Source of the DNA: Lawsonella clevelandensis
GTDB taxonomy: Bacteria; Actinomycetota; Actinomycetes; Mycobacteriales; Mycobacteriaceae
DNA length: 64,000 nucleotides
Direction: 5' to 3'
Assembly: GCF_001293125.1 (NCBI RefSeq)
Contig: NZ_CP009312.1
Location: forward strand, 1 to 64,000
In this document: positions 1 through 64,000 of the stretch, piece after piece
How the letters are laid out: the number at the start of each line of letters is the position of its first letter
Position numbering within the stretch: the stretch's first letter is position 1
Translations under genes and position numbers: made by a program
Notes under the pieces: generated by a model
What the model saw: only the letters and a program-made list of their open reading frames with translations
Told to the model about the DNA's origin: nothing
The model's database searches: none

Positions 1-97
1 TTAAGGGGGTGCACGAATGAGCCTTCGCAGGGTATCCTTAAACCAAGAATTGAGTGTTGTGCGGGCACCTCGGTGTCCGTGTCAGAAAGGAAGACTA

Positions 98-550
98 GTG
101 AGCGAGAATCCCGTCGGTTACCCATTCCAGGAACCCAGCACGGAGACCACTTCTGTTTTCCGCGCCAAGCTGTTGAAAGAAAGCGATCTGGCTGCTACTG
201 AGCCTGTCGTCGCTAAAGCTGCCTCCGTCGATGGTCTTCCGGAAGGCTCTGCTCTGCTGGTTGTCAAGCGGGGCCCAAACGCTGGTTCTCGATTCCTTCT
301 GGACCGGGATGTCACTACCGCCGGTCGTCATCCAGAGTCGGATATTTTCCTCGATGATGTCACTGTTTCTCGTCGTCATGCCGAATTCCGTCGTGAGGGC
401 GACGCGTACAGTGTCTCTGATGTCGGAAGCCTCAACGGCACCTATGTCAACCGTGAGCCCACCGACTCCACCACACTCAATAATGGCGATGAAGTTCAGA
501 TTGGCAAGTTCCGTCTGGTATTCCTGACTGGTCCGCGTCGGGGCGCTTAA
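98..550 (+). CDS. garA: FHA-domain regulator GarA/OdhI
   Basis: Small phosphothreonine-binding regulator of central carbon metabolism. In the family it is phosphorylated by Ser/Thr kinases and, unphosphorylated, inhibits the E1 subunit of 2-oxoglutarate dehydrogenase. The N-terminal ETTSVFR motif (residues 16-22) carries the usual phospho-threonines. The FHA core shows GRHPESDI (about 76-83), SRRHAEF (91-97) and GSLNGTYVN (110-118). I prefer the GTG at 98 over the ATG at 17: an AGAAAGGA-like ribosome site lies just upstream, the resulting 150 aa fits the family, and the extra 27 residues from the ATG look unlike any homologue I know. It is followed without a gap by the MerR regulator gene, the order seen around garA in mycobacteria. 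Confidence 0.95.
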   Translation: MSENPVGYPFQEPSTETTSVFRAKLLKESDLAATEPVVAKAASVDGLPEGSALLVVKRGPNAGSRFLLDRDVTTAGRHPESDIFLDDVTVSRRHAEFRREGDAYSVSDVGSLNGTYVNREPTDSTTLNNGDEVQIGKFRLVFLTGPRRGA

Positions 551-1279
551 ATGTCGGCGCAGCCTCTGCGATCATCCGATGCGACGATGTCCATCGGCTC
601 TGTCGTCGAACTGTTAGCGAAAGAGTTTGACGATATTTCACTGTCCAAGGTTAGATTTCTCGAATCTACGGGGTTGATTAGCCCGTCACGGACAGCATCT
701 GGCTATCGCCGTTACTCCCGTTCGGATATTGAGCGTTTGCGTTTTATTTTGACCGCTCAGCGAGATTTATTTCTCCCGAATAAAGTGATTGGGGAACAGC
801 TGGAGAGAGTGGACGCCGGCGAACTGACGTTGGCTGAGTTGCGCCAGCAGTCGACGATGCCGCTTAGCGCCGTTATCGAGCAAAAGGAGAACTTCTCCCA
901 CGTTAGCCAAGTGCGGCTGACCGAACGCTCGTTATGTCTGAAGACAGGGATTGACCCCGAGTTTTTGGATGCTCTCATTGATGCTGACCTGCTCCGTTCA
1001 ACGGGGGCGGGGTTCTATGTCGAAGATGATGTCGCTATCGTCGAAGCGTGTAAAGCACTGTGTGACTCAGGTATTGATACGCGCCATTTGCGTTCATTCC
1101 GTACTGCGATCGATCGAATGGCGGATTTGGTTCGGCAGGCTGCTGGTGCCAGTCGCGCATTGCAATCAGCTGAAGCAAAGGGACGTACTGCAGAACAAGC
1201 GCGCGTGTTAGCCAATGGCGTGAGTGATTTGGCGGCGGGTCTGCTCAAGCAACGTCTTCGGGATGTGTTGGATTATTAA
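551..1279 (+). CDS. ftsR: MerR-family regulator FtsR (Rv1828-like)
   Basis: Transcriptional regulator of 242 aa. The N-terminal MerR winged-helix (about residues 12-80) contains the typical LSKVRFLESTGLISPSR and GYRRYS segments, followed by a long C-terminal region without an obvious metal-binding cysteine cluster. The ATG follows the garA stop codon directly, so the two genes are probably translated from one mRNA. Orthologues in Corynebacterium (FtsR) activate ftsZ; that role is inferred here from sequence and from the conserved garA-ftsR-DUF151-merR order, not from any binding site in the window. Confidence 0.88.
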   Translation: MSAQPLRSSDATMSIGSVVELLAKEFDDISLSKVRFLESTGLISPSRTASGYRRYSRSDIERLRFILTAQRDLFLPNKVIGEQLERVDAGELTLAELRQQSTMPLSAVIEQKENFSHVSQVRLTERSLCLKTGIDPEFLDALIDADLLRSTGAGFYVEDDVAIVEACKALCDSGIDTRHLRSFRTAIDRMADLVRQAAGASRALQSAEAKGRTAEQARVLANGVSDLAAGLLKQRLRDVLDY

Positions 1280-1848
1280 TGAGAGTTCCGGTTCGTATCG
1301 TCGGTATTCAAGCTGATACCCCCGAGGACGATCCCATCGTTATGCTGCGCGAGCGTATGGGGGGTCGGGTTCTTGGCATGTGGATAGGGGAGCAGGAGAC
1401 AACACTACTCACTTTCGCGATGGCCAATACGGAGATTCCTCGTCCATTTACCCACACGACGTTGTGGAAGGCTATTCAGGCGGCGGGGGCAGAGGTACAG
1501 TCCGTCTGTGTGACTGCTCAGCGGGATGGCATTTTCTGGGCGGAGATTGTGCTTGATAATGGTCGCCACGTGGATAGTCGTCCTTCTGATGCTTTGATTT
1601 TAGCGGCAACATGTGGTTGCGAGATCACTGTTGAGGATGCTGTCCTGAATGCCTTTGGAGTGGTTGATCCGCGGGGTGATGGGTCCGCTGCTGGGTCTTC
1701 TGAGGTTGCTGGCGAGGTTGCTAGTGTGGAGAGTTTTTCTGAGGAGCTTCCCGGAGATCTGAGCGGGGAGATCGACGCATTCCGTGAAATGTTGGACCAT
1801 CTTTCGATGGATGATTTTCTGGATGGTCCCGAGGACGAGAAAAACTAA
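1279..1848 (+). CDS. Bifunctional nuclease family protein (DUF151)
   Basis: Protein of 189 aa. The first ~130 residues match the DUF151 / bifunctional nuclease domain, with WIGEQE, RPFTH and the SRPSDALILA segment as recognisable landmarks. The C-terminal ~55 residues are acidic and low in complexity. The start codon overlaps the ftsR stop in a TAATG junction, indicating translational coupling. It corresponds in position to Rv1829. The biochemical activity in actinobacteria is not settled; some plant and archaeal relatives have nuclease activity. Confidence 0.85.
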   Translation: MRVPVRIVGIQADTPEDDPIVMLRERMGGRVLGMWIGEQETTLLTFAMANTEIPRPFTHTTLWKAIQAAGAEVQSVCVTAQRDGIFWAEIVLDNGRHVDSRPSDALILAATCGCEITVEDAVLNAFGVVDPRGDGSAAGSSEVAGEVASVESFSEELPGDLSGEIDAFREMLDHLSMDDFLDGPEDEKN

Positions 1849-1946
1849 AAGTCTCAACTAATACTTGAAACTTTTGGGCGTGTCCTATTGCTCAGGTATT
1901 TCCCGGCAAATAACCTTTATTCACGTAAGGCAAAAATAGTCACATC

Positions 1947-2003
1947 AGTAACACCAGCAATTTTTATCATATAAGTAACACTTTGTTACTGTGCTGGGTT
2001 ACC
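1947..2003 (+). promoter_or_regulatory. Repeated AGTAAC/GTTACT elements upstream of merR2
   Basis: The 200-bp space before the second merR gene holds a perfect inverted repeat AGTAAC-5 nt-GTTACT (1974-1990). A further AGTAACA copy begins exactly 27 bp upstream (1947) and a GTTAC lies downstream (1998-2002). An AT-rich TATCAT (1965-1970) lies between the first two copies and could be a -10 element. MerR proteins often bind dyads within their own promoters, so autoregulation by the next gene is a reasonable inference. Confidence 0.5.
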
Positions 2004-2049
2004 ATTAGCAGTAAAGATGCAGCTGACGTGACGTGCGCAAGGTGGAAGT

Positions 2050-2625
2050 ATGGACAACTTCGGGTCTCACAGCGACAATCACAGCGAACAGCCGGGACTC
2101 TTTCCCGACCGTTCCATTCCTGATGAGCAAACCGGTTATCGCGGTCCTACCGCCTGCCAGATTGCCGGTATCACTTACCGCCAGCTCGACTACTGGGCAC
2201 GTACTGGTCTTGTAGAACCCTCTATTCGTGGCGCTAAAGGTTCTGGCTCGCAGCGACTCTACTCCTTCAAAGATATTCTCACGTTGAAGATTGTGAAGCG
2301 ACTGCTGGATACCGGAATCTCTCTGCAGAATATTCGTATTGCGGTGGAGCACCTGCGTAACCGGGGCGTATCTGAGCTATCCAACACCACCCTGGTCTCC
2401 GACGGCACCTCTGTCTATGAATGCACATCACCAGAGGAAATGTTTGACCTCATCCAGGATGGCCAGGGTGTGTTCGGGATTGCCGTCTCCGGCACAATGA
2501 AAGAACTCACGGGATCTATCACGCACTTCCCAGCCGAGCGTATTGAGAACTCTTCCGTCACAGCAGTGCCACTGGTTGATGAATTGGCAGACATGCGTCG
2601 TCGGCGTGCACGCCGAATTGGGTAA
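2050..2625 (+). CDS. MerR-family regulator (Rv1830-like)
   Basis: Regulator of 191 aa with a MerR-type DNA-binding domain (about residues 37-105). Landmarks are ITYRQLDYWARTGLV, the recognition wing SGSQRLYSFKDIL and a long helix with LLDTGISLQNIR. The start has a good AAGGTGG ribosome site. It sits downstream of garA, ftsR and the DUF151 gene as Rv1830 does in M. tuberculosis, where the orthologue has been linked to cell division control. It appears to have its own promoter, because 200 bp with AGTAAC repeats separate it from the preceding operon. Confidence 0.87.
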   Translation: MDNFGSHSDNHSEQPGLFPDRSIPDEQTGYRGPTACQIAGITYRQLDYWARTGLVEPSIRGAKGSGSQRLYSFKDILTLKIVKRLLDTGISLQNIRIAVEHLRNRGVSELSNTTLVSDGTSVYECTSPEEMFDLIQDGQGVFGIAVSGTMKELTGSITHFPAERIENSSVTAVPLVDELADMRRRRARRIG

Positions 2626-2650
2626 TCAGCGCCCTTTCTCACAGACGTTA

Positions 2651-2686
2651 AGTGAGGGCCCACCACTCTTGTGGTGGGCCCTCACT
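2651..2686. terminator. Bidirectional terminator between merR2 and the 2721 gene
   Basis: Perfect 16-bp stem (2651-2666 with 2671-2686) and a TCTT loop, located between two convergent genes. No strong T-run follows, but stem length and position fit a shared terminator. Confidence 0.85.
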
Positions 2687-2720
2687 CTATGTGTGGAACT
2701 ACTCTCCCGCCTGGCAATTC

Positions 2721-3395
2721 CTACGCAGTGGGAGTCTTTTCTGCCGGATTCGTATAGGTCGCAGGACGTGGTTTCTTCACAGGCGCAACCGTGGTCGTTT
2801 CCGCGAAGTGTAGCTCATTTTGCTGTAGGTAACTATCCACAGCAATCGCAGCTTGTGTTGCCTCAGCAGTGTGTTCGGCTGACGTTTCGTCCAGGTTAGC
2901 GGGGTCGTTCTGCGCCAAATCAAGGCTTACGGAGTAAAACGACGTTCCCTTCATCTTCTCTGGTTTAGTGACCACCAGCGAAGGGTGTTTCTTTTCAACT
3001 TTTCGAATATCAGATAGTGACGCGATCCATACGCCTGGAACATAAGGGGCCCGCTTCATTAGTGCTGCAGCGGCCTCTCCGGATTGTTGCGCGGAGATCG
3101 AGAAGGAAGCACACAGTCCGCCATCTGACGGCAGCATGGCTTGATATGAAGTAATCAGCTCCGTGAGAGACTCTTGCACTCCTGGGGGAGCCCAAATCTC
3201 GACAGTGAGGTAGCCAGCAGAGCAATCCTGTACGGCATCACGCGTACGGCTAGCATCAATACTCTTGTGTGCGAATGTCCAACCCACGGCTGCAGCGATC
3301 ACCACGAGGACGACAAGAACGGCAGCAATAATCCAGCCAGCCAAGAATTTCCGTGGTCGGTTTTCCGACCGGTGCCGTGAGCTTTCGAGAGACAT
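2721..3395 (-). CDS. Membrane-anchored hypothetical protein
   Basis: Protein of 224 aa. A positively charged N-terminus (residues 1-16) precedes one hydrophobic segment (about 17-43), so it is probably anchored with its body outside the membrane. The exported part resembles the N-terminal half of an extracellular solute-binding-like fold (LTVEIWAPPGVQESLTEL, a hydrophobic strand followed by helices), but too little is conserved to assign a ligand. The C-terminal 20 residues are Lys/Pro/Thr-rich. Its start is 5 bp from the end of the CNNM gene, so it may be the last gene of that minus-strand operon. I do not recognise the family. Confidence 0.7.
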   Translation of the reverse strand: MSLESSRHRSENRPRKFLAGWIIAAVLVVLVVIAAAVGWTFAHKSIDASRTRDAVQDCSAGYLTVEIWAPPGVQESLTELITSYQAMLPSDGGLCASFSISAQQSGEAAAALMKRAPYVPGVWIASLSDIRKVEKKHPSLVVTKPEKMKGTSFYSVSLDLAQNDPANLDETSAEHTAEATQAAIAVDSYLQQNELHFAETTTVAPVKKPRPATYTNPAEKTPTA

Positions 3396-3400
3396 TCAAC

Positions 3401-4465
3401 CTACTCCGGAATCTTATGCGTGGAATCGCGGACCGTACCTACAAATTCTTCCATAAGATCTTCCAATGCCACGAACCCAATAATCTGATCAGTTTCCGGA
3501 TCGGTGACCAGCGCCAAATGAGAACGCAGACGACGCATACGAGCGGAAACGGAGTCGATGCTGGAATCTCCGGGAAATGTAAGGAGCGGGCGAATAAGAT
3601 TGGCGGGAATCGGCTTTCCGCTTAACTCATCCGAGTAAAGGTAGTCCAACACATCCTTAATATGAAGGAAGCCCAGGTAATGGCCGATGTCGTTCTTGAC
3701 TGGGTAGCGAGAATAACCGGTTTCCTGCACCAATTTCTGTAGGGATTCCAGAGTGATTTGGCCTTCTTTCAGTTCCAGAGTGCGCATGCGATGGACGGGA
3801 ATCATAATGGTACGCACGGGACGATCAGACGCCTCGAGTGCCCGGTCCAGACGGCGCGTCTCCTCATCGTCGATGAGGCCTTCACCGCTTGATTCGCCAA
3901 TCATAGCTTTGAGCTGCGCGGACGTTACGCGTCGCTCTAGTTCGTCGCGCGGCTTCACGCCCATCAGGCGCAAAGTTCCATTCGCCAAAGCGTTAAAGAA
4001 GTAAATGAGGGGACGTGACACCTTCATAATCATCAGCATTGGGGGGACGATGATGATTGCAGTACGTTCGGGGGAAGAAATAGTGAAGTTTTTGGGGACC
4101 ATCTCACCCAGCAGAATGTGCAGGTAGGAAATGATGATCAGGGCGACGATAAAGGAGATGGTGTGGAGCCAAAAACCTGAGACACCCACAAGCGCGAGCG
4201 GGTTTTCCAAAAGTTTGGCGATGGCGGGCTCAGATATTTTACCGAGCAGCACAGAAGCCACAGTAATGCCTAGCTGGCAAGTCGCGAGCATCATCGAGAG
4301 ATGCTCAGAGGCATCGATCACTTTATAAGCACGCGAATGTCCAGCTGCCGCCATAGCCTCTAGACGGTCATGCCGGGACGACACAAGAGCAAACTCTACC
4401 GCCACGAAAAAGGCATTGACAGCGAGCAGCAGGATCAGGAGAAGGAATGCGGGGAGGGTGCTCAT
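3401..4465 (-). CDS. CNNM/CorC-type membrane protein (DUF21 + CBS pair)
   Basis: Protein of 354 aa. The DUF21 transmembrane domain (about residues 1-190) is recognisable from NAFFVAVEFALVSS near the start and LGEMVPKNF. Two CBS domains follow (about 210-335; IMIPVHRMRTLE and GFVALEDLMEEFVG are typical). Relatives are called hemolysin-like or CorC proteins and are connected with Mg/Co efflux; substrate is not determined here. I start at the ATG at 4465, which overlaps the upstream paralogue's stop (TAATG), because the preceding 62 codons belong to that gene in another frame. It lacks the C-terminal transporter-associated (CorC_HlyC) domain that its partner has. The pair matches Rv1841c/Rv1842c. 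Confidence 0.9.
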   Translation of the reverse strand: MSTLPAFLLLILLLAVNAFFVAVEFALVSSRHDRLEAMAAAGHSRAYKVIDASEHLSMMLATCQLGITVASVLLGKISEPAIAKLLENPLALVGVSGFWLHTISFIVALIIISYLHILLGEMVPKNFTISSPERTAIIIVPPMLMIMKVSRPLIYFFNALANGTLRLMGVKPRDELERRVTSAQLKAMIGESSGEGLIDDEETRRLDRALEASDRPVRTIMIPVHRMRTLELKEGQITLESLQKLVQETGYSRYPVKNDIGHYLGFLHIKDVLDYLYSDELSGKPIPANLIRPLLTFPGDSSIDSVSARMRRLRSHLALVTDPETDQIIGFVALEDLMEEFVGTVRDSTHKIPE

Positions 4466-5835
4466 TACTGTTCTCCCTTCGTCGTGGTGGCGGCAAGTGG
4501 GCGCGGGGTCACTAGCACGCGGTCGACGCGCCGCCCATCCATCTTTATGACACGGCAGTACCACTGCATTTCTTGCACGTCGCCAAGTGTGTGCTCTTCT
4601 GAAGGTACGGCAATCTCGTCTCCCTCCTCGGGGATGCGTCCCAGTTTCCACATGATAAGACCACCGAGGGTGTCAAAAGAGGGATTGTCGGGGAACAAAT
4701 ACGTGGTAGCTGCAGCAACTTCATCTCGTCGCAGCTGTCCAGAGCAATCCCAGCTATTGCCACGCTTGAGCACGTCTAGGAGGCTTGCATCGTGTTCGTC
4801 GCGGACATCTCCGAGGATCTCCTCGACGATATCCTCCATGGTGACGAGTCCTGCTGCTCCACCGTACTCGTCAATGACGAGGCCAGACTGTTGGCCGCTA
4901 GCCCGAATAGTGCTGAGAACGGCGTCGGCATCCAAACTATCTGGGACACGAGGGAGGGGCTTCATGAGGTCACGCATGGTGACGGTCGTGAGTTTAGCGG
5001 GGGAGAGAGTAAAAGTGTCCTTCACATGCACGATGCCCAGCGTGCTGTCGAGATCGCCGGAGACGACGGGGAAACGGGAGTGCCCGGTTACTTCCGACAG
5101 TGCCAGGAGATCACGGGCCACCGCGTCGGCCGCAATGGTTTCAATTCGAGAACGAGGCGTCATAATGTCTTCTGCGGACAGATTTCCGAAGCGGAGGGAT
5201 CTTTGGACCACCTGTGCCGTATAGGCCGGCAGATGGCCATCTAGGGCCGATTCTTGGACGATTCTGTCTAATTCCTGTGGGGAGCGCGCGGAGGCCAGCT
5301 CGTCGACAGGATGAGCACCCAGTTGTCGGAGGATGGCATTAGCAGAACTATTAAGGCCGTTGATAAGGGGGCGGAAAAGAACAGAGAAGCCCATGAGGAA
5401 CGGTGAGGTAGCTTTTGCTACTCGCATTGACTCGCTAATCGCCCAGTTCTTTGGCACGAGTTCACCAAATGTCATGGAAAGAATGGTGGCAGTGATAAGG
5501 GCTAGAGCAAGCGAGATTCCGTTAACCGCCGAAACCGAAATATTGGGAATCTTCCGTAGTAGAGGCGTTAAAAACTGCGCAAGTACTGGCTCTGCGAGGT
5601 AGCCAGTGATAAGAGTTGTGATGGTAATACCGACCTGGCAGCCGGACAGCGCAAATGAAAGGTGTTGATGGGCATGCTTGAGGCGTTGCCCACTTTTGTT
5701 ACCAGCGGCGGCTTCTTTGTCAACGGCCGACTTTTCCAGTGCTGTCAGTGAGAACTCTGCGGCAACAAAAATAGCAGTCATACCAGTAATTGCCATAAAT
5801 CCAATTAATGACAGTATTTGTGTAGCGATTTCCAT
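4465..5835 (-). CDS. CNNM/CorC-type membrane protein with C-terminal CorC_HlyC domain
   Basis: Paralogue of the next gene, 456 aa from the ATG at 5835. DUF21 membrane domain (about residues 1-190; FVAAEFSLTALEKSAV, MTFGELVPKNWAIS), two CBS domains (about 210-335; VIDEYGGAAGLVTMEDIVEE) and a C-terminal CorC_HlyC / transporter-associated domain (about 350-440). A GGAGGG sequence lies 15 nt before the chosen start, slightly far; an alternative ATG at 5886 adds 17 charged residues and has a weaker ribosome site. It is the first gene of the minus-strand run 5.8-2.7 kb. Function in divalent-cation handling is inferred from the family. Confidence 0.88.
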   Translation of the reverse strand: MEIATQILSLIGFMAITGMTAIFVAAEFSLTALEKSAVDKEAAAGNKSGQRLKHAHQHLSFALSGCQVGITITTLITGYLAEPVLAQFLTPLLRKIPNISVSAVNGISLALALITATILSMTFGELVPKNWAISESMRVAKATSPFLMGFSVLFRPLINGLNSSANAILRQLGAHPVDELASARSPQELDRIVQESALDGHLPAYTAQVVQRSLRFGNLSAEDIMTPRSRIETIAADAVARDLLALSEVTGHSRFPVVSGDLDSTLGIVHVKDTFTLSPAKLTTVTMRDLMKPLPRVPDSLDADAVLSTIRASGQQSGLVIDEYGGAAGLVTMEDIVEEILGDVRDEHDASLLDVLKRGNSWDCSGQLRRDEVAAATTYLFPDNPSFDTLGGLIMWKLGRIPEEGDEIAVPSEEHTLGDVQEMQWYCRVIKMDGRRVDRVLVTPRPLAATTTKGEQ

Positions 5836-5924
5836 AAGCTTGCTGGATTTCCCTCCTATTTTTCCCTTTCTATTGTACGGATTCACATTCGTTTCGTCTT
5901 ATTCTTCTCATTTATTCAGTTTTG

Positions 5925-5960
5925 TTGACGCTTAATGAGTTGCACCGTATTGAAAATACG
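5925..5960 (+). promoter_or_regulatory. Promoter with palindrome for the 6027 gene
   Basis: A -35-like TTGACG (5925-5930) and -10-like TATTGA (5948-5953) are separated by 17 bp. The -10 overlaps a perfect dyad CGTATT-GAA-AATACG (5946-5960), a plausible repressor site. It lies in the divergent space between the CNNM gene pair and the plus-strand gene at 6027. Confidence 0.5.
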
Positions 5961-6026
5961 AGAAAAAAGTAGCAAACTTACCAGGTGCTGGAGGGAAGGT
6001 GATCCTAAGAAGGGGGTTCCCAGCAA

Positions 6027-6716
6027 ATGCTCGATATGTATGCCAAAGAAGTGTTACACGAAATTTCAGATATTGGCGGTAGCCTGTGTGAGGAAGAACC
6101 TCACTTGTATTCGGTGGCGGACCTCGAAGAGTGTCCGCGACGCCGCTGGATCACCATTACCGACGTGATTAAGAACAAGTATCTTGAAGAGTATTACCAC
6201 TCCATTGTCGACCCTAGCGACGACAAAGCACGGGCAGTGGAAGAAGTATGCGCACATATGATCCACCTTGTGCTGGGCGGTGTGGTTTCTAGCTACATGC
6301 TAAGCGGACGGGTTTGGGAGGTGTGTCCGAGGAATATCCTCCTCCGCACACATGTGTTAGGCGGATTCGACCGCTATGGCGCGGAACATGCCCGGGTGCG
6401 CGTGCTAGGAGACGATCCCTATGTGTCCAAGCTGCGGTCGTTCCATGTCATTCCATCTGAACAAGATATGGCTGATTGGACAATGCTGCAGGCACAGGAG
6501 AGCCTGGTGCCCATCATGCGGGAATTAAGCCGTTTGAGTCGATACACCGAAGCTCAGTGCTGGGGCCCGCTACGGGGGCTTATCAATAGCTACGCCAAGC
6601 TTGTTATGCATCGTTATCCACGTAAACGCGATCAGGTGGAGCGCCGTATGCGTTACGTTTATGAGAGCTGTGAGCGTCTTGGCCTTCCTCTTTCCCGGAG
6701 GATCGGTAGACTCTAG
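6027..6716 (+). CDS. Hypothetical protein, weakly FhuF-like
   Basis: Protein of 229 aa with a GGGGG-type ribosome site upstream. No membrane segment or signal peptide is apparent. The arrangement of a hydrophobic helix followed by GRVWEVCPRNILLR (about residues 95-107), and the later LVPIMRELSRLSRYTEAQCW stretch (about 160-180), recalls proteins of the FhuF/siderophore-reductase superfamily. However, the C-terminal cysteine cluster that binds the 2Fe-2S centre in FhuF is absent, so a reductase role cannot be claimed. It precedes a thioesterase gene on the same strand (28 bp gap). The palindromic promoter just upstream suggests regulated expression. Confidence 0.6.
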   Translation: MLDMYAKEVLHEISDIGGSLCEEEPHLYSVADLEECPRRRWITITDVIKNKYLEEYYHSIVDPSDDKARAVEEVCAHMIHLVLGGVVSSYMLSGRVWEVCPRNILLRTHVLGGFDRYGAEHARVRVLGDDPYVSKLRSFHVIPSEQDMADWTMLQAQESLVPIMRELSRLSRYTEAQCWGPLRGLINSYAKLVMHRYPRKRDQVERRMRYVYESCERLGLPLSRRIGRL

Positions 6717-6744
6717 CCATCACAGTGATGCAAGGAGCTATCGA

Positions 6745-7218
6745 ATGCGCGATGTTATCGCTCTCTATGCGCCCTATGTTGGGCGCACTCTCGACGGGGA
6801 AGAACTGGATCAAGCGCGGGAGATTCTCGCGGGAAACGGCTTCTCCCACACTCTCGGAATTGTTTATGACGAGGTTTCCCCCGACAAGGTTGTCGCTCAT
6901 TTGGATGTCCGGCCAGAACTGTGTCAGCCGATGGGTATCGTTCATGGCGGAATTTACACATCGCTAGTGGAGGATGTCGCTTCTCTTGCCGCATGGTGGT
7001 GGCTAGGCGGGCGCGGGCTTGCCGTTGGATCCTCAAACAGTACAGATTTTCTTCGACCTGTCACTGAAGGGCGTTTGACCGCTACGGCTACCCCGCTCCA
7101 TCGGGGTCGGACACAGCAGATTTGGGTTGTTGATATCGTCCGGGAGGATGGCAAACAGGCTGCGCAAGGGAAGTTGCGGGTGACAAACTTGCCCATTGAC
7201 ACTCCCAGCGATGAGTGA
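6745..7218 (+). CDS. PaaI-type hotdog thioesterase
   Basis: Acyl-CoA thioesterase-like protein of 157 aa with a single hotdog domain (about residues 30-145). The LCQPMGIVHGGIYTSLVEDV block contains the HGG motif typical of the PaaI family, and SSNSTDFLRPVTEGRLTATA is the following conserved strand pair. The start at 6745 is chosen because AAGGAG lies 6 nt upstream. Most similar in style to menaquinone-pathway DHNA-CoA or phenylacetate-type thioesterases; the substrate cannot be determined from sequence. Confidence 0.85.
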   Translation: MRDVIALYAPYVGRTLDGEELDQAREILAGNGFSHTLGIVYDEVSPDKVVAHLDVRPELCQPMGIVHGGIYTSLVEDVASLAAWWWLGGRGLAVGSSNSTDFLRPVTEGRLTATATPLHRGRTQQIWVVDIVREDGKQAAQGKLRVTNLPIDTPSDE

Positions 7219-7337
7219 ATGCCCCCTGTCTGCCAGACTGTGTCCGTTTTATAGTTGTTTCATATGCGTGTTGAGGAAGCCTTAGGCTTACCATGGGGGA
7301 GTACTGCTGTGCTCCTCAGGAAGGTGACGATTCGGTA

Positions 7338-8558
7338 ATGAGCTTGCTCGACCTGTCTCAATGGCCCCGTCTTGCCACTCCCTCCGCCTCGCGCTTCCGG
7401 CTCCGTCAACGCCATGTTCGAGATGAATTCCCACAGTTTATGTGGGTGACAGAGGCAGGGGAGTGCCCTGAACTTGCACCGGGGCGTCTACCGTTGAAGG
7501 GTACTGAAGCGGCGCGCACGGTGAAACTCTATGATGAAACGGCCGTCGATGAGCGGTTTGCGCGGGATGGGTGGTTAGGGCTCGCGGAGAGCTTTATGGC
7601 AGGGGAGTGGGATGCCCAAGACCCCTCCTACCTTTGGGGCGCTGCTATGTCTCTCAAAAGGGTATTACCACGCAAAGAACGCTCTCAGCGGCGTGAGCCA
7701 TTAGTGGCTTCGCCGCGGGATCGATCATTTGAGTTCTTTTCGACGTATCTCGATGAGACGTTCAACTTGGGCGCTGCAGATTTCATCAATGGTCCGCGCT
7801 CGACTGTGGTCAATAACGGGGTGGCGGAAGTCTATCTTGATGATCCGTCACCATTACCGTTACGCAAAGACCTATATGACGCGCAACGTCGACGGGTCTC
7901 GCGGGTTCTCCTTGATGCTGATCTACGCCGCCGAGATAAGGTGCTTTTTATCGGCGCTGAGTGGGGGGAAACTGCACTCGAAGCAGCGGCATTCGGGTGC
8001 GATGTCACAGTGCTGTGTGAGTCCCCACAGGTTGAGAAGATTCTTACCACACGGGCTGATATGGCACAGGGGGGACAACTTCGTCTCATTCCCGGATTGT
8101 TCAGCAACACGGGCATCTATGACGTCCTCATTTCGATCTCACCGCTTCCGCACGACACTATTTTTGAGGCTCTGCCGCAGCTTGTGTCTGAAGATGTGGC
8201 TCCGCGTGGCCGTATTGTCCTGGAACGGCCATGGCGGGGGCGGCCTCACCAAGAAATGCCTCTCGCATGGTGGTGGGCGTACGTGGATACAGATACTCAA
8301 TTGCGTTCTCGGGAAGAATGCGTATCAGCTCTTACGGCTGCAGGAGCTCGTCTTACTCAGGCGACCCATTGCGGACATCATTACCTGCGGTCTCTTGAAT
8401 TGTGGGATGAGGGTTTCCGTGCTCATGTATCGCAGGTGGGTGCATTGGGCTACGATGCCGCTTATCGCCGCTTGTGGCGTATGGCATTGGCACTGGCGCG
8501 TGCAGGAGTTCGTACAGGGGCGCTCGAATGTCAGAGGTTGGTGTTCCAGAAGCATTAG
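7338..8558 (+). CDS. Divergent cyclopropane-fatty-acyl-phospholipid synthase-like methyltransferase
   Basis: Protein of 406 aa from the ATG at 7338 (GAAGGTGA upstream). Family membership is clearest at the ends. The N-terminal third has the VRLYD-like VKLYDETAV and LGLAESFMAGEWDA; the C-terminus has HYLRSLELWDEGF, YDAAYRRLWRMALA and ARAGVRTGALECQ, as in CFA synthases and mycobacterial UfaA1. The SAM-binding loop is altered to FIGAEWGETALEAA, and the usual EMFEHVG catalytic segment is replaced by SISPLPHDTIFEAL. It could therefore be a methyltransferase of changed specificity or an inactive paralogue. No lipid-metabolism gene is adjacent apart from the thioesterase. Confidence 0.75.
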   Translation: MSLLDLSQWPRLATPSASRFRLRQRHVRDEFPQFMWVTEAGECPELAPGRLPLKGTEAARTVKLYDETAVDERFARDGWLGLAESFMAGEWDAQDPSYLWGAAMSLKRVLPRKERSQRREPLVASPRDRSFEFFSTYLDETFNLGAADFINGPRSTVVNNGVAEVYLDDPSPLPLRKDLYDAQRRRVSRVLLDADLRRRDKVLFIGAEWGETALEAAAFGCDVTVLCESPQVEKILTTRADMAQGGQLRLIPGLFSNTGIYDVLISISPLPHDTIFEALPQLVSEDVAPRGRIVLERPWRGRPHQEMPLAWWWAYVDTDTQLRSREECVSALTAAGARLTQATHCGHHYLRSLELWDEGFRAHVSQVGALGYDAAYRRLWRMALALARAGVRTGALECQRLVFQKH

Positions 8559-8966
8559 ACGGGGAGGGGAACTGCTATCCACAGGGCGGCGGCACCGCTA
8601 TTTTATAAGATCTAAAATGACATAATGTAGATTATCGGATAAAAGGAAAGATGGAGGGCTCTGCGGGGAAGTGTTGATTTTGAGCATGACATAGACAACA
8701 CAGGGAACATCCGCCTTAGAAACGTGAATATACATAAGTTTCCTGCGCGAGTGAACAACCCCAAAATCGTCATAAACGCCCAACGTGCTTGGTTCTATTG
8801 TGACGAGTGTTCGTATTACGTGTGGCATCATCGCAATGGGTCAACTGTTCGTCACTACACCATTCCCGGTATGTGTGCCTATGTGCCGCCTGATACATAG
8901 TCGACCTCTACGACGTTGACTACATCACTTAATTCCCCTGTCGTCCCACTAGTCACATGAGTTTAC

Positions 8967-8985
8967 TTTTGTCACAGTGACAAAA
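8967..8985. promoter_or_regulatory. Perfect 19-bp palindrome TTTTGTCAC-A-GTGACAAAA
   Basis: Two 9-bp arms around a single central A. The geometry is that of an operator for a dimeric regulator rather than of a terminator: there is effectively no loop. The only flanking gene is the minus-strand zinc-finger gene, which ends at 9117, so the palindrome is not in an obvious promoter position unless an unannotated transcript starts here. Confidence 0.55.
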
Positions 8986-9041
8986 CGACACGGTGCAACA
9001 CAACGAAGAGGAGGCGAGAAAACGCGGGAAAGAGCCACAAA

Positions 9042-9081
9042 TAAGTCGTGCCATCCATAATTAAGTCGTGCACTGGTATCG
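9042..9081 (+). repeat. Short direct repeat, 20-bp period
   Basis: TAAGTCGTGC occurs at 9042-9051 and again at 9062-9071, exactly two helical turns apart. Each copy is followed by CCAT- or CACT-type sequence, and a related GTGCCAT lies further along. Such spacing fits cooperative binding of a regulator on one face of the helix, but chance cannot be excluded for a 10-bp repeat. Confidence 0.4.
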
Positions 9082-9116
9082 TGCCATTAATAAGATGGAA
9101 ACGAGTGCTTTCGGCT

Positions 9117-9461
9117 CTATCGGAGACGTTCCGCTTCTCGTGTGAGGGCCACAACTTCGTCAGCAATCTTGTAGAGCTCTTGTGTTTTTGCACCTTCAGA
9201 GATTGCGATAAGAAGGTCTTCTGCAGCACAGCGCGCCTGGAAAATGCGATCGATAATGGCTTCTGCATCATTCTGGCTTAGAACGATAGAGTCATCTGGT
9301 AGACCATGTTGTGTAAGGTCATGACGTGCTTCGTAAGCACGTTGCCGGCAAGACTGTGAGCAGTACTTTCGTTTGCGTCCGCGATTATTTGTGGAGATAT
9401 CGCGGCCGCACCACGCACAATGAGCATCTTCGTGGTGTGCTGTGTACGGTGACGCCGCCAT
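9117..9461 (-). CDS. Small zinc-finger protein of unknown role
   Basis: Protein of 114 aa. Cys15-x2-Cys18 and Cys34-x3-Cys38 form a compact treble-clef-like zinc site in a basic segment (RGRKRKYCSQSCRQRAYEAR). This pattern is common in small actinobacterial proteins suspected of nucleic-acid binding. The C-terminal half (about 55-114) is predicted helical, with AIIDRIFQARCAAEDLL. It is transcribed divergently from rbpA across a ~200-bp intergenic region. No function is known to me. Confidence 0.75.
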   Translation of the reverse strand: MAASPYTAHHEDAHCAWCGRDISTNNRGRKRKYCSQSCRQRAYEARHDLTQHGLPDDSIVLSQNDAEAIIDRIFQARCAAEDLLIAISEGAKTQELYKIADEVVALTREAERLR

Positions 9462-9606
9462 AATCGCCTTTCGTTTCTTCTTCTGTGAAACGGTAGAATA
9501 TATGCAACTATACGGTGCAGTTGAGCGTTCTGCCGGTTCCTCGTGACTATCGGAACTAAAATGACGCCTTCGCCGTTGTTATAGCTGAGAGATGTTTTTC
9601 GGCAGC

Positions 9607-9625
9607 GTTATTTGTTATAAATAAC
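9607..9625 (+). promoter_or_regulatory. Palindrome over the rbpA promoter
   Basis: Perfect inverted repeat GTTATTT-5 nt-AAATAAC. It contains an extended -10-like TGTTATAAA (TG at 9613-9614, TATAAA at 9616-9621) 36 bp before the rbpA start codon. The overlap of dyad and -10 suggests a repressor-binding site, but it may simply be a symmetric AT-rich promoter. Confidence 0.5.
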
Positions 9626-9657
9626 ATTTAATTGAGTAATGTAAGGAATGATTCTGC

Positions 9658-10011
9658 ATGGCTGATCGCGTTTTGCGAGGTAGTCGGCTTGGTGCCGTCA
9701 GTTACGAGACTGATCGTAACCACGACCTGGCACCCCGTCAGATGGTGACGTACCGCTGTGACAACGGGGAAGAATTCGTTGTACCGTTCTCCCACGATGC
9801 AGAAATTCCGCAGACGTGGATCTGCAAGAACGGCCTGGAAGGTACCCGTGTCGACGGTGGAGAAGAAGACGACAAGCAGGTCAAGCCGCCGCGCACCCAC
9901 TGGGATATGCTGCTAGAACGTCGCAGTCTTGACGAACTCGACGAGCTTCTCCAAGAGCGTCTCGAGGTACTGAAGAAGCGTCGCCGTCGCGTGTCCAGTA
10001 ACAACGCCTAA
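9658..10011 (+). CDS. rbpA: RNA polymerase-binding protein RbpA
   Basis: RbpA binds RNA polymerase and group 1/2 sigma factors and stimulates open-complex formation in actinobacteria. This 117-aa protein shows the full layout: N-terminal tail with RVLRGSRLGAVSYE, the core domain with YRCDNGEEF and WICKNG (Cys-containing, about residues 33-63), the basic linker region and the sigma-interacting helix TPWDML-equivalent (THWDMLLERRSLDELDELL, about 83-101), with a basic KKRRRR tail. Ribosome site AGGAATG upstream. It faces ppm1 as Rv2050 faces Rv2051c. Confidence 0.97.
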   Translation: MADRVLRGSRLGAVSYETDRNHDLAPRQMVTYRCDNGEEFVVPFSHDAEIPQTWICKNGLEGTRVDGGEEDDKQVKPPRTHWDMLLERRSLDELDELLQERLEVLKKRRRRVSSNNA

Positions 10012-10099
10012 ACAACATACAGAGGGGCGCCGCCTTTTCCTCTACAACTGCGTTCCTACTGAGGCGTAGTCTGCCGGGTAAGAGTAATAACGTCATAAA

Positions 10100-10132
10100 G
10101 AATGGCCCACGGGAGTTTCCCGTGGGCCATTC
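10100..10132. terminator. Bidirectional terminator between rbpA and ppm1
   Basis: Perfect 15-bp GC-rich stem (10100-10114 with 10118-10132), GTT loop, between convergent genes. A-rich sequence on the left and TCATAT on the right give modest U-tracts in both directions. Confidence 0.9.
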
Positions 10133-10145
10133 ATATCAGCATGTC

Positions 10146-10916
10146 CTACTTCTTTAGACGAAGGAGTGTGAGAAGTTTCTCCCAACGAGACTGGACTCCC
10201 CAGAGGAAAACTCGGCCGAAGGCTTCGGTGATGATGTTTCCGCTCATCTTTGATTCACCGATTTCTCGCTCTGTGAAGGTGATGGGTACCTCGACAACGG
10301 TGAACCCAGCCTGAATTGCGCGCCAAGCGAGGTCAATCTGGAAGCAGTAGCCGACAGAGCCCACTGCGTCGAGGTCAATGGTCTCCAGAACCTCACGACG
10401 GTAAGCACGGTAACCGCCGGTAATATCGTTCAGCTTGGCACCCAACACGATGCGAGTGTAAATGTTGCCGCCACGGGACAGGATCTCCCGCTTCTTCGGC
10501 CAATTCACTACGGTGCCACCTGGTACATAGCGGGAGCCGAGCACCATATCCGCACCTTCATCAATGCGATCGAGCAGACGACAAAGTTGTTCAGGAGCGT
10601 GAGATCCGTCCGCGTCCATCTCGCACAAAACGGTGTAATCGCGCTCCAGCCCCCAATGGAAGCCAGCGATGTAGGCGCCCCCGAGGCCCCCCTTGCCCTC
10701 ACGATGCATGACGAAGATCGAGCCTTCGTTTTCGGCGGCCAGCTTGTCAGCGAGCTTGCCAGTACCATCCGGACTGTTATCATCCACGACCAAAATGTGG
10801 ACGTTGGGCTGAGCGGCCTGAACCCGTTCCACAATGAGGGGAAGATTCTCTTCCTCATTGTAGGTAGGGATGATGACCAGCGTACGGGCGCTTGGCTTCA
10901 CTTCATTTGCAGACAT
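10146..10916 (-). CDS. ppm1: Polyprenol monophosphomannose synthase Ppm1
   Basis: GT2-family glycosyltransferase (256 aa) that transfers mannose from GDP-mannose to polyprenyl phosphate. The product is the donor for lipoarabinomannan assembly and protein O-mannosylation. Visible signatures are [15 protein letters not shown] near the N-terminus, [10 protein letters not shown], the metal/nucleotide-binding CEMDADGSH (about residues 99-107) and the late [12 protein letters not shown]. No membrane domain is fused. In M. tuberculosis the enzyme is the C-terminal domain of a protein fused to Lnt; here, as in Corynebacterium, the two are separate, with lnt 58 bp upstream. Confidence 0.95.
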
Positions 10917-10974
10917 CTTGTTCCTTATTCAGCCACCCGCAGGTGGGCATCTCAGGGCTGTTCAAGCTATAGAG

Positions 10975-12651
10975 CTAAAGCGTAATTCTACGCTTCCTCC
11001 AGGCGATAATCGATCCTCCACACACCAACACCGCCAGAACACAGAGAACTCTATCCAGCCACGGCTGGATACGAGTGGCGGCAGTTCGCGTCTCGTAAAG
11101 AGACACTGTGCGAACGGCAAAATCCTGTTCATACAGGGAGGTCTCGTCCATAATAGCGCCGTCCGGACTAATAAACGCACTAGCCCCAGACGTTGCCGCA
11201 ACTACTACCCAACGGTGTAACTCCCGCGCACGGAACTGACTGATACCCAGCTGCTGGTAGGTCTCGTGAGAATAGCCAAAGGTCGCATTGTTTGTGGGGA
11301 CGGCTAACCAATCTGCACCATAGCGTAGGGCTTGCCGCCCACTATCCCCGAAAATGATCTCGAAACAGGTCGCGACACCGGCACGGGTGCCGTCAACTGG
11401 CATGACTCCAGTTCCCTTTCCCGCCTGAAAATTACCCGCCCAAACTGCATATGGAGAGATCTTTTCTATTAATCCCCGCAGTGGTAGATATTCTCCAAAG
11501 GGCTGAATATGGCGTTTCACATGACGTATACCTTGATAGCCATCACTAGTCCATAAGAGAATGGCGTTAAGCTCGGGATTATGTGACTCGCGTCCTAATA
11601 CCGCCCCCACCAAAATCGGGGCTCGAATGGCTCTGGCAGCACTGGTAATAAGTGCGCTGGCGTCAGGATTACCTAGAGGATCAATATCCGCGGAGTTCTC
11701 CGGCCACACCACAATGTCAGGTTGTGGCTGCTCCCCCATTCTTACCGCATCAGCCAGTCGGAAGGTTGCCTGCGCATGATTCTCCAACACTTCCATTCGA
11801 ATCGCATTGAATGTCAGCCCAGAGGTAGACACATCACCCTGAATAAAAGCGATGCGTCGAGTGCCAGTGGGTTCGGCATGAGCACGTTGCGAGGAGTCGT
11901 AGATCATCGAACCCGCAGTTAGGGAAAGTGCAATCAGTAGCACACTTACTGCAGGCTGGAGAACTTTGCGCGGGTGTTGCCGCGAATGCCACCAAGCTGC
12001 AACAGCATTCTCTCCAGTACGCCGTCTGCTGCGGACGGCGCCGTACGCAAGAAATAGTGCCCCTGTGGCCCCTATCAGGATAGTGTAAGCCCACATCAGC
12101 ACAAGGAAGGTTACCGCCGAGGTGGAACCCCACGGTGCGGCGCTGACAAGTGGGCTGGTCGACTGCCCATATGCGGGAGTCCCCCACGAAAAACCCCCAA
12201 AGGGAAACCGGGCTCGCACAGCTTCCACCGCCGTCCACCAGAGTGCACTTGCCGCCGCGGTGCGGAGTGAAAGGACCCCCCAAAGCCTCATGAAGTGGGT
12301 GATAGGAACCGTGATCACCACGACATACAGGGCCAAAATGATACATAAGGCAATCCAGGGCGGCTCTTCGACAAAAGCTTGAACCCACTGGAAAAGTGGT
12401 AGGTAGAGTGCTAATGCCCACACAAAACCTGCCTCTGCAGCGCACCAATAAAGGTTCCGTCGCGGCGTCGCTACAAGGAGGCCAAGGCTCACGAAGAGTA
12501 GTGCGCTGCCAATGATCCCCAGCGGCCAGAGGTTGTACGGCGCGAAACTAAAATAGCTTGCACATCCACCTACCGCAGGAACGATGATCATGGGACCTGA
12601 CAGCCTCACGGTGGAGCTGATCAGGGAGCGAGGAGAAGGAGTCGGCATCAC
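10975..12651 (-). CDS. lnt: Apolipoprotein N-acyltransferase Lnt
   Basis: Inner-membrane enzyme (558 aa) that N-acylates the lipobox cysteine of lipoproteins. An N-terminal block of about six membrane helices (residues ~20-230) is followed by a nitrilase-like domain and a final helix (~530-550). The catalytic triad can be traced as Glu in VVWPENSAD, Lys in HVKRHIQPFGEYLP and Cys in VATCFEIIFGD. The start overlaps the end of the cobN remnant (ATGA-type junction), so lnt-ppm1 transcription may still depend on the promoter and leader of that dead gene. Neighbouring ppm1 is its usual partner. Confidence 0.93.
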   Translation of the reverse strand: MMPTPSPRSLISSTVRLSGPMIIVPAVGGCASYFSFAPYNLWPLGIIGSALLFVSLGLLVATPRRNLYWCAAEAGFVWALALYLPLFQWVQAFVEEPPWIALCIILALYVVVITVPITHFMRLWGVLSLRTAAASALWWTAVEAVRARFPFGGFSWGTPAYGQSTSPLVSAAPWGSTSAVTFLVLMWAYTILIGATGALFLAYGAVRSRRRTGENAVAAWWHSRQHPRKVLQPAVSVLLIALSLTAGSMIYDSSQRAHAEPTGTRRIAFIQGDVSTSGLTFNAIRMEVLENHAQATFRLADAVRMGEQPQPDIVVWPENSADIDPLGNPDASALITSAARAIRAPILVGAVLGRESHNPELNAILLWTSDGYQGIRHVKRHIQPFGEYLPLRGLIEKISPYAVWAGNFQAGKGTGVMPVDGTRAGVATCFEIIFGDSGRQALRYGADWLAVPTNNATFGYSHETYQQLGISQFRARELHRWVVVAATSGASAFISPDGAIMDETSLYEQDFAVRTVSLYETRTAATRIQPWLDRVLCVLAVLVCGGSIIAWRKRRITL

Positions 12652-14219
12652 TCCATGGATCCTTCGGTGTCCAACAAGAGATCAGTAAGCTGGTTCACCA
12701 TCTGTGGATCGGGATTCTCCCAGAGTCCCCGTTGAACCGCTTCCATAAGCCGCTCACATATGCCATGTAATGCCCAAGGGTTGGCCTCTTCTAAGAAAGT
12801 GCGATTTTCTGTATCAAGGACATAGGAGTCCGCTACCGCGCTATACATCCAATCTTCCAAAACGCCTGTAGTCGCGTCGTATCCGAAGAGATAATCGACT
12901 GTGGCTGCTATTTCGAAGGCGCCCTTGTAGCCGTGCTTACGCATTCCTGCCAGCCAGCGCGGGTGAAGCACACGTGCTCTCACCACCCGTGTAGCCTCTT
13001 GGCTTAGGCTACGGTGCCGGACAGCTGACGGGCGGGTAGAGTCGCCGATATAGGAGTCTGGCTTATGACTGCGGAGAGCTTCCACTGTCGCCACCATGCC
13101 ACCGTGAAATTGGAAGTAATCATCAGAATCGAAGATGTCGTGTTCGCGAGAATCGACATTCTTCGTTGTGACGGTAATCCGTGCGAAATTGCGCCGCATA
13201 GCAGCACGTGCTTCAACACCAGCCATATTACGACCATAGGCGTATCCACCCCAGGTGGTGTACACCTCTGCAATATCTGTAGTTGTCTCCCACTGCCCAC
13301 TTTCCATCAGCTGGATAACACCAGCACCGTAGGTGCCGGGTCGTGAACCAAATATACGTGTCGTTGCATGGCGCCAGTTCTTTCCGCTACTTCCCTCCGG
13401 CTCATCAAGTAGGGCGTGAGCCCGGACATAGTTGTCTGCAGCATCCTCAGGGAGATTTGCCACAAGCCGCACGGCATCATCCATTAGTGCGATCGCAGCA
13501 GGAAACGCATCACGGAAAAATCCCGAAATACGGAGGGTCACATCGATGCGCGGACGACCCAATTCAGAAAGCGGAATAATCTCTAATCTGGTAATCCGTC
13601 GACTCTGGGCATCCCACACAGGACGGATCCCAAGCAAAGAGAGAACTTCGGCAATATCGTCACCGCTGGTCCGCATCGCGGACGTCGCCCACAATGAAAT
13701 GCCGACAGATTCGGGATACTGCCCGTGATCGGCACAATAACGGTCTAGCAGAGTCCGCTCTAAATCTTGACCAGTCTCCCAGGCGAGCTCAGAGGGGATG
13801 GCACGAGGGTCGAGGGCATAAAAGTTGCGTCCAGTCGGAAGGACCGACACAAGTCCGCGCAGCGGTGAACCGGATGGTCCGGGTGGCACTGCCGCACCGT
13901 CAAGAGCTGCTAGTACCTGGGGAATCTCCTGTCCTGTCTGAAACAGCCGTGGTACCACTATCTCACACAAAAACGTCAGTACCTGCTGTAGGCGTGGGGT
14001 ATCAATGGCTTCCGTAACTCCGTCAAAAGCTGCGCAATAACGATGGATAACATCGGTAACCAGTTGGGCATCCCACTGGTGTGCAGCCAAGCCCTCCACG
14101 AGGAAACGGGCATGTTCTTCTGCTGCTACCCCAGATGGGTTACGCCACACCCATGGGCGATCAGACTGAGCAGCCGCTAGCCCATCAGTATCAGAGGCGG
14201 AAAGTAAAACGGCACGCAC
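12648..14219 (-). pseudogene. cobN: 5'-truncated cobN (cobaltochelatase large subunit)
   Basis: The frame (523 aa, GTG start, stop codon in frame immediately upstream at 14226-14228) matches only the C-terminal part of CobN, normally about 1,200 or more residues. Diagnostic segments are LDPRAIPSELAWETG, SVGISLWATSAMRTSGDDIAE, RPRIDVTLRISGFFRDAFP, FGSRPGTYGAG, DSDDYFQFHGGMVATV and MRKHGYKGAFEIAATVDYLF. The whole N-terminal half, which carries much of the catalytic core, is gone; only ~35 bp separate this gene from the divergent cobG. The remaining frame is intact, perhaps because it still transmits transcription and translation to lnt. Chelatase activity is very unlikely. Confidence 0.88.
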
Positions 14220-14253
14220 ACGAACCTACTTTTTCAGCGACAATAACTCCCCC

Positions 14254-15469
14254 ATGGTACCAAGGAGCACGTGGGCTGACCGGCTGCGGGTGTTCAACAG
14301 ACTAGGCTACGGGGTGCACACCTTTATTCCTCGGCAAGAATCCGATCATTCCTGCCACGACTCGTGTCCAAGCACGCTGCGACTATTCGCCGCCCACGAC
14401 GGCGGCATTGCGCGCATCAGGAAACCAGGCAGCCTCTTCACTCCTGCTGAACTACGGTTCCTAGGGGATGCAGCTGTGCACTATGGGGACGGGTTCCTCT
14501 ATCTCTCGGACCGCTCGCACCCGCAGCTGCGTGGAGTCCGTAAGGGCGACCGGCATCAACGCCTTATCGCTGACATTGCAGAAGCTGGGCTGCTCCCGCG
14601 CCCAAGCCATGACAGTGTGCGCACCATCCTCGTCTCCCCACTCCCCTATGCGGGAGGCCCATCCGCTGACACCCTAGACCGTCTTGTTGACCAGCTCGAC
14701 CAGGCACTCTGTGCTAGCCCCGCGGTCGCAGATCTTTCCGGACGAACCATTATCGCTCTCGATAACGGAAGCGGCGACGTCTGCTACGAACGGCCAGACC
14801 TTGGGGCTGTGGCACAGCCCAACGGGCACTGGATGCTCATGCTGGCCGCTGTTCCCACCCCCCTCACCTGCACACACAATGATCTTGTAGAGGTTCTCGC
14901 CGCCGCAGCACAGTACTATGCAGAGTTTCCCCGCCAGCAGTGGCGGATGGTCGATGAGGAGCACTGTCGAGAGACAATTATGATGCGGCTTCAGGACAGT
15001 TATCCTCAGCAGTTTTACCAAACTCAGTGACGCAGACATATCACTCCCACCGCGTACCCAGCCCATCGCCGGTATCACAGCAAAGACCGTGGTAGCCGCA
15101 CAAGAACTAGCGGGCTTCGGTTACTCTGTGCGCTTCACGCCCTGGCACACCGTTGTAATCTATGACGTTTCAGAAGCTGCACGTGACGACCTGTGCACCG
15201 CCCTGACGCGTTTAGGGATGAGCATCGATCCACATCACCCGGCGAACTGGATCGGTGCCTGTGGAGGAAAACCGGGATGCCGCCGCGCGCATACCGATGT
15301 ACGCGCTGATGCTTGGCGGCTGATGTGCTCCCCTGACTATCAACCAGGAGTACGAATTCACTATGCAGGCTGTGCCCGTTGGTGCGGGCACCCGAATGAA
15401 CAACATTGGGAACGTCTCGCTACAGCACAAGGAGAGTATGTCGAAAGGCTCATGGATGCCGATGGGTGA
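14254..15469 (+). pseudogene. cobG: Frameshifted cobG (precorrin-3B synthase)
   Basis: Two overlapping frames together make one CobG. The first (14254-15030) has the N-terminal siroheme/nitrite-reductase-like half (ARIRKPGSLFTPAELRFLG, AEAGLLPRPSHDSVRTILVSPL, IALDNGSGDV). The second (in frame +1, reaching the TGA after 15466) has the C-terminal half with the iron-sulfur cysteines (CGGKPGCRRAHTDVRADA, YAGCARWCGHP). The shift falls at about 14984-15026; the TTTT run at 15013-15016 is the likely site, one extra T. The start may be the GTG at 14314 rather than the ATG at 14254, because the first 20 codons have no counterpart. Cysteine ligands persist, so decay looks recent. Confidence 0.85.
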
Positions 15470-15500
15470 ACCCCAGTAACTACGGGAGGATACCAGCCGC

Positions 15501-15699
15501 ATGGGCTATAGCCACACCAATTCGGGAGATGACATTTACGCTGAATCTTTCCGCATTATTCGGAAGGAAGCTGATCTCTCCAAATTTAGCCCCATACTTG
15601 AGCCCATTGCCGTGCGCATGATCCATGGATGTGGGCAGACTGACCTTTGTCGTATCGGCTCTCAATACTCTCGCCACCCCTTCAGAGAAAGAGTTCTAA
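15501..15699 (+). pseudogene. cobH: cobH remnant with internal deletion
   Basis: Precorrin-8X methylmutase is about 210 aa; only the two ends survive. The 5' piece encodes IYAESFRIIRKEADLSKF and VRMIHGCGQTDL, the conserved N-terminal region. The 3' piece, in another frame, encodes VVSALNTLATPSEKEF and the natural stop TAA at 15697-15699, two bases before the cobIJ start. The join is at about 15645-15650, so roughly 145 codons are missing and the reading frame is broken. A GGAGG ribosome site (15484-15488) is still present. Confidence 0.82.
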
Positions 15700-15701
15700 C
15701 C

Positions 15702-17266
15702 ATGTCTCGCTCTTACGATGAAGCCGCTGCTCACCCCAGACAATTACGGGGACGCCTCTCTGCCATCGGTGTTGGTCTAGGAGATTCCGAGCTTCTCACC
15801 GTCAAAGCCGTTCGCGCGTTGCAAGCCGCTGATGTAGTTGCCTATCACCAGGCCCCTGGACGCCTGTCCCACGCTCTGCGCACCGTCACCCCCCCTACCT
15901 CGACCACCAGCGACTGCTTGTCCTAGAGTATCCGGTGACCACTGGACCAACCTCCCATCCAGAGGGATACCAAGGAGCATTAGCAGAGTTTTACGACACG
16001 GCTGAGAGGCTGCTGCGAGCTGAGCTTGCGGCTGGCAAAACCGTTGCTCTTATCGCGGCTGGAGATCCCCTCATCTATAGCTCACAACAGCATCTCAGCC
16101 GCCGCCTCACCGGGGACTATCCCGTCGACATCATCCCCGGGATCAGCAGTATTCAAGCAGCAGCCGCTGCGACCAGGAGCGTATTGTGCGAGGATCGCGA
16201 CGTGTTTCGTGTCGTGCCGGCGACGTTGCCCCTTGCAGAACTCACCGCCCAACTGTGCAGTGGCGACCCGCTTGCGGTCCTAAAACTGGGGCGTACTACC
16301 GACACACTCGTTTCGGCGCTCCGCGCGGCGGACCGGTTAGAGCACGCTCTCGTCGTGAGCAATGCCAGCACGCCACACGAACACATCATTCCTTTGACGG
16401 AAGCGCTCAGTAAGGGGGAGCTACTCCCCTACTTCTCCGTCGTACTGCTTCCCTCTGCGACACTTGCCGACGGGGTTGTGCGCGAGGAGAATGCTCCGGC
16501 GGAAGGACGTGTTGATGTCGTGGGGTTGGGGCCCGGGGACGCCAAATTTCTCACCCAGGACACGGCGGATATTCTCGCCCAAGCTACTGATGTGGTGGGC
16601 TACGCCACCTATACACAACGAGTCTCGGTGAGGGAGGACCAGCACGTCCACAGTTCAGGAAACATGGTGAAACTCGAGCGTGCACGACTGGCGCTAGATC
16701 TAGCCGCTGGCGGAAAACGGGTGGTCGTTGTTTCGTCTGGGGATCCCGGTATGTTTGGAATGGTGACGGCACTAATGGAAGTTCTCGATACGCTTGATCC
16801 CCAGAGTGAAGATGCGGAGAGGCTAGCCCAGCTGCCGATAGAAATTCATCCCGGAGTCACAGCAGCTCTGGCAGCAGCCGCCCACGTGGGTGCTCCTTTG
16901 GGCCATGATTTTGCTGTTCTCTCTTTGTCAGACCGCATGAAGCCCTGGGGTACCATCGCACAGCGTGTGCAGGCCTGTTGTGATGCGGATATGGCATTCG
17001 CTGTATATAACCCCAAATCGCGGACACGACCGCACCAAATCGATGCCTTTATTAAGCTTTTGCACCACGCACGCAGCCCCGAAACTCTGATTATTAAGGT
17101 TCGCGCGGTAGGCTGTGAACAGGAACAATACAGTGTCAGCACGCTTGCCGACTTTACGAGTGAAGATGTTGACATACGCACTGTGCTTATCGTCGGGTCC
17201 TCCCGCACGCGCATAGTGGCCGTAGGTGACCGTCAACGGGTTTATACACCGCGGCGTTACGACTAG
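15702..17266 (+). pseudogene. cobIJ: Frameshifted cobIJ (precorrin-2 and precorrin-3B methyltransferases)
   Basis: Fusion of precorrin-2 C20-methyltransferase (CobI, first half) and precorrin-3B C17-methyltransferase (CobJ, second half), as in mycobacteria. CobI begins with GVGLGDSELLTVKAVRALQAADVVAYH, then the frame ends early. Restoring one base in the C7 run at 15889-15895 continues into PPYLDHQRLLVLEYPVTT and the long frame from 15935 with the CobI core, followed by CobJ (VDVVGLGPGDAKFLT, VVSSGDPGMFGM, EIHPGVTAALAAAA, FAVYNPKSRTRPHQ). Corrected length is about 521 aa. The 3' frame is otherwise uninterrupted, so the lesion is probably recent or prone to slippage. Confidence 0.85.
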
Positions 17267-17274
17267 GAGATGTA

Positions 17275-18600
17275 GTGGCAGATAAGCCAGTCAAGCCCCG
17301 TGTAGTGTGGGTAGATATCGCCAAAGGTATCTCAATTCTCACGGTCGTTTTCCTTCACTTATCGACCTGGGGTATCGACACTGGAAACTCACCTGGACTG
17401 TGGTACAACGTTTCTGCGAACTTCGTCCATTTGCGTTTGCCGCTTTTCTTCATGGTATCTGGCCTCTTTGCCGCTAAGATTCGGCGCTTTACCTTTGCTG
17501 AGCTCATCGTCAAACGCACGTGGCTGTGGGGCGTTCCTTTTATTCTGTGGGGAGCCATTGTTTTGCTGGCCTCCCACTTTATTCGCGGCACCTCTCTCGA
17601 TCACTTCTGGAGCCAATGGGGCCGGGGAATAATCTTTCCCGAAAACGGAATTTGGTTCCTTATGGCATTGCTGGTCTTCACCTTCGTCATTTGGGTATGC
17701 AGGCATGTGCGCGGGCGCTACGTGCTGGCAGTGTCCTTCGCCCTGACACTTATCGCCCCTTTTATTGGAGGTTCTGCGCAGGCTGGCCCCCTATGGTCGT
17801 GGACGCGCCTCGCAATGTACTTTTCCTCTTACTGCATTGGGTTATACGGCCGCGAGATTGTTATCCGCGTTGCCGCTAAGAGCCGCTGGTACCACGCACT
17901 TATTCTCTTTGCACTGCTCATAGTGATGGAGAAAGGCTACCGCTACATCAACAATGAGTTCCTGCACACCAGCGCTAACATTCTCCTCATCGGCTACGGC
18001 CTTATTACTGGCGTGGCGATCGCGGTAGCACTAGACGGTACCTACTTTGGAAAACTACTCTCCTACATTGGGCGACATACCTTGGAGATCTACCTGCTCA
18101 ACGAGATTCTCGTCTGGGTCTTCTATAAAGACATCTTCCCTCTAATCGACATTCACACCGGCAGTGACTTGTCCACCTGGCAAGAGGGTGAACTCTTCAT
18201 GAACCCGCGGGGCGTTCTCAGCTCGATGAACTTCTGGGCTCCGCTCATTGGGCTGGTCTTCGTGACGGGCGTTTCTCTGCTGATTCGGGAGCTGGTGCGC
18301 GGTTCTCGTCTCGACTACGTGTTCACCCCTCCCACTTTTGCCTGGATGACCCGCTGGGTGGAGGAGAGTATTGCACGTCGTGCGCAACGCCATGCAGAGG
18401 CACGTGCGCAGGCGGCGTCGCAAGGCCGCCAATACCATCCTGAGAATGACGAAGCTTTGCTTGCCGAGCCAGACGCTACTACCGAATTGCTTGCTTCTGA
18501 AAAGGGGCTTTTGGAAGAACGCGCGGCGCATCATCACAATGACGGAGATGACCATGCGCGGCGAAGCCAAAGCTCCCACCAACGGGAACAGGAATGCTAG
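17275..18600 (+). CDS. Acyltransferase-3 family membrane protein
   Basis: Integral membrane protein of 441 aa (GTG start, AGGAGATG just upstream, 8 bp after cobIJ). The acyltransferase-3 hallmark WVDIAKGISILTVVFLH with the catalytic-type His (about residue 28) is at the N-terminus, and about ten hydrophobic helices extend to residue ~350. A ~90-residue hydrophilic C-terminal tail ends in a His/Asp-rich stretch (AAHHHNDGDDHARRS). Family members acylate polysaccharides or lipids of the cell envelope; in Mycobacteriales some modify mycolate or arabinan precursors. The substrate is unknown here. It is not part of B12 synthesis even though it directly follows the decayed genes. Confidence 0.85.
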   Translation: MADKPVKPRVVWVDIAKGISILTVVFLHLSTWGIDTGNSPGLWYNVSANFVHLRLPLFFMVSGLFAAKIRRFTFAELIVKRTWLWGVPFILWGAIVLLASHFIRGTSLDHFWSQWGRGIIFPENGIWFLMALLVFTFVIWVCRHVRGRYVLAVSFALTLIAPFIGGSAQAGPLWSWTRLAMYFSSYCIGLYGREIVIRVAAKSRWYHALILFALLIVMEKGYRYINNEFLHTSANILLIGYGLITGVAIAVALDGTYFGKLLSYIGRHTLEIYLLNEILVWVFYKDIFPLIDIHTGSDLSTWQEGELFMNPRGVLSSMNFWAPLIGLVFVTGVSLLIRELVRGSRLDYVFTPPTFAWMTRWVEESIARRAQRHAEARAQAASQGRQYHPENDEALLAEPDATTELLASEKGLLEERAAHHHNDGDDHARRSQSSHQREQEC

Positions 18601-18789
18601 CAGTCTCGAGGAGGTGACGGAGTGTCGTGTGCAGCGGTGAGTGCAGCGTCACGGAGTGACCCGTCACTATATTCTCCACGAGGGCAAGCTGACGTGGGTA
18701 ACCAAGTATCAGTGGAGCATAGTGAATGAGCTGGGTAGCATCACTATCGAGATCAGTTGGAGGGGCAGCAGTAAGCCCGATGGCATGAA

Positions 18790-19548
18790 TTATCGGGGCA
18801 TTCTCCGCCACAGTGCGGTGGGAACGAATGGCATGATAGCGGCGAGGAGGCGTAAACGATTGGGCACCCATACTCGGTGTTTACCAGACCGAATAGCTTG
18901 ATAGACCTCGGCAGCAACCTGTTCTGCTGTCGATGACATGATGGCCGGATCCATACCTTGTGTCATCCGTCCGATAACAAACCCCGGTCGTGCCATCACG
19001 ACATTGATCTTTTCTTTGTGGGTGGCATCGATGAGGCCTGAGAGAAAGCCGTCTAATCCAGCCTTGGCGGACCCGTACACGTAGTTTCCGCGCCGTACGC
19101 GCCATCCGGCAATAGACGAGAACGCTACAAGCAGCCCGTGGGTATGTTTACGGAGGTACTCGATAGCAGCAGTAATCGTCACTACTTGGGCGGTGTAATC
19201 CGTGTACGCAATGCGATACGCCTCCTTCGGATCACGCTCCGCCTTATGTTGATTCCCCAGTACCCCGAACGCCACAATGATGGTGCTCACCGGCATGCCG
19301 CAGACTTTCTCTGCGCGCTCGTAGATGGAGGTGAGATCGTTTTCCGTCAGGGCATCCCATTCCAGGCAGTAGACCTGCTGCGCGCCTCCTCGGAGGAGAT
19401 CTTCAAAAGCTCCAACATCTTGTTGCGACGGTCGCTGTGCGAGGACAACTGGCCGTCCGTTGCAGAGTCTACTGGCGAGTGCCACCCCAATTTCGGATCG
19501 TCCACCCAGCAGGAGAATGCCACCTTCCGAGGGTTGCAGAGTCTTCAC
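18790..19548 (-). CDS. Short-chain dehydrogenase, DprE2-like (Rv2073c type)
   Basis: NAD(P)-dependent SDR of 252 aa. The nucleotide-binding glycine motif LLGGRSEIG (about residues 12-20), AFGVLGN, the catalytic Ser in FSSIAGW and the Tyr-x3-Lys in YVYGSAKAGLDGF (about 153-166) are all present, so the enzyme should be active. Overall it resembles DprE2, the reductase that finishes decaprenylphosphoryl-arabinose synthesis. The position beside cob genes and helY matches the paralogue Rv2073c rather than the dprE1-dprE2 locus. It lies 16 bp downstream of helY and is probably cotranscribed. Confidence 0.85.
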   Translation of the reverse strand: MKTLQPSEGGILLLGGRSEIGVALASRLCNGRPVVLAQRPSQQDVGAFEDLLRGGAQQVYCLEWDALTENDLTSIYERAEKVCGMPVSTIIVAFGVLGNQHKAERDPKEAYRIAYTDYTAQVVTITAAIEYLRKHTHGLLVAFSSIAGWRVRRGNYVYGSAKAGLDGFLSGLIDATHKEKINVVMARPGFVIGRMTQGMDPAIMSSTAEQVAAEVYQAIRSGKHRVWVPNRLRLLAAIMPFVPTALWRRMPR

Positions 19549-19564
19549 AAGAATCCCTTTCCTT

Positions 19565-22195
19565 CTACAGCGATTCGGCCACGATACCGCGCTGGATGGC
19601 TTTTTTCGCTTGGTAAGAACAGTCTACGAGGTGTTGATACTCTGCGGTATCGAGTTTGGTGAGCTGTGACAGAAGGTCCACGATTTGGCGAATATGTCGG
19701 ACAAAGTCTCCAGGGGTGACGCTCAGCCCAAACATTTTTGCGACGATGAGGCACTCTTCGAGAGGGGCTCCACTCGCCCAACGGTAGACCGCTGTTGTTA
19801 ATCCACCGTAAAGGGGGCGGGACAATAACACGTCGTGTTTCCGCTCCAGGCGGTGAATGTCACGGGCGATGCGTTGGGTATCGGCAAAAGTATCGGCGAG
19901 TACCTCTGTTTGTGCTGGAGGCCAGTAGTGGTCCGTCTCTTTCCGGGCTTCTCCGGTAATCGCTGAGATCACCGCGGCGAGCTCCGCGGGATCCAACCCA
20001 TCCCATGCGTGTTCGCGCACTGCTTCTGTGCAGATAAGGTCAGTTTCGCAGTAGATGAACCGGAGAAGTGTACCAGCGTCAGTAAGCTGATAATCCGAGG
20101 TGAGATAGCCAGCGTCATGCAGAATGCTGCACACATGTACAAAGTTGGTGGCGAGAGTTCCTGAGGAGTGGTCAATGTGGTGTTGGAGAGCCTCACGCTG
20201 TTGGAGTAGGCGGGCTCGATCACGGTTGAGTGCGGCAATCTCAGCTTCTGTGAGGTGGCCGTGCAAGGGATGGCAGCGTACCTTCTCTCGCAGATGGTGC
20301 AGGTGGGCTGGAGGATGGAGGTTCTTTTCTCGGAGGGCATCTTTGGGGATACGAATGTTACTGTGTGCGAGTTCCCGACGGGCTAGCTTGACGGTGTGTG
20401 CATCATCTGCGGCACACTTTTTCTCGAGGTGGATATGGCCAAGGGAGTGTCCATTATGTCGAACATTGGAGAGAGGGGTTGCTCCCACCCAAGTGGATGT
20501 CACGACGAGAATACGGTTTTTGCGAGGACGTTCGAGTACCACCCCAAGGATAGGTTTCTTCCGGACACTGATACAGATGACATCACCGCGACGCAGTTTA
20601 GCTAAGGCCCCTTTGGAAGCACGTGGCTTGTCTTTGTTCCGCTTCTTTTCCCATGCTTTTGTCTCCGCGTTGAGTTTGGCAATAAGGTCGAGGTAGTCGG
20701 ACATTTCGGGGGAAATATCGGCGTCTACTGCTGCGAGCTGTTTATCTACCCGTGTCAGCTCTCGTTGCGCGTGTACGACCGCCGCATCGTTTTGGTACTG
20801 CCCAAAGGATTGGTGAAGCAGCACACGAGCATCTTCATAGCTATGGTGAGCAAGCAGGTTGACGACCATGTTGTAGCCAACCTTAAAGCTTGAGCGAAGT
20901 GGTGACGGGTCCGCATTGTACAGGTCTGCGAGACGGTCCAGGTCCACTTCTTGGTTGTAGTAGACGATAGCGTGACCAGTGGCATCGATACCGCGGCGCC
21001 CGGCTCTGCCAATAAGTTGCGCAAACTGGCTGCTGGTGAGTTCTTCATGGGTGGTGCCGTTAAACTTCGTAAGCTTTTCCAACACGACGGCACGTGCAGG
21101 CATGTTGATACCGAGCGCTAGAGTGGAAGTGGCGAAGACGAATTTTAGCAGTCCTCTACTGAAGAGTTCTTCCACAACTTGTTTGAACAGGGGCAGCATA
21201 CCTGCATGGTGGGCAGCAAAACCACGGCCAAGCGCGGCCCTCCACTGCGAAAAGTGCAGGGTTTCGCGGTCACCTTCAGAGAGGTGGTGGCATCGTTCGT
21301 CGACATGTTGGTAGATGCGCTGCCGCTCTTTTTTCGTCGTCAACGTGAGACGAGAGCGGGTACATTGGGCCAGTGCAGAGTCGCATCCCGCACGGGAGAA
21401 AATGAAGTCGATTGCGGGCAGAAGGTTCTCTCGTTCAAGTGCTTCGACGATACGAATTCGGTTCGGAAAACGTTCATGGTGGTTGGGGCTGTGGAGTACT
21501 CGGTCCACGCGGTCTTGCAGGTGCTGTGAGACATGCTTACCGTTTTTGCTGAACAGCGGATAGATCGTGGAATTGAGAAGCACGTTAGCTGTGAGAGGTA
21601 CTGGTCGAAAGTCTGAACAGACGGTGCTTGTGGGGCCTACAACCGCAGTGATCCAAGCGGAGAATTCGGCGGTGTTCCCAATAGTAGCGGAGAGTGCAAT
21701 GAGCTGGACGCCATCAGGAAGTGAGAGGATGACTTCCTCCCAGACTGCTCCGCGGAAGGCGTCCGCAAGATAGTGCACTTCATCCATCACCACATAGCGG
21801 AGGTCGTGAAGAGTGCTGCTGCCTACATAAAGCATGTTACGGAGTACTTCCGTCGTCATGACAACGACGGAAGCATCCCCATTAATAGATTGATCTCCAG
21901 TGAGGAGACCAACGTTATCTTTTCCCCACCGCGCACAAAAGTCTCGATATTTTTGATTCGACAGGGCTTTGATGGGGGTTGTGTAAAACAGTTTTTCAGA
22001 CTGGTGAAGGGCTAAAACGGCAGCTGCCTCAGCGATAACGGTTTTCCCCGCTCCGGTAGGCGCGCTGACGACCACATTGTGTCCCTCAGCAATATGGGAG
22101 ATAGCACGCTGTTGAAATTCATCGAGGGAGAAAGGGCGACGCGCAATAAAGGCGTCGAGAATTTCTTGTCTAGCGTGGAGCGTTGTCTGTTCCAT
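19565..22195 (-). CDS. helY: Ski2/Mtr4-like RNA helicase HelY
   Basis: Superfamily 2 helicase of 876 aa. Motifs run in order: Q-type FSLDEFQQRAI, Walker A SAPTGAGKT, motif II DEVH in MDEVHYLADAFRG, motif III SATIGN and motif VI QLIGRAGRRGID, followed by the Ski2-type C-terminal helical region. Actinobacterial HelY is thought to act in RNA turnover or quality control. The ATG at 22195 is chosen because GAGGAAG precedes it at good distance; an upstream ATG at 22255 would add 20 residues read inside tatC. The gene overlaps the 3' end of tatC by 26 bp, so it is translationally tied to the tat genes. Confidence 0.93.
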   Translation of the reverse strand: MEQTTLHARQEILDAFIARRPFSLDEFQQRAISHIAEGHNVVVSAPTGAGKTVIAEAAAVLALHQSEKLFYTTPIKALSNQKYRDFCARWGKDNVGLLTGDQSINGDASVVVMTTEVLRNMLYVGSSTLHDLRYVVMDEVHYLADAFRGAVWEEVILSLPDGVQLIALSATIGNTAEFSAWITAVVGPTSTVCSDFRPVPLTANVLLNSTIYPLFSKNGKHVSQHLQDRVDRVLHSPNHHERFPNRIRIVEALERENLLPAIDFIFSRAGCDSALAQCTRSRLTLTTKKERQRIYQHVDERCHHLSEGDRETLHFSQWRAALGRGFAAHHAGMLPLFKQVVEELFSRGLLKFVFATSTLALGINMPARAVVLEKLTKFNGTTHEELTSSQFAQLIGRAGRRGIDATGHAIVYYNQEVDLDRLADLYNADPSPLRSSFKVGYNMVVNLLAHHSYEDARVLLHQSFGQYQNDAAVVHAQRELTRVDKQLAAVDADISPEMSDYLDLIAKLNAETKAWEKKRNKDKPRASKGALAKLRRGDVICISVRKKPILGVVLERPRKNRILVVTSTWVGATPLSNVRHNGHSLGHIHLEKKCAADDAHTVKLARRELAHSNIRIPKDALREKNLHPPAHLHHLREKVRCHPLHGHLTEAEIAALNRDRARLLQQREALQHHIDHSSGTLATNFVHVCSILHDAGYLTSDYQLTDAGTLLRFIYCETDLICTEAVREHAWDGLDPAELAAVISAITGEARKETDHYWPPAQTEVLADTFADTQRIARDIHRLERKHDVLLSRPLYGGLTTAVYRWASGAPLEECLIVAKMFGLSVTPGDFVRHIRQIVDLLSQLTKLDTAEYQHLVDCSYQAKKAIQRGIVAESL

Positions 22196-23213
22196 TGTCG
22201 GCGGCTTCCTCGTCGTCGATGTCGACATCGGCCCATGCCCAACGTTCGTGGACATCGACCTGTGTTAGTGGCTGATCGTCCGGCAGCAGCGCCGGTGCAG
22301 CGATAGTTGAAGCAGCTACCTCCTTCCCACTTGCCGTTAGAGTGGTAGGAGCAACTGCATCAGGAGTTCCTAAAGGAGAGGCGCTATCGTCGTCGGTGTC
22401 TATCCACGCAGGGCGTTCCTTCTTCTTGCGTCTATCGTGCACACGGCAGATCTGGATAGCGATCTCTTGTAGCACAGTCAAGGTAAGCGCTAATGCGGTC
22501 ATAGAGACGGGGTCGCCACCAGGGGTGACGAAAGCAGCAAAGCAGAAGAGGCAGAAAATAGCGATTCGTCGCCACTTCTTGAGTTGCTCGTATTGCACTA
22601 CACCCATGATGTTGAGGGTGACGATGAGCAGCGGCAGTTCGAAGCTCATACCGAAGATAACGATGAGCGCCAACATGAAATTGAAGTATTGCGTACCCGA
22701 AAGCGCAGTGATCTGGACGTTATTGCCCATATTGAGGAGGAAGTCCAACGCCTTTGCGACCACGAAGTAGGCTAGTACCGCCCCGCAGATGAAGAGGAAT
22801 GACGCAATGCCCACATAGAGGAGGGCGAACTTCTTTTCCCTCTTGTACAGACCAGGTGCGATGAATGCCCACACTTGGTAGAGCCAGAAGGGGCTAGCAA
22901 AGACGCAACCGGCAACAGCTCCCACTTTAAGGCGCAGCATGAACTGCTCGAATGGGCCAGTTGCGAGCAGCCGGCAGGTATCGTCATTACCCAACTGGAG
23001 ACGTGCTTCTGGGGGAATCGCACAGTAAGGTCCCCGCAGAATCTCACCGAGGCTAGGAATTACGCCAATACGCAGGTCGTACCACACGAACCCAAAGATC
23101 ATCGCCAGGAAAATGATCCCGACGATGAAAATAATGCGTTTCCTAAGCTCTCGTAAATGCTCCGTCAACGCCATCTTTTCTTCTGGCGTGCGGATGTGTT
23201 TTTTTTGAGCCAA
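22170..23213 (-). CDS. tatC: Twin-arginine translocase subunit TatC
   Basis: Six-helix core of the Tat protein export system (347 aa), which binds twin-arginine signal peptides. The N-terminal cytoplasmic LTEHLRELRKRI motif with its essential Glu is intact, as is FGMSFELPLLIVTLN in the central loops. After the sixth helix (about residue 260) comes an unusually long hydrophilic tail of ~85 residues, acidic and Thr/Ala-rich, as seen in several mycobacteria and corynebacteria. It lies 33 bp downstream of tatA. No tatB is in the window, so that gene must be elsewhere. Confidence 0.95.
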   Translation of the reverse strand: MAQKKHIRTPEEKMALTEHLRELRKRIIFIVGIIFLAMIFGFVWYDLRIGVIPSLGEILRGPYCAIPPEARLQLGNDDTCRLLATGPFEQFMLRLKVGAVAGCVFASPFWLYQVWAFIAPGLYKREKKFALLYVGIASFLFICGAVLAYFVVAKALDFLLNMGNNVQITALSGTQYFNFMLALIVIFGMSFELPLLIVTLNIMGVVQYEQLKKWRRIAIFCLFCFAAFVTPGGDPVSMTALALTLTVLQEIAIQICRVHDRRKKKERPAWIDTDDDSASPLGTPDAVAPTTLTASGKEVAASTIAAPALLPDDQPLTQVDVHERWAWADVDIDDEEAADNGTDNAPR

Positions 23214-23246
23214 GATCCTGTTCTCGTTTAGTGAGGAGGGAAAAGC

Positions 23247-23558
23247 TTATTCAGCCTTTTTCACGGGATCGGTGACGGGTTCAGTAGGCGTCTCTACCAC
23301 GATAGTGTCGTCATCGACGATAACTGCATCTGCCTCGACCACGGGTTCGGCCTGAAGTTGTTCGGCTTTCTTCGTCTTGCCGGCCCTGCGAGCGGGTTTG
23401 TCGTCCCCGTTCTCGTTCTTCATTTCCTTCATTTCGGACTTGAAGATACGCATGGAACGCCCCATGGAGCGTGCGAGTTCAGGAAGTTTAGCGGCTCCGA
23501 AGAGGACGATAATAACGAGCAGGATAATAAGAATTTCCGGCCAACCAAGAGTGGGCAT
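23247..23558 (-). CDS. tatA: Twin-arginine translocase subunit TatA
   Basis: Pore-forming Tat component of 103 aa with one membrane helix (about residues 6-22), the FG hinge in VLFGAAKLPELARS and an amphipathic helix, then a charged C-terminal tail. I start at the ATG at 23558, which has GGAGG 6 nt upstream; the alternative ATG four codons earlier has none. It is directly followed by tatC and preceded by pafC. Confidence 0.95.
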   Translation of the reverse strand: MPTLGWPEILIILLVIIVLFGAAKLPELARSMGRSMRIFKSEMKEMKNENGDDKPARRAGKTKKAEQLQAEPVVEADAVIVDDDTIVVETPTEPVTDPVKKAE

Positions 23559-23605
23559 GGTGTCCTCCAACTAACGTCATAAGGGGGTTTCACTGTATGG
23601 CTAGT

Positions 23606-24532
23606 CTACCGCGCTAACGCCTGCGCGGCTCGGTCCACAACAGTCTTTTCTATATGTTTAGGTCGGCATACCACCATGTAGTCTGCGTAGCGTTGTGCCA
23701 TCCGCAGCAACCACGCTTCAGTAAAGTACGGCAGCACGCCGTAGAGCGTGCTGGAGTTACTGTCGGTAATGGTGATTCCCAGCAGTTCTGCCAGCCAGAC
23801 TGCGTCATGACGCAAGGTGACGTATGCTTCCTTGGCCGTCTCGCCATCTGTACAGTAGCGCTCAATGTCGGCGATGTGAAGCGGTTCCTCCCCTGCCCAC
23901 AGGGTGTCAGGATGAAGCTGAACGATGCGATCCAGTCGGAATTGTCGGAGTTCGTGCGCATCCAAGGACCAGGCAATGAGATAGGCGAATCCCTTGCGGA
24001 TAATGATCCGGTAGGGCAAAACTCGGCGGCCTGGTGTCAGCTCACCTGTACCGCGAAGATAGTCAAGCGTCAGCACTCGCCTATCGGTAATAGCAGTCGA
24101 GAGGATTTCGGTCGCACCTGGTATTCCTCCAGTGGGTGCAGCTGTGTCAGCTGACCCACTGGAGGCAGACGGCTGGCCCGTCAGCTTAGCGAGCACACTG
24201 TGGACTGCTGTGTGGTTGGTTAGCCCGGGGACTTTATCAACGTGCTCCAGCGCCAGAGTAAGCGCAGCTCGCTCAGCAGTCGTAAGGCGGAGAGGTTTCT
24301 CCAATCCCTGCGCTGTATAGACGTAGATATTATCGCCCCAAATATCTATATCGAGAAGATCGCCGCCATAGTATCCGGGGATGCCACAGCAGACCGCTAT
24401 CTCGAGGATGGAGGTGAGCTCGCGGGGTGAAATCCCGAAATGCGCAGCTGCTTCACGGCGAGTGATACCGCCATGGTTGGCGAGATACGGGATAATGTCG
24501 AGAGCGAGGGCGACTTTTTGTGAGGTCTTCAT
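23606..24532 (-). CDS. pafC: WYL-domain regulator PafC
   Basis: Second half of the PafBC transcriptional activator (308 aa). An N-terminal winged helix (about residues 5-70; GITRREAAAHFGISPREL) is followed by a WYL domain with LDYLRGTGELTPGRRVLPYRIIIRKGFAYLIAW, the region proposed to sense nucleic acid, and a C-terminal extension. In mycobacteria PafB and PafC form a heterodimer that switches on a LexA-independent DNA-damage regulon. The start overlaps the pafB stop (ATGA). Confidence 0.93.
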   Translation of the reverse strand: MKTSQKVALALDIIPYLANHGGITRREAAAHFGISPRELTSILEIAVCCGIPGYYGGDLLDIDIWGDNIYVYTAQGLEKPLRLTTAERAALTLALEHVDKVPGLTNHTAVHSVLAKLTGQPSASSGSADTAAPTGGIPGATEILSTAITDRRVLTLDYLRGTGELTPGRRVLPYRIIIRKGFAYLIAWSLDAHELRQFRLDRIVQLHPDTLWAGEEPLHIADIERYCTDGETAKEAYVTLRHDAVWLAELLGITITDSNSSTLYGVLPYFTEAWLLRMAQRYADYMVVCRPKHIEKTVVDRAAQALAR

Positions 24533-25536
24533 TCGGTGGCTTCCCTTGCCTGATAGCGTTGGACAACTCGCTCGAGACAGGTGCGGACGTCCTGTACCAA
24601 CTCTGAAGGCTCCAACACGGTGGCATGTGGAGCGTCGGCGAGTACTGCGTCCCGCAGCCATTGATAGCTGACAGCGTCGAACAAGAGATGGCGCCGTTCG
24701 CGGTTGTGCGGTGCAGTAGTAACCTGATCTGCAGCTAGTACCAGCTCTTCACTGGCGTCAGCATCGACTTCGACACGCGCGGACACATAGCGTCGCACTG
24801 AGGACAGCTGCTGCCGCAGGATCTCTCGTACGGAAATATGAGGGCGTTCTTCCTGAGCTGGAGCTTCGGTTACAGTAACGTCCCCGCTCAGTCGGGAAAG
24901 ACGAAAAACCCGCACAGCTCGCCGTTTACGGTCGAATCCTACGCAGTACCAGTGGCCGTTATCAGCGACCACACCCCAGGGCTCCACCTCACGCTCTTCT
25001 GAGATGAGTGCTTGTGCGGTGTGGTAGTGGAAGGTGACGGTTCTCTGTTGCGCTGCTGCCTCAGAGAGGACAGTAAGCTGGGTAAGTTCTTGCTCGGTTG
25101 CCGCGGATGCGAAGTTGATGAGCCCGGGGTGGGTGTCGTCATGGTCGTGCTGCAGTTTGTCGAAGCCGCTTTGCAGTTCTCCGTAGCCATCCCCGGTGTA
25201 GAGCTGCATGGCAAGGTTGATGACGGTGCGTTCTGCAGAAGTGAAGGATAGTGGCGCTAGTTGGTAGTCCTCTTTGCGGATGCGATATCCGGGAATAGTG
25301 CCCTTCCCATCAGTGCTTTTCACGCTGATGGGAATACCCAGGTCTTTGAGAGCTTGCTTATCGCGTTCAAACATTTGTCTGCCGGCTTCTCCATTATCTG
25401 CAGAGTATCCGGCCACAGTTTGGCGAATCTCATCCGCAGTGAGATAACCCGGGGTATTGAGAAGCGCGATCACTAGATTGAGCTGACGTTCTAGCGGTGA
25501 AACATTGGGGGTATGCACACCTCGATGGTAATTCAT
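24529..25536 (-). CDS. pafB: WYL-domain regulator PafB
   Basis: First half of PafBC (335 aa). The DNA-binding region (about residues 15-85; RQLNLVIALLNTPGYLTADEI) precedes a WYL domain (about 175-240; FHYHTAQALISEEREVEPWGVVADNGHWYCVGFD). It overlaps pafA by four bases and pafC by four bases, so the three are tightly coupled. Despite the name, PafBC is a DNA-damage regulator in mycobacteria and not part of the pupylation chemistry. Confidence 0.93.
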   Translation of the reverse strand: MNYHRGVHTPNVSPLERQLNLVIALLNTPGYLTADEIRQTVAGYSADNGEAGRQMFERDKQALKDLGIPISVKSTDGKGTIPGYRIRKEDYQLAPLSFTSAERTVINLAMQLYTGDGYGELQSGFDKLQHDHDDTHPGLINFASAATEQELTQLTVLSEAAAQQRTVTFHYHTAQALISEEREVEPWGVVADNGHWYCVGFDRKRRAVRVFRLSRLSGDVTVTEAPAQEERPHISVREILRQQLSSVRRYVSARVEVDADASEELVLAADQVTTAPHNRERRHLLFDAVSYQWLRDAVLADAPHATVLEPSELVQDVRTCLERVVQRYQAREATE

Positions 25537-26909
25537 CCAATGCTAGAAATAAGGGACTCAGCTTTGGGTGTCATAGGCACGAAAGGATCATTGAGTTCCA
25601 ACTCGCACGGGTCGTAGGACAGTCGCTTAATATGGGTCCAGTCAGCGGAGAAAGGAGTTTCTGAGTCAAGGCACTGTGCGATAAAACGTCCTCGCATGTT
25701 GGCGCGGGTCGTACTGGGGGGAATACTGCGCGCACTCTCGACTTCTGCAGGGTCCGTGAGTCTGTTTATGAGTCCGCGGGCTTCCATCAGCGGGAAGATG
25801 CCCCGTCCGGGACGGATGTCGTGATAGGTCAAATCGAGTTTGGCGCAGCGGGGATCAGAAAGATCAATGCCATGACGTGCTATTTGCCGGTCGAGAAGAG
25901 TCTTCTTAATGACCCAGTCGATGTCAGCGGAAATGGGGCTCAGGTCGCCCGATTCCACCGCAGCGAGTACTCGTGCCCACAGGTCGACCACCCATAGGTA
26001 ACGTGATGTCTGTGAATCGGTTGGGCGATGGGCCAGATAGTGAGTGGCAGCATCGCAGAACACCTGTTGCACCTGGAGTGCTGTCGCAGTGCCGCCCGCT
26101 TTCAGAGAGAATTCTGCCTGCCCGTCCAGTCCATGGGAGACGATACGGATGGCCTCAATCGGGTCTTGTGGGTAGAAGTTGGGGACGTTAACGCCTTCTT
26201 CCAGCATCTCCAGCATAAGGAGGGTGGAACCTAGCTTCAGCGCAGTGGTAGGTTCGGCCATCGACGAATCTCCGACGATGACGTGCATCCTTCGGTAAAG
26301 AGAGGAGTCTGACAGTGGCTCATCACGGGTGTTAATGATGGGCCGCGAGCGCGTTGTCGCGGAGGAGACCCCGTCGAAGACATGCTCTGCGCGTTGAGAT
26401 AGGCGGTAGGTCGTCTCCCCTGTGTGAGGATCGGTGAGGACTTTTCCTGCCCCGCAAATGAGCTGTCGTGTTACCAGGAAGGGAATAAGAGTCTGAGAGA
26501 TACGAAAGAAGTCATCGGTTCGTTCGATAAGGTAGTTCTCGTGAGAGCCGAATGAGTTTCCAGAGGCATCGGTGTTGTTTTTAAAAATGTAGACGTCGCC
26601 ACCGATGGTGCCGTGTGCCAATCCTTGCTCGGCAAGGATAGCAAGCTCATTCATATCTTCGTCACCTGCACGAATATAGGTGAGAAGTTGATCAACGGAG
26701 TCGCATTCGCAGGTGGCGTATTCCGGGTGAGACCCAACATCGAGGTAGAGCCGCGAGCCATTCTTCGTGAAAATGTTCGACGAATGGTAGGTGTGAACAA
26801 CGGGGGTGAAAAAGTGGTGGGCAATCTCATCGGCGTTAAGCCGCTGTTTGCCGTTCACCATGCAGGCAATGCCGTATTCAGTCTCGACTCCCGCGATGCG
26901 ACGACGCAT
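25533..26909 (-). CDS. pafA: Pup--protein ligase PafA
   Basis: Ligase of 458 aa from the glutamine-synthetase-like superfamily. It phosphorylates the C-terminal Glu of Pup and couples it to lysines of target proteins. The N-terminal MRRRIAGVETEYGIAC carries the metal-binding glutamates; GGDVYIFKNNTDASGNSFGSHENYL is the nucleotide/Pup-binding block and INTRDEPLSD is the conserved loop. The length is normal and all visible motifs are intact. It starts 3 bp after the pup stop; in species with a proteasome prcB and prcA would normally lie in this neighbourhood. Confidence 0.96.
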   Translation of the reverse strand: MRRRIAGVETEYGIACMVNGKQRLNADEIAHHFFTPVVHTYHSSNIFTKNGSRLYLDVGSHPEYATCECDSVDQLLTYIRAGDEDMNELAILAEQGLAHGTIGGDVYIFKNNTDASGNSFGSHENYLIERTDDFFRISQTLIPFLVTRQLICGAGKVLTDPHTGETTYRLSQRAEHVFDGVSSATTRSRPIINTRDEPLSDSSLYRRMHVIVGDSSMAEPTTALKLGSTLLMLEMLEEGVNVPNFYPQDPIEAIRIVSHGLDGQAEFSLKAGGTATALQVQQVFCDAATHYLAHRPTDSQTSRYLWVVDLWARVLAAVESGDLSPISADIDWVIKKTLLDRQIARHGIDLSDPRCAKLDLTYHDIRPGRGIFPLMEARGLINRLTDPAEVESARSIPPSTTRANMRGRFIAQCLDSETPFSADWTHIKRLSYDPCELELNDPFVPMTPKAESLISSIG

Positions 26910-26912
26910 AAG

Positions 26913-27098
26913 TTACTCCCCGCCCTTTTGGATAAAGGAAAGGACGAACTGTTCAGCGTTGGTACCGAGCATGCTGTCAATTTCGTCAAGGAGGTCGTCG
27001 GCTTCGTCGACTGATGCATGCAGGTGAGCCTGGCCGCCTCCAAACTCCACGTCATCCTCGCCACTACCGTGGCCTCCGAAAACCTGTGCCTGTGGCAT
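26913..27098 (-). CDS. pup: Prokaryotic ubiquitin-like protein Pup, ending in GGE
   Basis: Intrinsically disordered modifier of 61 aa. The ARC/PafA-binding helix DEADDLLDEIDSMLGTNAEQFV (about residues 32-53) and the C-terminal FIQKGGE are clear. The last residue is Glu, not Gln, so it can be ligated by PafA without prior deamidation, as in corynebacteria. Start codon overlaps the dop stop (TAATG). The N-terminal half is Gly/Asp/Glu-rich. Confidence 0.96.
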   Translation of the reverse strand: MPQAQVFGGHGSGEDDVEFGGGQAHLHASVDEADDLLDEIDSMLGTNAEQFVLSFIQKGGE

Positions 27099-28660
27099 TA
27101 TCGTTCTCCTTCCAACAGTTCTGACGATACCCGTCGTAGGATCGTCTCGGGGTTGTCTTCATTGTCCACAATAGGGGCGCAGTTCGCCTCTCCCAGTGAG
27201 AGCGGATCGCCAATCCGCAACGTATACACGCCATCGTTGGGACCGGCGACGGAGATACTGTCCCACGATGCTGCGACGATGGCTGAACCGAACTTTTCCA
27301 CCAAAGCACCCCGCAACCAGGCGCGTGTCGTCGTTGGTGCGTGTGTAACAGCGGTGCGAACGGCCGCTTCATCGACCATCAGGCGCATGCGGCCAGCAGC
27401 AACCAACTTGTTGTAGATACCGGAAGGGCGGAGATCACTATAGGAAAAGTCGAGTGCAGTGAGCCGGGCGTCATCCCACCCGCACTGGTAGCGTTCTTGA
27501 AGCTTGGTGAGCAGTGCTAGCTTTGCCGTCCAGTCGAGATAATGGGAGGTGGCCATGGGATCACTGCGGAGATCCTTCAACACCTTTTTCCACCATGTAC
27601 AGAGGTCCTCGGTGCGTTCTTTCGAAAAACAGCTGTGGTGGGGGGACATAGCCGGAACATGCGGTTCTCGCTTACCGTACAGGAAAGCGTAGACACGGCT
27701 ACGGTACTGCTCTTGTATATCGAGCGCCGTCATTTCTCCTCCTGACAAGAGGGGAAGCGGAACCTGCAAGGTGAGGTCACGGGAGACCGCTTTTACCGCC
27801 TCAACAGGGTCTGCCAGTACTAGATCAGAAAAATCAACACCAGCCTCGATGGCGATGATGACCAGCATGGTCAGTCCTACCTTGAGATAAGTGGCAACCT
27901 CCGACATGTTGGCGTCACCGACGATGACATGAAGACGCCGCCACATGTCTGCATCAGCATGCGGTTCATCGCGAGTATTAATAAGGCCGCGATTAAGGGT
28001 GGTCTCCAAACTGATATCGGTTTCGATATAGTCTGCGCGCTGCGAAATCTGGAATCCGGCGGCCTGACTAGTGGTACCAATCCCAACGCGACCAGCCCCA
28101 GTGTAGACCGTGCGCGTAACAAAGAACGGCATAAGCTGTTGTGCGAGCGTCGTAAAGTCTAAGGAACGTTTTACGAGATAGTTCTCGTGTGCACCGTACG
28201 AGGCTCCTTTGCCGTCAACGTTATTTTTGTAGAGCACTACCGGGTAAGAGTCCGGGAGGGACGCGAGGATCTTTGTCGCTTCATACGCTATTCTCTCCCC
28301 TGCTTTATCCCAGATAACGGCATCGAGCGGGTCCGCAACCTCCGGCGTTGAAAACTCGGGGTGTGCGTGGTCTACATAGAAGCGTCCTCCGTTGGGGAGG
28401 ACAAGGTTGGCTAGACCGGGAGCATTGGGGTTGATACGAGGGCTCGGTCGAGCAATACCCAGGTCGTAGCCGCGTGCATCACGCAAGGGATGCTCGGGGG
28501 AAAAATCCCAGCGAGTTCGAGTATCAGCAGCCATACCTAGGGAGTAGGCGTACGCCAGCACCACATCGGTAGAACTGGAAATCGGACTGAGGAGGGGTGT
28601 GTCTGGTGTAACAATGCCGAATTCCACCTCAGTGCCGAGAGACCGGGCGTATTTACTCAC
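27098..28660 (-). CDS. dop: Depupylase/deamidase homologue Dop
   Basis: PafA-like enzyme that removes Pup from substrates (520 aa). LGTEVEFGIVTPD near the start carries the metal ligands, VVLYKNNVDGKGASYGAHENYL is the nucleotide-binding block, and RGLINTRDEPHADADMW is conserved. The long loop after residue ~40 typical of Dop is present. I choose the GTG at 28660, which overlaps the arc stop, since all upstream Met codons lie inside arc in another frame and homologues start just before GTEVE. With Pup already ending in Glu, deamidation is unnecessary and only depupylation should be needed. Confidence 0.93.
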   Translation of the reverse strand: MSKYARSLGTEVEFGIVTPDTPLLSPISSSTDVVLAYAYSLGMAADTRTRWDFSPEHPLRDARGYDLGIARPSPRINPNAPGLANLVLPNGGRFYVDHAHPEFSTPEVADPLDAVIWDKAGERIAYEATKILASLPDSYPVVLYKNNVDGKGASYGAHENYLVKRSLDFTTLAQQLMPFFVTRTVYTGAGRVGIGTTSQAAGFQISQRADYIETDISLETTLNRGLINTRDEPHADADMWRRLHVIVGDANMSEVATYLKVGLTMLVIIAIEAGVDFSDLVLADPVEAVKAVSRDLTLQVPLPLLSGGEMTALDIQEQYRSRVYAFLYGKREPHVPAMSPHHSCFSKERTEDLCTWWKKVLKDLRSDPMATSHYLDWTAKLALLTKLQERYQCGWDDARLTALDFSYSDLRPSGIYNKLVAAGRMRLMVDEAAVRTAVTHAPTTTRAWLRGALVEKFGSAIVAASWDSISVAGPNDGVYTLRIGDPLSLGEANCAPIVDNEDNPETILRRVSSELLEGER

Positions 28661-30305
28661 GGGCCGATGATTGTGAAAGTAGTCGAATATCAATGATCCG
28701 TTCGCCTCGCTTCCCAGACACTCGAGCCCACTCATCAGGGCGATTAGCGTTGGGTAGGTCTTCGTTTTGTGAGTACTCAAGGGCAACAGCATCGAGCATG
28801 AACTGCTCAGTGATGCCTGCCGGTTTGCCCTCAAGTTTTGCCTTAATAGCAGACTTCTTGGCACGGTCCACAATATTGTGGAGCATCGCGCCAGAGACAA
28901 AGTCCTTGAAGTAGAGAATCTCAGTTGAACGATCTCGGTAGGTTACTTCAATGAATTCGTTTTCCGGGATGGGCGCATACATGCGCGCCACCGTGCGGTT
29001 AATGAGTTCCTGGTAGGCAACGTCGGTGTCTCCCCCACCCAGCTCAGCGATAGTGGCAGCAGAGAGAGGCACTGCCCGGTTGAGATACTTAGCTAGAATA
29101 TCGCGGGCACCATCTTCGTCAGGACGGTGAATACAGATTTTCACGTCGAGACGTCCAGGGCGCAAGATTGCAGGGTCAATCATGTCTTCTCGGTTAGTGG
29201 CACCGATGACGATGACGTTCTCCAGGCTTTCCACGCCATCAATCTCGGCAAGCAGCTGGGGTACGACAGTGTTCTCCATATCGGAAGAGATGCCAGAACC
29301 ACGGGTTCGGAACACCGCATCCATCTCATCGAAGAAGATGATCATGGGAGTGCCATCGTTCGCTTTATCCCGTGCTTGCTGGAAGATGAGTCGAATCTGG
29401 CGCTCTGTTTCACCAACATATTTGTTGAGAAGTTCCGGACCCTTCACATTGAGGAAGAAGGATTCAGCGCGCATCTTCCGAGGCTGCTCTTCGCCTGCCA
29501 TAGCTGCCTGTCGTTCTGCAATTTGCTGAGCTAATGAATTAGCGACGGCTTTAGCGATCAGAGTTTTACCACAACCAGGAGGGCCGTAGAGCAGTACACC
29601 TTTGGGTGGGCGTAGGTCATATTCGGCATACAAGTCGCGGTGAAGGAAGGGCAGTTCAACAGAGTCTTTAATTTGTTGAATCTGCGGTGCGAGGCCGCCG
29701 ATGTCGGAATAGGCGACGTTCGGAACTTCTTCGAGGATGAGCTGCTCTACCTCACCACGCTCCACGTGATGTAGTGCCACGTTCATACGCTCATCAACGA
29801 TGAGAGAGTCACCTATGCGCACCTTACGAACACCCTGTTCAGTCTCTACTCCATTGACAAGGGACTGTGCCAACATGACTACACGTTCTTCATTCGTGTG
29901 GTTGGCGACCAGAGCATGAGTGTCGTTGACCATTTCTTGCACTTTGAAGATCTGGCCAGCCGCAGGGGTATCAACAATCTCCACAGCAATGAGGGCGTCG
30001 TTCAATCGCACGGTAGTGCCCACATGGATATCGGTGATCTTAATGTTGGGGCTCAAAGAGACACGCATTGGCCGGTTGCTGGTGAAGACATCGATAGACA
30101 TTGCCGTCTTATTGTCGAGGTCCATATTGTCCAGCAGTCGTGGGTTGAGCACGACCCCAAACGCGGTGGGTGGGGACGAGAGGGAATCAAGCTCTTCTTT
30201 TAACTCGTTGATTTGTTCACGAGAAGCCTTGAGGAGCTCAGCCAGCTTAATGTTGCGCGTCTCAAGACTATGCAGCTTGGTCTTGAGGTCATCTACTTCA
30301 GTCAT
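28653..30305 (-). CDS. arc: AAA ATPase forming ring-shaped complexes, ARC (Mpa homologue)
   Basis: Hexameric unfoldase for pupylated proteins (550 aa). An N-terminal coiled coil (about residues 1-55) that captures Pup is followed by two OB folds (to about 240) and one AAA module with Walker A GPPGCGKT, Walker B IIFFDEMDAVF and the arginine-finger region ILRPGRLDVKI. I start at the ATG at 30305, where the coiled coil begins; upstream codons overlap trmI. The last residues are LLSQSSARE: the C-terminal GQYL-type tail that mycobacterial Mpa uses to dock on the 20S proteasome is missing. Confidence 0.95.
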   Translation of the reverse strand: MTEVDDLKTKLHSLETRNIKLAELLKASREQINELKEELDSLSSPPTAFGVVLNPRLLDNMDLDNKTAMSIDVFTSNRPMRVSLSPNIKITDIHVGTTVRLNDALIAVEIVDTPAAGQIFKVQEMVNDTHALVANHTNEERVVMLAQSLVNGVETEQGVRKVRIGDSLIVDERMNVALHHVERGEVEQLILEEVPNVAYSDIGGLAPQIQQIKDSVELPFLHRDLYAEYDLRPPKGVLLYGPPGCGKTLIAKAVANSLAQQIAERQAAMAGEEQPRKMRAESFFLNVKGPELLNKYVGETERQIRLIFQQARDKANDGTPMIIFFDEMDAVFRTRGSGISSDMENTVVPQLLAEIDGVESLENVIVIGATNREDMIDPAILRPGRLDVKICIHRPDEDGARDILAKYLNRAVPLSAATIAELGGGDTDVAYQELINRTVARMYAPIPENEFIEVTYRDRSTEILYFKDFVSGAMLHNIVDRAKKSAIKAKLEGKPAGITEQFMLDAVALEYSQNEDLPNANRPDEWARVSGKRGERIIDIRLLSQSSARE

Positions 30306-30393
30306 AATGGTGCAGTGAAAAAGATTGTTGGTAGTAACGGTGACGACCCGCAAAGGGGACAGCATAAGTGCTTCTAGAGTAGCCCAGAAAACC

Positions 30394-32158
<1,765 letters not shown>

Positions 32159-32213
32159 CGCCCTATGAGCGGTGAGCTCGTCGGGGGTTAGCGGAAAATC
32201 TACAGCTCTGCTG

Positions 32214-33074
32214 CTACAAACGGCATGTGCGGAGATCAGATGCGAGAATTGCGCTTGCACCAAGAGTGTGCAGCTCGTCCATAAGAGCGTTGATCCCCTT
32301 TCGGGGAACCATTGCTCGTACTGCGCACCAGCCGTCATTGGAGAGCGGGGACACTGTCGGGTACTGAAGACCGGGGGTAAGCGCGATGGCTTCATCGAGC
32401 AACTCTCGTGGGCAGTCGTAGTCCAGCATGAGATATTTCTTTGCGTAGGAGACACCTTGTAGACGGCCTGCGAGTGTTTCCTTGGCGCGAGCCAGTTCAG
32501 GGGTATCTTCCTTGGTACTATCACGTTCGATAAGCACCGCCTCGGATACACAGAGGGGTTCACCGAAGGGGGCAAGGCCATGGGCACGCAGAGTGCGTCC
32601 GGATTCTACGATGTCTGCGATGCAATCGGCTACGCCAAGCTGAATGGAAATCTCGACCGCTCCGTCCAAGCGGATGACGGTAGCACTGATACCACGTGAC
32701 GCAAGATCGGCACGAGTGAGGTTCGGGTAGGCGGAAGCAATGGTTTTTCCCTCGATTTGCTCAACACTCCACTCTTCATGCGCAGGTGCTGCGTAGCGGA
32801 AGTTCGAACCACCGAATCCCAAACCAAGTCGTTCCCGAACGGGTGCCTGTGATTCGATCGCCAAGTCACGACCGGTGATGCCAAGATCTAGCTGGCCGCT
32901 CCCAACATAGATAGCAATGTCCTTGGGGCGGAGGAAGAAAAACTCTACTCCGTTGGAGGAGTCAACTACAGTGAGATCCTTGCGGTCAGCTCGAGTACGA
33001 TACCCGGCTTCCTTCAGCATCTCCTGAGCAGGCTCAGAAAGGGCGCCTTTGTTCGGAATAGCAATGCGCAGCAC
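32214..33074 (-). CDS. hisG: ATP phosphoribosyltransferase HisG (long form)
   Basis: First enzyme of histidine biosynthesis, joining ATP and PRPP (286 aa). The N-terminal [20 protein letters not shown] and [16 protein letters not shown] mark the catalytic domains. The C-terminal ~75 residues (from about 210) form the ferredoxin-like regulatory domain that binds histidine in the long form, with [18 protein letters not shown]. hisE lies 23 bp upstream on the same strand. The gene converges on the RecB-like gene, with 55 bp between stops and no clear hairpin. Confidence 0.95.
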
Positions 33075-33097
33075 GGCAGCTACCTTTCAGATGTCGA

Positions 33098-33361
33098 TTA
33101 GAGGAATTTGTAGATGTCGGCGGGAGTAAGACCGCGTTTCACCATAATGACCTGAAGCCAGTAGATAAGCTGCGAGATTTCTTCAGACAGTTCGTCATCA
33201 GATTGGTATTCAGCAGCTAACCATACTTCGCCGGCTTCCTCCATCACCTTCTTACCAAGGGAATGGAGCCCTCCATCGAGTGCAGCAACAGTACCGGAGC
33301 CCGCAGGGCGGCTCACGGACTTTTCTAGGAGTTCAGCGAATAGGTCTTCAAATTTCTTCAC
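33098..33361 (-). CDS. hisE: Phosphoribosyl-ATP pyrophosphatase HisE
   Basis: Second step of histidine biosynthesis (87 aa, all-alpha MazG-like fold). [16 protein letters not shown] at the start, [36 protein letters not shown] with the metal-binding Glu/Asp ladder. I choose the GTG at 33361; longer readings run into the upstream HAD gene and carry no related sequence. hisE and hisG are the only his genes here, the usual corynebacterial/mycobacterial split arrangement. Confidence 0.93.
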
Positions 33362-33404
33362 GATTCGTATTATTCCACTTTTCTGACGTGCGGAGTTATT
33401 CGGT

Positions 33405-34118
33405 CTAGAAGGGCTGTGAGTTCCCGACGTAACGTTGAAGATCAGTAAGGGTAACTCCAGCGAGAGACTCCCAGATATCATAGCCCGCCCCGGGAGTAAG
33501 AGGATTCTCGGTACGGATGCCAAGAACATGGCAGCCAGCAGCACGCCCCGAAGCAATGCCGGTCATACTGTCTTCAACAACCAAGCATTCCTCGGGCGAT
33601 ACCGAAAGTAGCTCCGCAGCACGGAGATAAGGATCGGGAGCAGGCTTACCGGAGGGCACTTCATCTCCACAGACGCTCACCGCAAAATTCTCCTTACCCA
33701 CTTTACGAAGTGCAAGGTCAGTAAGAACACGCTGGGTGTTGGTGACGAGTGCCTGGGGAATGCTAGCTGCTCGAATCTCCTGGATGATGCTCATAGCTCC
33801 GGGCTGCCACTGCATTTCCGTCTGGTAGAGATCACCCATCGCAGCAATGATCTTGTCATTGATAGTGCGAATGAGGTTAAGGTCAGCGCCGCCCGCAAAC
33901 CCGGCGAGAGCGTTCAGAAGATTGTCCATGCTCATGCCGATGGTAAGAACACGTTGTTCTGGAGTAAGAGGAGCCCCCACTTGCTCCATAGTGCTGTAGA
34001 TAGCTTTATCCCAGAGGACCTCAGTGTCGACTAGGGTTCCGTCCATGTCCCATAGAACTGCTTTGAGAGTGCTCACGCGTACTATCCGTTCTTTACTGTC
34101 CAGGTTGATACCGTGCAT
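33405..34118 (-). CDS. HAD-superfamily hydrolase
   Basis: Phosphatase-like protein of up to 237 aa. Motif [12 protein letters not shown] (nucleophile and acid Asp), motif [12 protein letters not shown], motif III Lys in [15 protein letters not shown], and motif [14 protein letters not shown] are all intact, with a helical cap between I and II of the beta-phosphoglucomutase type. The ATG at 34118 overlaps the stop of the metH remnant (TAATG); a GTG at 34076 would remove 14 poorly conserved residues. Between metH and hisE the same kind of gene is found in Corynebacterium. Substrate unknown. Confidence 0.88.
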
Positions 34119-34333
34119 TAAGTGTTAAAGTACTTCGCCTCAGGATGGTAGAGGATGAAAGCGTCTGTAGACTGCTCGGGGTGCAACTGGTATTCCTCCG
34201 ACAGAACGATACCCGCTCGCTTAGGTTCGAGTAATTCCATCATCTTCTCACGGTCTTCTAGGTTGGGGCAGACGTCGTCACCTATAACAACGCGGCGCTG
34301 CATGGCGTTGAGCAGCGCTGTGTTGTTCTCCAT
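34118..34333 (-). pseudogene. metH: metH remnant (C-terminal ~60 codons of B12-dependent methionine synthase)
   Basis: The 71-codon frame ends with CPNLEDREKMMELLEPKRAG, IVLSEEYQLHPEQSTDAF and HPEAKYFNT. This matches the very C-terminus of MetH, whose full length is about 1,200 aa. The homocysteine, folate and cobalamin domains are entirely absent; the sequence begins with an ATG directly after the mshC stop. No catalytic function is possible. Its reading frame stays open, perhaps because it links translation of mshC to the downstream HAD gene. A new function for the short peptide is possible but unsupported. Confidence 0.85.
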
Positions 34334-35578
34334 TTAGTGAACTCCCAGCAGGCTATCGAGAAGAGCAAGGATGGTGGCGGGAGCTGTTGTGTCATCCCCA
34401 AGCCCTCGGAGCGTTTCGTCTGCCCAGACATCGATGAGGGCTAAGGCACGCGGTGTGTCGAGGTCATGAGAAAGGGCGTCTCGGACTTTCTGGACGGTCG
34501 CTGCGGCCGGCACTCCAACAGGCTGTGCGCATGCGTCACGCCAACGACGGTGGCGGGCGACTGCGCCTGCTAACACACTGTCGGACCAGTCTCGGTCGGC
34601 AGCGTAGTGGCCGGCATAAATGCCTAGTCGAATGGCGCTGGGATGCACTCCTTGAGCGCGCAGCTTGGAGACAAAAACGAGGTTTCCCAGGGACTTCGAC
34701 ATTTTGACTCCGTCGAGTGCAATCATTCCGGTGTGGACGTAGTGTCGTGCCATACGTTCGCAGCCGGTCGCAGCTTCAACGTGGGCGGCGGAGAATTCGT
34801 GATGAGGGAAGATAAGATCTGAGCCGCCTCCTTGAATGTCGAAGGAGGCGCCCAGACGGTTCAGCGCAATGGCGGCACATTCGATATGCCAACCAGGGCG
34901 GCCTGCTCCCCAGGGGGAATTCCACGCGGGTTCACCTGGACGCTGTTGACGCCACAGCAGGGCGTCAAGGGGGTGGCGTTTTCCGATGCGCTCTGGGTCT
35001 CCCCCACGTTCCGCGAAGAAGTGCGCCATGGTGTCAGCGTCATAACCGGATTCGTAGCCAAAATGTGGGGTGGCCGTTACCGGGAAATACACATCCTGAT
35101 AGTCGGGATCGTCATCTGTAGAAATCTGATAGGCCGCATCGTTATCGAAGAGTTTCTGAATAAACTCCACTACCTCATCGATTGCCTCAGTAGCTCCAAC
35201 GTAGTGATCTGGCGGTATGACCCGTAGCGCCTCCATATCGCTTCGGAAAAGGTCGGTCTGCTCGTTCCCCAGCTCGCGCCAATCCTCGCCGTCGCGTTGG
35301 GCACGTTCAAATAGCGGGTCGTCAACGTCAGTGACGTTTTGGACATAGAGCACCTTGTGTCCGTTGTCTCGCAAAATGCGGTTAATGAGATCAAAGGTGA
35401 CGTAAGTGGCTGCATGTCCGAGGTGTGTCGCGTCGTAGGGAGTAATACCACAGACGTAGAGTCCCGCGGTTTCTCCGGGCGTGACGGGAGCCAAATCTCC
35501 GCGGGAAGTGTCACGAAGCTGGAGCGGAACAGGTGTACCAGCGAGAGAAGGTACTGAAACAGAAGGCCATGCGTACAT
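34334..35578 (-). CDS. mshC: Mycothiol ligase MshC
   Basis: Class I tRNA-synthetase-like enzyme that joins cysteine to glucosaminyl-inositol in mycothiol synthesis (414 aa from the ATG at 35578, the length of the M. tuberculosis enzyme). The CysRS-type zinc/cysteine site [18 protein letters not shown] with the HIGH-equivalent HLGH, the zinc-binding [11 protein letters not shown], and the KMSKS loop [11 protein letters not shown] are present. LRQ-type C-terminal anticodon domain is absent, which separates it from CysRS. Its presence shows the organism uses mycothiol as its low-molecular-weight thiol. Confidence 0.94.
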
Positions 35579-35708
35579 AGCGTCTAGTCTACTGGGCGTC
35601 TCCCCTATCGTCGTGTCAGGTGAGGGTTGCACGCAGAGGAAAAAATTGCGTCTTTAGCGGTTCTTTGGTCCGCTCAGCCGCACGGCGGTGCGACGTTATG
35701 CTCACAAC

Positions 35709-36305
35709 CTAGCGTTGATAATCAGTGAGGCGGTCGATTACGTCGCTAAGGTCGCGACGGTAGCCATTGAGTCGTGCACAGATGTGACCCTCTGGGCCGA
35801 TTGGTTCACCGCAGAGGGGGCAGAGTGGGCGTCCGGCCGTGTACACCACAGTGGTGCGGTGCGCGAACTGTCGGGCAAGCTGAGGGTGCAGGAGAATGCG
35901 CACAGTGTCGGGGCCATACTCCGCGTCATCAGACATCATGAAAGACTCGTCGAAGTCGCCGGCAGTAAAAGCGAGAAGTTCGAGAATAATGGCTGATTCT
36001 TCTTCACCCCAGGCCAGTCCGATGGTTCCTACGAGGAATTCGGAATCGAGAGGCATATCCAGTGGGGAGAGATCCTCTAGTCGCCGGGACCGGTGCGGGA
36101 TACGAAGGTTGTAGTAGTCCCCAATATCATCCAGCAGCTGATCGATTCGTTTGGCAATGAGTCGCAGTTGCAGTGCATCGAGTTCCACTGAAATAAGCTG
36201 CTCATCCTGTGTGACTTGCAGGTAGTAGCTTTGGTCGGGATATTCTCCGATTGCACCGACGATGCAACGTGAGGGATGGTCGAAAACAAAGAGGTGACGG
36301 GACAC
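35709..36305 (-). CDS. DUF3090 family protein
   Basis: Conserved actinobacterial protein of 198 aa (Rv2134c type). MSRHLFVFDHPSRCIVGAIG opens the domain; the C-terminal CPLCGEPIGPEGHICARLNG (about residues 167-186) is a probable zinc-ribbon. The GTG start overlaps the uppP stop (TAGTG). In mycobacteria it sits between mshC-region genes and uppP, often with a phosphoglycerate-mutase-like gene that is not found here. Function unknown. Confidence 0.88.
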   Translation of the reverse strand: MSRHLFVFDHPSRCIVGAIGEYPDQSYYLQVTQDEQLISVELDALQLRLIAKRIDQLLDDIGDYYNLRIPHRSRRLEDLSPLDMPLDSEFLVGTIGLAWGEEESAIILELLAFTAGDFDESFMMSDDAEYGPDTVRILLHPQLARQFAHRTTVVYTAGRPLCPLCGEPIGPEGHICARLNGYRRDLSDVIDRLTDYQR

Positions 36306-37141
36306 TATGCAGCAAGCACCCCGGTTCCCAGCAAGATAAGAACGATGATGCCAACCATGATGCGGTAGCCAGCAAACCAGTTGAGGGAGTGCTTTTCCAC
36401 AAACTTCAGTAGCCAGGCAATAGAGGCGTAGCCCAAGATGAAGGCAATCACAACGCCGGTACCGAGTTGGAGGGCACTAGCGGCCTGCCCGTGTTCTGGG
36501 TTAAACGCATCGGGAAGAGAGAAAAAACCGGAAGCTAATACTGCCGGAATGGCGAGTAAGAAGCTGTAACGGGTAGCAACAGAGCGCTTAAGACCAATGA
36601 AGAGGCCGGCGGAGATGGTTCCACCGGAGCGGGATACGCCTGGAATTAGTGCTAGGCATTGGGCGAAACCCATGATGACGGAGTCTTTCAAGGTGAGCTG
36701 GTCGAAGTCACGCTTCTGCGGCCCCCATTTTTCGGCGGCTAAGAACACAAAGGAGAAAATGATGAGGACGCTCGCGGTGAGCCAAAGACTGCGGGCGTTG
36801 TCGCGAATAAGGTTCTTTCCGAGGAACCCAATAATGCCGATAGGGAGAGTACCGGCGATGACATACCAACCCATCTTGTAGTCGAAGTGGTCCCGACATT
36901 CTTTGTGGAATAGCCCCTTAAACCAGGCTTTGACGATGCGGAAAATATCTTTTGCAAAAAAGACTAGAACAGCAAGCTCCGTCCCCAACTGGATAACAGC
37001 GGTAAAGGATGCACCAGCATCTTCACCCCAGAAAAGGCGAGAAACGATATTGAGGTGGCCGGAGGAGGACACCGGAAGAAATTCCGTTAAACCCTGCACG
37101 ATGGAAAGCACAATTGTCTGTGCCCAATTCATGGTCTCCAC
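36305..37141 (-). CDS. uppP: Undecaprenyl-diphosphatase UppP
   Basis: Membrane phosphatase (278 aa, about eight helices) that recycles the lipid carrier for cell-wall synthesis and gives bacitracin tolerance. The catalytic (E/Q)xxxE region appears as [17 protein letters not shown] near the N-terminus, and the PGxSRSxxT motif as [16 protein letters not shown] (about residues 165-180). The GTG at 37141 has AAGGAG five bases upstream; an internal ATG three codons later is also possible. It leads the uppP-DUF3090 pair and is divergent from pyrD. Confidence 0.95.
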
Positions 37142-37268
37142 ACTTGCTCCTTGTGGTGCGTGCTGTGTATTTCGAGCATAGCTCGGTGTCAGCGGCTGTG
37201 TCTCTGCCGGAGAATGTCGTTCCTACCGGTCTGTTCAGCAGTTTAACCCAAACAATGGCAAGATAGAC

Positions 37269-38372
37269 ATGACAGTCCTCAATCCGGCAGGTAGGTACCT
37301 CGTGTTGTATGACGTTGTGAAGCGGACAATGTTCCTTCTTCCCCCAGAGAAGATCCACACCTTCGTGTTTGGAATGATTAAGACGCTCCATCTGGTGCCT
37401 GTATTAGGACGTTTGGCACGCCCAATCTTCAGCTACAACGACGAGATTCTTGCACAGGATTTGTTTGGGGTTCACTTTCCCGCACCGCTGGGTCTAGCCG
37501 CTGGTTTCGATAAGAATGCCGCTGCTTCCGATGCATGGGGTGCGATGGGGTTCGGCTATGCAGAGATGGGCACTGTGACGGCTGCTGGGCAGCCTGGCAA
37601 TCCACAACCACGTCTGTTTCGGCTACCAGAGGATCGGGCGTTGTTGAATCGGATGGGCTTTAATAACCATGGTGCCGGTTATGCAGCCAACAACCTCCGT
37701 CGGCGCCGTGGCACTACTGTCACCGGTATTAATATCGGCAAAACGAAAGTTGTTCCCCCGGAAGAAGCAGTATCGGACTATCGCACCTCAGCGCGTCTTG
37801 TGAGTGCGTTGGCGGACTACCTGGTGGTGAACGTTTCCTCCCCTAACACCCCAGGTTTGCGAGATCTCCAAGCTGTAGAATCGCTTCGCCCCATCCTCGA
37901 AGGTGTCCAGGCGGTGTCCGACGTCCCAGTACTCGTCAAGATCGCCCCGGATCTCTCCAACGAGGACGTTGATGCGGTGACCGATCTTGCCCTGGAGCTA
38001 CAGCTTGCCGGAATAATCGCCACCAACACCACGATTTCCCGGGAAGGTCTACGCACCGATATCGCCAAGGTAGCTGACATGGGGGCAGGAGGCATCTCTG
38101 GGCAGCCGGAGAAGGCACGTGCACTAGAGGTTCTTGATCGTATTTACGCCAAGACCCAGGGACGTCTCGTCCTCATCGGCTGTGGTGGAATTGAGAGCGT
38201 TGACGATGCGTGGGAGCGCATTACCCATGGTGCTGACTTGCTCCAAGGGTACACGGCGTTCATTTACCAGGGACCGTTCTGGATGCGGCGGATTCACAAA
38301 GGCTTGGCGAAGAAGCTTCGTGAGAATGGATTCTCTTCTCTGTCTGACGCGGTAGGGTCAGCCGTCCGATAG
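37269..38372 (+). CDS. pyrD: Dihydroorotate dehydrogenase (quinone), class 2
   Basis: Membrane-associated flavoenzyme of pyrimidine biosynthesis (367 aa). The N-terminal amphipathic region [19 protein letters not shown] is the class-2 membrane anchor. [17 protein letters not shown], the catalytic-Ser loop [16 protein letters not shown] and the FMN-phosphate site [17 protein letters not shown] follow. The start is uncertain: ATG at 37269 has no clear ribosome site, whereas a GTG at 37302 has GGTAGG nearby and would fit homologue lengths better. Confidence 0.94.
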
Positions 38373-38513
38373 GACCTAGCCAGGTCGTGAGTGCGCTTCT
38401 GAGACTAACGTTGTACAGGCGATTTGGGGTTCAGGCAAAGTTTGCAGTAAATTAATGCGAGCAACCTCGTGAGACTGTTTTGCACAGGATCGCGATTGAT
38501 AATTACACAGTGA

Positions 38514-38601
38514 GTCCGAGTGGCGGAATAGGCAGACGCGCTAGCTTGAGGTGCTAGTGCCCAATTGAACGGGCGTGGGGGTTCAAGTCCCCCCTCGGAC
38601 A
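38514..38601 (+). tRNA. tRNA-Leu (anticodon GAG)
   Basis: Class II tRNA of 88 nt. The acceptor arms GTCCGAG (38514-38520) and CTCGGAC (38594-38600) pair fully, with discriminator A. The anticodon stem CTAGC/GCTAG encloses TTGAGGT with GAG at 38548-38550. A long variable arm and the T-arm GGGGGTTCAAGTCCCCC follow. CCA is not encoded. Confidence 0.97.
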
Positions 38602-38605
38602 CAAA

Positions 38606-38649
38606 ATAAGAACCCTGCACTTTGGTAGTCCAAGCTGCAGGGTTCTTAT
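38606..38649 (+). terminator. Terminator after tRNA-Leu
   Basis: Perfect 14-bp stem (38606-38619 with 38636-38649); the loop itself contains a TTGG/CCAA pairing. It starts five bases after the tRNA end. Confidence 0.85.
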
Positions 38650-39103
38650 CTCTATAAAGTCTTTTACGCTGACGCGCTCTCTGGAGAGTGTTGTGCCCTC
38701 CAAACACTATGGATCATGAGAGTCGTGAGCCTGATCTCCATGCGGTAGGTCAGGGTGTTCGTCAGCGGCCCCCTGCTGTATCTGCGTAATCGGGTGTGTA
38801 GTGGTGGGATCTGTAGGGATGTTGATGACAGTAGGCTGCTCTTGCTTGATGCTCGTTCCATATGGCGGTTGGATGAGCTTTATCGGGGCCAGCTGCCCCA
38901 GCACTATCAATAAACACCGTGTAGTAGGTCACAAGAGCCTCCTAGCAGTTGTTCTGCTGTGAGTTCTTTTCTGATTGTATTCTGGACACGCGTTTACAGG
39001 TGGGGTGTGGCGGAATGCAGGAAGATAGAGAGCAACCACCACTAGTTTTCTATGTTGCAGGGTTTTTTCTATCATCAACACAGGGACGTCAGAAGGATGA
39101 ACA
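38650..39103. other. Gap between the tRNA terminator and the VTT-domain gene
   Basis: About 450 bp. The only thing resembling a gene is the small minus-strand reading frame listed separately (38707-38932). The right part (38940-39103) carries the promoter region of the membrane protein gene; a run TTTTTTC at 39064-39070 is the only notable feature. Confidence 0.5.
38707..38932 (-). CDS. Candidate small gene, possibly frameshifted
   Basis: A GTG at 38932 has an excellent GGAGG site five bases upstream and opens a 56-codon frame (VTYYTVFIDSAGAAGP...) to a TGA at 38762. Around codon 15 a second frame (open through 38910 down to the stop at 38707) becomes the more protein-like one: APIKLIQPPYGTSIKQEQ, then a Thr/Pro-rich stretch and an acidic/His-rich end. 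The two read well as one ~74-codon protein if one base is lost in the GGGGCAGCTGGCCCC region. I do not recognise either version. Confidence 0.3.
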
Positions 39104-39871
39104 ATGTCGCAGGAACTGCTGTCGCGGACGCGCAATGCGTTGCGGAGACTGTGGTCATTGCTGGTCTATATTGCCCGTGAAATTTGGGCAGGATTCTATA
39201 GTGCCCCGCGCTGGAAACAGCTCACAGCCCCACTGATCCTGCTTATCTTTGTGGCATTGCTTGTACTCACTGATGTGCCACCGCTGGTTGTCGTCCGTCA
39301 AGGTGTCGCCCAGCTAGGTAGCTGGTTCCCCCTAGTGTTCTTCCTGTGCTATATCTTCTTCACGCTGTTCCCCATTCCCCGCACTCTCTTTACCCTCACT
39401 TCGGGAATACTTTTTCCACCCCTACTAGCACTAACAGTGTGCTTAAGCGCATCTCTACTTTCTGCCGTTGTGGCGTGTGTCCTCACCCGCTACGTATTTC
39501 GGGAGTGGGTGGAGAACCATCTTCACCACCCTATGCTTGATGCGCTCAATGAGCGGCTAGAAAAACGCGGTTGGCTCGCCGTAGGGTCGTTACGGCTCAT
39601 CCCCTTCGTACCATTTTCCGTCCTGAACTACGCGGCCGCCTTAACTCCCGTGAAACTTGCCCCCTTTGCTTTTGCCACGGTTGTCGGCAGTGCTCCCGGA
39701 ACCACTGCCGGTGTACTCTTCGGAGAGGCTGCAGTGGGGCATGCGAATCCGTGGGTGTTCCTTATCGGCGTGTGCTGTTGCGCAACGGGCATTGGTGGGC
39801 TCATTATCGACGCGAAGATGCCCGTCACGACTTCTCTTAGAGAGCCCCCGGCTCCGTCACAAAATCGATAA
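39104..39871 (+). CDS. VTT-domain (DedA/TVP38-like) membrane protein
   Basis: Membrane protein of 255 aa with about five hydrophobic segments. The VTT/SNARE-associated core is recognisable from FFTLFPIPRTLFTLTSGILFPP, EKRGWLAVGSLRLIPFVPFSVLNYAAAL (the FRLxPxxPF-type motif with conserved Arg and Pro) and VVGSAPGTTAGVLFG. Family members are implicated in lipid scrambling/transport across membranes. Start has GAAGGATG upstream. Its 3' end overlaps the convergent DUF3097 gene by 35 bp. Confidence 0.87.
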   Translation: MSQELLSRTRNALRRLWSLLVYIAREIWAGFYSAPRWKQLTAPLILLIFVALLVLTDVPPLVVVRQGVAQLGSWFPLVFFLCYIFFTLFPIPRTLFTLTSGILFPPLLALTVCLSASLLSAVVACVLTRYVFREWVENHLHHPMLDALNERLEKRGWLAVGSLRLIPFVPFSVLNYAAALTPVKLAPFAFATVVGSAPGTTAGVLFGEAAVGHANPWVFLIGVCCCATGIGGLIIDAKMPVTTSLREPPAPSQNR

Positions 39872-40667
39872 GGCGCTCGACGGCGCCAATGAGTGTCGAA
39901 TCAAGATCCCGATAGGTTTTTACGCGGGAGGCTATTCTCTGCCAGCCTTCCTGGGGCGTACCCCAACCGAGACGTCGGCACACTCCCGCCTTCCACTCCT
40001 CGCCATGGGGAACATCTGGCCAGGAAGGAATACCTACCGTCGCGGGTTTCACGGCCGCCCAAATGTCGACAAAGGGATGCCCTGCAACAAGGACAAACTC
40101 GCCGACATCGTTAACCAGTTTGGTCTCTTTAGTGCCAGTAATAAGGTGGTCGGCAAGGACACCGACACGCCGCACTCGGGAGGGCCCAAATAGGGCTAGC
40201 CGCTCAGGAAGATTGTCCAGCCCAGCCAATTCCTCGACCACAATGCCTTCTTGTGTGAGATCGTGTCCCCATACCTGTTGGACAATAAGGGCATCGTGTT
40301 TGCCTTCTACCCAGATTCGGGAAGCGCGAGCAGTGCGCGCGCGCTGTGGGTGTGAGGTAAGGCGGGAGCCACTATTGGAAAGTTGTGGTCCACGTGGAGT
40401 CGTCCGGGAACGTACGAGGTGAATGGGTTCGCCCTCCAACAGCAATAGACCGGGTTTAGTCGGAAAGACACGGACTCGGCCGTGTCGGTCCTCCAACCGG
40501 ACAAGAAGACCACTGTCCGACTTTTCAAAACCGACAACAGCTCCACAGTATTCGGTCGCGGCATCTTCGATAATCAGCCCTCGGGTACCTTCGACCTCCC
40601 GGTAGCGGCGGGCGGTATGGCGCGATGCCAGCGGATCAGTGCCGTAACGATCATTCCAGCGAGACAT
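39837..40667 (-). CDS. DUF3097 family protein
   Basis: Conserved actinobacterial protein of 276 aa. The N-terminal ~115 residues form a small beta-rich domain (EYCGAVVGFEKSDSGLLVRLEDRHGR, VFPTKPGLLLLEGEPIHLVR). The remainder resembles a TOPRIM-like fold: RIWVEGKHDALIVQQVWG with an invariant Glu, then VGVLADHLITGTKE (Asp) and VLVAGHPFVDIWAAVKP. A nucleic-acid enzyme role is plausible from TOPRIM but not demonstrated. I start at the ATG at 40667, immediately next to the divergent gene; earlier Met codons would overlap that gene. Confidence 0.82.
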   Translation of the reverse strand: MSRWNDRYGTDPLASRHTARRYREVEGTRGLIIEDAATEYCGAVVGFEKSDSGLLVRLEDRHGRVRVFPTKPGLLLLEGEPIHLVRSRTTPRGPQLSNSGSRLTSHPQRARTARASRIWVEGKHDALIVQQVWGHDLTQEGIVVEELAGLDNLPERLALFGPSRVRRVGVLADHLITGTKETKLVNDVGEFVLVAGHPFVDIWAAVKPATVGIPSWPDVPHGEEWKAGVCRRLGWGTPQEGWQRIASRVKTYRDLDSTLIGAVERLIDFVTEPGAL

Positions 40668-40689
40668 GGATCCCAGCATAGTCACTAAG

Positions 40690-41517
40690 ATGACTGCTAT
40701 GGCTTCTCCCCTATTTTCCGCCGCTTGGTGGCTTCCGGCATTACATCGAGGCGAAACAAGCCCAGATGACGTCATCGAGGCGCTTTTACGATGGGCACGC
40801 GAACACCGAGTAGTGGCAGGCGATGGTCATACCTACTATGGTCTGGTCGAGTTACTGCGGATGACCCGACTCTGGAGTATGCGGCTTGTACAGGTATTTC
40901 CTGGTGACTATGGAGAACTGTCTAGCGGTCTAACGCGCGTTGATTCTGGGCACTTGGAGGCACCCTCAAAAACACACATGACTGTGGAGGCGCTCGGAGA
41001 ATTGATCACTGTGTCTGGTGGTTCGGCACTTGCACTGGGACATCCGGTAGAAGCCCCCGATGGCGAGTTTGTTGCCTCCGAGATCCTTACTGCTACGGCA
41101 ATTGCTCCCCAGGTGGTTGTGTGGCGTCTCACTCCTTTCCACGGGACTCTCTCCCCCATTGTCAACGAAGGGCCGCGTGCCGCCTTAGGCAGCCTACGAA
41201 GGGCAGAAGAAGAGTCATTACGGCGTCTGCAGTCATCCTCTGGAGTGGTGGAAGCTGCCCAGCAGGAAGAGTTCCGAAGTGCGCTTATCGATATTGATGA
41301 AGCTTTACTTGTGAGTGATTCAATCCTCTATCCACCGAGTGCTGATGGTCGTTATCTGGAGCTGCTTTTAGCAGCTGATCACGTCGACGCCATTGTGGCA
41401 GTGGCTCGGAGGTATACACAGATGACAGAAGCCGCGCTTCTCCCCCTACTGCGAACAGTTCAGCGGGCGCGCGGCACTGCCTGGAATGAGTGGAATTATG
41501 GCCACTTGGCTCAGTAA
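40690..41517 (+). CDS. Conserved hypothetical protein
   Basis: Protein of about 275 aa, alpha/beta, no membrane segments or signal peptide. Recognisable only as a conserved Mycobacteriales type next to DUF3097. Segments such as SAAWWLPALHRGETSPDDVIEALLRW at the start and the C-terminal WNEWNYGHLAQ look constrained. ATG codons at 40666, 40690 and 40699 are possible; none has a good ribosome site, and 40690 leaves 22 bp to the divergent DUF3097 start, suggesting leaderless transcripts. Function unknown. Confidence 0.7.
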   Translation: MTAMASPLFSAAWWLPALHRGETSPDDVIEALLRWAREHRVVAGDGHTYYGLVELLRMTRLWSMRLVQVFPGDYGELSSGLTRVDSGHLEAPSKTHMTVEALGELITVSGGSALALGHPVEAPDGEFVASEILTATAIAPQVVVWRLTPFHGTLSPIVNEGPRAALGSLRRAEEESLRRLQSSSGVVEAAQQEEFRSALIDIDEALLVSDSILYPPSADGRYLELLLAADHVDAIVAVARRYTQMTEAALLPLLRTVQRARGTAWNEWNYGHLAQ

Positions 41518-41531
41518 CGAAGTAATACGGG

Positions 41532-43205
41532 TTAACTCGTCACCATGCGAACGACAAAGGGGGACATGCCGTCCCAACGGACTGGATTTACTTTGACGAC
41601 CTCACCGGAATAGGGAGCCTCCAGCATCATGCCATCACCCAGATAGAGGGCAACGTGCTGGCTACCACCAGGCCCATAGAAGATCATGTCGCCGCGTTTC
41701 ATTTGCGACACGGGCAGCTGCAAGCCAGACGTGTACTGGTAACCACTGTAGTGAGGCAGGTTGTATCCGAGTGCCGCGAAAGCGTAGACCATTAGGCCAG
41801 AGCAGTCGAAGCCGATCTTGTTGTAGTCGCCGTAGGAGTCTGCCACGCCGCCATCACGGATACCGCGGGTTGGCCCGTAGACGTTGCCACCACCCCAGGC
41901 ATAGGGCACACCCAGTTGGGACATGCCGCGGCGAACCACTTTTTCCACCTTCTGGCGGGCGGATAGGAAGAGCGTATCGAGGCTAAAGGGGGTGCTGCCG
42001 GGGGTGTTCATCACCGTCGTGGTGCTGGTAGACGGACCAGCCGTCGTGGAGTCCGGAACAACACTGTTGGCGTTTCCATCACCTTCGATAGCATCAGGAA
42101 TGCTGGCGAGGAGATCGATGCTACGAGTCACCAAAGAAAGATGCGGAATACTCTTGATAGCGACATCTTCGGCTACACCAGCAGCAACAGCTGCCTCAGG
42201 GCTTTGCTTTGCTACTTCAGTTTGAACGGTGCTTCCAAGGCGGCGCCATTCAGATTCCGGAATGGACTGTAGTGCTTCGACGGGGAGCTTAGCGAGGTCA
42301 GCTACAGAAGAGACGTGAGTGACATCCACATGCGCGGACATAGCGGTCTTGCCGGCCGCACGAGCAATAGTGCCAGTGCTATAGAGGCCTTGTTCTAGGC
42401 CCGCTTGCAGAGATGCTGTATCCACACCCGAGCCGGTTTCGGTATCAGAGCGGACTGTTGCCACCTGTAGATCACGCAGTTCTTTGGCAATAGCGGTGCG
42501 TTTCTTGGTGAGACGCTTAATCTCTTTCTGTTTGGTGTTGACGGCAGTTTGTGCGGCAAGCAGAACAGATTCCGCATCGTGGTTGCGCGACACAGCTTGC
42601 TGTGTGGCTGCCTCTGCTGCAGAAGCTGCTTCCTTGGCTTGAGAGGACCGGTTAGCGCTCACTGCACGAGCTTGTTTGAGCTCGTCGACAACAGAACCCT
42701 GTTGTGCTGCTGCACGGCTGATCACCGCGTCGCGCGCCACGACAGAATCCGGGTCTTCGCCGCTCATTAGATCAAGCGTGGTACTGCTCGTCGCCGCGTT
42801 TCGATAGGCGTCCGCTGCAATAGCGTTCAGTTGTTGTTGTGCGCGCAAAACATTGTCCTGGGCGACGGCAAGCTCGACTGCGGCTTCCGCTGCGGCCTTT
42901 TTTGCGTCAACTGCATGTGCGCGAGCACGTTGAAGGTCGACCAGTGCTTTGTTAGCACGTTCGCGGTCTCGCCCCAGTTGTTTGTTGAGGGTGGCGAGGT
43001 CTTGATTGGCGTGGGCGAGTTGTTTGAGCAGTGCGTCGAGATTGGCTTCTGCTCCCGAACCCGTCCGGTGGCTATCGATGTGTGGTTGAGCCTGTCCGAG
43101 TCCAGCGCCGGTAAATGCGACGGCACCGGTGACGCCAACTCCGACCAGTGCGCGGCCGGTCGTCTTGATGGCTTTCTTTCGGTGAGCTTTATGTGGGGTG
43201 CCCAC
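41532..43205 (-). CDS. Secreted NlpC/P60 peptidoglycan endopeptidase (RipA-like)
   Basis: Cell-wall hydrolase of 557 aa cleaving the stem peptide, important for daughter-cell separation. A basic N-terminus and hydrophobic segment (about residues 1-40) form the export signal. A long coiled-coil region (about 55-150 and 165-260) follows, then a Ser/Thr-rich linker (about 390-425) and the C-terminal NlpC/P60 domain (about 430-557) with the catalytic Cys in GFDCSGLMVYAFA and His in SQHVALYLGDG. The GTG at 43205 is preceded by AAGGAG at ideal spacing. Location beside acn equals the ripA/cg1735 position in relatives. Confidence 0.93.
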   Translation of the reverse strand: MGTPHKAHRKKAIKTTGRALVGVGVTGAVAFTGAGLGQAQPHIDSHRTGSGAEANLDALLKQLAHANQDLATLNKQLGRDRERANKALVDLQRARAHAVDAKKAAAEAAVELAVAQDNVLRAQQQLNAIAADAYRNAATSSTTLDLMSGEDPDSVVARDAVISRAAAQQGSVVDELKQARAVSANRSSQAKEAASAAEAATQQAVSRNHDAESVLLAAQTAVNTKQKEIKRLTKKRTAIAKELRDLQVATVRSDTETGSGVDTASLQAGLEQGLYSTGTIARAAGKTAMSAHVDVTHVSSVADLAKLPVEALQSIPESEWRRLGSTVQTEVAKQSPEAAVAAGVAEDVAIKSIPHLSLVTRSIDLLASIPDAIEGDGNANSVVPDSTTAGPSTSTTTVMNTPGSTPFSLDTLFLSARQKVEKVVRRGMSQLGVPYAWGGGNVYGPTRGIRDGGVADSYGDYNKIGFDCSGLMVYAFAALGYNLPHYSGYQYTSGLQLPVSQMKRGDMIFYGPGGSQHVALYLGDGMMLEAPYSGEVVKVNPVRWDGMSPFVVRMVTS

Positions 43206-43214
43206 GGCTACTCC

Positions 43215-43312
43215 TTTCCACTTACGCGAAAATGAGTACCGTGTTCTTCCCCGAGCACGGTCCTCACTCTCCACGCATGTGGCATTTTCCACTTATGTGA
43301 CATTAGTACCGT
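43215..43312 (-). repeat. Imperfect direct repeat upstream of the NlpC/P60 gene
   Basis: Read on the minus strand, ACGGTACTmATnn..TAAGTGGAAA occurs twice: 43286-43312 and 43215-43242, 71 bp apart. The second copy runs into the gene's ribosome site. A further imperfect dyad TTACA-TACG-TGTAA lies at 43351-43364. The 286-bp space 43206-43491 otherwise holds only promoter sequence. The duplication could be a repeated binding site for an envelope regulator or a relic of a local duplication. Confidence 0.5.
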
Positions 43313-43491
43313 ACGACACTTCGGTCTCATATAAAACTTGTTTAACATAATTACATACGTGTAAGTATATGCAGGTCAGCAGGTATTTTGGGGTTACCTG
43401 CAGGTTTACGGTGATACACAAAAGGCAACAGTTTCCAGATAGTGAGATCGTTAAAACTGCTGCCCAAATACTCACAGAAGCGGTAGCAAGG

Positions 43492-44046
43492 CTAGTGAGT
43501 GTTTCCACCCGCCACCGGCAAATTCGCCAACTTACGCTTCATTACCGCGACCACTGCTGCCACCGACAGAACTGCAGTGAGAGCAATGCCACCAGATAGT
43601 GGGGCCCAATCCAGTCCGCTCCCTGCCACATCCCGGATATACGTATCCGCTCGGACAACCTGCTGTGGAGCATAAAGGTTCTTTGCCCCCACCACGCGAT
43701 CTACGTTGTTCTCCGCCCGCTCAAGTGCATAACGGGGATACACGGGGCTCATTGAACCCACCTGCCGATCATTCATCACCAGGATCGTGCCGCTGACATG
43801 CGGATGTAGAAGCTCCGCTAGATTACGAGGCGCAGTGAAGTCTTTATCGGAACCGGGGTAATAGACGATCTTCAAATCCATACCCTTACTGCGAGCCTGC
43901 TCCACACGTTCCCGCAAGGGGGTTTCCAACTCTGGGGTAGCCGATACTCCGTCCTTCTGTAAATCTGCGGCGATAGCAGCAGGATTAATACCTTCTGGAA
44001 GGGCGGGATCACAAGTAACTGTAGGAAGCGGTGCTGAATCAGTCAT
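43492..44046 (-). CDS. Rv1476-like membrane protein
   Basis: Protein of 184 aa with a soluble N-terminal domain (about 1-140) and one C-terminal membrane helix (about 150-170; GGIALTAVLSVAAVVAVM) followed by Lys/Arg residues, i.e. a tail-anchored topology. The soluble part includes LKIVYYPGSDKDFTAPRNLA and GTILVMNDRQVGSMSP, a TPM-like arrangement. It always accompanies acn and the NlpC/P60 gene in this order. Function unknown. Confidence 0.85.
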   Translation of the reverse strand: MTDSAPLPTVTCDPALPEGINPAAIAADLQKDGVSATPELETPLRERVEQARSKGMDLKIVYYPGSDKDFTAPRNLAELLHPHVSGTILVMNDRQVGSMSPVYPRYALERAENNVDRVVGAKNLYAPQQVVRADTYIRDVAGSGLDWAPLSGGIALTAVLSVAAVVAVMKRKLANLPVAGGNTH

Positions 44047-44217
44047 GAAACCTCTCTCGGTCTACCGGGACTTCCCCCAGTCTACTGAAATGCCCAGGCG
44101 GCGCGGTATCTCACGCGGTATATGAGCATAACCTCGGGGCGTATCCACCGCTTCGGTAAAGGTCCAGCCGGTACGGTACCCTAAAGACGACAAAAACATT
44201 CAGAATGGAGCGTCTGC

Positions 44218-46914
44218 ATGAGCCTTAATTCCTTCAACGCGCTAGACACCCTTGAGGTGAATGGACAGCAGTACAGCTACTACAATCTCAACTCTGTGCC
44301 CGGAGTAGAGAAACTGCCCTATGCATTGAAAGTACTAGCAGAAAACCTGCTGCGCACTGAAGACGGCGCCAATGTCACCGCGGAGCACATCAATGCACTT
44401 GCTCACTGGGATCCTTCAGCTGACCCCAGCGTCGAAATCCAATTCACCCCCGCTCGTGTCCTTATGCAGGACTTTACTGGTGTTCCTTGCGTCGTTGACC
44501 TTGCCACCATGCGTCAGGCCGTTACTGCGCTAGGAGGCGACCCCGACCAGGTCAACCCTCTTAACCCAGCAGAGATGGTGATCGACCACTCCGTAATCGT
44601 TGAGTTTTTCGGCACCCCGGATGCGATTGAGCGGAACGTCGCTATCGAATACGAGCGGAACGAAGAGCGCTACCAGTTCCTTCGGTGGGGGCAAGGCGCC
44701 TTCTCCAATTTCCGTGTGGTACCACCAGGAACCGGCATCGTGCACCAGGTCAACATCGAATACCTTGCGCGCGTCATCATGGACAACGAAAAGGTGCTCT
44801 ATCCCGATACTTGTGTGGGAACGGACTCTCACACCACCATGGAAAACGGACTTGGTATCCTCGGCTGGGGCGTTGGTGGTATTGAGGCCGAAGCTGCCAT
44901 GCTGGGCCAGCCGATCTCGATGTTGATTCCGCGCGTTGTGGGCTTCAAACTCACTGGTCAGACCAAGCCAGGCGTTACCGCCACAGATGTTGTCCTCACC
45001 ATCACCGATATGCTTCGTCAACACGGTGTTGTCGGCAAATTCGTCGAATTCTATGGTGAGGGTATTAGTGCCGTGCCACTCGCTAACCGTGCCACCATCG
45101 GCAACATGTCTCCCGAATATGGTTCCACCTGTGCCATCTTCCCCATCGACCAAGAGACGCTTGACTATATGCGGCTCACTGGGCGTGACGACGACGCAAT
45201 CGCGCGCGTGGAGGCTTACACCAAGGCGCAAGGCCTCTGGCACTATCCCAATGTCGAGGCCGAGTACTCCGAATATCTCGAGCTTGACCTTGGGACCGTT
45301 ATGCCCTCGATCGCTGGCCCCAAACGCCCCCAAGATCGCATCACCCTTGACCGTGCAAAGGAAACCTGGCGTGAAGCAGTCCGGGCGTACACCAACGATC
45401 TCGCCGGTGAAGGCGATCTGGCAGGCCGTCCCTCCCGCCCCGTCCATGTGACAACTGCCAACCATGGAGAGTTTGATATCGACCATGGCATCGTCGGTAT
45501 CGCCTCTATCACCTCCTGCACCAACACGTCGAACCCATCTGTCATGCTCTCCGCTGGTTTACTTGCCCGCAATGCGGTGAAGCGAGGACTCTTTGTGAAG
45601 CCTTGGGTGAAGACAACGATGGGTCCCGGCTCTCAGGTCGTTACTGACTACTACGAGACGGCCGGGTTGTGGGAATACCTCCAAAAGCTCGGATTCTACC
45701 TGTCGGGATATGGTTGCACCGCCTGCATCGGTAACGGTGGACCTCTCATCCCTGAAGTTTCGCAGGCCATTCAGGACAATGACTTGGCCGCATGCTCGGT
45801 GCTGTCCGGTAATCGAAACTTCGAAGGGCGCATTAACCCCGATATCAAGATGAACTACTTGGCTTCCCCACCGCTGGTCATCGCCTATGCGATTGCCGGA
45901 ACGCTCGACATCGATTTTGATACCCAGCCCCTTGGTACGGACCACGAGGGCAACGAGGTATTCCTCCGCGACATCTGGCCATCCGATGAGGACATTGACT
46001 CCATTATCTCTTCCGCCATCACTGAAGATATGTACGCCAAGGACTATGCGGATGTTTTCGCCGGAGATACCCGGTGGCAGAGCCTCGATACTCCAGAGGG
46101 CGATACGTTTGCCTGGAATGAGGACTCCACCTACATTCGCAAAGCTCCGTACTTTGATGGCATGGGTCTCGAGCCGGAGCCCGTCATGGATGTGGAAGGT
46201 GCCCGTGTGCTTGCAAAGTTGGGAGATTCCGTCACCACTGACCACATCTCTCCCGCCTCCGCCATCAAGCCTGGCACACCCGCTGCACAGTATCTTGATT
46301 CCTATGGAGTAGCACAAAAGGACTACAACTCCTTCGGATCGCGCCGTGGCAACCATGAGATCATGGTGCGTGGTACGTTTGCCAACATCCGGCTGCAGAA
46401 CCAACTGCTCGACGGTGTGAGTGGTGGCTATACTCGCGACTTCACCCAACCTGAAGCACCGCAGAGCTTCATCTACGACGCTGCTCAAAATTACGCGGCT
46501 GCTGGTATCCCGCTGGTTGTGCTCGGAGGTAAAGAATACGGTACTGGTTCCTCCCGTGACTGGGCGGCCAAGGGGACCGCTCTTCTGGGCGTTAAGGCGG
46601 TGATCGCAGAATCCTTCGAGCGCATTCACCGCTCTAACCTCATCGGTATGGGTGTAATCCCGTTGCAGTTCCCCGCCGGCGAAAGTCACGAATCGCTGGG
46701 ACTAAACGGAACAGAAGTCTACGACATTGCGGGCATCACTGAACTAAACAGTGGTATCACCCCCAAGACAGTGAAGGTGACCGCTACCAATGAAGACGGA
46801 ACTGCAGTGACCTTTGACGCCATTGTTCGTATCGATACACCTGGTGAAGCGGACTACTACCGGAATGGCGGTATCCTGCAGTACGTCCTTCGCAACATGG
46901 TGAAGAACGACTAA
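44218..46914 (+). CDS. acn: Aconitate hydratase AcnA
   Basis: TCA-cycle enzyme of 898 aa interconverting citrate and isocitrate with a 4Fe-4S cluster. The three cluster cysteines lie in [13 protein letters not shown] and [41 protein letters not shown] and [36 protein letters not shown] (C-terminal swivel domain) are hallmark segments; the sequence is complete. Start has GGAG ten bases upstream. Unlike in Corynebacterium and mycobacteria, no TetR gene (acnR) follows. As an iron-sulfur enzyme it depends on the SUF operon 3 kb away. Confidence 0.97.
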
Positions 46915-46937
46915 GCCCGCCTTTCTGCCTTCTCGAC

Positions 46938-46982
46938 ACGATTGCCGGCTAGACTCCCGTGTGGAAGCTAGCCGGCAATCGT
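46938..46982. terminator. Long inverted repeat after acn
   Basis: Perfect 15-bp stem (46938-46952 with 46968-46982) with a 15-nt loop, 24 bp after the acn stop and before the convergent ABC-F gene. There is no T-run, but position and strength fit a terminator for both genes. Confidence 0.75.
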
Positions 46983-47068
46983 CAGTTCATCGCACAGTCT
47001 GGGGCAGCCCCTGCTCACAGCAGGTGGTAAAAGTTTGTCCCTAGTTGTTTCTGTCGATGCTATGAAAG

Positions 47069-48700
47069 CTAAGCGAGCGTCACGATCTCCATGTAGTCCT
47101 CACCCCATAAATCCTCTATACCATCAGGAAGAACAATAACCCGCTCTGGCTTTAGCGCTTCTACTGCTCCTGGATCGTGTGTTACCAGCACGCAAGCGCC
47201 TTCATAGGTTCGCAGAGCTTCGAGTACCTGCTCCCGACTAATCGGGTCTAGGTTGTTCGTTGGCTCGTCTAAGAGCAGTACGTTAGCTTGGGAGCAGACC
47301 AAGCTTGCGAGGGCCAAGCGAGTTTTTTCACCACCCGACAATGTTCCGGCTGGCTGCTCCCACATCTGTTCGGTCAGCATAAAAGCGCCAAGGAGACCGC
47401 GCAGATCCTGTGCACCCGCATCGGGGGCTTGTCGCACCATGTTGTCCCATACACTCGCATCCAACTGCAAAGTGTCATGCTCCTGCGCAAAGTAACCACG
47501 TTTCAGCCCATGACCAGGCACAACAGTGCCATCTCCATCAGACTCTTCCACACCTGCCAAAATGCGCAGCAACGTCGTCTTACCGGCACCGTTAAGTCCG
47601 AGGATGACGACTCGACTGCCTTTATCGATGGCCAGATCAACTCCGGAAAACACTTCGAGAGAGCCATAGGTTTTGGAAAGGTTCTCAGCTGTCAGTGGGG
47701 TTTTCCCGCAAGGAAGAGGCTGTGGAAAAGCAATATTGGCATGCTTTTCCGCCTGGCGGACTTCTGCAGCTTCATCGAGTAGACGTTGGGCACGCCGCTC
47801 CATTTGATGAGCTGCGGCCGCCTTTGTCGCTTTAGCTCCCAGGTGGGCAGCTTGTGCTCGGAGCGCTGCTGCCTTCTTCTCTGCATTGGCACGTTCTCTG
47901 CGGCGGCGTTGTTCATCTGCTGAGCGAGCAGCCAGGTAGCGTTCCCAGCTCATACTGTAGGTATCGATCTCTGCGCGTATGGAGTCGAGGTACCACACTT
48001 TGTTTACGACAGCATCAAGTAAGCCCGTATCGTGACTGATAACGATCAGTCCACCAGTGTACTGGCTAAGGAACTCCCGTAGCCATTGGATACTATCTGC
48101 ATCCAAATGGTTAGTGGGCTCGTCCAGCAGCAGTGTCGTTCCTGCTTTGCTGCCATCAGCTTGAGAGCTTCCGAAAAGGATACGGGCCAATTCGACGCGG
48201 CGCCGTTGTCCCCCAGAGAGGTGTTCGAGTGCCTCCGAGAGGACTCGCTGTTCAAGCCCTAAGGAGTTGCAGATGCGCGCTGCGTCACCTTTCGCCTTGT
48301 AACCACCCAGGTCATTAAAACGTTCTTCTAGCCGAGTGAACTTCTTAATAGCGTGGTCGCGCGTCTTATCGTCTTCAGCCGTCTCCAGGATGTACTGCTG
48401 GCGTTCCATATTGCGGGCAATACTGTCCAGACCGCGGGCAGAAAGAACACGACTCAACACTGTCGTCTGAAGATCTCCTTCGCGGGGATCCTGCGGCAGA
48501 TAACCTATCTCGCCAGAGCGCACAATGGTACCTGCATAAGGTTCTGTTTCCCCAGCGAGAATACGCATCGTGGTGGTCTTACCTGCACCGTTACGTCCTA
48601 CTAGGCCAATACGGTCCCCCTCGTGAACAACAAGAGAGCCAGGTACAGTAAGAAGCGTACGGACGCCCGCACGCACTTCGAGGTCAGTAAAAGAGATCAT
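47069..48700 (-). CDS. ABC-F ATPase (Rv1473-like)
   Basis: Tandem ATP-binding protein of 543 aa without membrane segments, so an ABC-F translation factor rather than a transporter. Two Walker A motifs (LVGRNGAGKTTTMR, LGLNGAGKTTLLR), two ABC signatures (HLSGGQRRRVELARILF, TLSGGEKTRLALASLV) and the inter-domain P-site linker rich in Arg/Lys/Ala (about 240-310) are visible. Members act on ribosomes, some giving macrolide protection. The ATG at 48700 begins the first domain (ISFTDLEVRAG). The acn-adjacent position equals Rv1473. Confidence 0.92.
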   Translation of the reverse strand: MISFTDLEVRAGVRTLLTVPGSLVVHEGDRIGLVGRNGAGKTTTMRILAGETEPYAGTIVRSGEIGYLPQDPREGDLQTTVLSRVLSARGLDSIARNMERQQYILETAEDDKTRDHAIKKFTRLEERFNDLGGYKAKGDAARICNSLGLEQRVLSEALEHLSGGQRRRVELARILFGSSQADGSKAGTTLLLDEPTNHLDADSIQWLREFLSQYTGGLIVISHDTGLLDAVVNKVWYLDSIRAEIDTYSMSWERYLAARSADEQRRRRERANAEKKAAALRAQAAHLGAKATKAAAAHQMERRAQRLLDEAAEVRQAEKHANIAFPQPLPCGKTPLTAENLSKTYGSLEVFSGVDLAIDKGSRVVILGLNGAGKTTLLRILAGVEESDGDGTVVPGHGLKRGYFAQEHDTLQLDASVWDNMVRQAPDAGAQDLRGLLGAFMLTEQMWEQPAGTLSGGEKTRLALASLVCSQANVLLLDEPTNNLDPISREQVLEALRTYEGACVLVTHDPGAVEALKPERVIVLPDGIEDLWGEDYMEIVTLA

Positions 48701-48743
48701 AGGAAACTGAAACGAGAGATAAACGAGGTAGTGGATGAGCGCC

Positions 48744-49025
48744 CTAACAGGAGGGTGTATTAGGCTTCCCGAGCTTACCACCGGAACCGGGCTTTCCCCG
48801 CTTCACACTCGATTGTTGAGCTGCACCCTGTGATACGCGTTGCGTCGGCGGAAGCTCACCGCGCATGCGACGCACCTCTCGATCGAGCAGATACATCACT
48901 GCGAAAATAAGGATAGTCATGACGACCAAGCCCAGCCACTGGTGAGCAAGAATGGCATAGGCGGCCAATGCGAACTCAATGGCGAGGAGCAGTGCCAAAA
49001 ACGCAATAATGATCTTTGACTTCAT
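48744..49025 (-). CDS. Small membrane protein downstream of sufT
   Basis: Protein of 93 aa with two hydrophobic segments (about residues 4-24 and 28-46) and a basic, Gly/Lys-rich C-terminal tail (KRGKPGSGGKLGKP). Its start immediately follows the sufT stop, so it is the last gene of the suf transcript. I do not recognise it, and a role in iron-sulfur assembly is only suggested by position. Confidence 0.6.
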   Translation of the reverse strand: MKSKIIIAFLALLLAIEFALAAYAILAHQWLGLVVMTILIFAVMYLLDREVRRMRGELPPTQRVSQGAAQQSSVKRGKPGSGGKLGKPNTPSC

Positions 49026-49622
49026 TTAGAGGGTAAAACCTAACGCGCGAAGTTGTTCACGTCCATCATCCGTGATCATGTGGGCACCCCACGGGGGCAT
49101 CCACACCCAGTTTATCCGCAAGGCTCGCGCATGTCCCTCTGCACACACAGCGACGAATGCTTGATCTTCAATCACGTCAGTCAGCGGGCATGCCGGCGAC
49201 GTCAATGTCATGTTGACAGTGGCACGACGGGCAACATCCATCTCCACCCCATAGACCAGGCCCAAATCGACCACATTCACGCCGAGTTCTGGGTCCACGA
49301 CCTCGAACATCGCCTCCCACACTTCTTGAATTTCTGCATCAGTCGCAGCGGGAATGTCATCGGGTAGCTTTGCCAGGTCTTCAGCTTTGACGGCCCGATA
49401 ATCCTCAAGAATCCATGTGGAGAAGTCGGTGTCGTCAGTGATCTCAGGAGCTGTCTGCTCGTCAGTATCGCTTTCTGGTGGCATTCGTGTTGTGGTGCTG
49501 TTCAGCGGGTCAGCGCCGGGGTTTTCGCCGTCTTCTGCAGCAGCACTGTCTAATGCCGCAAGCGCGTTGAGCACAGCTGCTTCTTGCTCGTGCTGTTGTG
49601 GCGAGGTGAAATCAGGCTTCAC
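49026..49622 (-). CDS. sufT: SufT, DUF59/MIP18-like iron-sulfur factor with N-terminal extension
   Basis: Accessory Fe-S maturation protein of 198 aa. The DUF59 domain occupies about residues 95-198: VVDPELGVNVVDLGLVYGVE, MTLTSPACPLTDVIEDQA with the reactive Cys, and WMPPWGAHMITDDGREQLRALG. The first ~90 residues are an acidic, low-complexity extension (many Asp/Glu/Thr), longer than in most homologues of ~110-130 aa. The start overlaps the sufU stop, which supports the long form, but an internal start at Met47 cannot be excluded. Confidence 0.9.
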   Translation of the reverse strand: MKPDFTSPQQHEQEAAVLNALAALDSAAAEDGENPGADPLNSTTTRMPPESDTDEQTAPEITDDTDFSTWILEDYRAVKAEDLAKLPDDIPAATDAEIQEVWEAMFEVVDPELGVNVVDLGLVYGVEMDVARRATVNMTLTSPACPLTDVIEDQAFVAVCAEGHARALRINWVWMPPWGAHMITDDGREQLRALGFTL

Positions 49623-50136
49623 TAGTTATCCTTCCCCACTTCCGTTGACGTACTACTACCGAGCGCAATGGAATCATCCAAAGCCTGCGAACTAGCATCC
49701 TTAAACGCCATCCAGCCGAGCAACGCACATTTCACTCGCGCAGGATACTGCGAGACACCGGCCAACGCGATACCGTCACCCAGAACTGCTTCGTCTCCCT
49801 CGTCCTGCCCACGGGAGGTGATCATCTCCTCGAAACGATCACAAATGACGAAGGCCTCCGCCACTGTATGGCCGATCAGCTGCTCCGTCATGATGGACGT
49901 GGATGCCTGGCTGATAGAACACCCTTCACCGTCATAAGAGATGTCGCGGATGCGGGTTTTCTCCGGGTTTCGGGGGTCTTCGGGACAATGGTCAAGGTGT
50001 ACCCGTAGCCGAATATCGTCGCCACAAGACGTGTTGTGATGGTGTACTTCCGCATCCCAATCATCGCGTAGGCCCCGCGCATTGGGGTGCCGATAGTGGT
50101 CCAAGATGACCTCTTGGTACATACTTTCCAAGCGCA

Positions 50137-50137
<1 letters not shown>
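49622..50137 (-). CDS. sufU: SufU, zinc-dependent sulfurtransferase/scaffold
   Basis: IscU-like protein of 171 aa that accepts sulfur from SufS. MYQEVILDHYRHPNARGL starts the fold; the three conserved cysteines are in NTSCGDDIRL, GEGCSISQAS and VKCALLGW, together with the Asp at the first site, giving the zinc site typical of Gram-positive SufU. The 18-residue insertion relative to IscU is present before the last Cys. It overlaps sufS and sufT by one base on either side. Confidence 0.95.
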
Positions 50138-52142
<2,005 letters not shown>

Positions 52143-52178
52143 TGCGTTTTCCTTTAGCGGGAGTAGTTGTGAGTTTCT

Positions 52179-53369
52179 CTAGAGGCCAGCTCGTTCAAGC
52201 TGCCAGATGACGATGGCATCAAGCTCCTCTTCGAGGCTGGGAAGATTAAGTTTGTGGACTATATCGTGGAAAAAGCCACGTACCACAAGCTGCCGGGCAG
52301 TCACTTCGTCAATACCGCGGGACTGCAGGTAGAAGAGTTGTTCCTCATCGAATCGTCCGGTAGTGGATGCGTGTCCAGCACCTATAATCTGACCGGTGGC
52401 GATCTCCAAGTTAGGAATAGAGTCGACTCGGGCAGCTTTACTGAGGAGAAGGTTACGGTTGCTTTCGTAGGTGTCCGTTCCATGAGCTTCCGGACGGATG
52501 AGAACGTCCCCTACCCAGACGCCGTGGGCATCGCCCAGTTTTGAGTCGGGGTTACCCAAGAGAGCGCCCTTGTAGTTGACGTTTGACCGGCAGTGCGCAA
52601 ACTGGTGGTCGACAAGCAGCCGGTTCTCGACATGCTGTCCCACCCCCCCGAAGAATAGACCGAGCATTTCGGCGTCTCCCCCAGAACCTCCGTAGGTCAC
52701 CGAGGTGGTTGTGCGTGTGGCACCGCCGCCGAGAGTAATAAGGCCGTGACGGAGCCGGGCATCCCGCCCCACGTAAGCATGATGTGCAGAGGCAACAACA
52801 GCATCGTCATCCCACAGGTTGACGAATGCGACAGTTAACGTCGCATCGTCTCCTACCGAAAACTCGATGTTGTCAGCTTGCATACCCTCGCCGGAGCGGT
52901 ACACGAGCAGTTCGGCAGTAGTGTTGGCAGGCACCTCAACGACGAGATGTCCATAGGTAACCGTGGCAGGAGCGGAGGTATTACTAGCTGATATATCTGT
53001 GGGAAGGTGAGTGTCGGCTGCGGTACCGATAGACAGGACCGTGGGCTCTGTAGCGGTTGCACCGCCGGAAAAACGCAAGACGTCCACATCCCTGCTACCA
53101 TTCCACGCCACTGCTGCTAGCCGATCGGAGGGCAGTTCAACCTGTCCTGCGGGAGAATCCGTACGGGCGACTCGCATGAGCTGAGCAGCCCCGGGGGTGG
53201 AGAGATCTACTGTCCAGGCTCGTTGTGAGGATTCGTCGGAAACCTGTGCAAGCGGTGCGAAGCGCCGTGTCGGAGTAAAACGCCAGTCTTCCAGTTTGCC
53301 GTGTGGGCGGGGGAAATCCTCAACCGATGTGGAGAAGACGCGGTCCGCCTTGTGTGCGGTATAGGTCAT
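52179..53369 (-). CDS. sufD: SufD, scaffold subunit
   Basis: Beta-helix scaffold protein of 396 aa that partners SufB and SufC. GDVLIRPEAHGTDTYESNRNLLLSKAARVDSIPNLEI and GAGHASTTGRFDEEQLFYLQSRGI with its conserved His near the C-terminus are diagnostic. ATG overlaps the sufB stop. Its N-terminal ~150 residues are weakly conserved as usual for SufD. Confidence 0.95.
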   Translation of the reverse strand: MTYTAHKADRVFSTSVEDFPRPHGKLEDWRFTPTRRFAPLAQVSDESSQRAWTVDLSTPGAAQLMRVARTDSPAGQVELPSDRLAAVAWNGSRDVDVLRFSGGATATEPTVLSIGTAADTHLPTDISASNTSAPATVTYGHLVVEVPANTTAELLVYRSGEGMQADNIEFSVGDDATLTVAFVNLWDDDAVVASAHHAYVGRDARLRHGLITLGGGATRTTTSVTYGGSGGDAEMLGLFFGGVGQHVENRLLVDHQFAHCRSNVNYKGALLGNPDSKLGDAHGVWVGDVLIRPEAHGTDTYESNRNLLLSKAARVDSIPNLEIATGQIIGAGHASTTGRFDEEQLFYLQSRGIDEVTARQLVVRGFFHDIVHKLNLPSLEEELDAIVIWQLERAGL

Positions 53370-54814
53370 TAACCGACTGCTCCTTCCATCTGCAGTTCGA
53401 TGAGGCGGTTGAGCTCAAGTGCGTATTCCATAGGAAGCTCTTTCGCGATGGGTTCGATAAAACCACGTACCACCATTGCCATGGCTTCTTCTTCGGTCAA
53501 TCCGCGGCTCATGAGGTAGAAAAGCTGTTCTTCAGAAACCTGGGAAACGGTGGCCTCGTGGCCCATCGTGACGTCGTCTTCGCGAATATCTGCGTACGGG
53601 TAGGTATCGGTGCGTGAAATGTCGTCAACGAGTAGGGCATCGCATTTCACCGATGACGACGAGCCATGTGCACCCTTGTGAATGGAGACCAACCCGCGGT
53701 AGCCAGATCGTCCACCACTGCGTGACACCGACTTCGACACGATGTTGGAGGACGTGTAGGGCGCCATATGGACCATTTTCGCGCCGGTATCCTGGTGCTG
53801 TCCTTCTCCAGCGAACTGCACGGACAGAACCTCACCTTTGGCATGCGGACCCATCATGTAGACGGCCGGGTATTTCATGTTGAGTTTGGAACCGATATTG
53901 CCGTCCACCCATTCCATGGTGGCGCCTTCTGCAGCCTTAGCGCGCTGCGTCACCAAGTTGTAGACGTTGTTGGACCAGTTCTGGATAGTGGTGTAACGGC
54001 ACCGGGCATTCTTCTCTACGACAATCTCGACGACGCCGGAGTGCAATGAATCAGTCTGGTAGATCGGTGCTGTACACCCTTCGACGTAGTGCACGTACGC
54101 ATCTTCATCGACGATGATGAGGGTGCGTTCGAACTGCCCCATATTCTCGGTGTTAATGCGGAAGTATGCCTGCAAGGGAATTACGACGTGGACTCCCTTG
54201 GGAACATAGACGAACGATCCACCCGACCAGACAGCGGTGTTGAGGGCGGAGAATTTATTGTCCCCAGCGGGAATAACGGTGCCGAAGTACTTCTGGAAAA
54301 GCTCAGGATATTCGCGCAATCCGGTGTCGGTATCGACAAAGATGACGCCTTGCTTTTCTAGGTCTTCACGGATCTTGTGGTAGACCACTTCCGACTCGTA
54401 TTGAGCGGCAACTCCGGAGACGAGTCGCTTCTTCTCGGCATCCGGGATGCCGAGTTTGTCGTAGGTGTTACGAATGTCTTCGGGAAGGTCTTCCCATGTG
54501 GTCGCCTGTTTCTCAGTGGTGCGGACGAAGTACTTGTAGGTGTCGAAGTCGATGCCAGAGAGATCGGGTCCCCAGGTCGGCAGTGGCTTTGCCGCAAAAA
54601 TCTTGAGAGCTTTGAGACGAATCTCGAGCATCCATTCGGGCTCATTTTTAAGCCGTGAAATCTCTCGCACAACGTCTTCAGAAAGGCCACGACGAGCAGT
54701 CGCGCCGAAGGTGTCGGTGTCGTGCCAGCCGTAGTCATAGCGGCCAATCTCGTCGATGTTCTTATCGCGCTCAGCAATAATGTTGTCAATATCTGGGGGC
54801 AGGGTCTGCGTCAT
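53369..54814 (-). CDS. sufB: SufB, scaffold subunit
   Basis: Main cluster-assembly scaffold (481 aa). [38 protein letters not shown] and the C-terminal [40 protein letters not shown] block are strongly conserved; the core includes VEGCTAPIY with a conserved Cys. No intein is present, unlike in M. tuberculosis SufB. It follows sufR with a 4-bp overlap. Confidence 0.97.
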
Positions 54815-55530
54815 GCTTCTTCCCTTTCCGCGTAGGTGTGAGCAGTGGGTTGAGGCACACTGATATTGGCAGTGCAGGTGTGTGCCCCATAGGCGATGGT
54901 GGAGAGTCGTTGAATGGGGGTATTGAGCAGTTCGGAAAGAACCTGATGCTCAGCGACGCACAAGGCCGGAAAATCATGAGCAACATGCGCTACCGGGCAG
55001 TGGTGCTGGCAGATTTGTACACCGCCACGTGCATTCTCGACAGATGTCGCGAAGCCACTCTGGTTAAAGGCATTCGCGATTTTCTCAGCGCACTGCTGCA
55101 CCTCATCACGGCTTGCGTCCTCACTGAGGGGGGCGATGTCTGCGACAACGTCCCTCATGTGCTGTTGGGCGAAATCGACGAGAGCACGTTCTCCACCTAG
55201 TTTTCGAACCATCCGGAGGGCATCCACGGCAAGGTCATCGTAGGCGTGTCCGAAGTGGGACCGGCCAACATCGCTGAGGTGGAAGAGTTTTGCCGGGCGG
55301 CCTCTCCCCCGTTCTTGGTAGGGTGACGGGTCCACCGCCGTAGCGACACCTTCTTCCGCCATAATGCTTAGGTGGCGGCGCACCGCAGGGGTGGTGAGAG
55401 AGAGTTCGTCGGCGATTGCTGAGGCTGTAAGAGGGCCGTGAAGAAGCAGTCGAGCAATAGCTTCACGAGTGGTGACGGTATCGTGGGTAGGCTGCGAGGA
55501 CGGCTGTGCTGATCGTTTAAAGTAACGCAT
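54811..55530 (-). CDS. sufR: SufR, iron-sulfur-sensing repressor of the suf operon
   Basis: Winged-helix regulator of 239 aa. The HTH is at about residues 22-75 ([21 protein letters not shown]). The C-terminal cluster-binding region [21 protein letters not shown] retains the three cysteines that hold the Fe-S cluster in SufR proteins. The ATG at 55530 has AAGGAG at good spacing. First gene of sufRBDCSUT; a perfect CAAC-N6-GTTG palindrome lies 34 bp upstream, so feedback repression when clusters are plentiful is well supported by both parts. Confidence 0.94.
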
Positions 55531-55563
55531 CAGTACTCCTTCCGTGGTGCTTTCTACTTTTGC

Positions 55564-55577
55564 CAACACTAGTGTTG
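55564..55577. promoter_or_regulatory. SufR operator, CAAC-N6-GTTG
   Basis: CAACACTAGTGTTG is a perfect 14-bp palindrome in the sufR-mptB divergent space, 34 bp before the sufR start. It has the CAAC-N6-GTTG form reported for cyanobacterial SufR sites. The assignment to this SufR is by position and pattern. Confidence 0.75.
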
Positions 55578-55661
55578 CTTAAATAATTCGCGAGGTCTAG
55601 CAAGGACTGCCTAACTTTCCGAGTAGCTTTGCCTGACAGTTGTTTCCGCTACGCTTAAGGC

Positions 55662-57323
55662 GTGACACTATCGCCCTCCGCAACACACACGTCTTCTGCA
55701 GGTGAAGCGGCCTCTTTAGGTCGCCCACGCGGCAGTATTCTGCGTGTTATCCACCGTGAAGAAGCCATCGTCGCCCCCCTGTCTGCTGAATCGACACGGC
55801 GTTGGCGTGTCGTCAGGCTCATCGGTACGATGGCGGCTCTCCTCATCGCCGTTGGGGGCTGGGGCGGCGGTGCGGTGATGGCGCAGAATCCTATTTCCAC
55901 GGTGCCCGTGTTGAATGTGTTGGCTCGCGCCCCATTCGCAGCAGTCGGTTTGTGTCTTATCGGGACTACTGTCCTCGTCGTCAGTTGGCTAACGATGATG
56001 CGCTACGCACTCCCCATCCGCCACTACCATCGGGGAGAGACAGACATCACCCAAATGACTCGTGGACAATCCTGGACGGTGTTAGCAGGGTGGTCTATCC
56101 CGCTCTTTTTTACAGCTCCGATGTTTTCCAAGGATGTCTACTCCTATGTGGCATTCGGCTATGCTGCGCACCAAGGCCTTGACGTTTACGCTGGAGGCCC
56201 GCAGGATCTTCTCCACGGAGGTCCCTTAGTGGACAACGTCCCCTTGGAGTGGCGTCACACCCCTGCCCAATATGGTGCCGGTCTTATTGCGATAGCACGT
56301 CTTATTGGTGCACTCACCGGAGAGAACATCGTTGCCGCGATTGTCTGTTACCGGGTCCTCGCGCTTATTTCTCTTGTTGTGCTGGCTATTGCTGTACGTT
56401 GGCTGGCACACCGCTGCAATATGCGGGCAGCAACCGCGCTGTGGTTAGGGGTACTTAACCCGCTTACGCTGTTCCATATGGTGGCTGGCATCCACAACGA
56501 GGGCATCATGCTGGCGCTGACAATGGTAGGTCTCGCGATTGGGTTGGAAGGCACCCGCTTCCCTCGGCGTTCGGTACGAGGTTGGGGGTTTCTCCTTCTT
56601 GGCGCTTGCCTGATCGCGTTGGGGGCGAGCATCAAATTACCTGCAATGGTGGCGCTGGGTTTTCTCGGTATGGAGGCTGCTCGTCGCTGGTGGAAACGCT
56701 GGTGGGCGATCCCTCTTATGGGTATCGTCATGGTCGCGATCATGGCGGTGACGGTAGTCTTGACTACAGTGCTTGGTGGGACCAGTTGGGCATGGATTAC
56801 GACTACAGGTGCGGCTGCCCAGTACCCCACAGTGCTGACGTTAACGAATGATGCTGCGAAGGCCGCGACTGCAGTGGGGAGCCTTTTGGGGCTAGGTAAC
56901 CACTATGAAGCGCTGCGTGGCCTTTTTATCGTGATTGGACTTCTTATTGCCACTGCATTCCTCTGCTGGGCGTTGTGGAAGGTGTACCTGGGAGAGCTTC
57001 ACCCGGTTGGCGGGTTTGGGATGTCAATGTTCGTCATCGTGCTGTGCTTCCCAGTAATGCACCCCTGGTATTTACTGTGGGGCGTGGTTGCGCTGTCGGC
57101 ATGGATTAATGATCGGCGCTATCGCATTCCTGTGGTGGTGATCTCCGCAATTGTGTCCATCTGGATCATGCCGCAGGGCGGCACTATGCCACTTTCTCTC
57201 AATGTGGCCCTCGTTATCGAGACGCTAGTGCTATTGGTAGCTGGGCTCTTTACGTGGCGCATGCTGTTCAATCGGGACAATGCGGTGCGTCACAATCGCC
57301 TTTCTGCGATGAATGAAAATTAA
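55662..57323 (+). CDS. mptB: Alpha-(1->6)-mannopyranosyltransferase MptB
   Basis: GT-C type polyprenyl-phosphomannose-dependent mannosyltransferase (553 aa, GTG start) that begins the mannan core of lipomannan/lipoarabinomannan. About twelve hydrophobic helices. The first extracellular loop carries FTAPMFSKDVYSYVAFGYAAHQGLDVY with the catalytic-type Asp; NPLTLFHMVAGIHNEGIM and HPWYLLWGVV are family markers. It uses the donor made by Ppm1 (10.1-10.9 kb). Divergent to sufR as in Rv1459c/Rv1460. Confidence 0.92.
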   Translation: MTLSPSATHTSSAGEAASLGRPRGSILRVIHREEAIVAPLSAESTRRWRVVRLIGTMAALLIAVGGWGGGAVMAQNPISTVPVLNVLARAPFAAVGLCLIGTTVLVVSWLTMMRYALPIRHYHRGETDITQMTRGQSWTVLAGWSIPLFFTAPMFSKDVYSYVAFGYAAHQGLDVYAGGPQDLLHGGPLVDNVPLEWRHTPAQYGAGLIAIARLIGALTGENIVAAIVCYRVLALISLVVLAIAVRWLAHRCNMRAATALWLGVLNPLTLFHMVAGIHNEGIMLALTMVGLAIGLEGTRFPRRSVRGWGFLLLGACLIALGASIKLPAMVALGFLGMEAARRWWKRWWAIPLMGIVMVAIMAVTVVLTTVLGGTSWAWITTTGAAAQYPTVLTLTNDAAKAATAVGSLLGLGNHYEALRGLFIVIGLLIATAFLCWALWKVYLGELHPVGGFGMSMFVIVLCFPVMHPWYLLWGVVALSAWINDRRYRIPVVVISAIVSIWIMPQGGTMPLSLNVALVIETLVLLVAGLFTWRMLFNRDNAVRHNRLSAMNEN

Positions 57324-57445
57324 AGCTAGACAACAGGTCTCTTGATCTTTAGGGTACATTTGGCAAATTCTAGGAAACTCCCCTCCTGTAGATTTGCCGT
57401 TGTTGCAGGAAAGCAGAAAAGCCGCAGAATAACTCGATAATTCAC

Positions 57446-57474
57446 GTCGACAAACCAGGTTGTCCGCCTACACT
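57446..57474 (+). promoter_or_regulatory. Possible tkt promoter
   Basis: GTCGAC (57446-57451) and TACACT (57469-57474) with 17-bp spacing, 45 bp before the tkt start codon. The -35 match is weak. Between mptB and this point only an imperfect inverted repeat (GGCAAAT 57362-57368 with ATTTGCC 57392-57398) is seen, possibly the mptB terminator. Confidence 0.35.
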
Positions 57475-57518
57475 AAACAGAAAGAACGCTTAGTGGACCA
57501 CTGAACAAGGAGCACTCC

Positions 57519-59612
57519 ATGTCATTGAGCCCGGAACTCAAGAAATATGTAGAACCGAACTACCCCAGCGATTGGACCGAACTCGATAGCAAAGCTGTCG
57601 ACACTGCCCGTCTACTCGCTGCCGACGCCGTCCAGAAGTGCGGCTCCGGCCACCCCGGTACTGCGATGAGTCTTGCCCCTCTCGCCTACACCCTCTACCA
57701 GCGGGTGATGCGTCTCGACCCGAAGGATCCAAAATGGGTTGGTCGCGACCGATTCATCCTCTCCTGTGGCCACTCATCCCTCACCCAGTACGTCCAGCTC
57801 TACTTCAGCGGCTGCGGCCTGGAGCTGCAGGACATCAAAGATCTCCGCACTTGGGGATCTCTCACCCCCGGCCACCCCGAGTACGGTCACACTGATGGTG
57901 TGGAAATGACCACCGGCCCGCTCGGCCAAGGTCTTGCTACCTCGGTGGGTATGGCCATGGCGGCACGCCGTGAACGCGGCCTTTTCGACCCCGAGGCTGC
58001 AGCTGGCGAGTCTCCCTTCGATCACTACATCTACGTCATTGCCTCGGACGGTGATTTCCAGGAGGGTGTCACCGCGGAAGCTTGTTCACTTGCTGGTACT
58101 CAGCAGCTCGGCAACCTCATCGTTCTCTACGATGACAACGACATTTCGATTGAAGAAAACACCGATATCGCCTTTACCGAGGATGTCGCTGCCCGTTACG
58201 AAGCCTACGGTTGGCACGTTCAGCATGTTGACGGCGGCGAGAACATTGCCGACATCGAAGCTGCTATTGACGCCGCTAAGAAGGTCACGGATAAGCCTTC
58301 TCTCATTGTTGTACGCACCATTATTGGTTACCCTGCGCCCACCAAACAGAACACTGGTTCCTGCCACGGTGCGGCACTGGGCGTCGATGAAGTTCGTGCC
58401 ACCAAGGAAGTCCTCGGATTCAATCCCGATGAGGACTTCGCTGTCGCCGACGAGGTTATTGAGCACACTCGTAAGGCAGTCGATCGTGGTGCCGATGCGC
58501 ATGCGGATTGGCAGAAGAGCTTCGATGCATGGGCAGCTGCCAACCCGGAAAAGAAGGAACTCTTTGACCGTCTGTTCGCCGGCGAGCTTCCGGATGGTTG
58601 GGATGCTGATCTTCCGGTGTGGGAGGAAGGCGCCTCGGTAGCTACCCGTAAGGCTTCAGAAGGTGCCATCAATGCACTCGCAGGTACCCTTCCCGAGCTG
58701 TGGGGTGGCTCCTGTGACCTTGCAGGCTCCAACAACACGGTTGTGAAGGGCGAGAGGTCCTTTGGCCCGGCCGCCATCACCACCGAAACGTGGTCAACTG
58801 ACCCCTATGGCCGGAACCTCCACTTCGGTATTCGCGAACATGCTATGGGTGCCATTCTTAACGGCATCGCCCTCCACGGACCCACCCTCCCCTATGGTGG
58901 TACCTTCCTCATTTTCTCCGAGTACATGCGTCCAGCTATTCGTCTCGGTTCACAAATGGGGACCAATGTCGTCTATGTGCTGACCCATGACTCCATCGGT
59001 CTGGGTGAAGACGGCCCGACGCACCAGCCAGTCGAGCAGGTTGCGTGCCTGCGCGCCATTCCTGGTGTATCAGTGTTCCGCCCTGCAGATGCTAATGAGA
59101 CTGTCGCCTGTTGGAAAGCTGCGGTCCAGGATAAGCAAGGCCCGAAGGGACTCGCCTTGTCCCGCCAAAATCTTCCCGTCCTAGCCGGAACGAAGGAGCA
59201 GGCTGCAGAAGGCGTTGTCCGTGGTGGTTATGTTCTGCAGGACTGCGATGGCACCCCTGACGTTGTGCTGATCGGTACCGGCTCAGAAGTCCACCTGGCA
59301 GTCAATGCTGCTGCTGCTCTCGCTGAAGAGGGAATTAAGGCACGTGTCGTTTCCATGCCATGCCTCGATTGGTTCGAGCAGCAGGATGCCGACTACCAGG
59401 ATTCCGTCATTCCGAAGAACGTCAAGGCACGAGTTTCCGTTGAAGCCGGCTTGGCACTGTCCTGGTGGAAGATCCTTGGCGCTGCCGGCAAGGCTGTTTC
59501 CCTCGAACATTTCGGAGCCTCTGCACCCGCTGAAGAGCTGTTCGAACGTTTCGGTATCACTGCAGAAGCTGTTGTGGAAGCCGCGAAGGCTTCTCTTGCT
59601 GCCGCCAAGTAA
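57519..59612 (+). CDS. tkt: Transketolase
   Basis: Thiamine-diphosphate enzyme of the pentose-phosphate pathway (697 aa). The ThDP site GDGDF-like ASDGDFQEGVTAEACSLAG to NLIVLYDDNDISIE, the N-terminal substrate His in GSGHPGTAMS, and ILSCGHSSLTQY, LGEDGPTHQPVEQ and IREHAMGAILNG in the PYR domain are present. AAGGAG precedes the ATG. It is followed by tal (24 bp), but zwf, opcA and pgl, which usually continue the cluster in Mycobacteriales, are not here. The usual upstream ctaB is also absent. Confidence 0.97.
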   Translation: MSLSPELKKYVEPNYPSDWTELDSKAVDTARLLAADAVQKCGSGHPGTAMSLAPLAYTLYQRVMRLDPKDPKWVGRDRFILSCGHSSLTQYVQLYFSGCGLELQDIKDLRTWGSLTPGHPEYGHTDGVEMTTGPLGQGLATSVGMAMAARRERGLFDPEAAAGESPFDHYIYVIASDGDFQEGVTAEACSLAGTQQLGNLIVLYDDNDISIEENTDIAFTEDVAARYEAYGWHVQHVDGGENIADIEAAIDAAKKVTDKPSLIVVRTIIGYPAPTKQNTGSCHGAALGVDEVRATKEVLGFNPDEDFAVADEVIEHTRKAVDRGADAHADWQKSFDAWAAANPEKKELFDRLFAGELPDGWDADLPVWEEGASVATRKASEGAINALAGTLPELWGGSCDLAGSNNTVVKGERSFGPAAITTETWSTDPYGRNLHFGIREHAMGAILNGIALHGPTLPYGGTFLIFSEYMRPAIRLGSQMGTNVVYVLTHDSIGLGEDGPTHQPVEQVACLRAIPGVSVFRPADANETVACWKAAVQDKQGPKGLALSRQNLPVLAGTKEQAAEGVVRGGYVLQDCDGTPDVVLIGTGSEVHLAVNAAAALAEEGIKARVVSMPCLDWFEQQDADYQDSVIPKNVKARVSVEAGLALSWWKILGAAGKAVSLEHFGASAPAEELFERFGITAEAVVEAAKASLAAAK

Positions 59613-59636
59613 CCCTTAAGGAAGGACACATACATT

Positions 59637-60749
59637 ATGTCTATCAATCCCCGTATTGCCGCCCTCAAGGAGCTCGGCACTTCTGTATGGCTCGATGATC
59701 TCTCCACTGACCTGCTTGAGAGCGGGACTGTGGATGATTTCATCAATGAGACTGGCATTGTTGGCCTGACCACCAACCCTTCCATCTTCGAGAAGTCGAT
59801 CACTACGTCCTCCACATACGATGCCACCATCGCCAAATGTGCGGCGGCTGGAGAGAATGCCTCTGAAGCAACGTTCTCTCTCATATGCAAGGATGTCGAC
59901 GAGGCTTGTGAGAAGTTCCTTCCCGTCTGGGAGGCCTCCGATGGGGTCGATGGTCGCGTCTCTATCGAAGTTGAGCCTGGCTTCGCCCATGACACCGCTA
60001 ACACCGTTGAGCAGGCCCGTGCCCTGTGGAAGCGTCTGGACCGCCCTAACCTTCTCATTAAGGTTCCGGCAACCGCTGCTGGTATTCCCGCAATCAAGCA
60101 ACTCATCAGCGAGGGCATTAGCGTCAACGCCACGCTTATCTTCTCGGTGGAATGCTACGAAGCTGTCATGAACGCTTACATTGAAGGCCTTCGTGAAGCA
60201 AAAGAGAATGGCCTCGACATCTCCAAGATTGTTTCTGTCGCATCTGTTTTTGTTTCTCGACTGGACGGCGTTGTCGACAAGCAACTCACTGAGGTGGGAA
60301 CCGAGGAAGCGTTCGCTCTGCGTGGCAAGGCTGGTATCGCCAACTCCCGCCTTGCCTACGATGTCTTCGTCAAGGCGCATGCCGAGGGTGGACAGTTCGA
60401 TGATCTCGCAGCAGCGGGTGGCCGTCCCCAGCGTCTGCTATGGGCCTCCACCTCGGTAAAGAACCCTGACTACCCCGACACGCTCTACGTGGTTGAGCTG
60501 GCTGGCCCTGACACCGTCAACACGATCCCCCAGAACACCCTGAAGGCGATGGCAGATCATGGTGAAGTGAAGGGCGATACCTTGACGGGGACTGGCGAGG
60601 AAGCTGCTGCCGTATGGCAGGCCATTAAGGACCAGGGCGTTGATCTGAACGCCGTTGTGCAGATGCTGGAAGACCAAGGTGTTGCCTCATTTATTGAGTC
60701 GTGGAAGAACTTGGTCGCCTCTGTCGAATCCCGTATGAAGGAAGACTAA
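59637..60749 (+). CDS. tal: Transaldolase
   Basis: Pentose-phosphate enzyme moving a dihydroxyacetone unit via a Schiff base (370 aa, the long actinobacterial subfamily). The lysine-containing NLLIKVPATAAGIPAI (Schiff-base Lys in IKVPAT), GLTTNPSIFEKSI, VNATLIFSVECYEAV and RPQRLLWASTSVKNPDY are characteristic. Ribosome site AAGGAAGG upstream. A strong terminator follows, so tal ends the operon. Confidence 0.97.
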   Translation: MSINPRIAALKELGTSVWLDDLSTDLLESGTVDDFINETGIVGLTTNPSIFEKSITTSSTYDATIAKCAAAGENASEATFSLICKDVDEACEKFLPVWEASDGVDGRVSIEVEPGFAHDTANTVEQARALWKRLDRPNLLIKVPATAAGIPAIKQLISEGISVNATLIFSVECYEAVMNAYIEGLREAKENGLDISKIVSVASVFVSRLDGVVDKQLTEVGTEEAFALRGKAGIANSRLAYDVFVKAHAEGGQFDDLAAAGGRPQRLLWASTSVKNPDYPDTLYVVELAGPDTVNTIPQNTLKAMADHGEVKGDTLTGTGEEAAAVWQAIKDQGVDLNAVVQMLEDQGVASFIESWKNLVASVESRMKED

Positions 60750-60787
60750 GACGCATTAGCTTGACCTCCTGCTGAGTGTTTCATCAA

Positions 60788-60827
60788 TAAAAGGATCCCC
60801 TTCGAATAATCGAAGGGGATCCTTTTA
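60788..60827. terminator. Strong bidirectional terminator after tal
   Basis: Perfect 18-bp stem (60788-60805 with 60810-60827), AATA loop, A-run on one side and TTTTA on the other. Serves tal and the convergent secG. Confidence 0.95.
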
Positions 60828-60920
60828 TCAAGACTATGAAAGCCCCAACACCTAGTTAAGTGAAAATGAACGTCTACCTAGGTTAAAAGATATTCTAGTG
60901 CGGCGGTGAGCTGCTAACTA

Positions 60921-61157
60921 TTAGACTCCCAGGCGGATGACGACTCCCATTGCGATAATGGAGATCAGCCAGATCATCGCAAAGATAATGGTGAGTCGAT
61001 CGAGGTTCTTCTCCACCACGCTGGAACCAGAGAGGCTAGATTGGACGCCACCACCGAACAGGGAGGACAAGCCTCCACCCTTACCACGATGGAGAAGTAC
61101 CAGCAGCATCAGAACTAGGCTGCTCACGATTGCAAGTACAAGTAGGAAGATCTTCAT
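60921..61157 (-). CDS. secG: Preprotein translocase subunit SecG
   Basis: Small SecYEG component of 78 aa with two membrane helices (about residues 2-22 and 52-74). The connecting loop LLHRGKGGGLSSLFGGGVQSS is the standard SecG signature. It lies downstream of the tpi terminator, so it probably has its own promoter in the 61158-61252 region. The ppc gene often found next to it in Corynebacterium is absent. Confidence 0.93.
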   Translation of the reverse strand: MKIFLLVLAIVSSLVLMLLVLLHRGKGGGLSSLFGGGVQSSLSGSSVVEKNLDRLTIIFAMIWLISIIAMGVVIRLGV

Positions 61158-61252
61158 GGCGTCCTTCGTAAGTTAAATGCAGACTTCGCCAGTATACCGT
61201 TAAACAGGCAGAGAGACGAAGACGGCACGCGTGCTATCGCGGCTAACAGAAA

Positions 61253-61288
61253 GGGAGGAGCGGCACTCAAACGAGTACAGCTCCTCCC
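61253..61288 (-). terminator. Terminator after tpiA
   Basis: Stem GGGAGGAGC/GCTCCTCCC (61253-61261 with 61280-61288). The loop contains a second ACTC/GAGT pairing, and on the minus strand the hairpin is followed by TTTCTG. It lies 28 bp after the tpiA stop. Confidence 0.8.
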
Positions 61289-61315
61289 CTCTCTGTAGCC
61301 AACAGCGGCGAATGT

Positions 61316-62098
61316 TTAGGCAGCAGAGGAAGCGGCGAGTGCGCACAGCTTGGCAAACTCGTCAGCCTTCAGGGAGGCGCCACCGACGAGGCCTCCATCG
61401 ACGTCCTCTTCTGCAACGAGCTCGGCGACGTTGCCGGCGTTCATGGAACCACCGTAGAGGATACGCATGGAGTCAGCCAGCTCCTGATCAGCAATCTCGG
61501 CAATGGTATTGCGGATTGCAGAGCAGACTTCCTGAGCGTCCGCGGCAGAGGCTACCTTGCCAGTACCAATGGCCCAGATGGGCTCATAAGCGATGACAAC
61601 CTTGGCGAGTTCCTCTCGGCTCAGGCCATCGAGGGATGCCTTGGTCTGGGTAGTGACGAACTCAACGTGGGTACCCTGCTCGCGGATTTCCAGAGCCTCG
61701 CCCACACAAACGATGGGCTGCATGTTGTGAGCAATGGTGATCTTAGCCTTGGCAGCAACCTCAGCGTCGCTCTCGGCATGGTACTCACGACGCTCAGAGT
61801 GACCAATCACGACGTAGGTGCAGCCCAGCTTCTCCAGCATGGAGGGGGCAATTTCACCAGTATAAGCGCCGGATTCATGGGTAGAAATGTCCTGTGCACC
61901 ATAGGCGAGAGCCAGCTTGTCACCTTCGACAACATTCTGCACGGAGCGGATGTCGGTGAAGGGCGGGATGACAGCGACGTCAACACTTTCGGTGTACTTG
62001 TCGGGAAGAGCAAAGGACAGCTTCTGAACGAGGGCGATGGCCTCAAGGTGATTGAGGTTCATCTTCCAGTTACCGGCGATAAGCGGCTTACGAGCCAT
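61316..62098 (-). CDS. tpiA: Triosephosphate isomerase
   Basis: Glycolytic isomerase of 260 aa (TIM barrel). [11 protein letters not shown] with the catalytic Lys, [15 protein letters not shown] with the electrophilic His, [16 protein letters not shown] with the catalytic Glu, and [15 protein letters not shown] are complete. AAGGAG precedes the start. The gene is 29 bp downstream of pgk. Confidence 0.97.
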
Positions 62099-62127
62099 GA
62101 GTTTTCTCCTTAGATAGAACGAAGACG

Positions 62128-63339
62128 TTACTTTTCAAGAACGGCGATACCGGGCAGATCTTTACCCTCGAGCAGTTCGAGGGAAGCGCCACCACCGGTG
62201 GAGATGTGCGAGAAACCATCTTCATCGAGTACGAGGGTGCGAACTGCTGCGGCAGAGTCGCCACCACCAACGACAGAGAAAGCACCATTTGCGGTGGCGG
62301 CAATAATTGCCTCGGCAACGCCACGGGTACCGTTGGAGAACTTCTCGAATTCGAAGACGCCGGCAGGACCATTCCAGAAGATGGACTTAGCTGCGGCAAG
62401 GCGTCCGGCAAACTTTTCAACAGACTTTGGGCCAACATCGAGACCCATCCAGCCGTCGGGGATTTCGTCGGCCGCAACGGTCTTGGAATCAGCAACCTTG
62501 TCGAACTTATCTGCAACGACAATATCGACGGGCAGGGAGATGACGTCGCCGTACTTCTCGAGCAGCTCCTTGCAGGTGTCCACCATGTCCTCTTCAAGGA
62601 GCGAGGTTCCCACCTCGTAGCCCTGAGCCTTCAGGAAGGTGAAGCACATGCCGCCACCGATGACGAGCGTATCAGCCTTCGGGGCGAGTGATTCGATAAC
62701 GCCGAGTTTGTCGGACACCTTCGAACCACCAAGCACCACAGCGTAGGGGCGAGCCGGATTTTCCACCAGCTGGGAAAGGGTCGTTACCTCATGCTCAACG
62801 AGCTTTCCGGCATATGCGGGAAGCAGCTTGGCGATGTCATAGACAGAAGCCTGCTTGCGGTGGACGACGCCAAAGCCGTCAGAGACAAAAGCACCGTTAT
62901 CGCCGGTGAGGGCCTTATACTCGGCAGCGAGGGATTGGCGTTCGGCTTCATCCTTGGAGGTTTCGCGGGCGTCGTAGCGGACGTTCTGGAGCAGCAGAAT
63001 ATCGCCGTCGTTAAGGCCACGGGCACGCTCAACTGCATCGGGGCCGGTGACGTCTTCGGCGATCTGAACGAACTGGCCAAGCTGGTTGCTGAGTTCTTCG
63101 GCAACGGGGGCAAGGGAGTAAGCCGGGTTCGGTTCGCCCTTGGGGCGACCGAGGTGGGCGGAGACGATTACGCGAGCGCCGCCGTCAAGAAGAGCTTTGA
63201 GAGTGGGAAGGGACGCGGTGATGCGACCCGGATCGGTGATCACGCCGTCCTTGAGCGGAACGTTGAGGTCGGAACGAACGAGTACGGTACGGCCAGCAAC
63301 GCCCTCAGCCAGAAGATCGTCCAGAGTTTGGACTGCCAT
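62128..63339 (-). CDS. pgk: Phosphoglycerate kinase
   Basis: Glycolytic kinase of 403 aa. [14 protein letters not shown] and [15 protein letters not shown] (substrate loops), [19 protein letters not shown] and the ATP-site [13 protein letters not shown] are present. An unusual [13 protein letters not shown] replaces the more common AHRAHAS-type loop at about residues 165-177, a mild variant. I use the ATG at 63339, with GGAG ~9 nt before it; the ATG five codons earlier lacks a ribosome site. Confidence 0.96.
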
Positions 63340-63465
63340 AACTTTATTCTCCAATGATGTACGTGTGTAGAAGTGCTACACGGAATGCGATTGGAGAGGA
63401 GCTCGGGGAAGCCCTCTCTCCGGTTCTATTGTCCTCGATTTCAGCGTCAAGGGCTAGGTATGCAA

Positions 63466-63499
63466 CGAGCCTGGCCTATCACAGGATAGGCCAGGCTCG
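63466..63499. other. Perfect stem-loop between gap and pgk
   Basis: A 15-bp perfect stem (63466-63480 with 63485-63499) and ACAG loop, located within the gap-pgk space on the presumed gap-pgk-tpi transcript. There is no T-run on the minus strand, so it may be an mRNA-stabilising or processing element as well as a partial terminator. The remainder of 63355-63564 is probably a pgk promoter region. Confidence 0.7.
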
Positions 63500-63564
63500 G
63501 AGTCTACATCGTCATCGAATCACGACCACGGTGGGGAGTTTCGATGGCCTACGCTCTTACTAGT

Positions 63565-64000
<436 letters not shown>

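Follow-up and report, generated by a model that had tools for sequence, protein, structure and literature searches.

The first 64,000 nucleotides of Lawsonella clevelandensis contig NZ_CP009312.1 (the window) carry a cobalamin-biosynthesis locus in which a remnant of cobN, on the reverse strand, faces cobG, cobH, cobI and cobJ on the forward strand. The cobN remnant (12648..14219) matches PF02514 from position 642 to 1089 of 1090. Its 523-residue frame contains no stop in 522 codons and consists of about 30 native N-terminal residues fused in frame to the last ~490. In all 18 relatives compared, local alignment placed residues 2-34 at the start of CobN, with a mean score of 57.6 against a maximum of 40.6 in 200 shuffles; the matched start lies at positions 2-237 of the relatives' proteins, some mechanically called ORFs beginning too early. 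Residue 32 of the remnant aligns with residue 730 of the 1,208-residue CobN of L050. Contrary to an earlier note on this DNA, cobN has thus not lost its 5' half: the native start is kept and about 700 codons are gone in an internal in-frame deletion. The remaining tail is 56-66% identical to CobN of the relatives. Directly downstream on the same strand lies lnt, encoding apolipoprotein N-acyltransferase (10975..12651; TIGR00546, 205 bits, above the cut-off), whose GTG start overlaps the cobN stop in a GTGATG junction with a GAAGGA motif inside cobN.

On the forward strand, cobG is broken into two frames, as had been claimed. The first part (14254..15030) covers positions 3-215 of the 388 in TIGR02435, and tblastn with CobG of three relatives shows homology from ~14359; the second, identified by frame translation (15089..15469), covers positions 285-387. 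By eye, homology switches frame at approximately 15000-15016, where the exact base cannot be fixed. The next frame (15501..15926) joins the start of cobH, about 50 residues matching PF02570 positions 1-40 of 196, to the start of cobI (TP_methylase, 2-44 of 212). The damage to cobH noted earlier is confirmed, and tblastn with CobH of three relatives found no 3' remnant of this gene. Three-frame translation places the cobI frame change at a run of seven C (15889..15895, forward strand), after which cobI continues in a different frame from 15935 to ~16480. This second frame (15935..17266) holds the remainder of cobI (TIGR01467, 72-228 of 230) followed by an intact cobJ domain (TIGR01466, 2-238 of 239; 273.7 bits against a cut-off of 246.35), so the homopolymer frameshift previously assigned to cobIJ as a whole affects cobI and spares cobJ.

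Downstream of cobJ, an acyltransferase-3 family gene (17275..18600, forward; PF01757), whose AGGAG motif overlaps the cobJ stop, occupies the position where the relative G033 has cobK, cobM and cobL between cobIJ and an SDR gene. The SDR gene itself is a conserved neighbour here (18790..19548, reverse; profile match and relatives' stretches) and is followed by an ORF that we named a helicase by eye (19565..22255, reverse); G033 has a 925-residue helicase two genes past its SDR gene. On the other side, a dpm-like glycosyltransferase gene (10146..10916, reverse) is likewise a conserved neighbour, adjoining lnt in 6 of the 18 relatives' stretches by tblastn. Where in view, the outer neighbours are the same as in the relatives. 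The divergent arrangement of cobN and cobG to cobIJ was found in 15 of the 18 stretches and in 65 of 80 named loci, including those of Mycobacterium gastri and other mycobacteria, which show the arrangement that the earlier note gave for M. tuberculosis. These 80 are the best of at least 585 confirmed candidates gathered by scanning contigs with a CobN alignment; scanning with just the CobIJ piece turned up no relatives. CobN occurs in 270 of 301 genomes of the family, so its presence is ancestral. Because gene order and neighbours match those of relatives, we conclude that the genes decayed in place, as the earlier note had proposed, and partial transfer is rejected on the same synteny. Short repeats within the region were considered as a deletion mechanism; they look like chance matches and none is inferred.

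The earlier note had also suggested comparing relatives' cob loci and searching the whole genome for the missing genes. The genes cobK, cobL and cobM, present in G033, were found nowhere in the genome. Decay extends across the pathway: at two further loci, cobB carries an internal in-frame deletion of ~180 residues, cobQ and a cobaltochelatase ATPase gene each contain one nonsense codon, in otherwise contiguous alignments, and further damage besides, and cobU and cobT are reduced to pieces, most of each being gone. The frames of cobA, cobO, cobF, cobS and cobJ are still open. In all, about ten lesions of differing kind are spread over the three loci, several of them independently disabling. 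The corrin-ring gene set is incomplete, which is not the set of a cobalamin producer, and with cobU and cobT in pieces the open cobS does not make up the intact cobU, cobT and cobS portion of a cobinamide salvager.

Use of B12 was searched for by the B12-binding domain (PF02310), the B12-dependent reductase NrdJ and the cobalamin riboswitch (RF00174). No PF02310 match was found in the genome and no RF00174 match in two genomes. The NrdJ match fell below the cut-off and is in fact NrdE. The genome encodes metE and a class Ib ribonucleotide reductase. Among the searched markers, nothing identified the organism as a cobalamin user by way of MetH, methylmalonyl-CoA mutase or a B12-dependent reductase.

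The breakage looks recent because only 2 nonsense codons occur in 2,568 remnant codons, from which neutral divergence since release is estimated at ~1%, with upper bounds of 2-4%. Divergence ratios are 1.45-1.79 in six of seven cob pieces and 1.27 in the first part of cobG, compared with 1.30, 0.99 and 1.19 for three neighbouring genes used as controls. Five of the seven pieces retain a smaller share of invariant columns than any relative does; the other two are the second parts of cobI and cobG, the latter with a single such column. As most cob remnants diverge more than the neighbouring genes, these ratios suggest that selection weakened before the lesions arose. The divergence of most remnants exceeds what a purely recent release would produce and counts against a recent-only account; the ~1% bound supports the earlier description of the loss as recent for the breakage, and relaxation is probably older. 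That the process is ongoing is supported indirectly by the only congener compared, G001, an 85% complete draft, which lacks the cobU and cobT pieces at its cobS site. A DNA comparison of the window from 8 to 22 kb with this 85% complete draft gave no match. In the congener, as here, the cobS frame is open, a state that is poorly explained by pure neglect.

We consider it highly probable (about 90%) that a cobalamin pathway that was once complete is undergoing dismantling in place under relaxed selection, through unrelated lesions at three loci. This account builds on the lesions, the conserved gene order and the absence of the searched B12-use markers, which are seen directly. A lineage with no detectable B12-using enzyme would obtain methionine via MetE and deoxyribonucleotides via the class Ib reductase, and we propose that selection on the cob genes was therefore relaxed. 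Internal deletions, frame breaks, nonsense codons and whole-gene losses would then have accumulated at the three loci, the B12 users probably having gone before or together with synthesis, and recent breakage following an older relaxation. The five open cob genes weigh against this account, and so do the open cobS of the congener and the divergence of most remnants.

The other explanations fare far worse. Sequencing or assembly errors could yet account for any single frame break, and the cobI break does sit at a seven-C run; as an explanation of the whole, errors are very unlikely, given about ten lesions of various kinds at three loci, three wholly absent genes and none of the searched markers of B12 use. 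Should this genome be one of the two L. clevelandensis strains already published, it was assembled from ~12.5 million 100-base Illumina reads (PMC4675956), with which homopolymer errors are unlikely, although gaps were closed manually. Open remnant frames might instead mean that the products still work: CobG and CobI in two parts, together with a CobN lacking its interior, could serve a reduced pathway, or the CobN piece could have a new function. Of 203 columns that do not vary among 18 relatives, the CobN piece indeed retains 184 (counted on the tail, with the deleted stretch excluded), but this fraction of 0.906 is below that of every left-out relative (lowest 0.927). With cobH, cobT and cobU mostly missing, cobK, cobL and cobM absent and the chelatase partner broken, working remnants are very improbable too. 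Acquisition of a partial cluster from elsewhere can be practically dismissed: we found no point in its favour, the remaining cob loci are damaged as well, and unless the whole region moved it is contradicted by the shared order and outer neighbours and by the identity of the CobN tail to that of relatives.

Within the dismantling account, the junctions allow a further reading, which we regard as doubtful: decay may be filtered by operon polarity, with pieces of dead cob genes kept as leaders that are translated ahead of live ones. The in-frame deletions, in cobN and cobB, each lie directly 5' of a probably live gene, lnt and cobA, and cobB overlaps cobA in an ATGA. The out-of-frame breaks, in cobU/cobT and the chelatase gene, precede genes that belong to the dead pathway. 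On this bolder reading, deletions would have been filtered so that translation can continue into the live downstream genes lnt, cobA and the acyltransferase gene. A promoter and terminator scan performed at chance (2 found against 2.3 expected, and 3 against 3.0). The loci offer a small natural test of whether the need to translate into downstream genes shapes gene decay.

The kind of event is already known, being ordinary gene loss, caught here at an unusually early and legible stage; the loss of a many-gene pathway can be read while under way, with B12 users seemingly lost before or with the makers. We found no literature joining Lawsonella with cobalamin, although papers naming both Lawsonella and vitamin B12 exist, and the main text of a canine Lawsonella genome paper mentions neither cobalamin nor vitamin B12 (PMC12114289). 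Cobinamide salvagers (PMC6461909) likewise have only part of the pathway; they keep contiguous portions of it, whereas the open genes of this genome lie scattered, with both cobU and cobT broken. Nasal Corynebacterium species are portrayed in PMC11651106 as neither making nor using cobamides, similarly with incomplete or absent modules, metE in place of metH and no cobamide-dependent enzymes; those modules are described as nearly absent, whereas here the broken genes are legible in place. In the Mycobacterium tuberculosis complex, host-associated and belonging to the same taxonomic order, genes of this pathway decay as well (PMC10924821). Its members retain MetH and B12 uptake, whereas in L. 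clevelandensis the searched markers gave no B12 user and broken genes are far more numerous: tubercle bacilli stopped making B12 but still import and use it.

Damage to the cobalamin (B12) biosynthesis genes (cob genes) of Lawsonella clevelandensis is pathway-wide. On the plus strand at 12648-17266, the TIGR02435 match of cobG is divided over two frames (model positions 3-215 and 285-387 of 388), which bears out the frameshift described in the earlier note. The reported disabling of cobH by a deletion also stands: the first ~50 residues remain, sharing a reading frame with the beginning of cobI, and a search for the later part of cobH found none. Of the frameshift claimed for cobIJ at a homopolymer, only the cobI half holds, as seven consecutive C (15889-15895, plus) mark the frame change in cobI, but the cobJ domain after it on the same strand is complete and over its cut-off. 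In the relative G033, cobK, cobM and cobL sit between cobIJ and the neighbouring SDR gene. Their place is occupied here by an acyltransferase-3 gene (17275-18600), which has no match at E 1e-4 in 18 relatives' stretches or in the best 80 of at least 585 named actinobacterial loci and may have been acquired.

Within the same region, the cobN remnant is a 523-aa frame on the minus strand matching PF02514 from 642 to 1089 of 1090 (639 bits). It had been taken to lack its 5' half, which is not so. Its first ~30 residues align to the CobN start in 18 of 18 relatives, with a mean local score of 57.6 against a maximum of 40.6 over 200 shuffles, and these alignments indicate that they are native, not foreign. 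The partner of residue 32 in a 1,208-aa CobN (relative's stretch L050) is residue 730. Since the first ~30 residues match the start and the sequence resumes at residue 730, both ends are kept and ~700 codons are missing between them, in frame.

Fifteen of the 18 relatives' stretches, counting the two stretches of G033 (L046 and L074) as one, share the divergent order cobN / cobG ... cobIJ, as do 65 of the best 80 of at least 585 named actinobacterial loci, 72 of these 80 covering at least 8 kb on the cobG-cobIJ side. This bears out loss in place. Exceptions are L050 and L051, without neighbouring cobG or cobIJ, and L056, with cobG only. Next to cobN, 6/18 stretches carry the flanking genes lnt and dpm. 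At the opposite end, past cobIJ, five relatives have a complete SDR gene (G033 via its second stretch), and L049 shows part of one at its edge.

The genome is a single contig of 1,860,551 bases, rated 99.98% complete. In its 232-248 kb stretch (L044), cobO and cobA have open frames, and an in-frame deletion has removed ~180 residues from the interior of cobB. The alignment of the cobaltochelatase ATPase is contiguous but for a TGA (L044:11136-11138), with a frame change further on. The VWA part of the chelatase remnant (L044:10501-10659) reads DTFGS where a DxSxS metal-binding motif would be expected, so missense damage may be present there too. A TAG interrupts the contiguous alignment of cobQ (L044:15138-15140); the match ends at residue 341-349 of about 495, and no later part was found. 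In the 1,696-1,712 kb stretch (L073), a ~46-residue cobU start runs into the last ~120 cobT residues in another frame, adjoining an open cobS (L073:7415-8209). CobL and cobM were not found in the genome, each of its remaining tetrapyrrole methylases being accounted for as cobA, CobF or the RsmI type 16S rRNA methyltransferase. CobK gave no match in either of the two genomes representing the genus, the second being the draft congener G001 (85% complete).

Seven genes, cobS excluded, show 62.5-92.9% protein identity between these two genomes. CobS of G001 (L070:1348-2151, 267 aa) is also open, despite the surrounding pathway being broken or gone; its 41% identity is far lower than the 79% and 68% of neighbouring genes. 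It directly adjoins the 68%-identical homologue of the gene beyond the L. clevelandensis cobU/cobT pieces, so these pieces are already gone in G001.

The markers searched for give no sign of B12 use. PF02310 (B12-binding) had no match in the L. clevelandensis genome, and RF00174 (cobalamin riboswitch) had none in the two genomes of the genus. MetE is present above its cut-off. An NrdJ match below cut-off was rejected, the protein being a class Ib NrdE (1,238 bits). QueG is described as nearly absent from Actinobacteria in passages of Shelton et al. (PMC6461909). Five B12-binding domains lie on one 8,297-base contig of G001 (C23; L009-L013) and none elsewhere in that draft; the contig is possibly contamination.

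The remnants contain two nonsense codons in 2,568, which puts neutral divergence at 0.7-0.9%, with 2.2-2.9% as the one-sided 95% upper bound (kappa 3, GC-to-AT bias 1-3), provided that all genes were released simultaneously and nothing held frames open. Excluding cobN gives 0.9-1.2% (upper 2.9-3.8%), and for the window pieces alone, whose 1,228 codons include no nonsense codon, the upper bound is 2.1-2.7%. These values fit the recent decay originally proposed, but divergence of the cob pieces from relatives is 1.27-1.79 times that among relatives, which opposes a purely recent story. Control factors are 1.30 (lnt), 0.99 (dpm) and 1.19 (SDR); the first cobG piece (1.27) is lower than lnt. The cobN tail keeps 184/203 invariant columns (0.906; lowest left-out relative 0.927) and cobJ, though intact, 55/61 (0.902; lowest relative 0.91), while the second cobI part (0.828) is above its lowest relative (0.763). 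We read this as selection that would have weakened first, with breakage later, although three control genes are few.

Several remnants run into downstream genes. The cobN remnant overlaps lnt at GTGATG, with GAAGGA ahead of the overlap within cobN; cobB overlaps cobA at ATGA; and an AGGAG ahead of the acyltransferase overlaps the cobJ stop. These three downstream genes are probably live. The cobN/lnt overlap is derived, since the two frames lie 0.7-3.4 kb apart in 6/6 relatives with both in view. Deletions in cobN and cobB are in frame; the breaks in cobU/cobT and the chelatase, both ahead of dead-pathway genes, are out of frame; that in cobH is in frame with cobI, itself broken further on. 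Decay filtered by operon polarity, with dead cob pieces persisting as translated leaders of live genes, would account for this pattern; so few events are no more than suggestive, and we consider this reading unlikely. A promoter scan spoke neither for nor against it.

CobN is present in 270/301 genomes of the family. At least 14 genomes of genus g3 have none (11 further matchless family genomes lay outside those listed); loss is thus frequent in the family. A best E-value other than 0 occurs only in L. clevelandensis and G267, completeness elsewhere resting on E-value, with coordinates for part of the matches; within this sample, few genomes have a half-present CobN. G267 has two matches (best E-value 3.2e-221) and may hold another split cobN. 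Published work describes decay of cob genes in the tuberculosis complex with uptake and MetH retained (PMC10924821), and nasal corynebacteria that neither make nor use B12 (PMC11651106). The decay in L. clevelandensis is thus a new, early-stage case of an already known kind of event.
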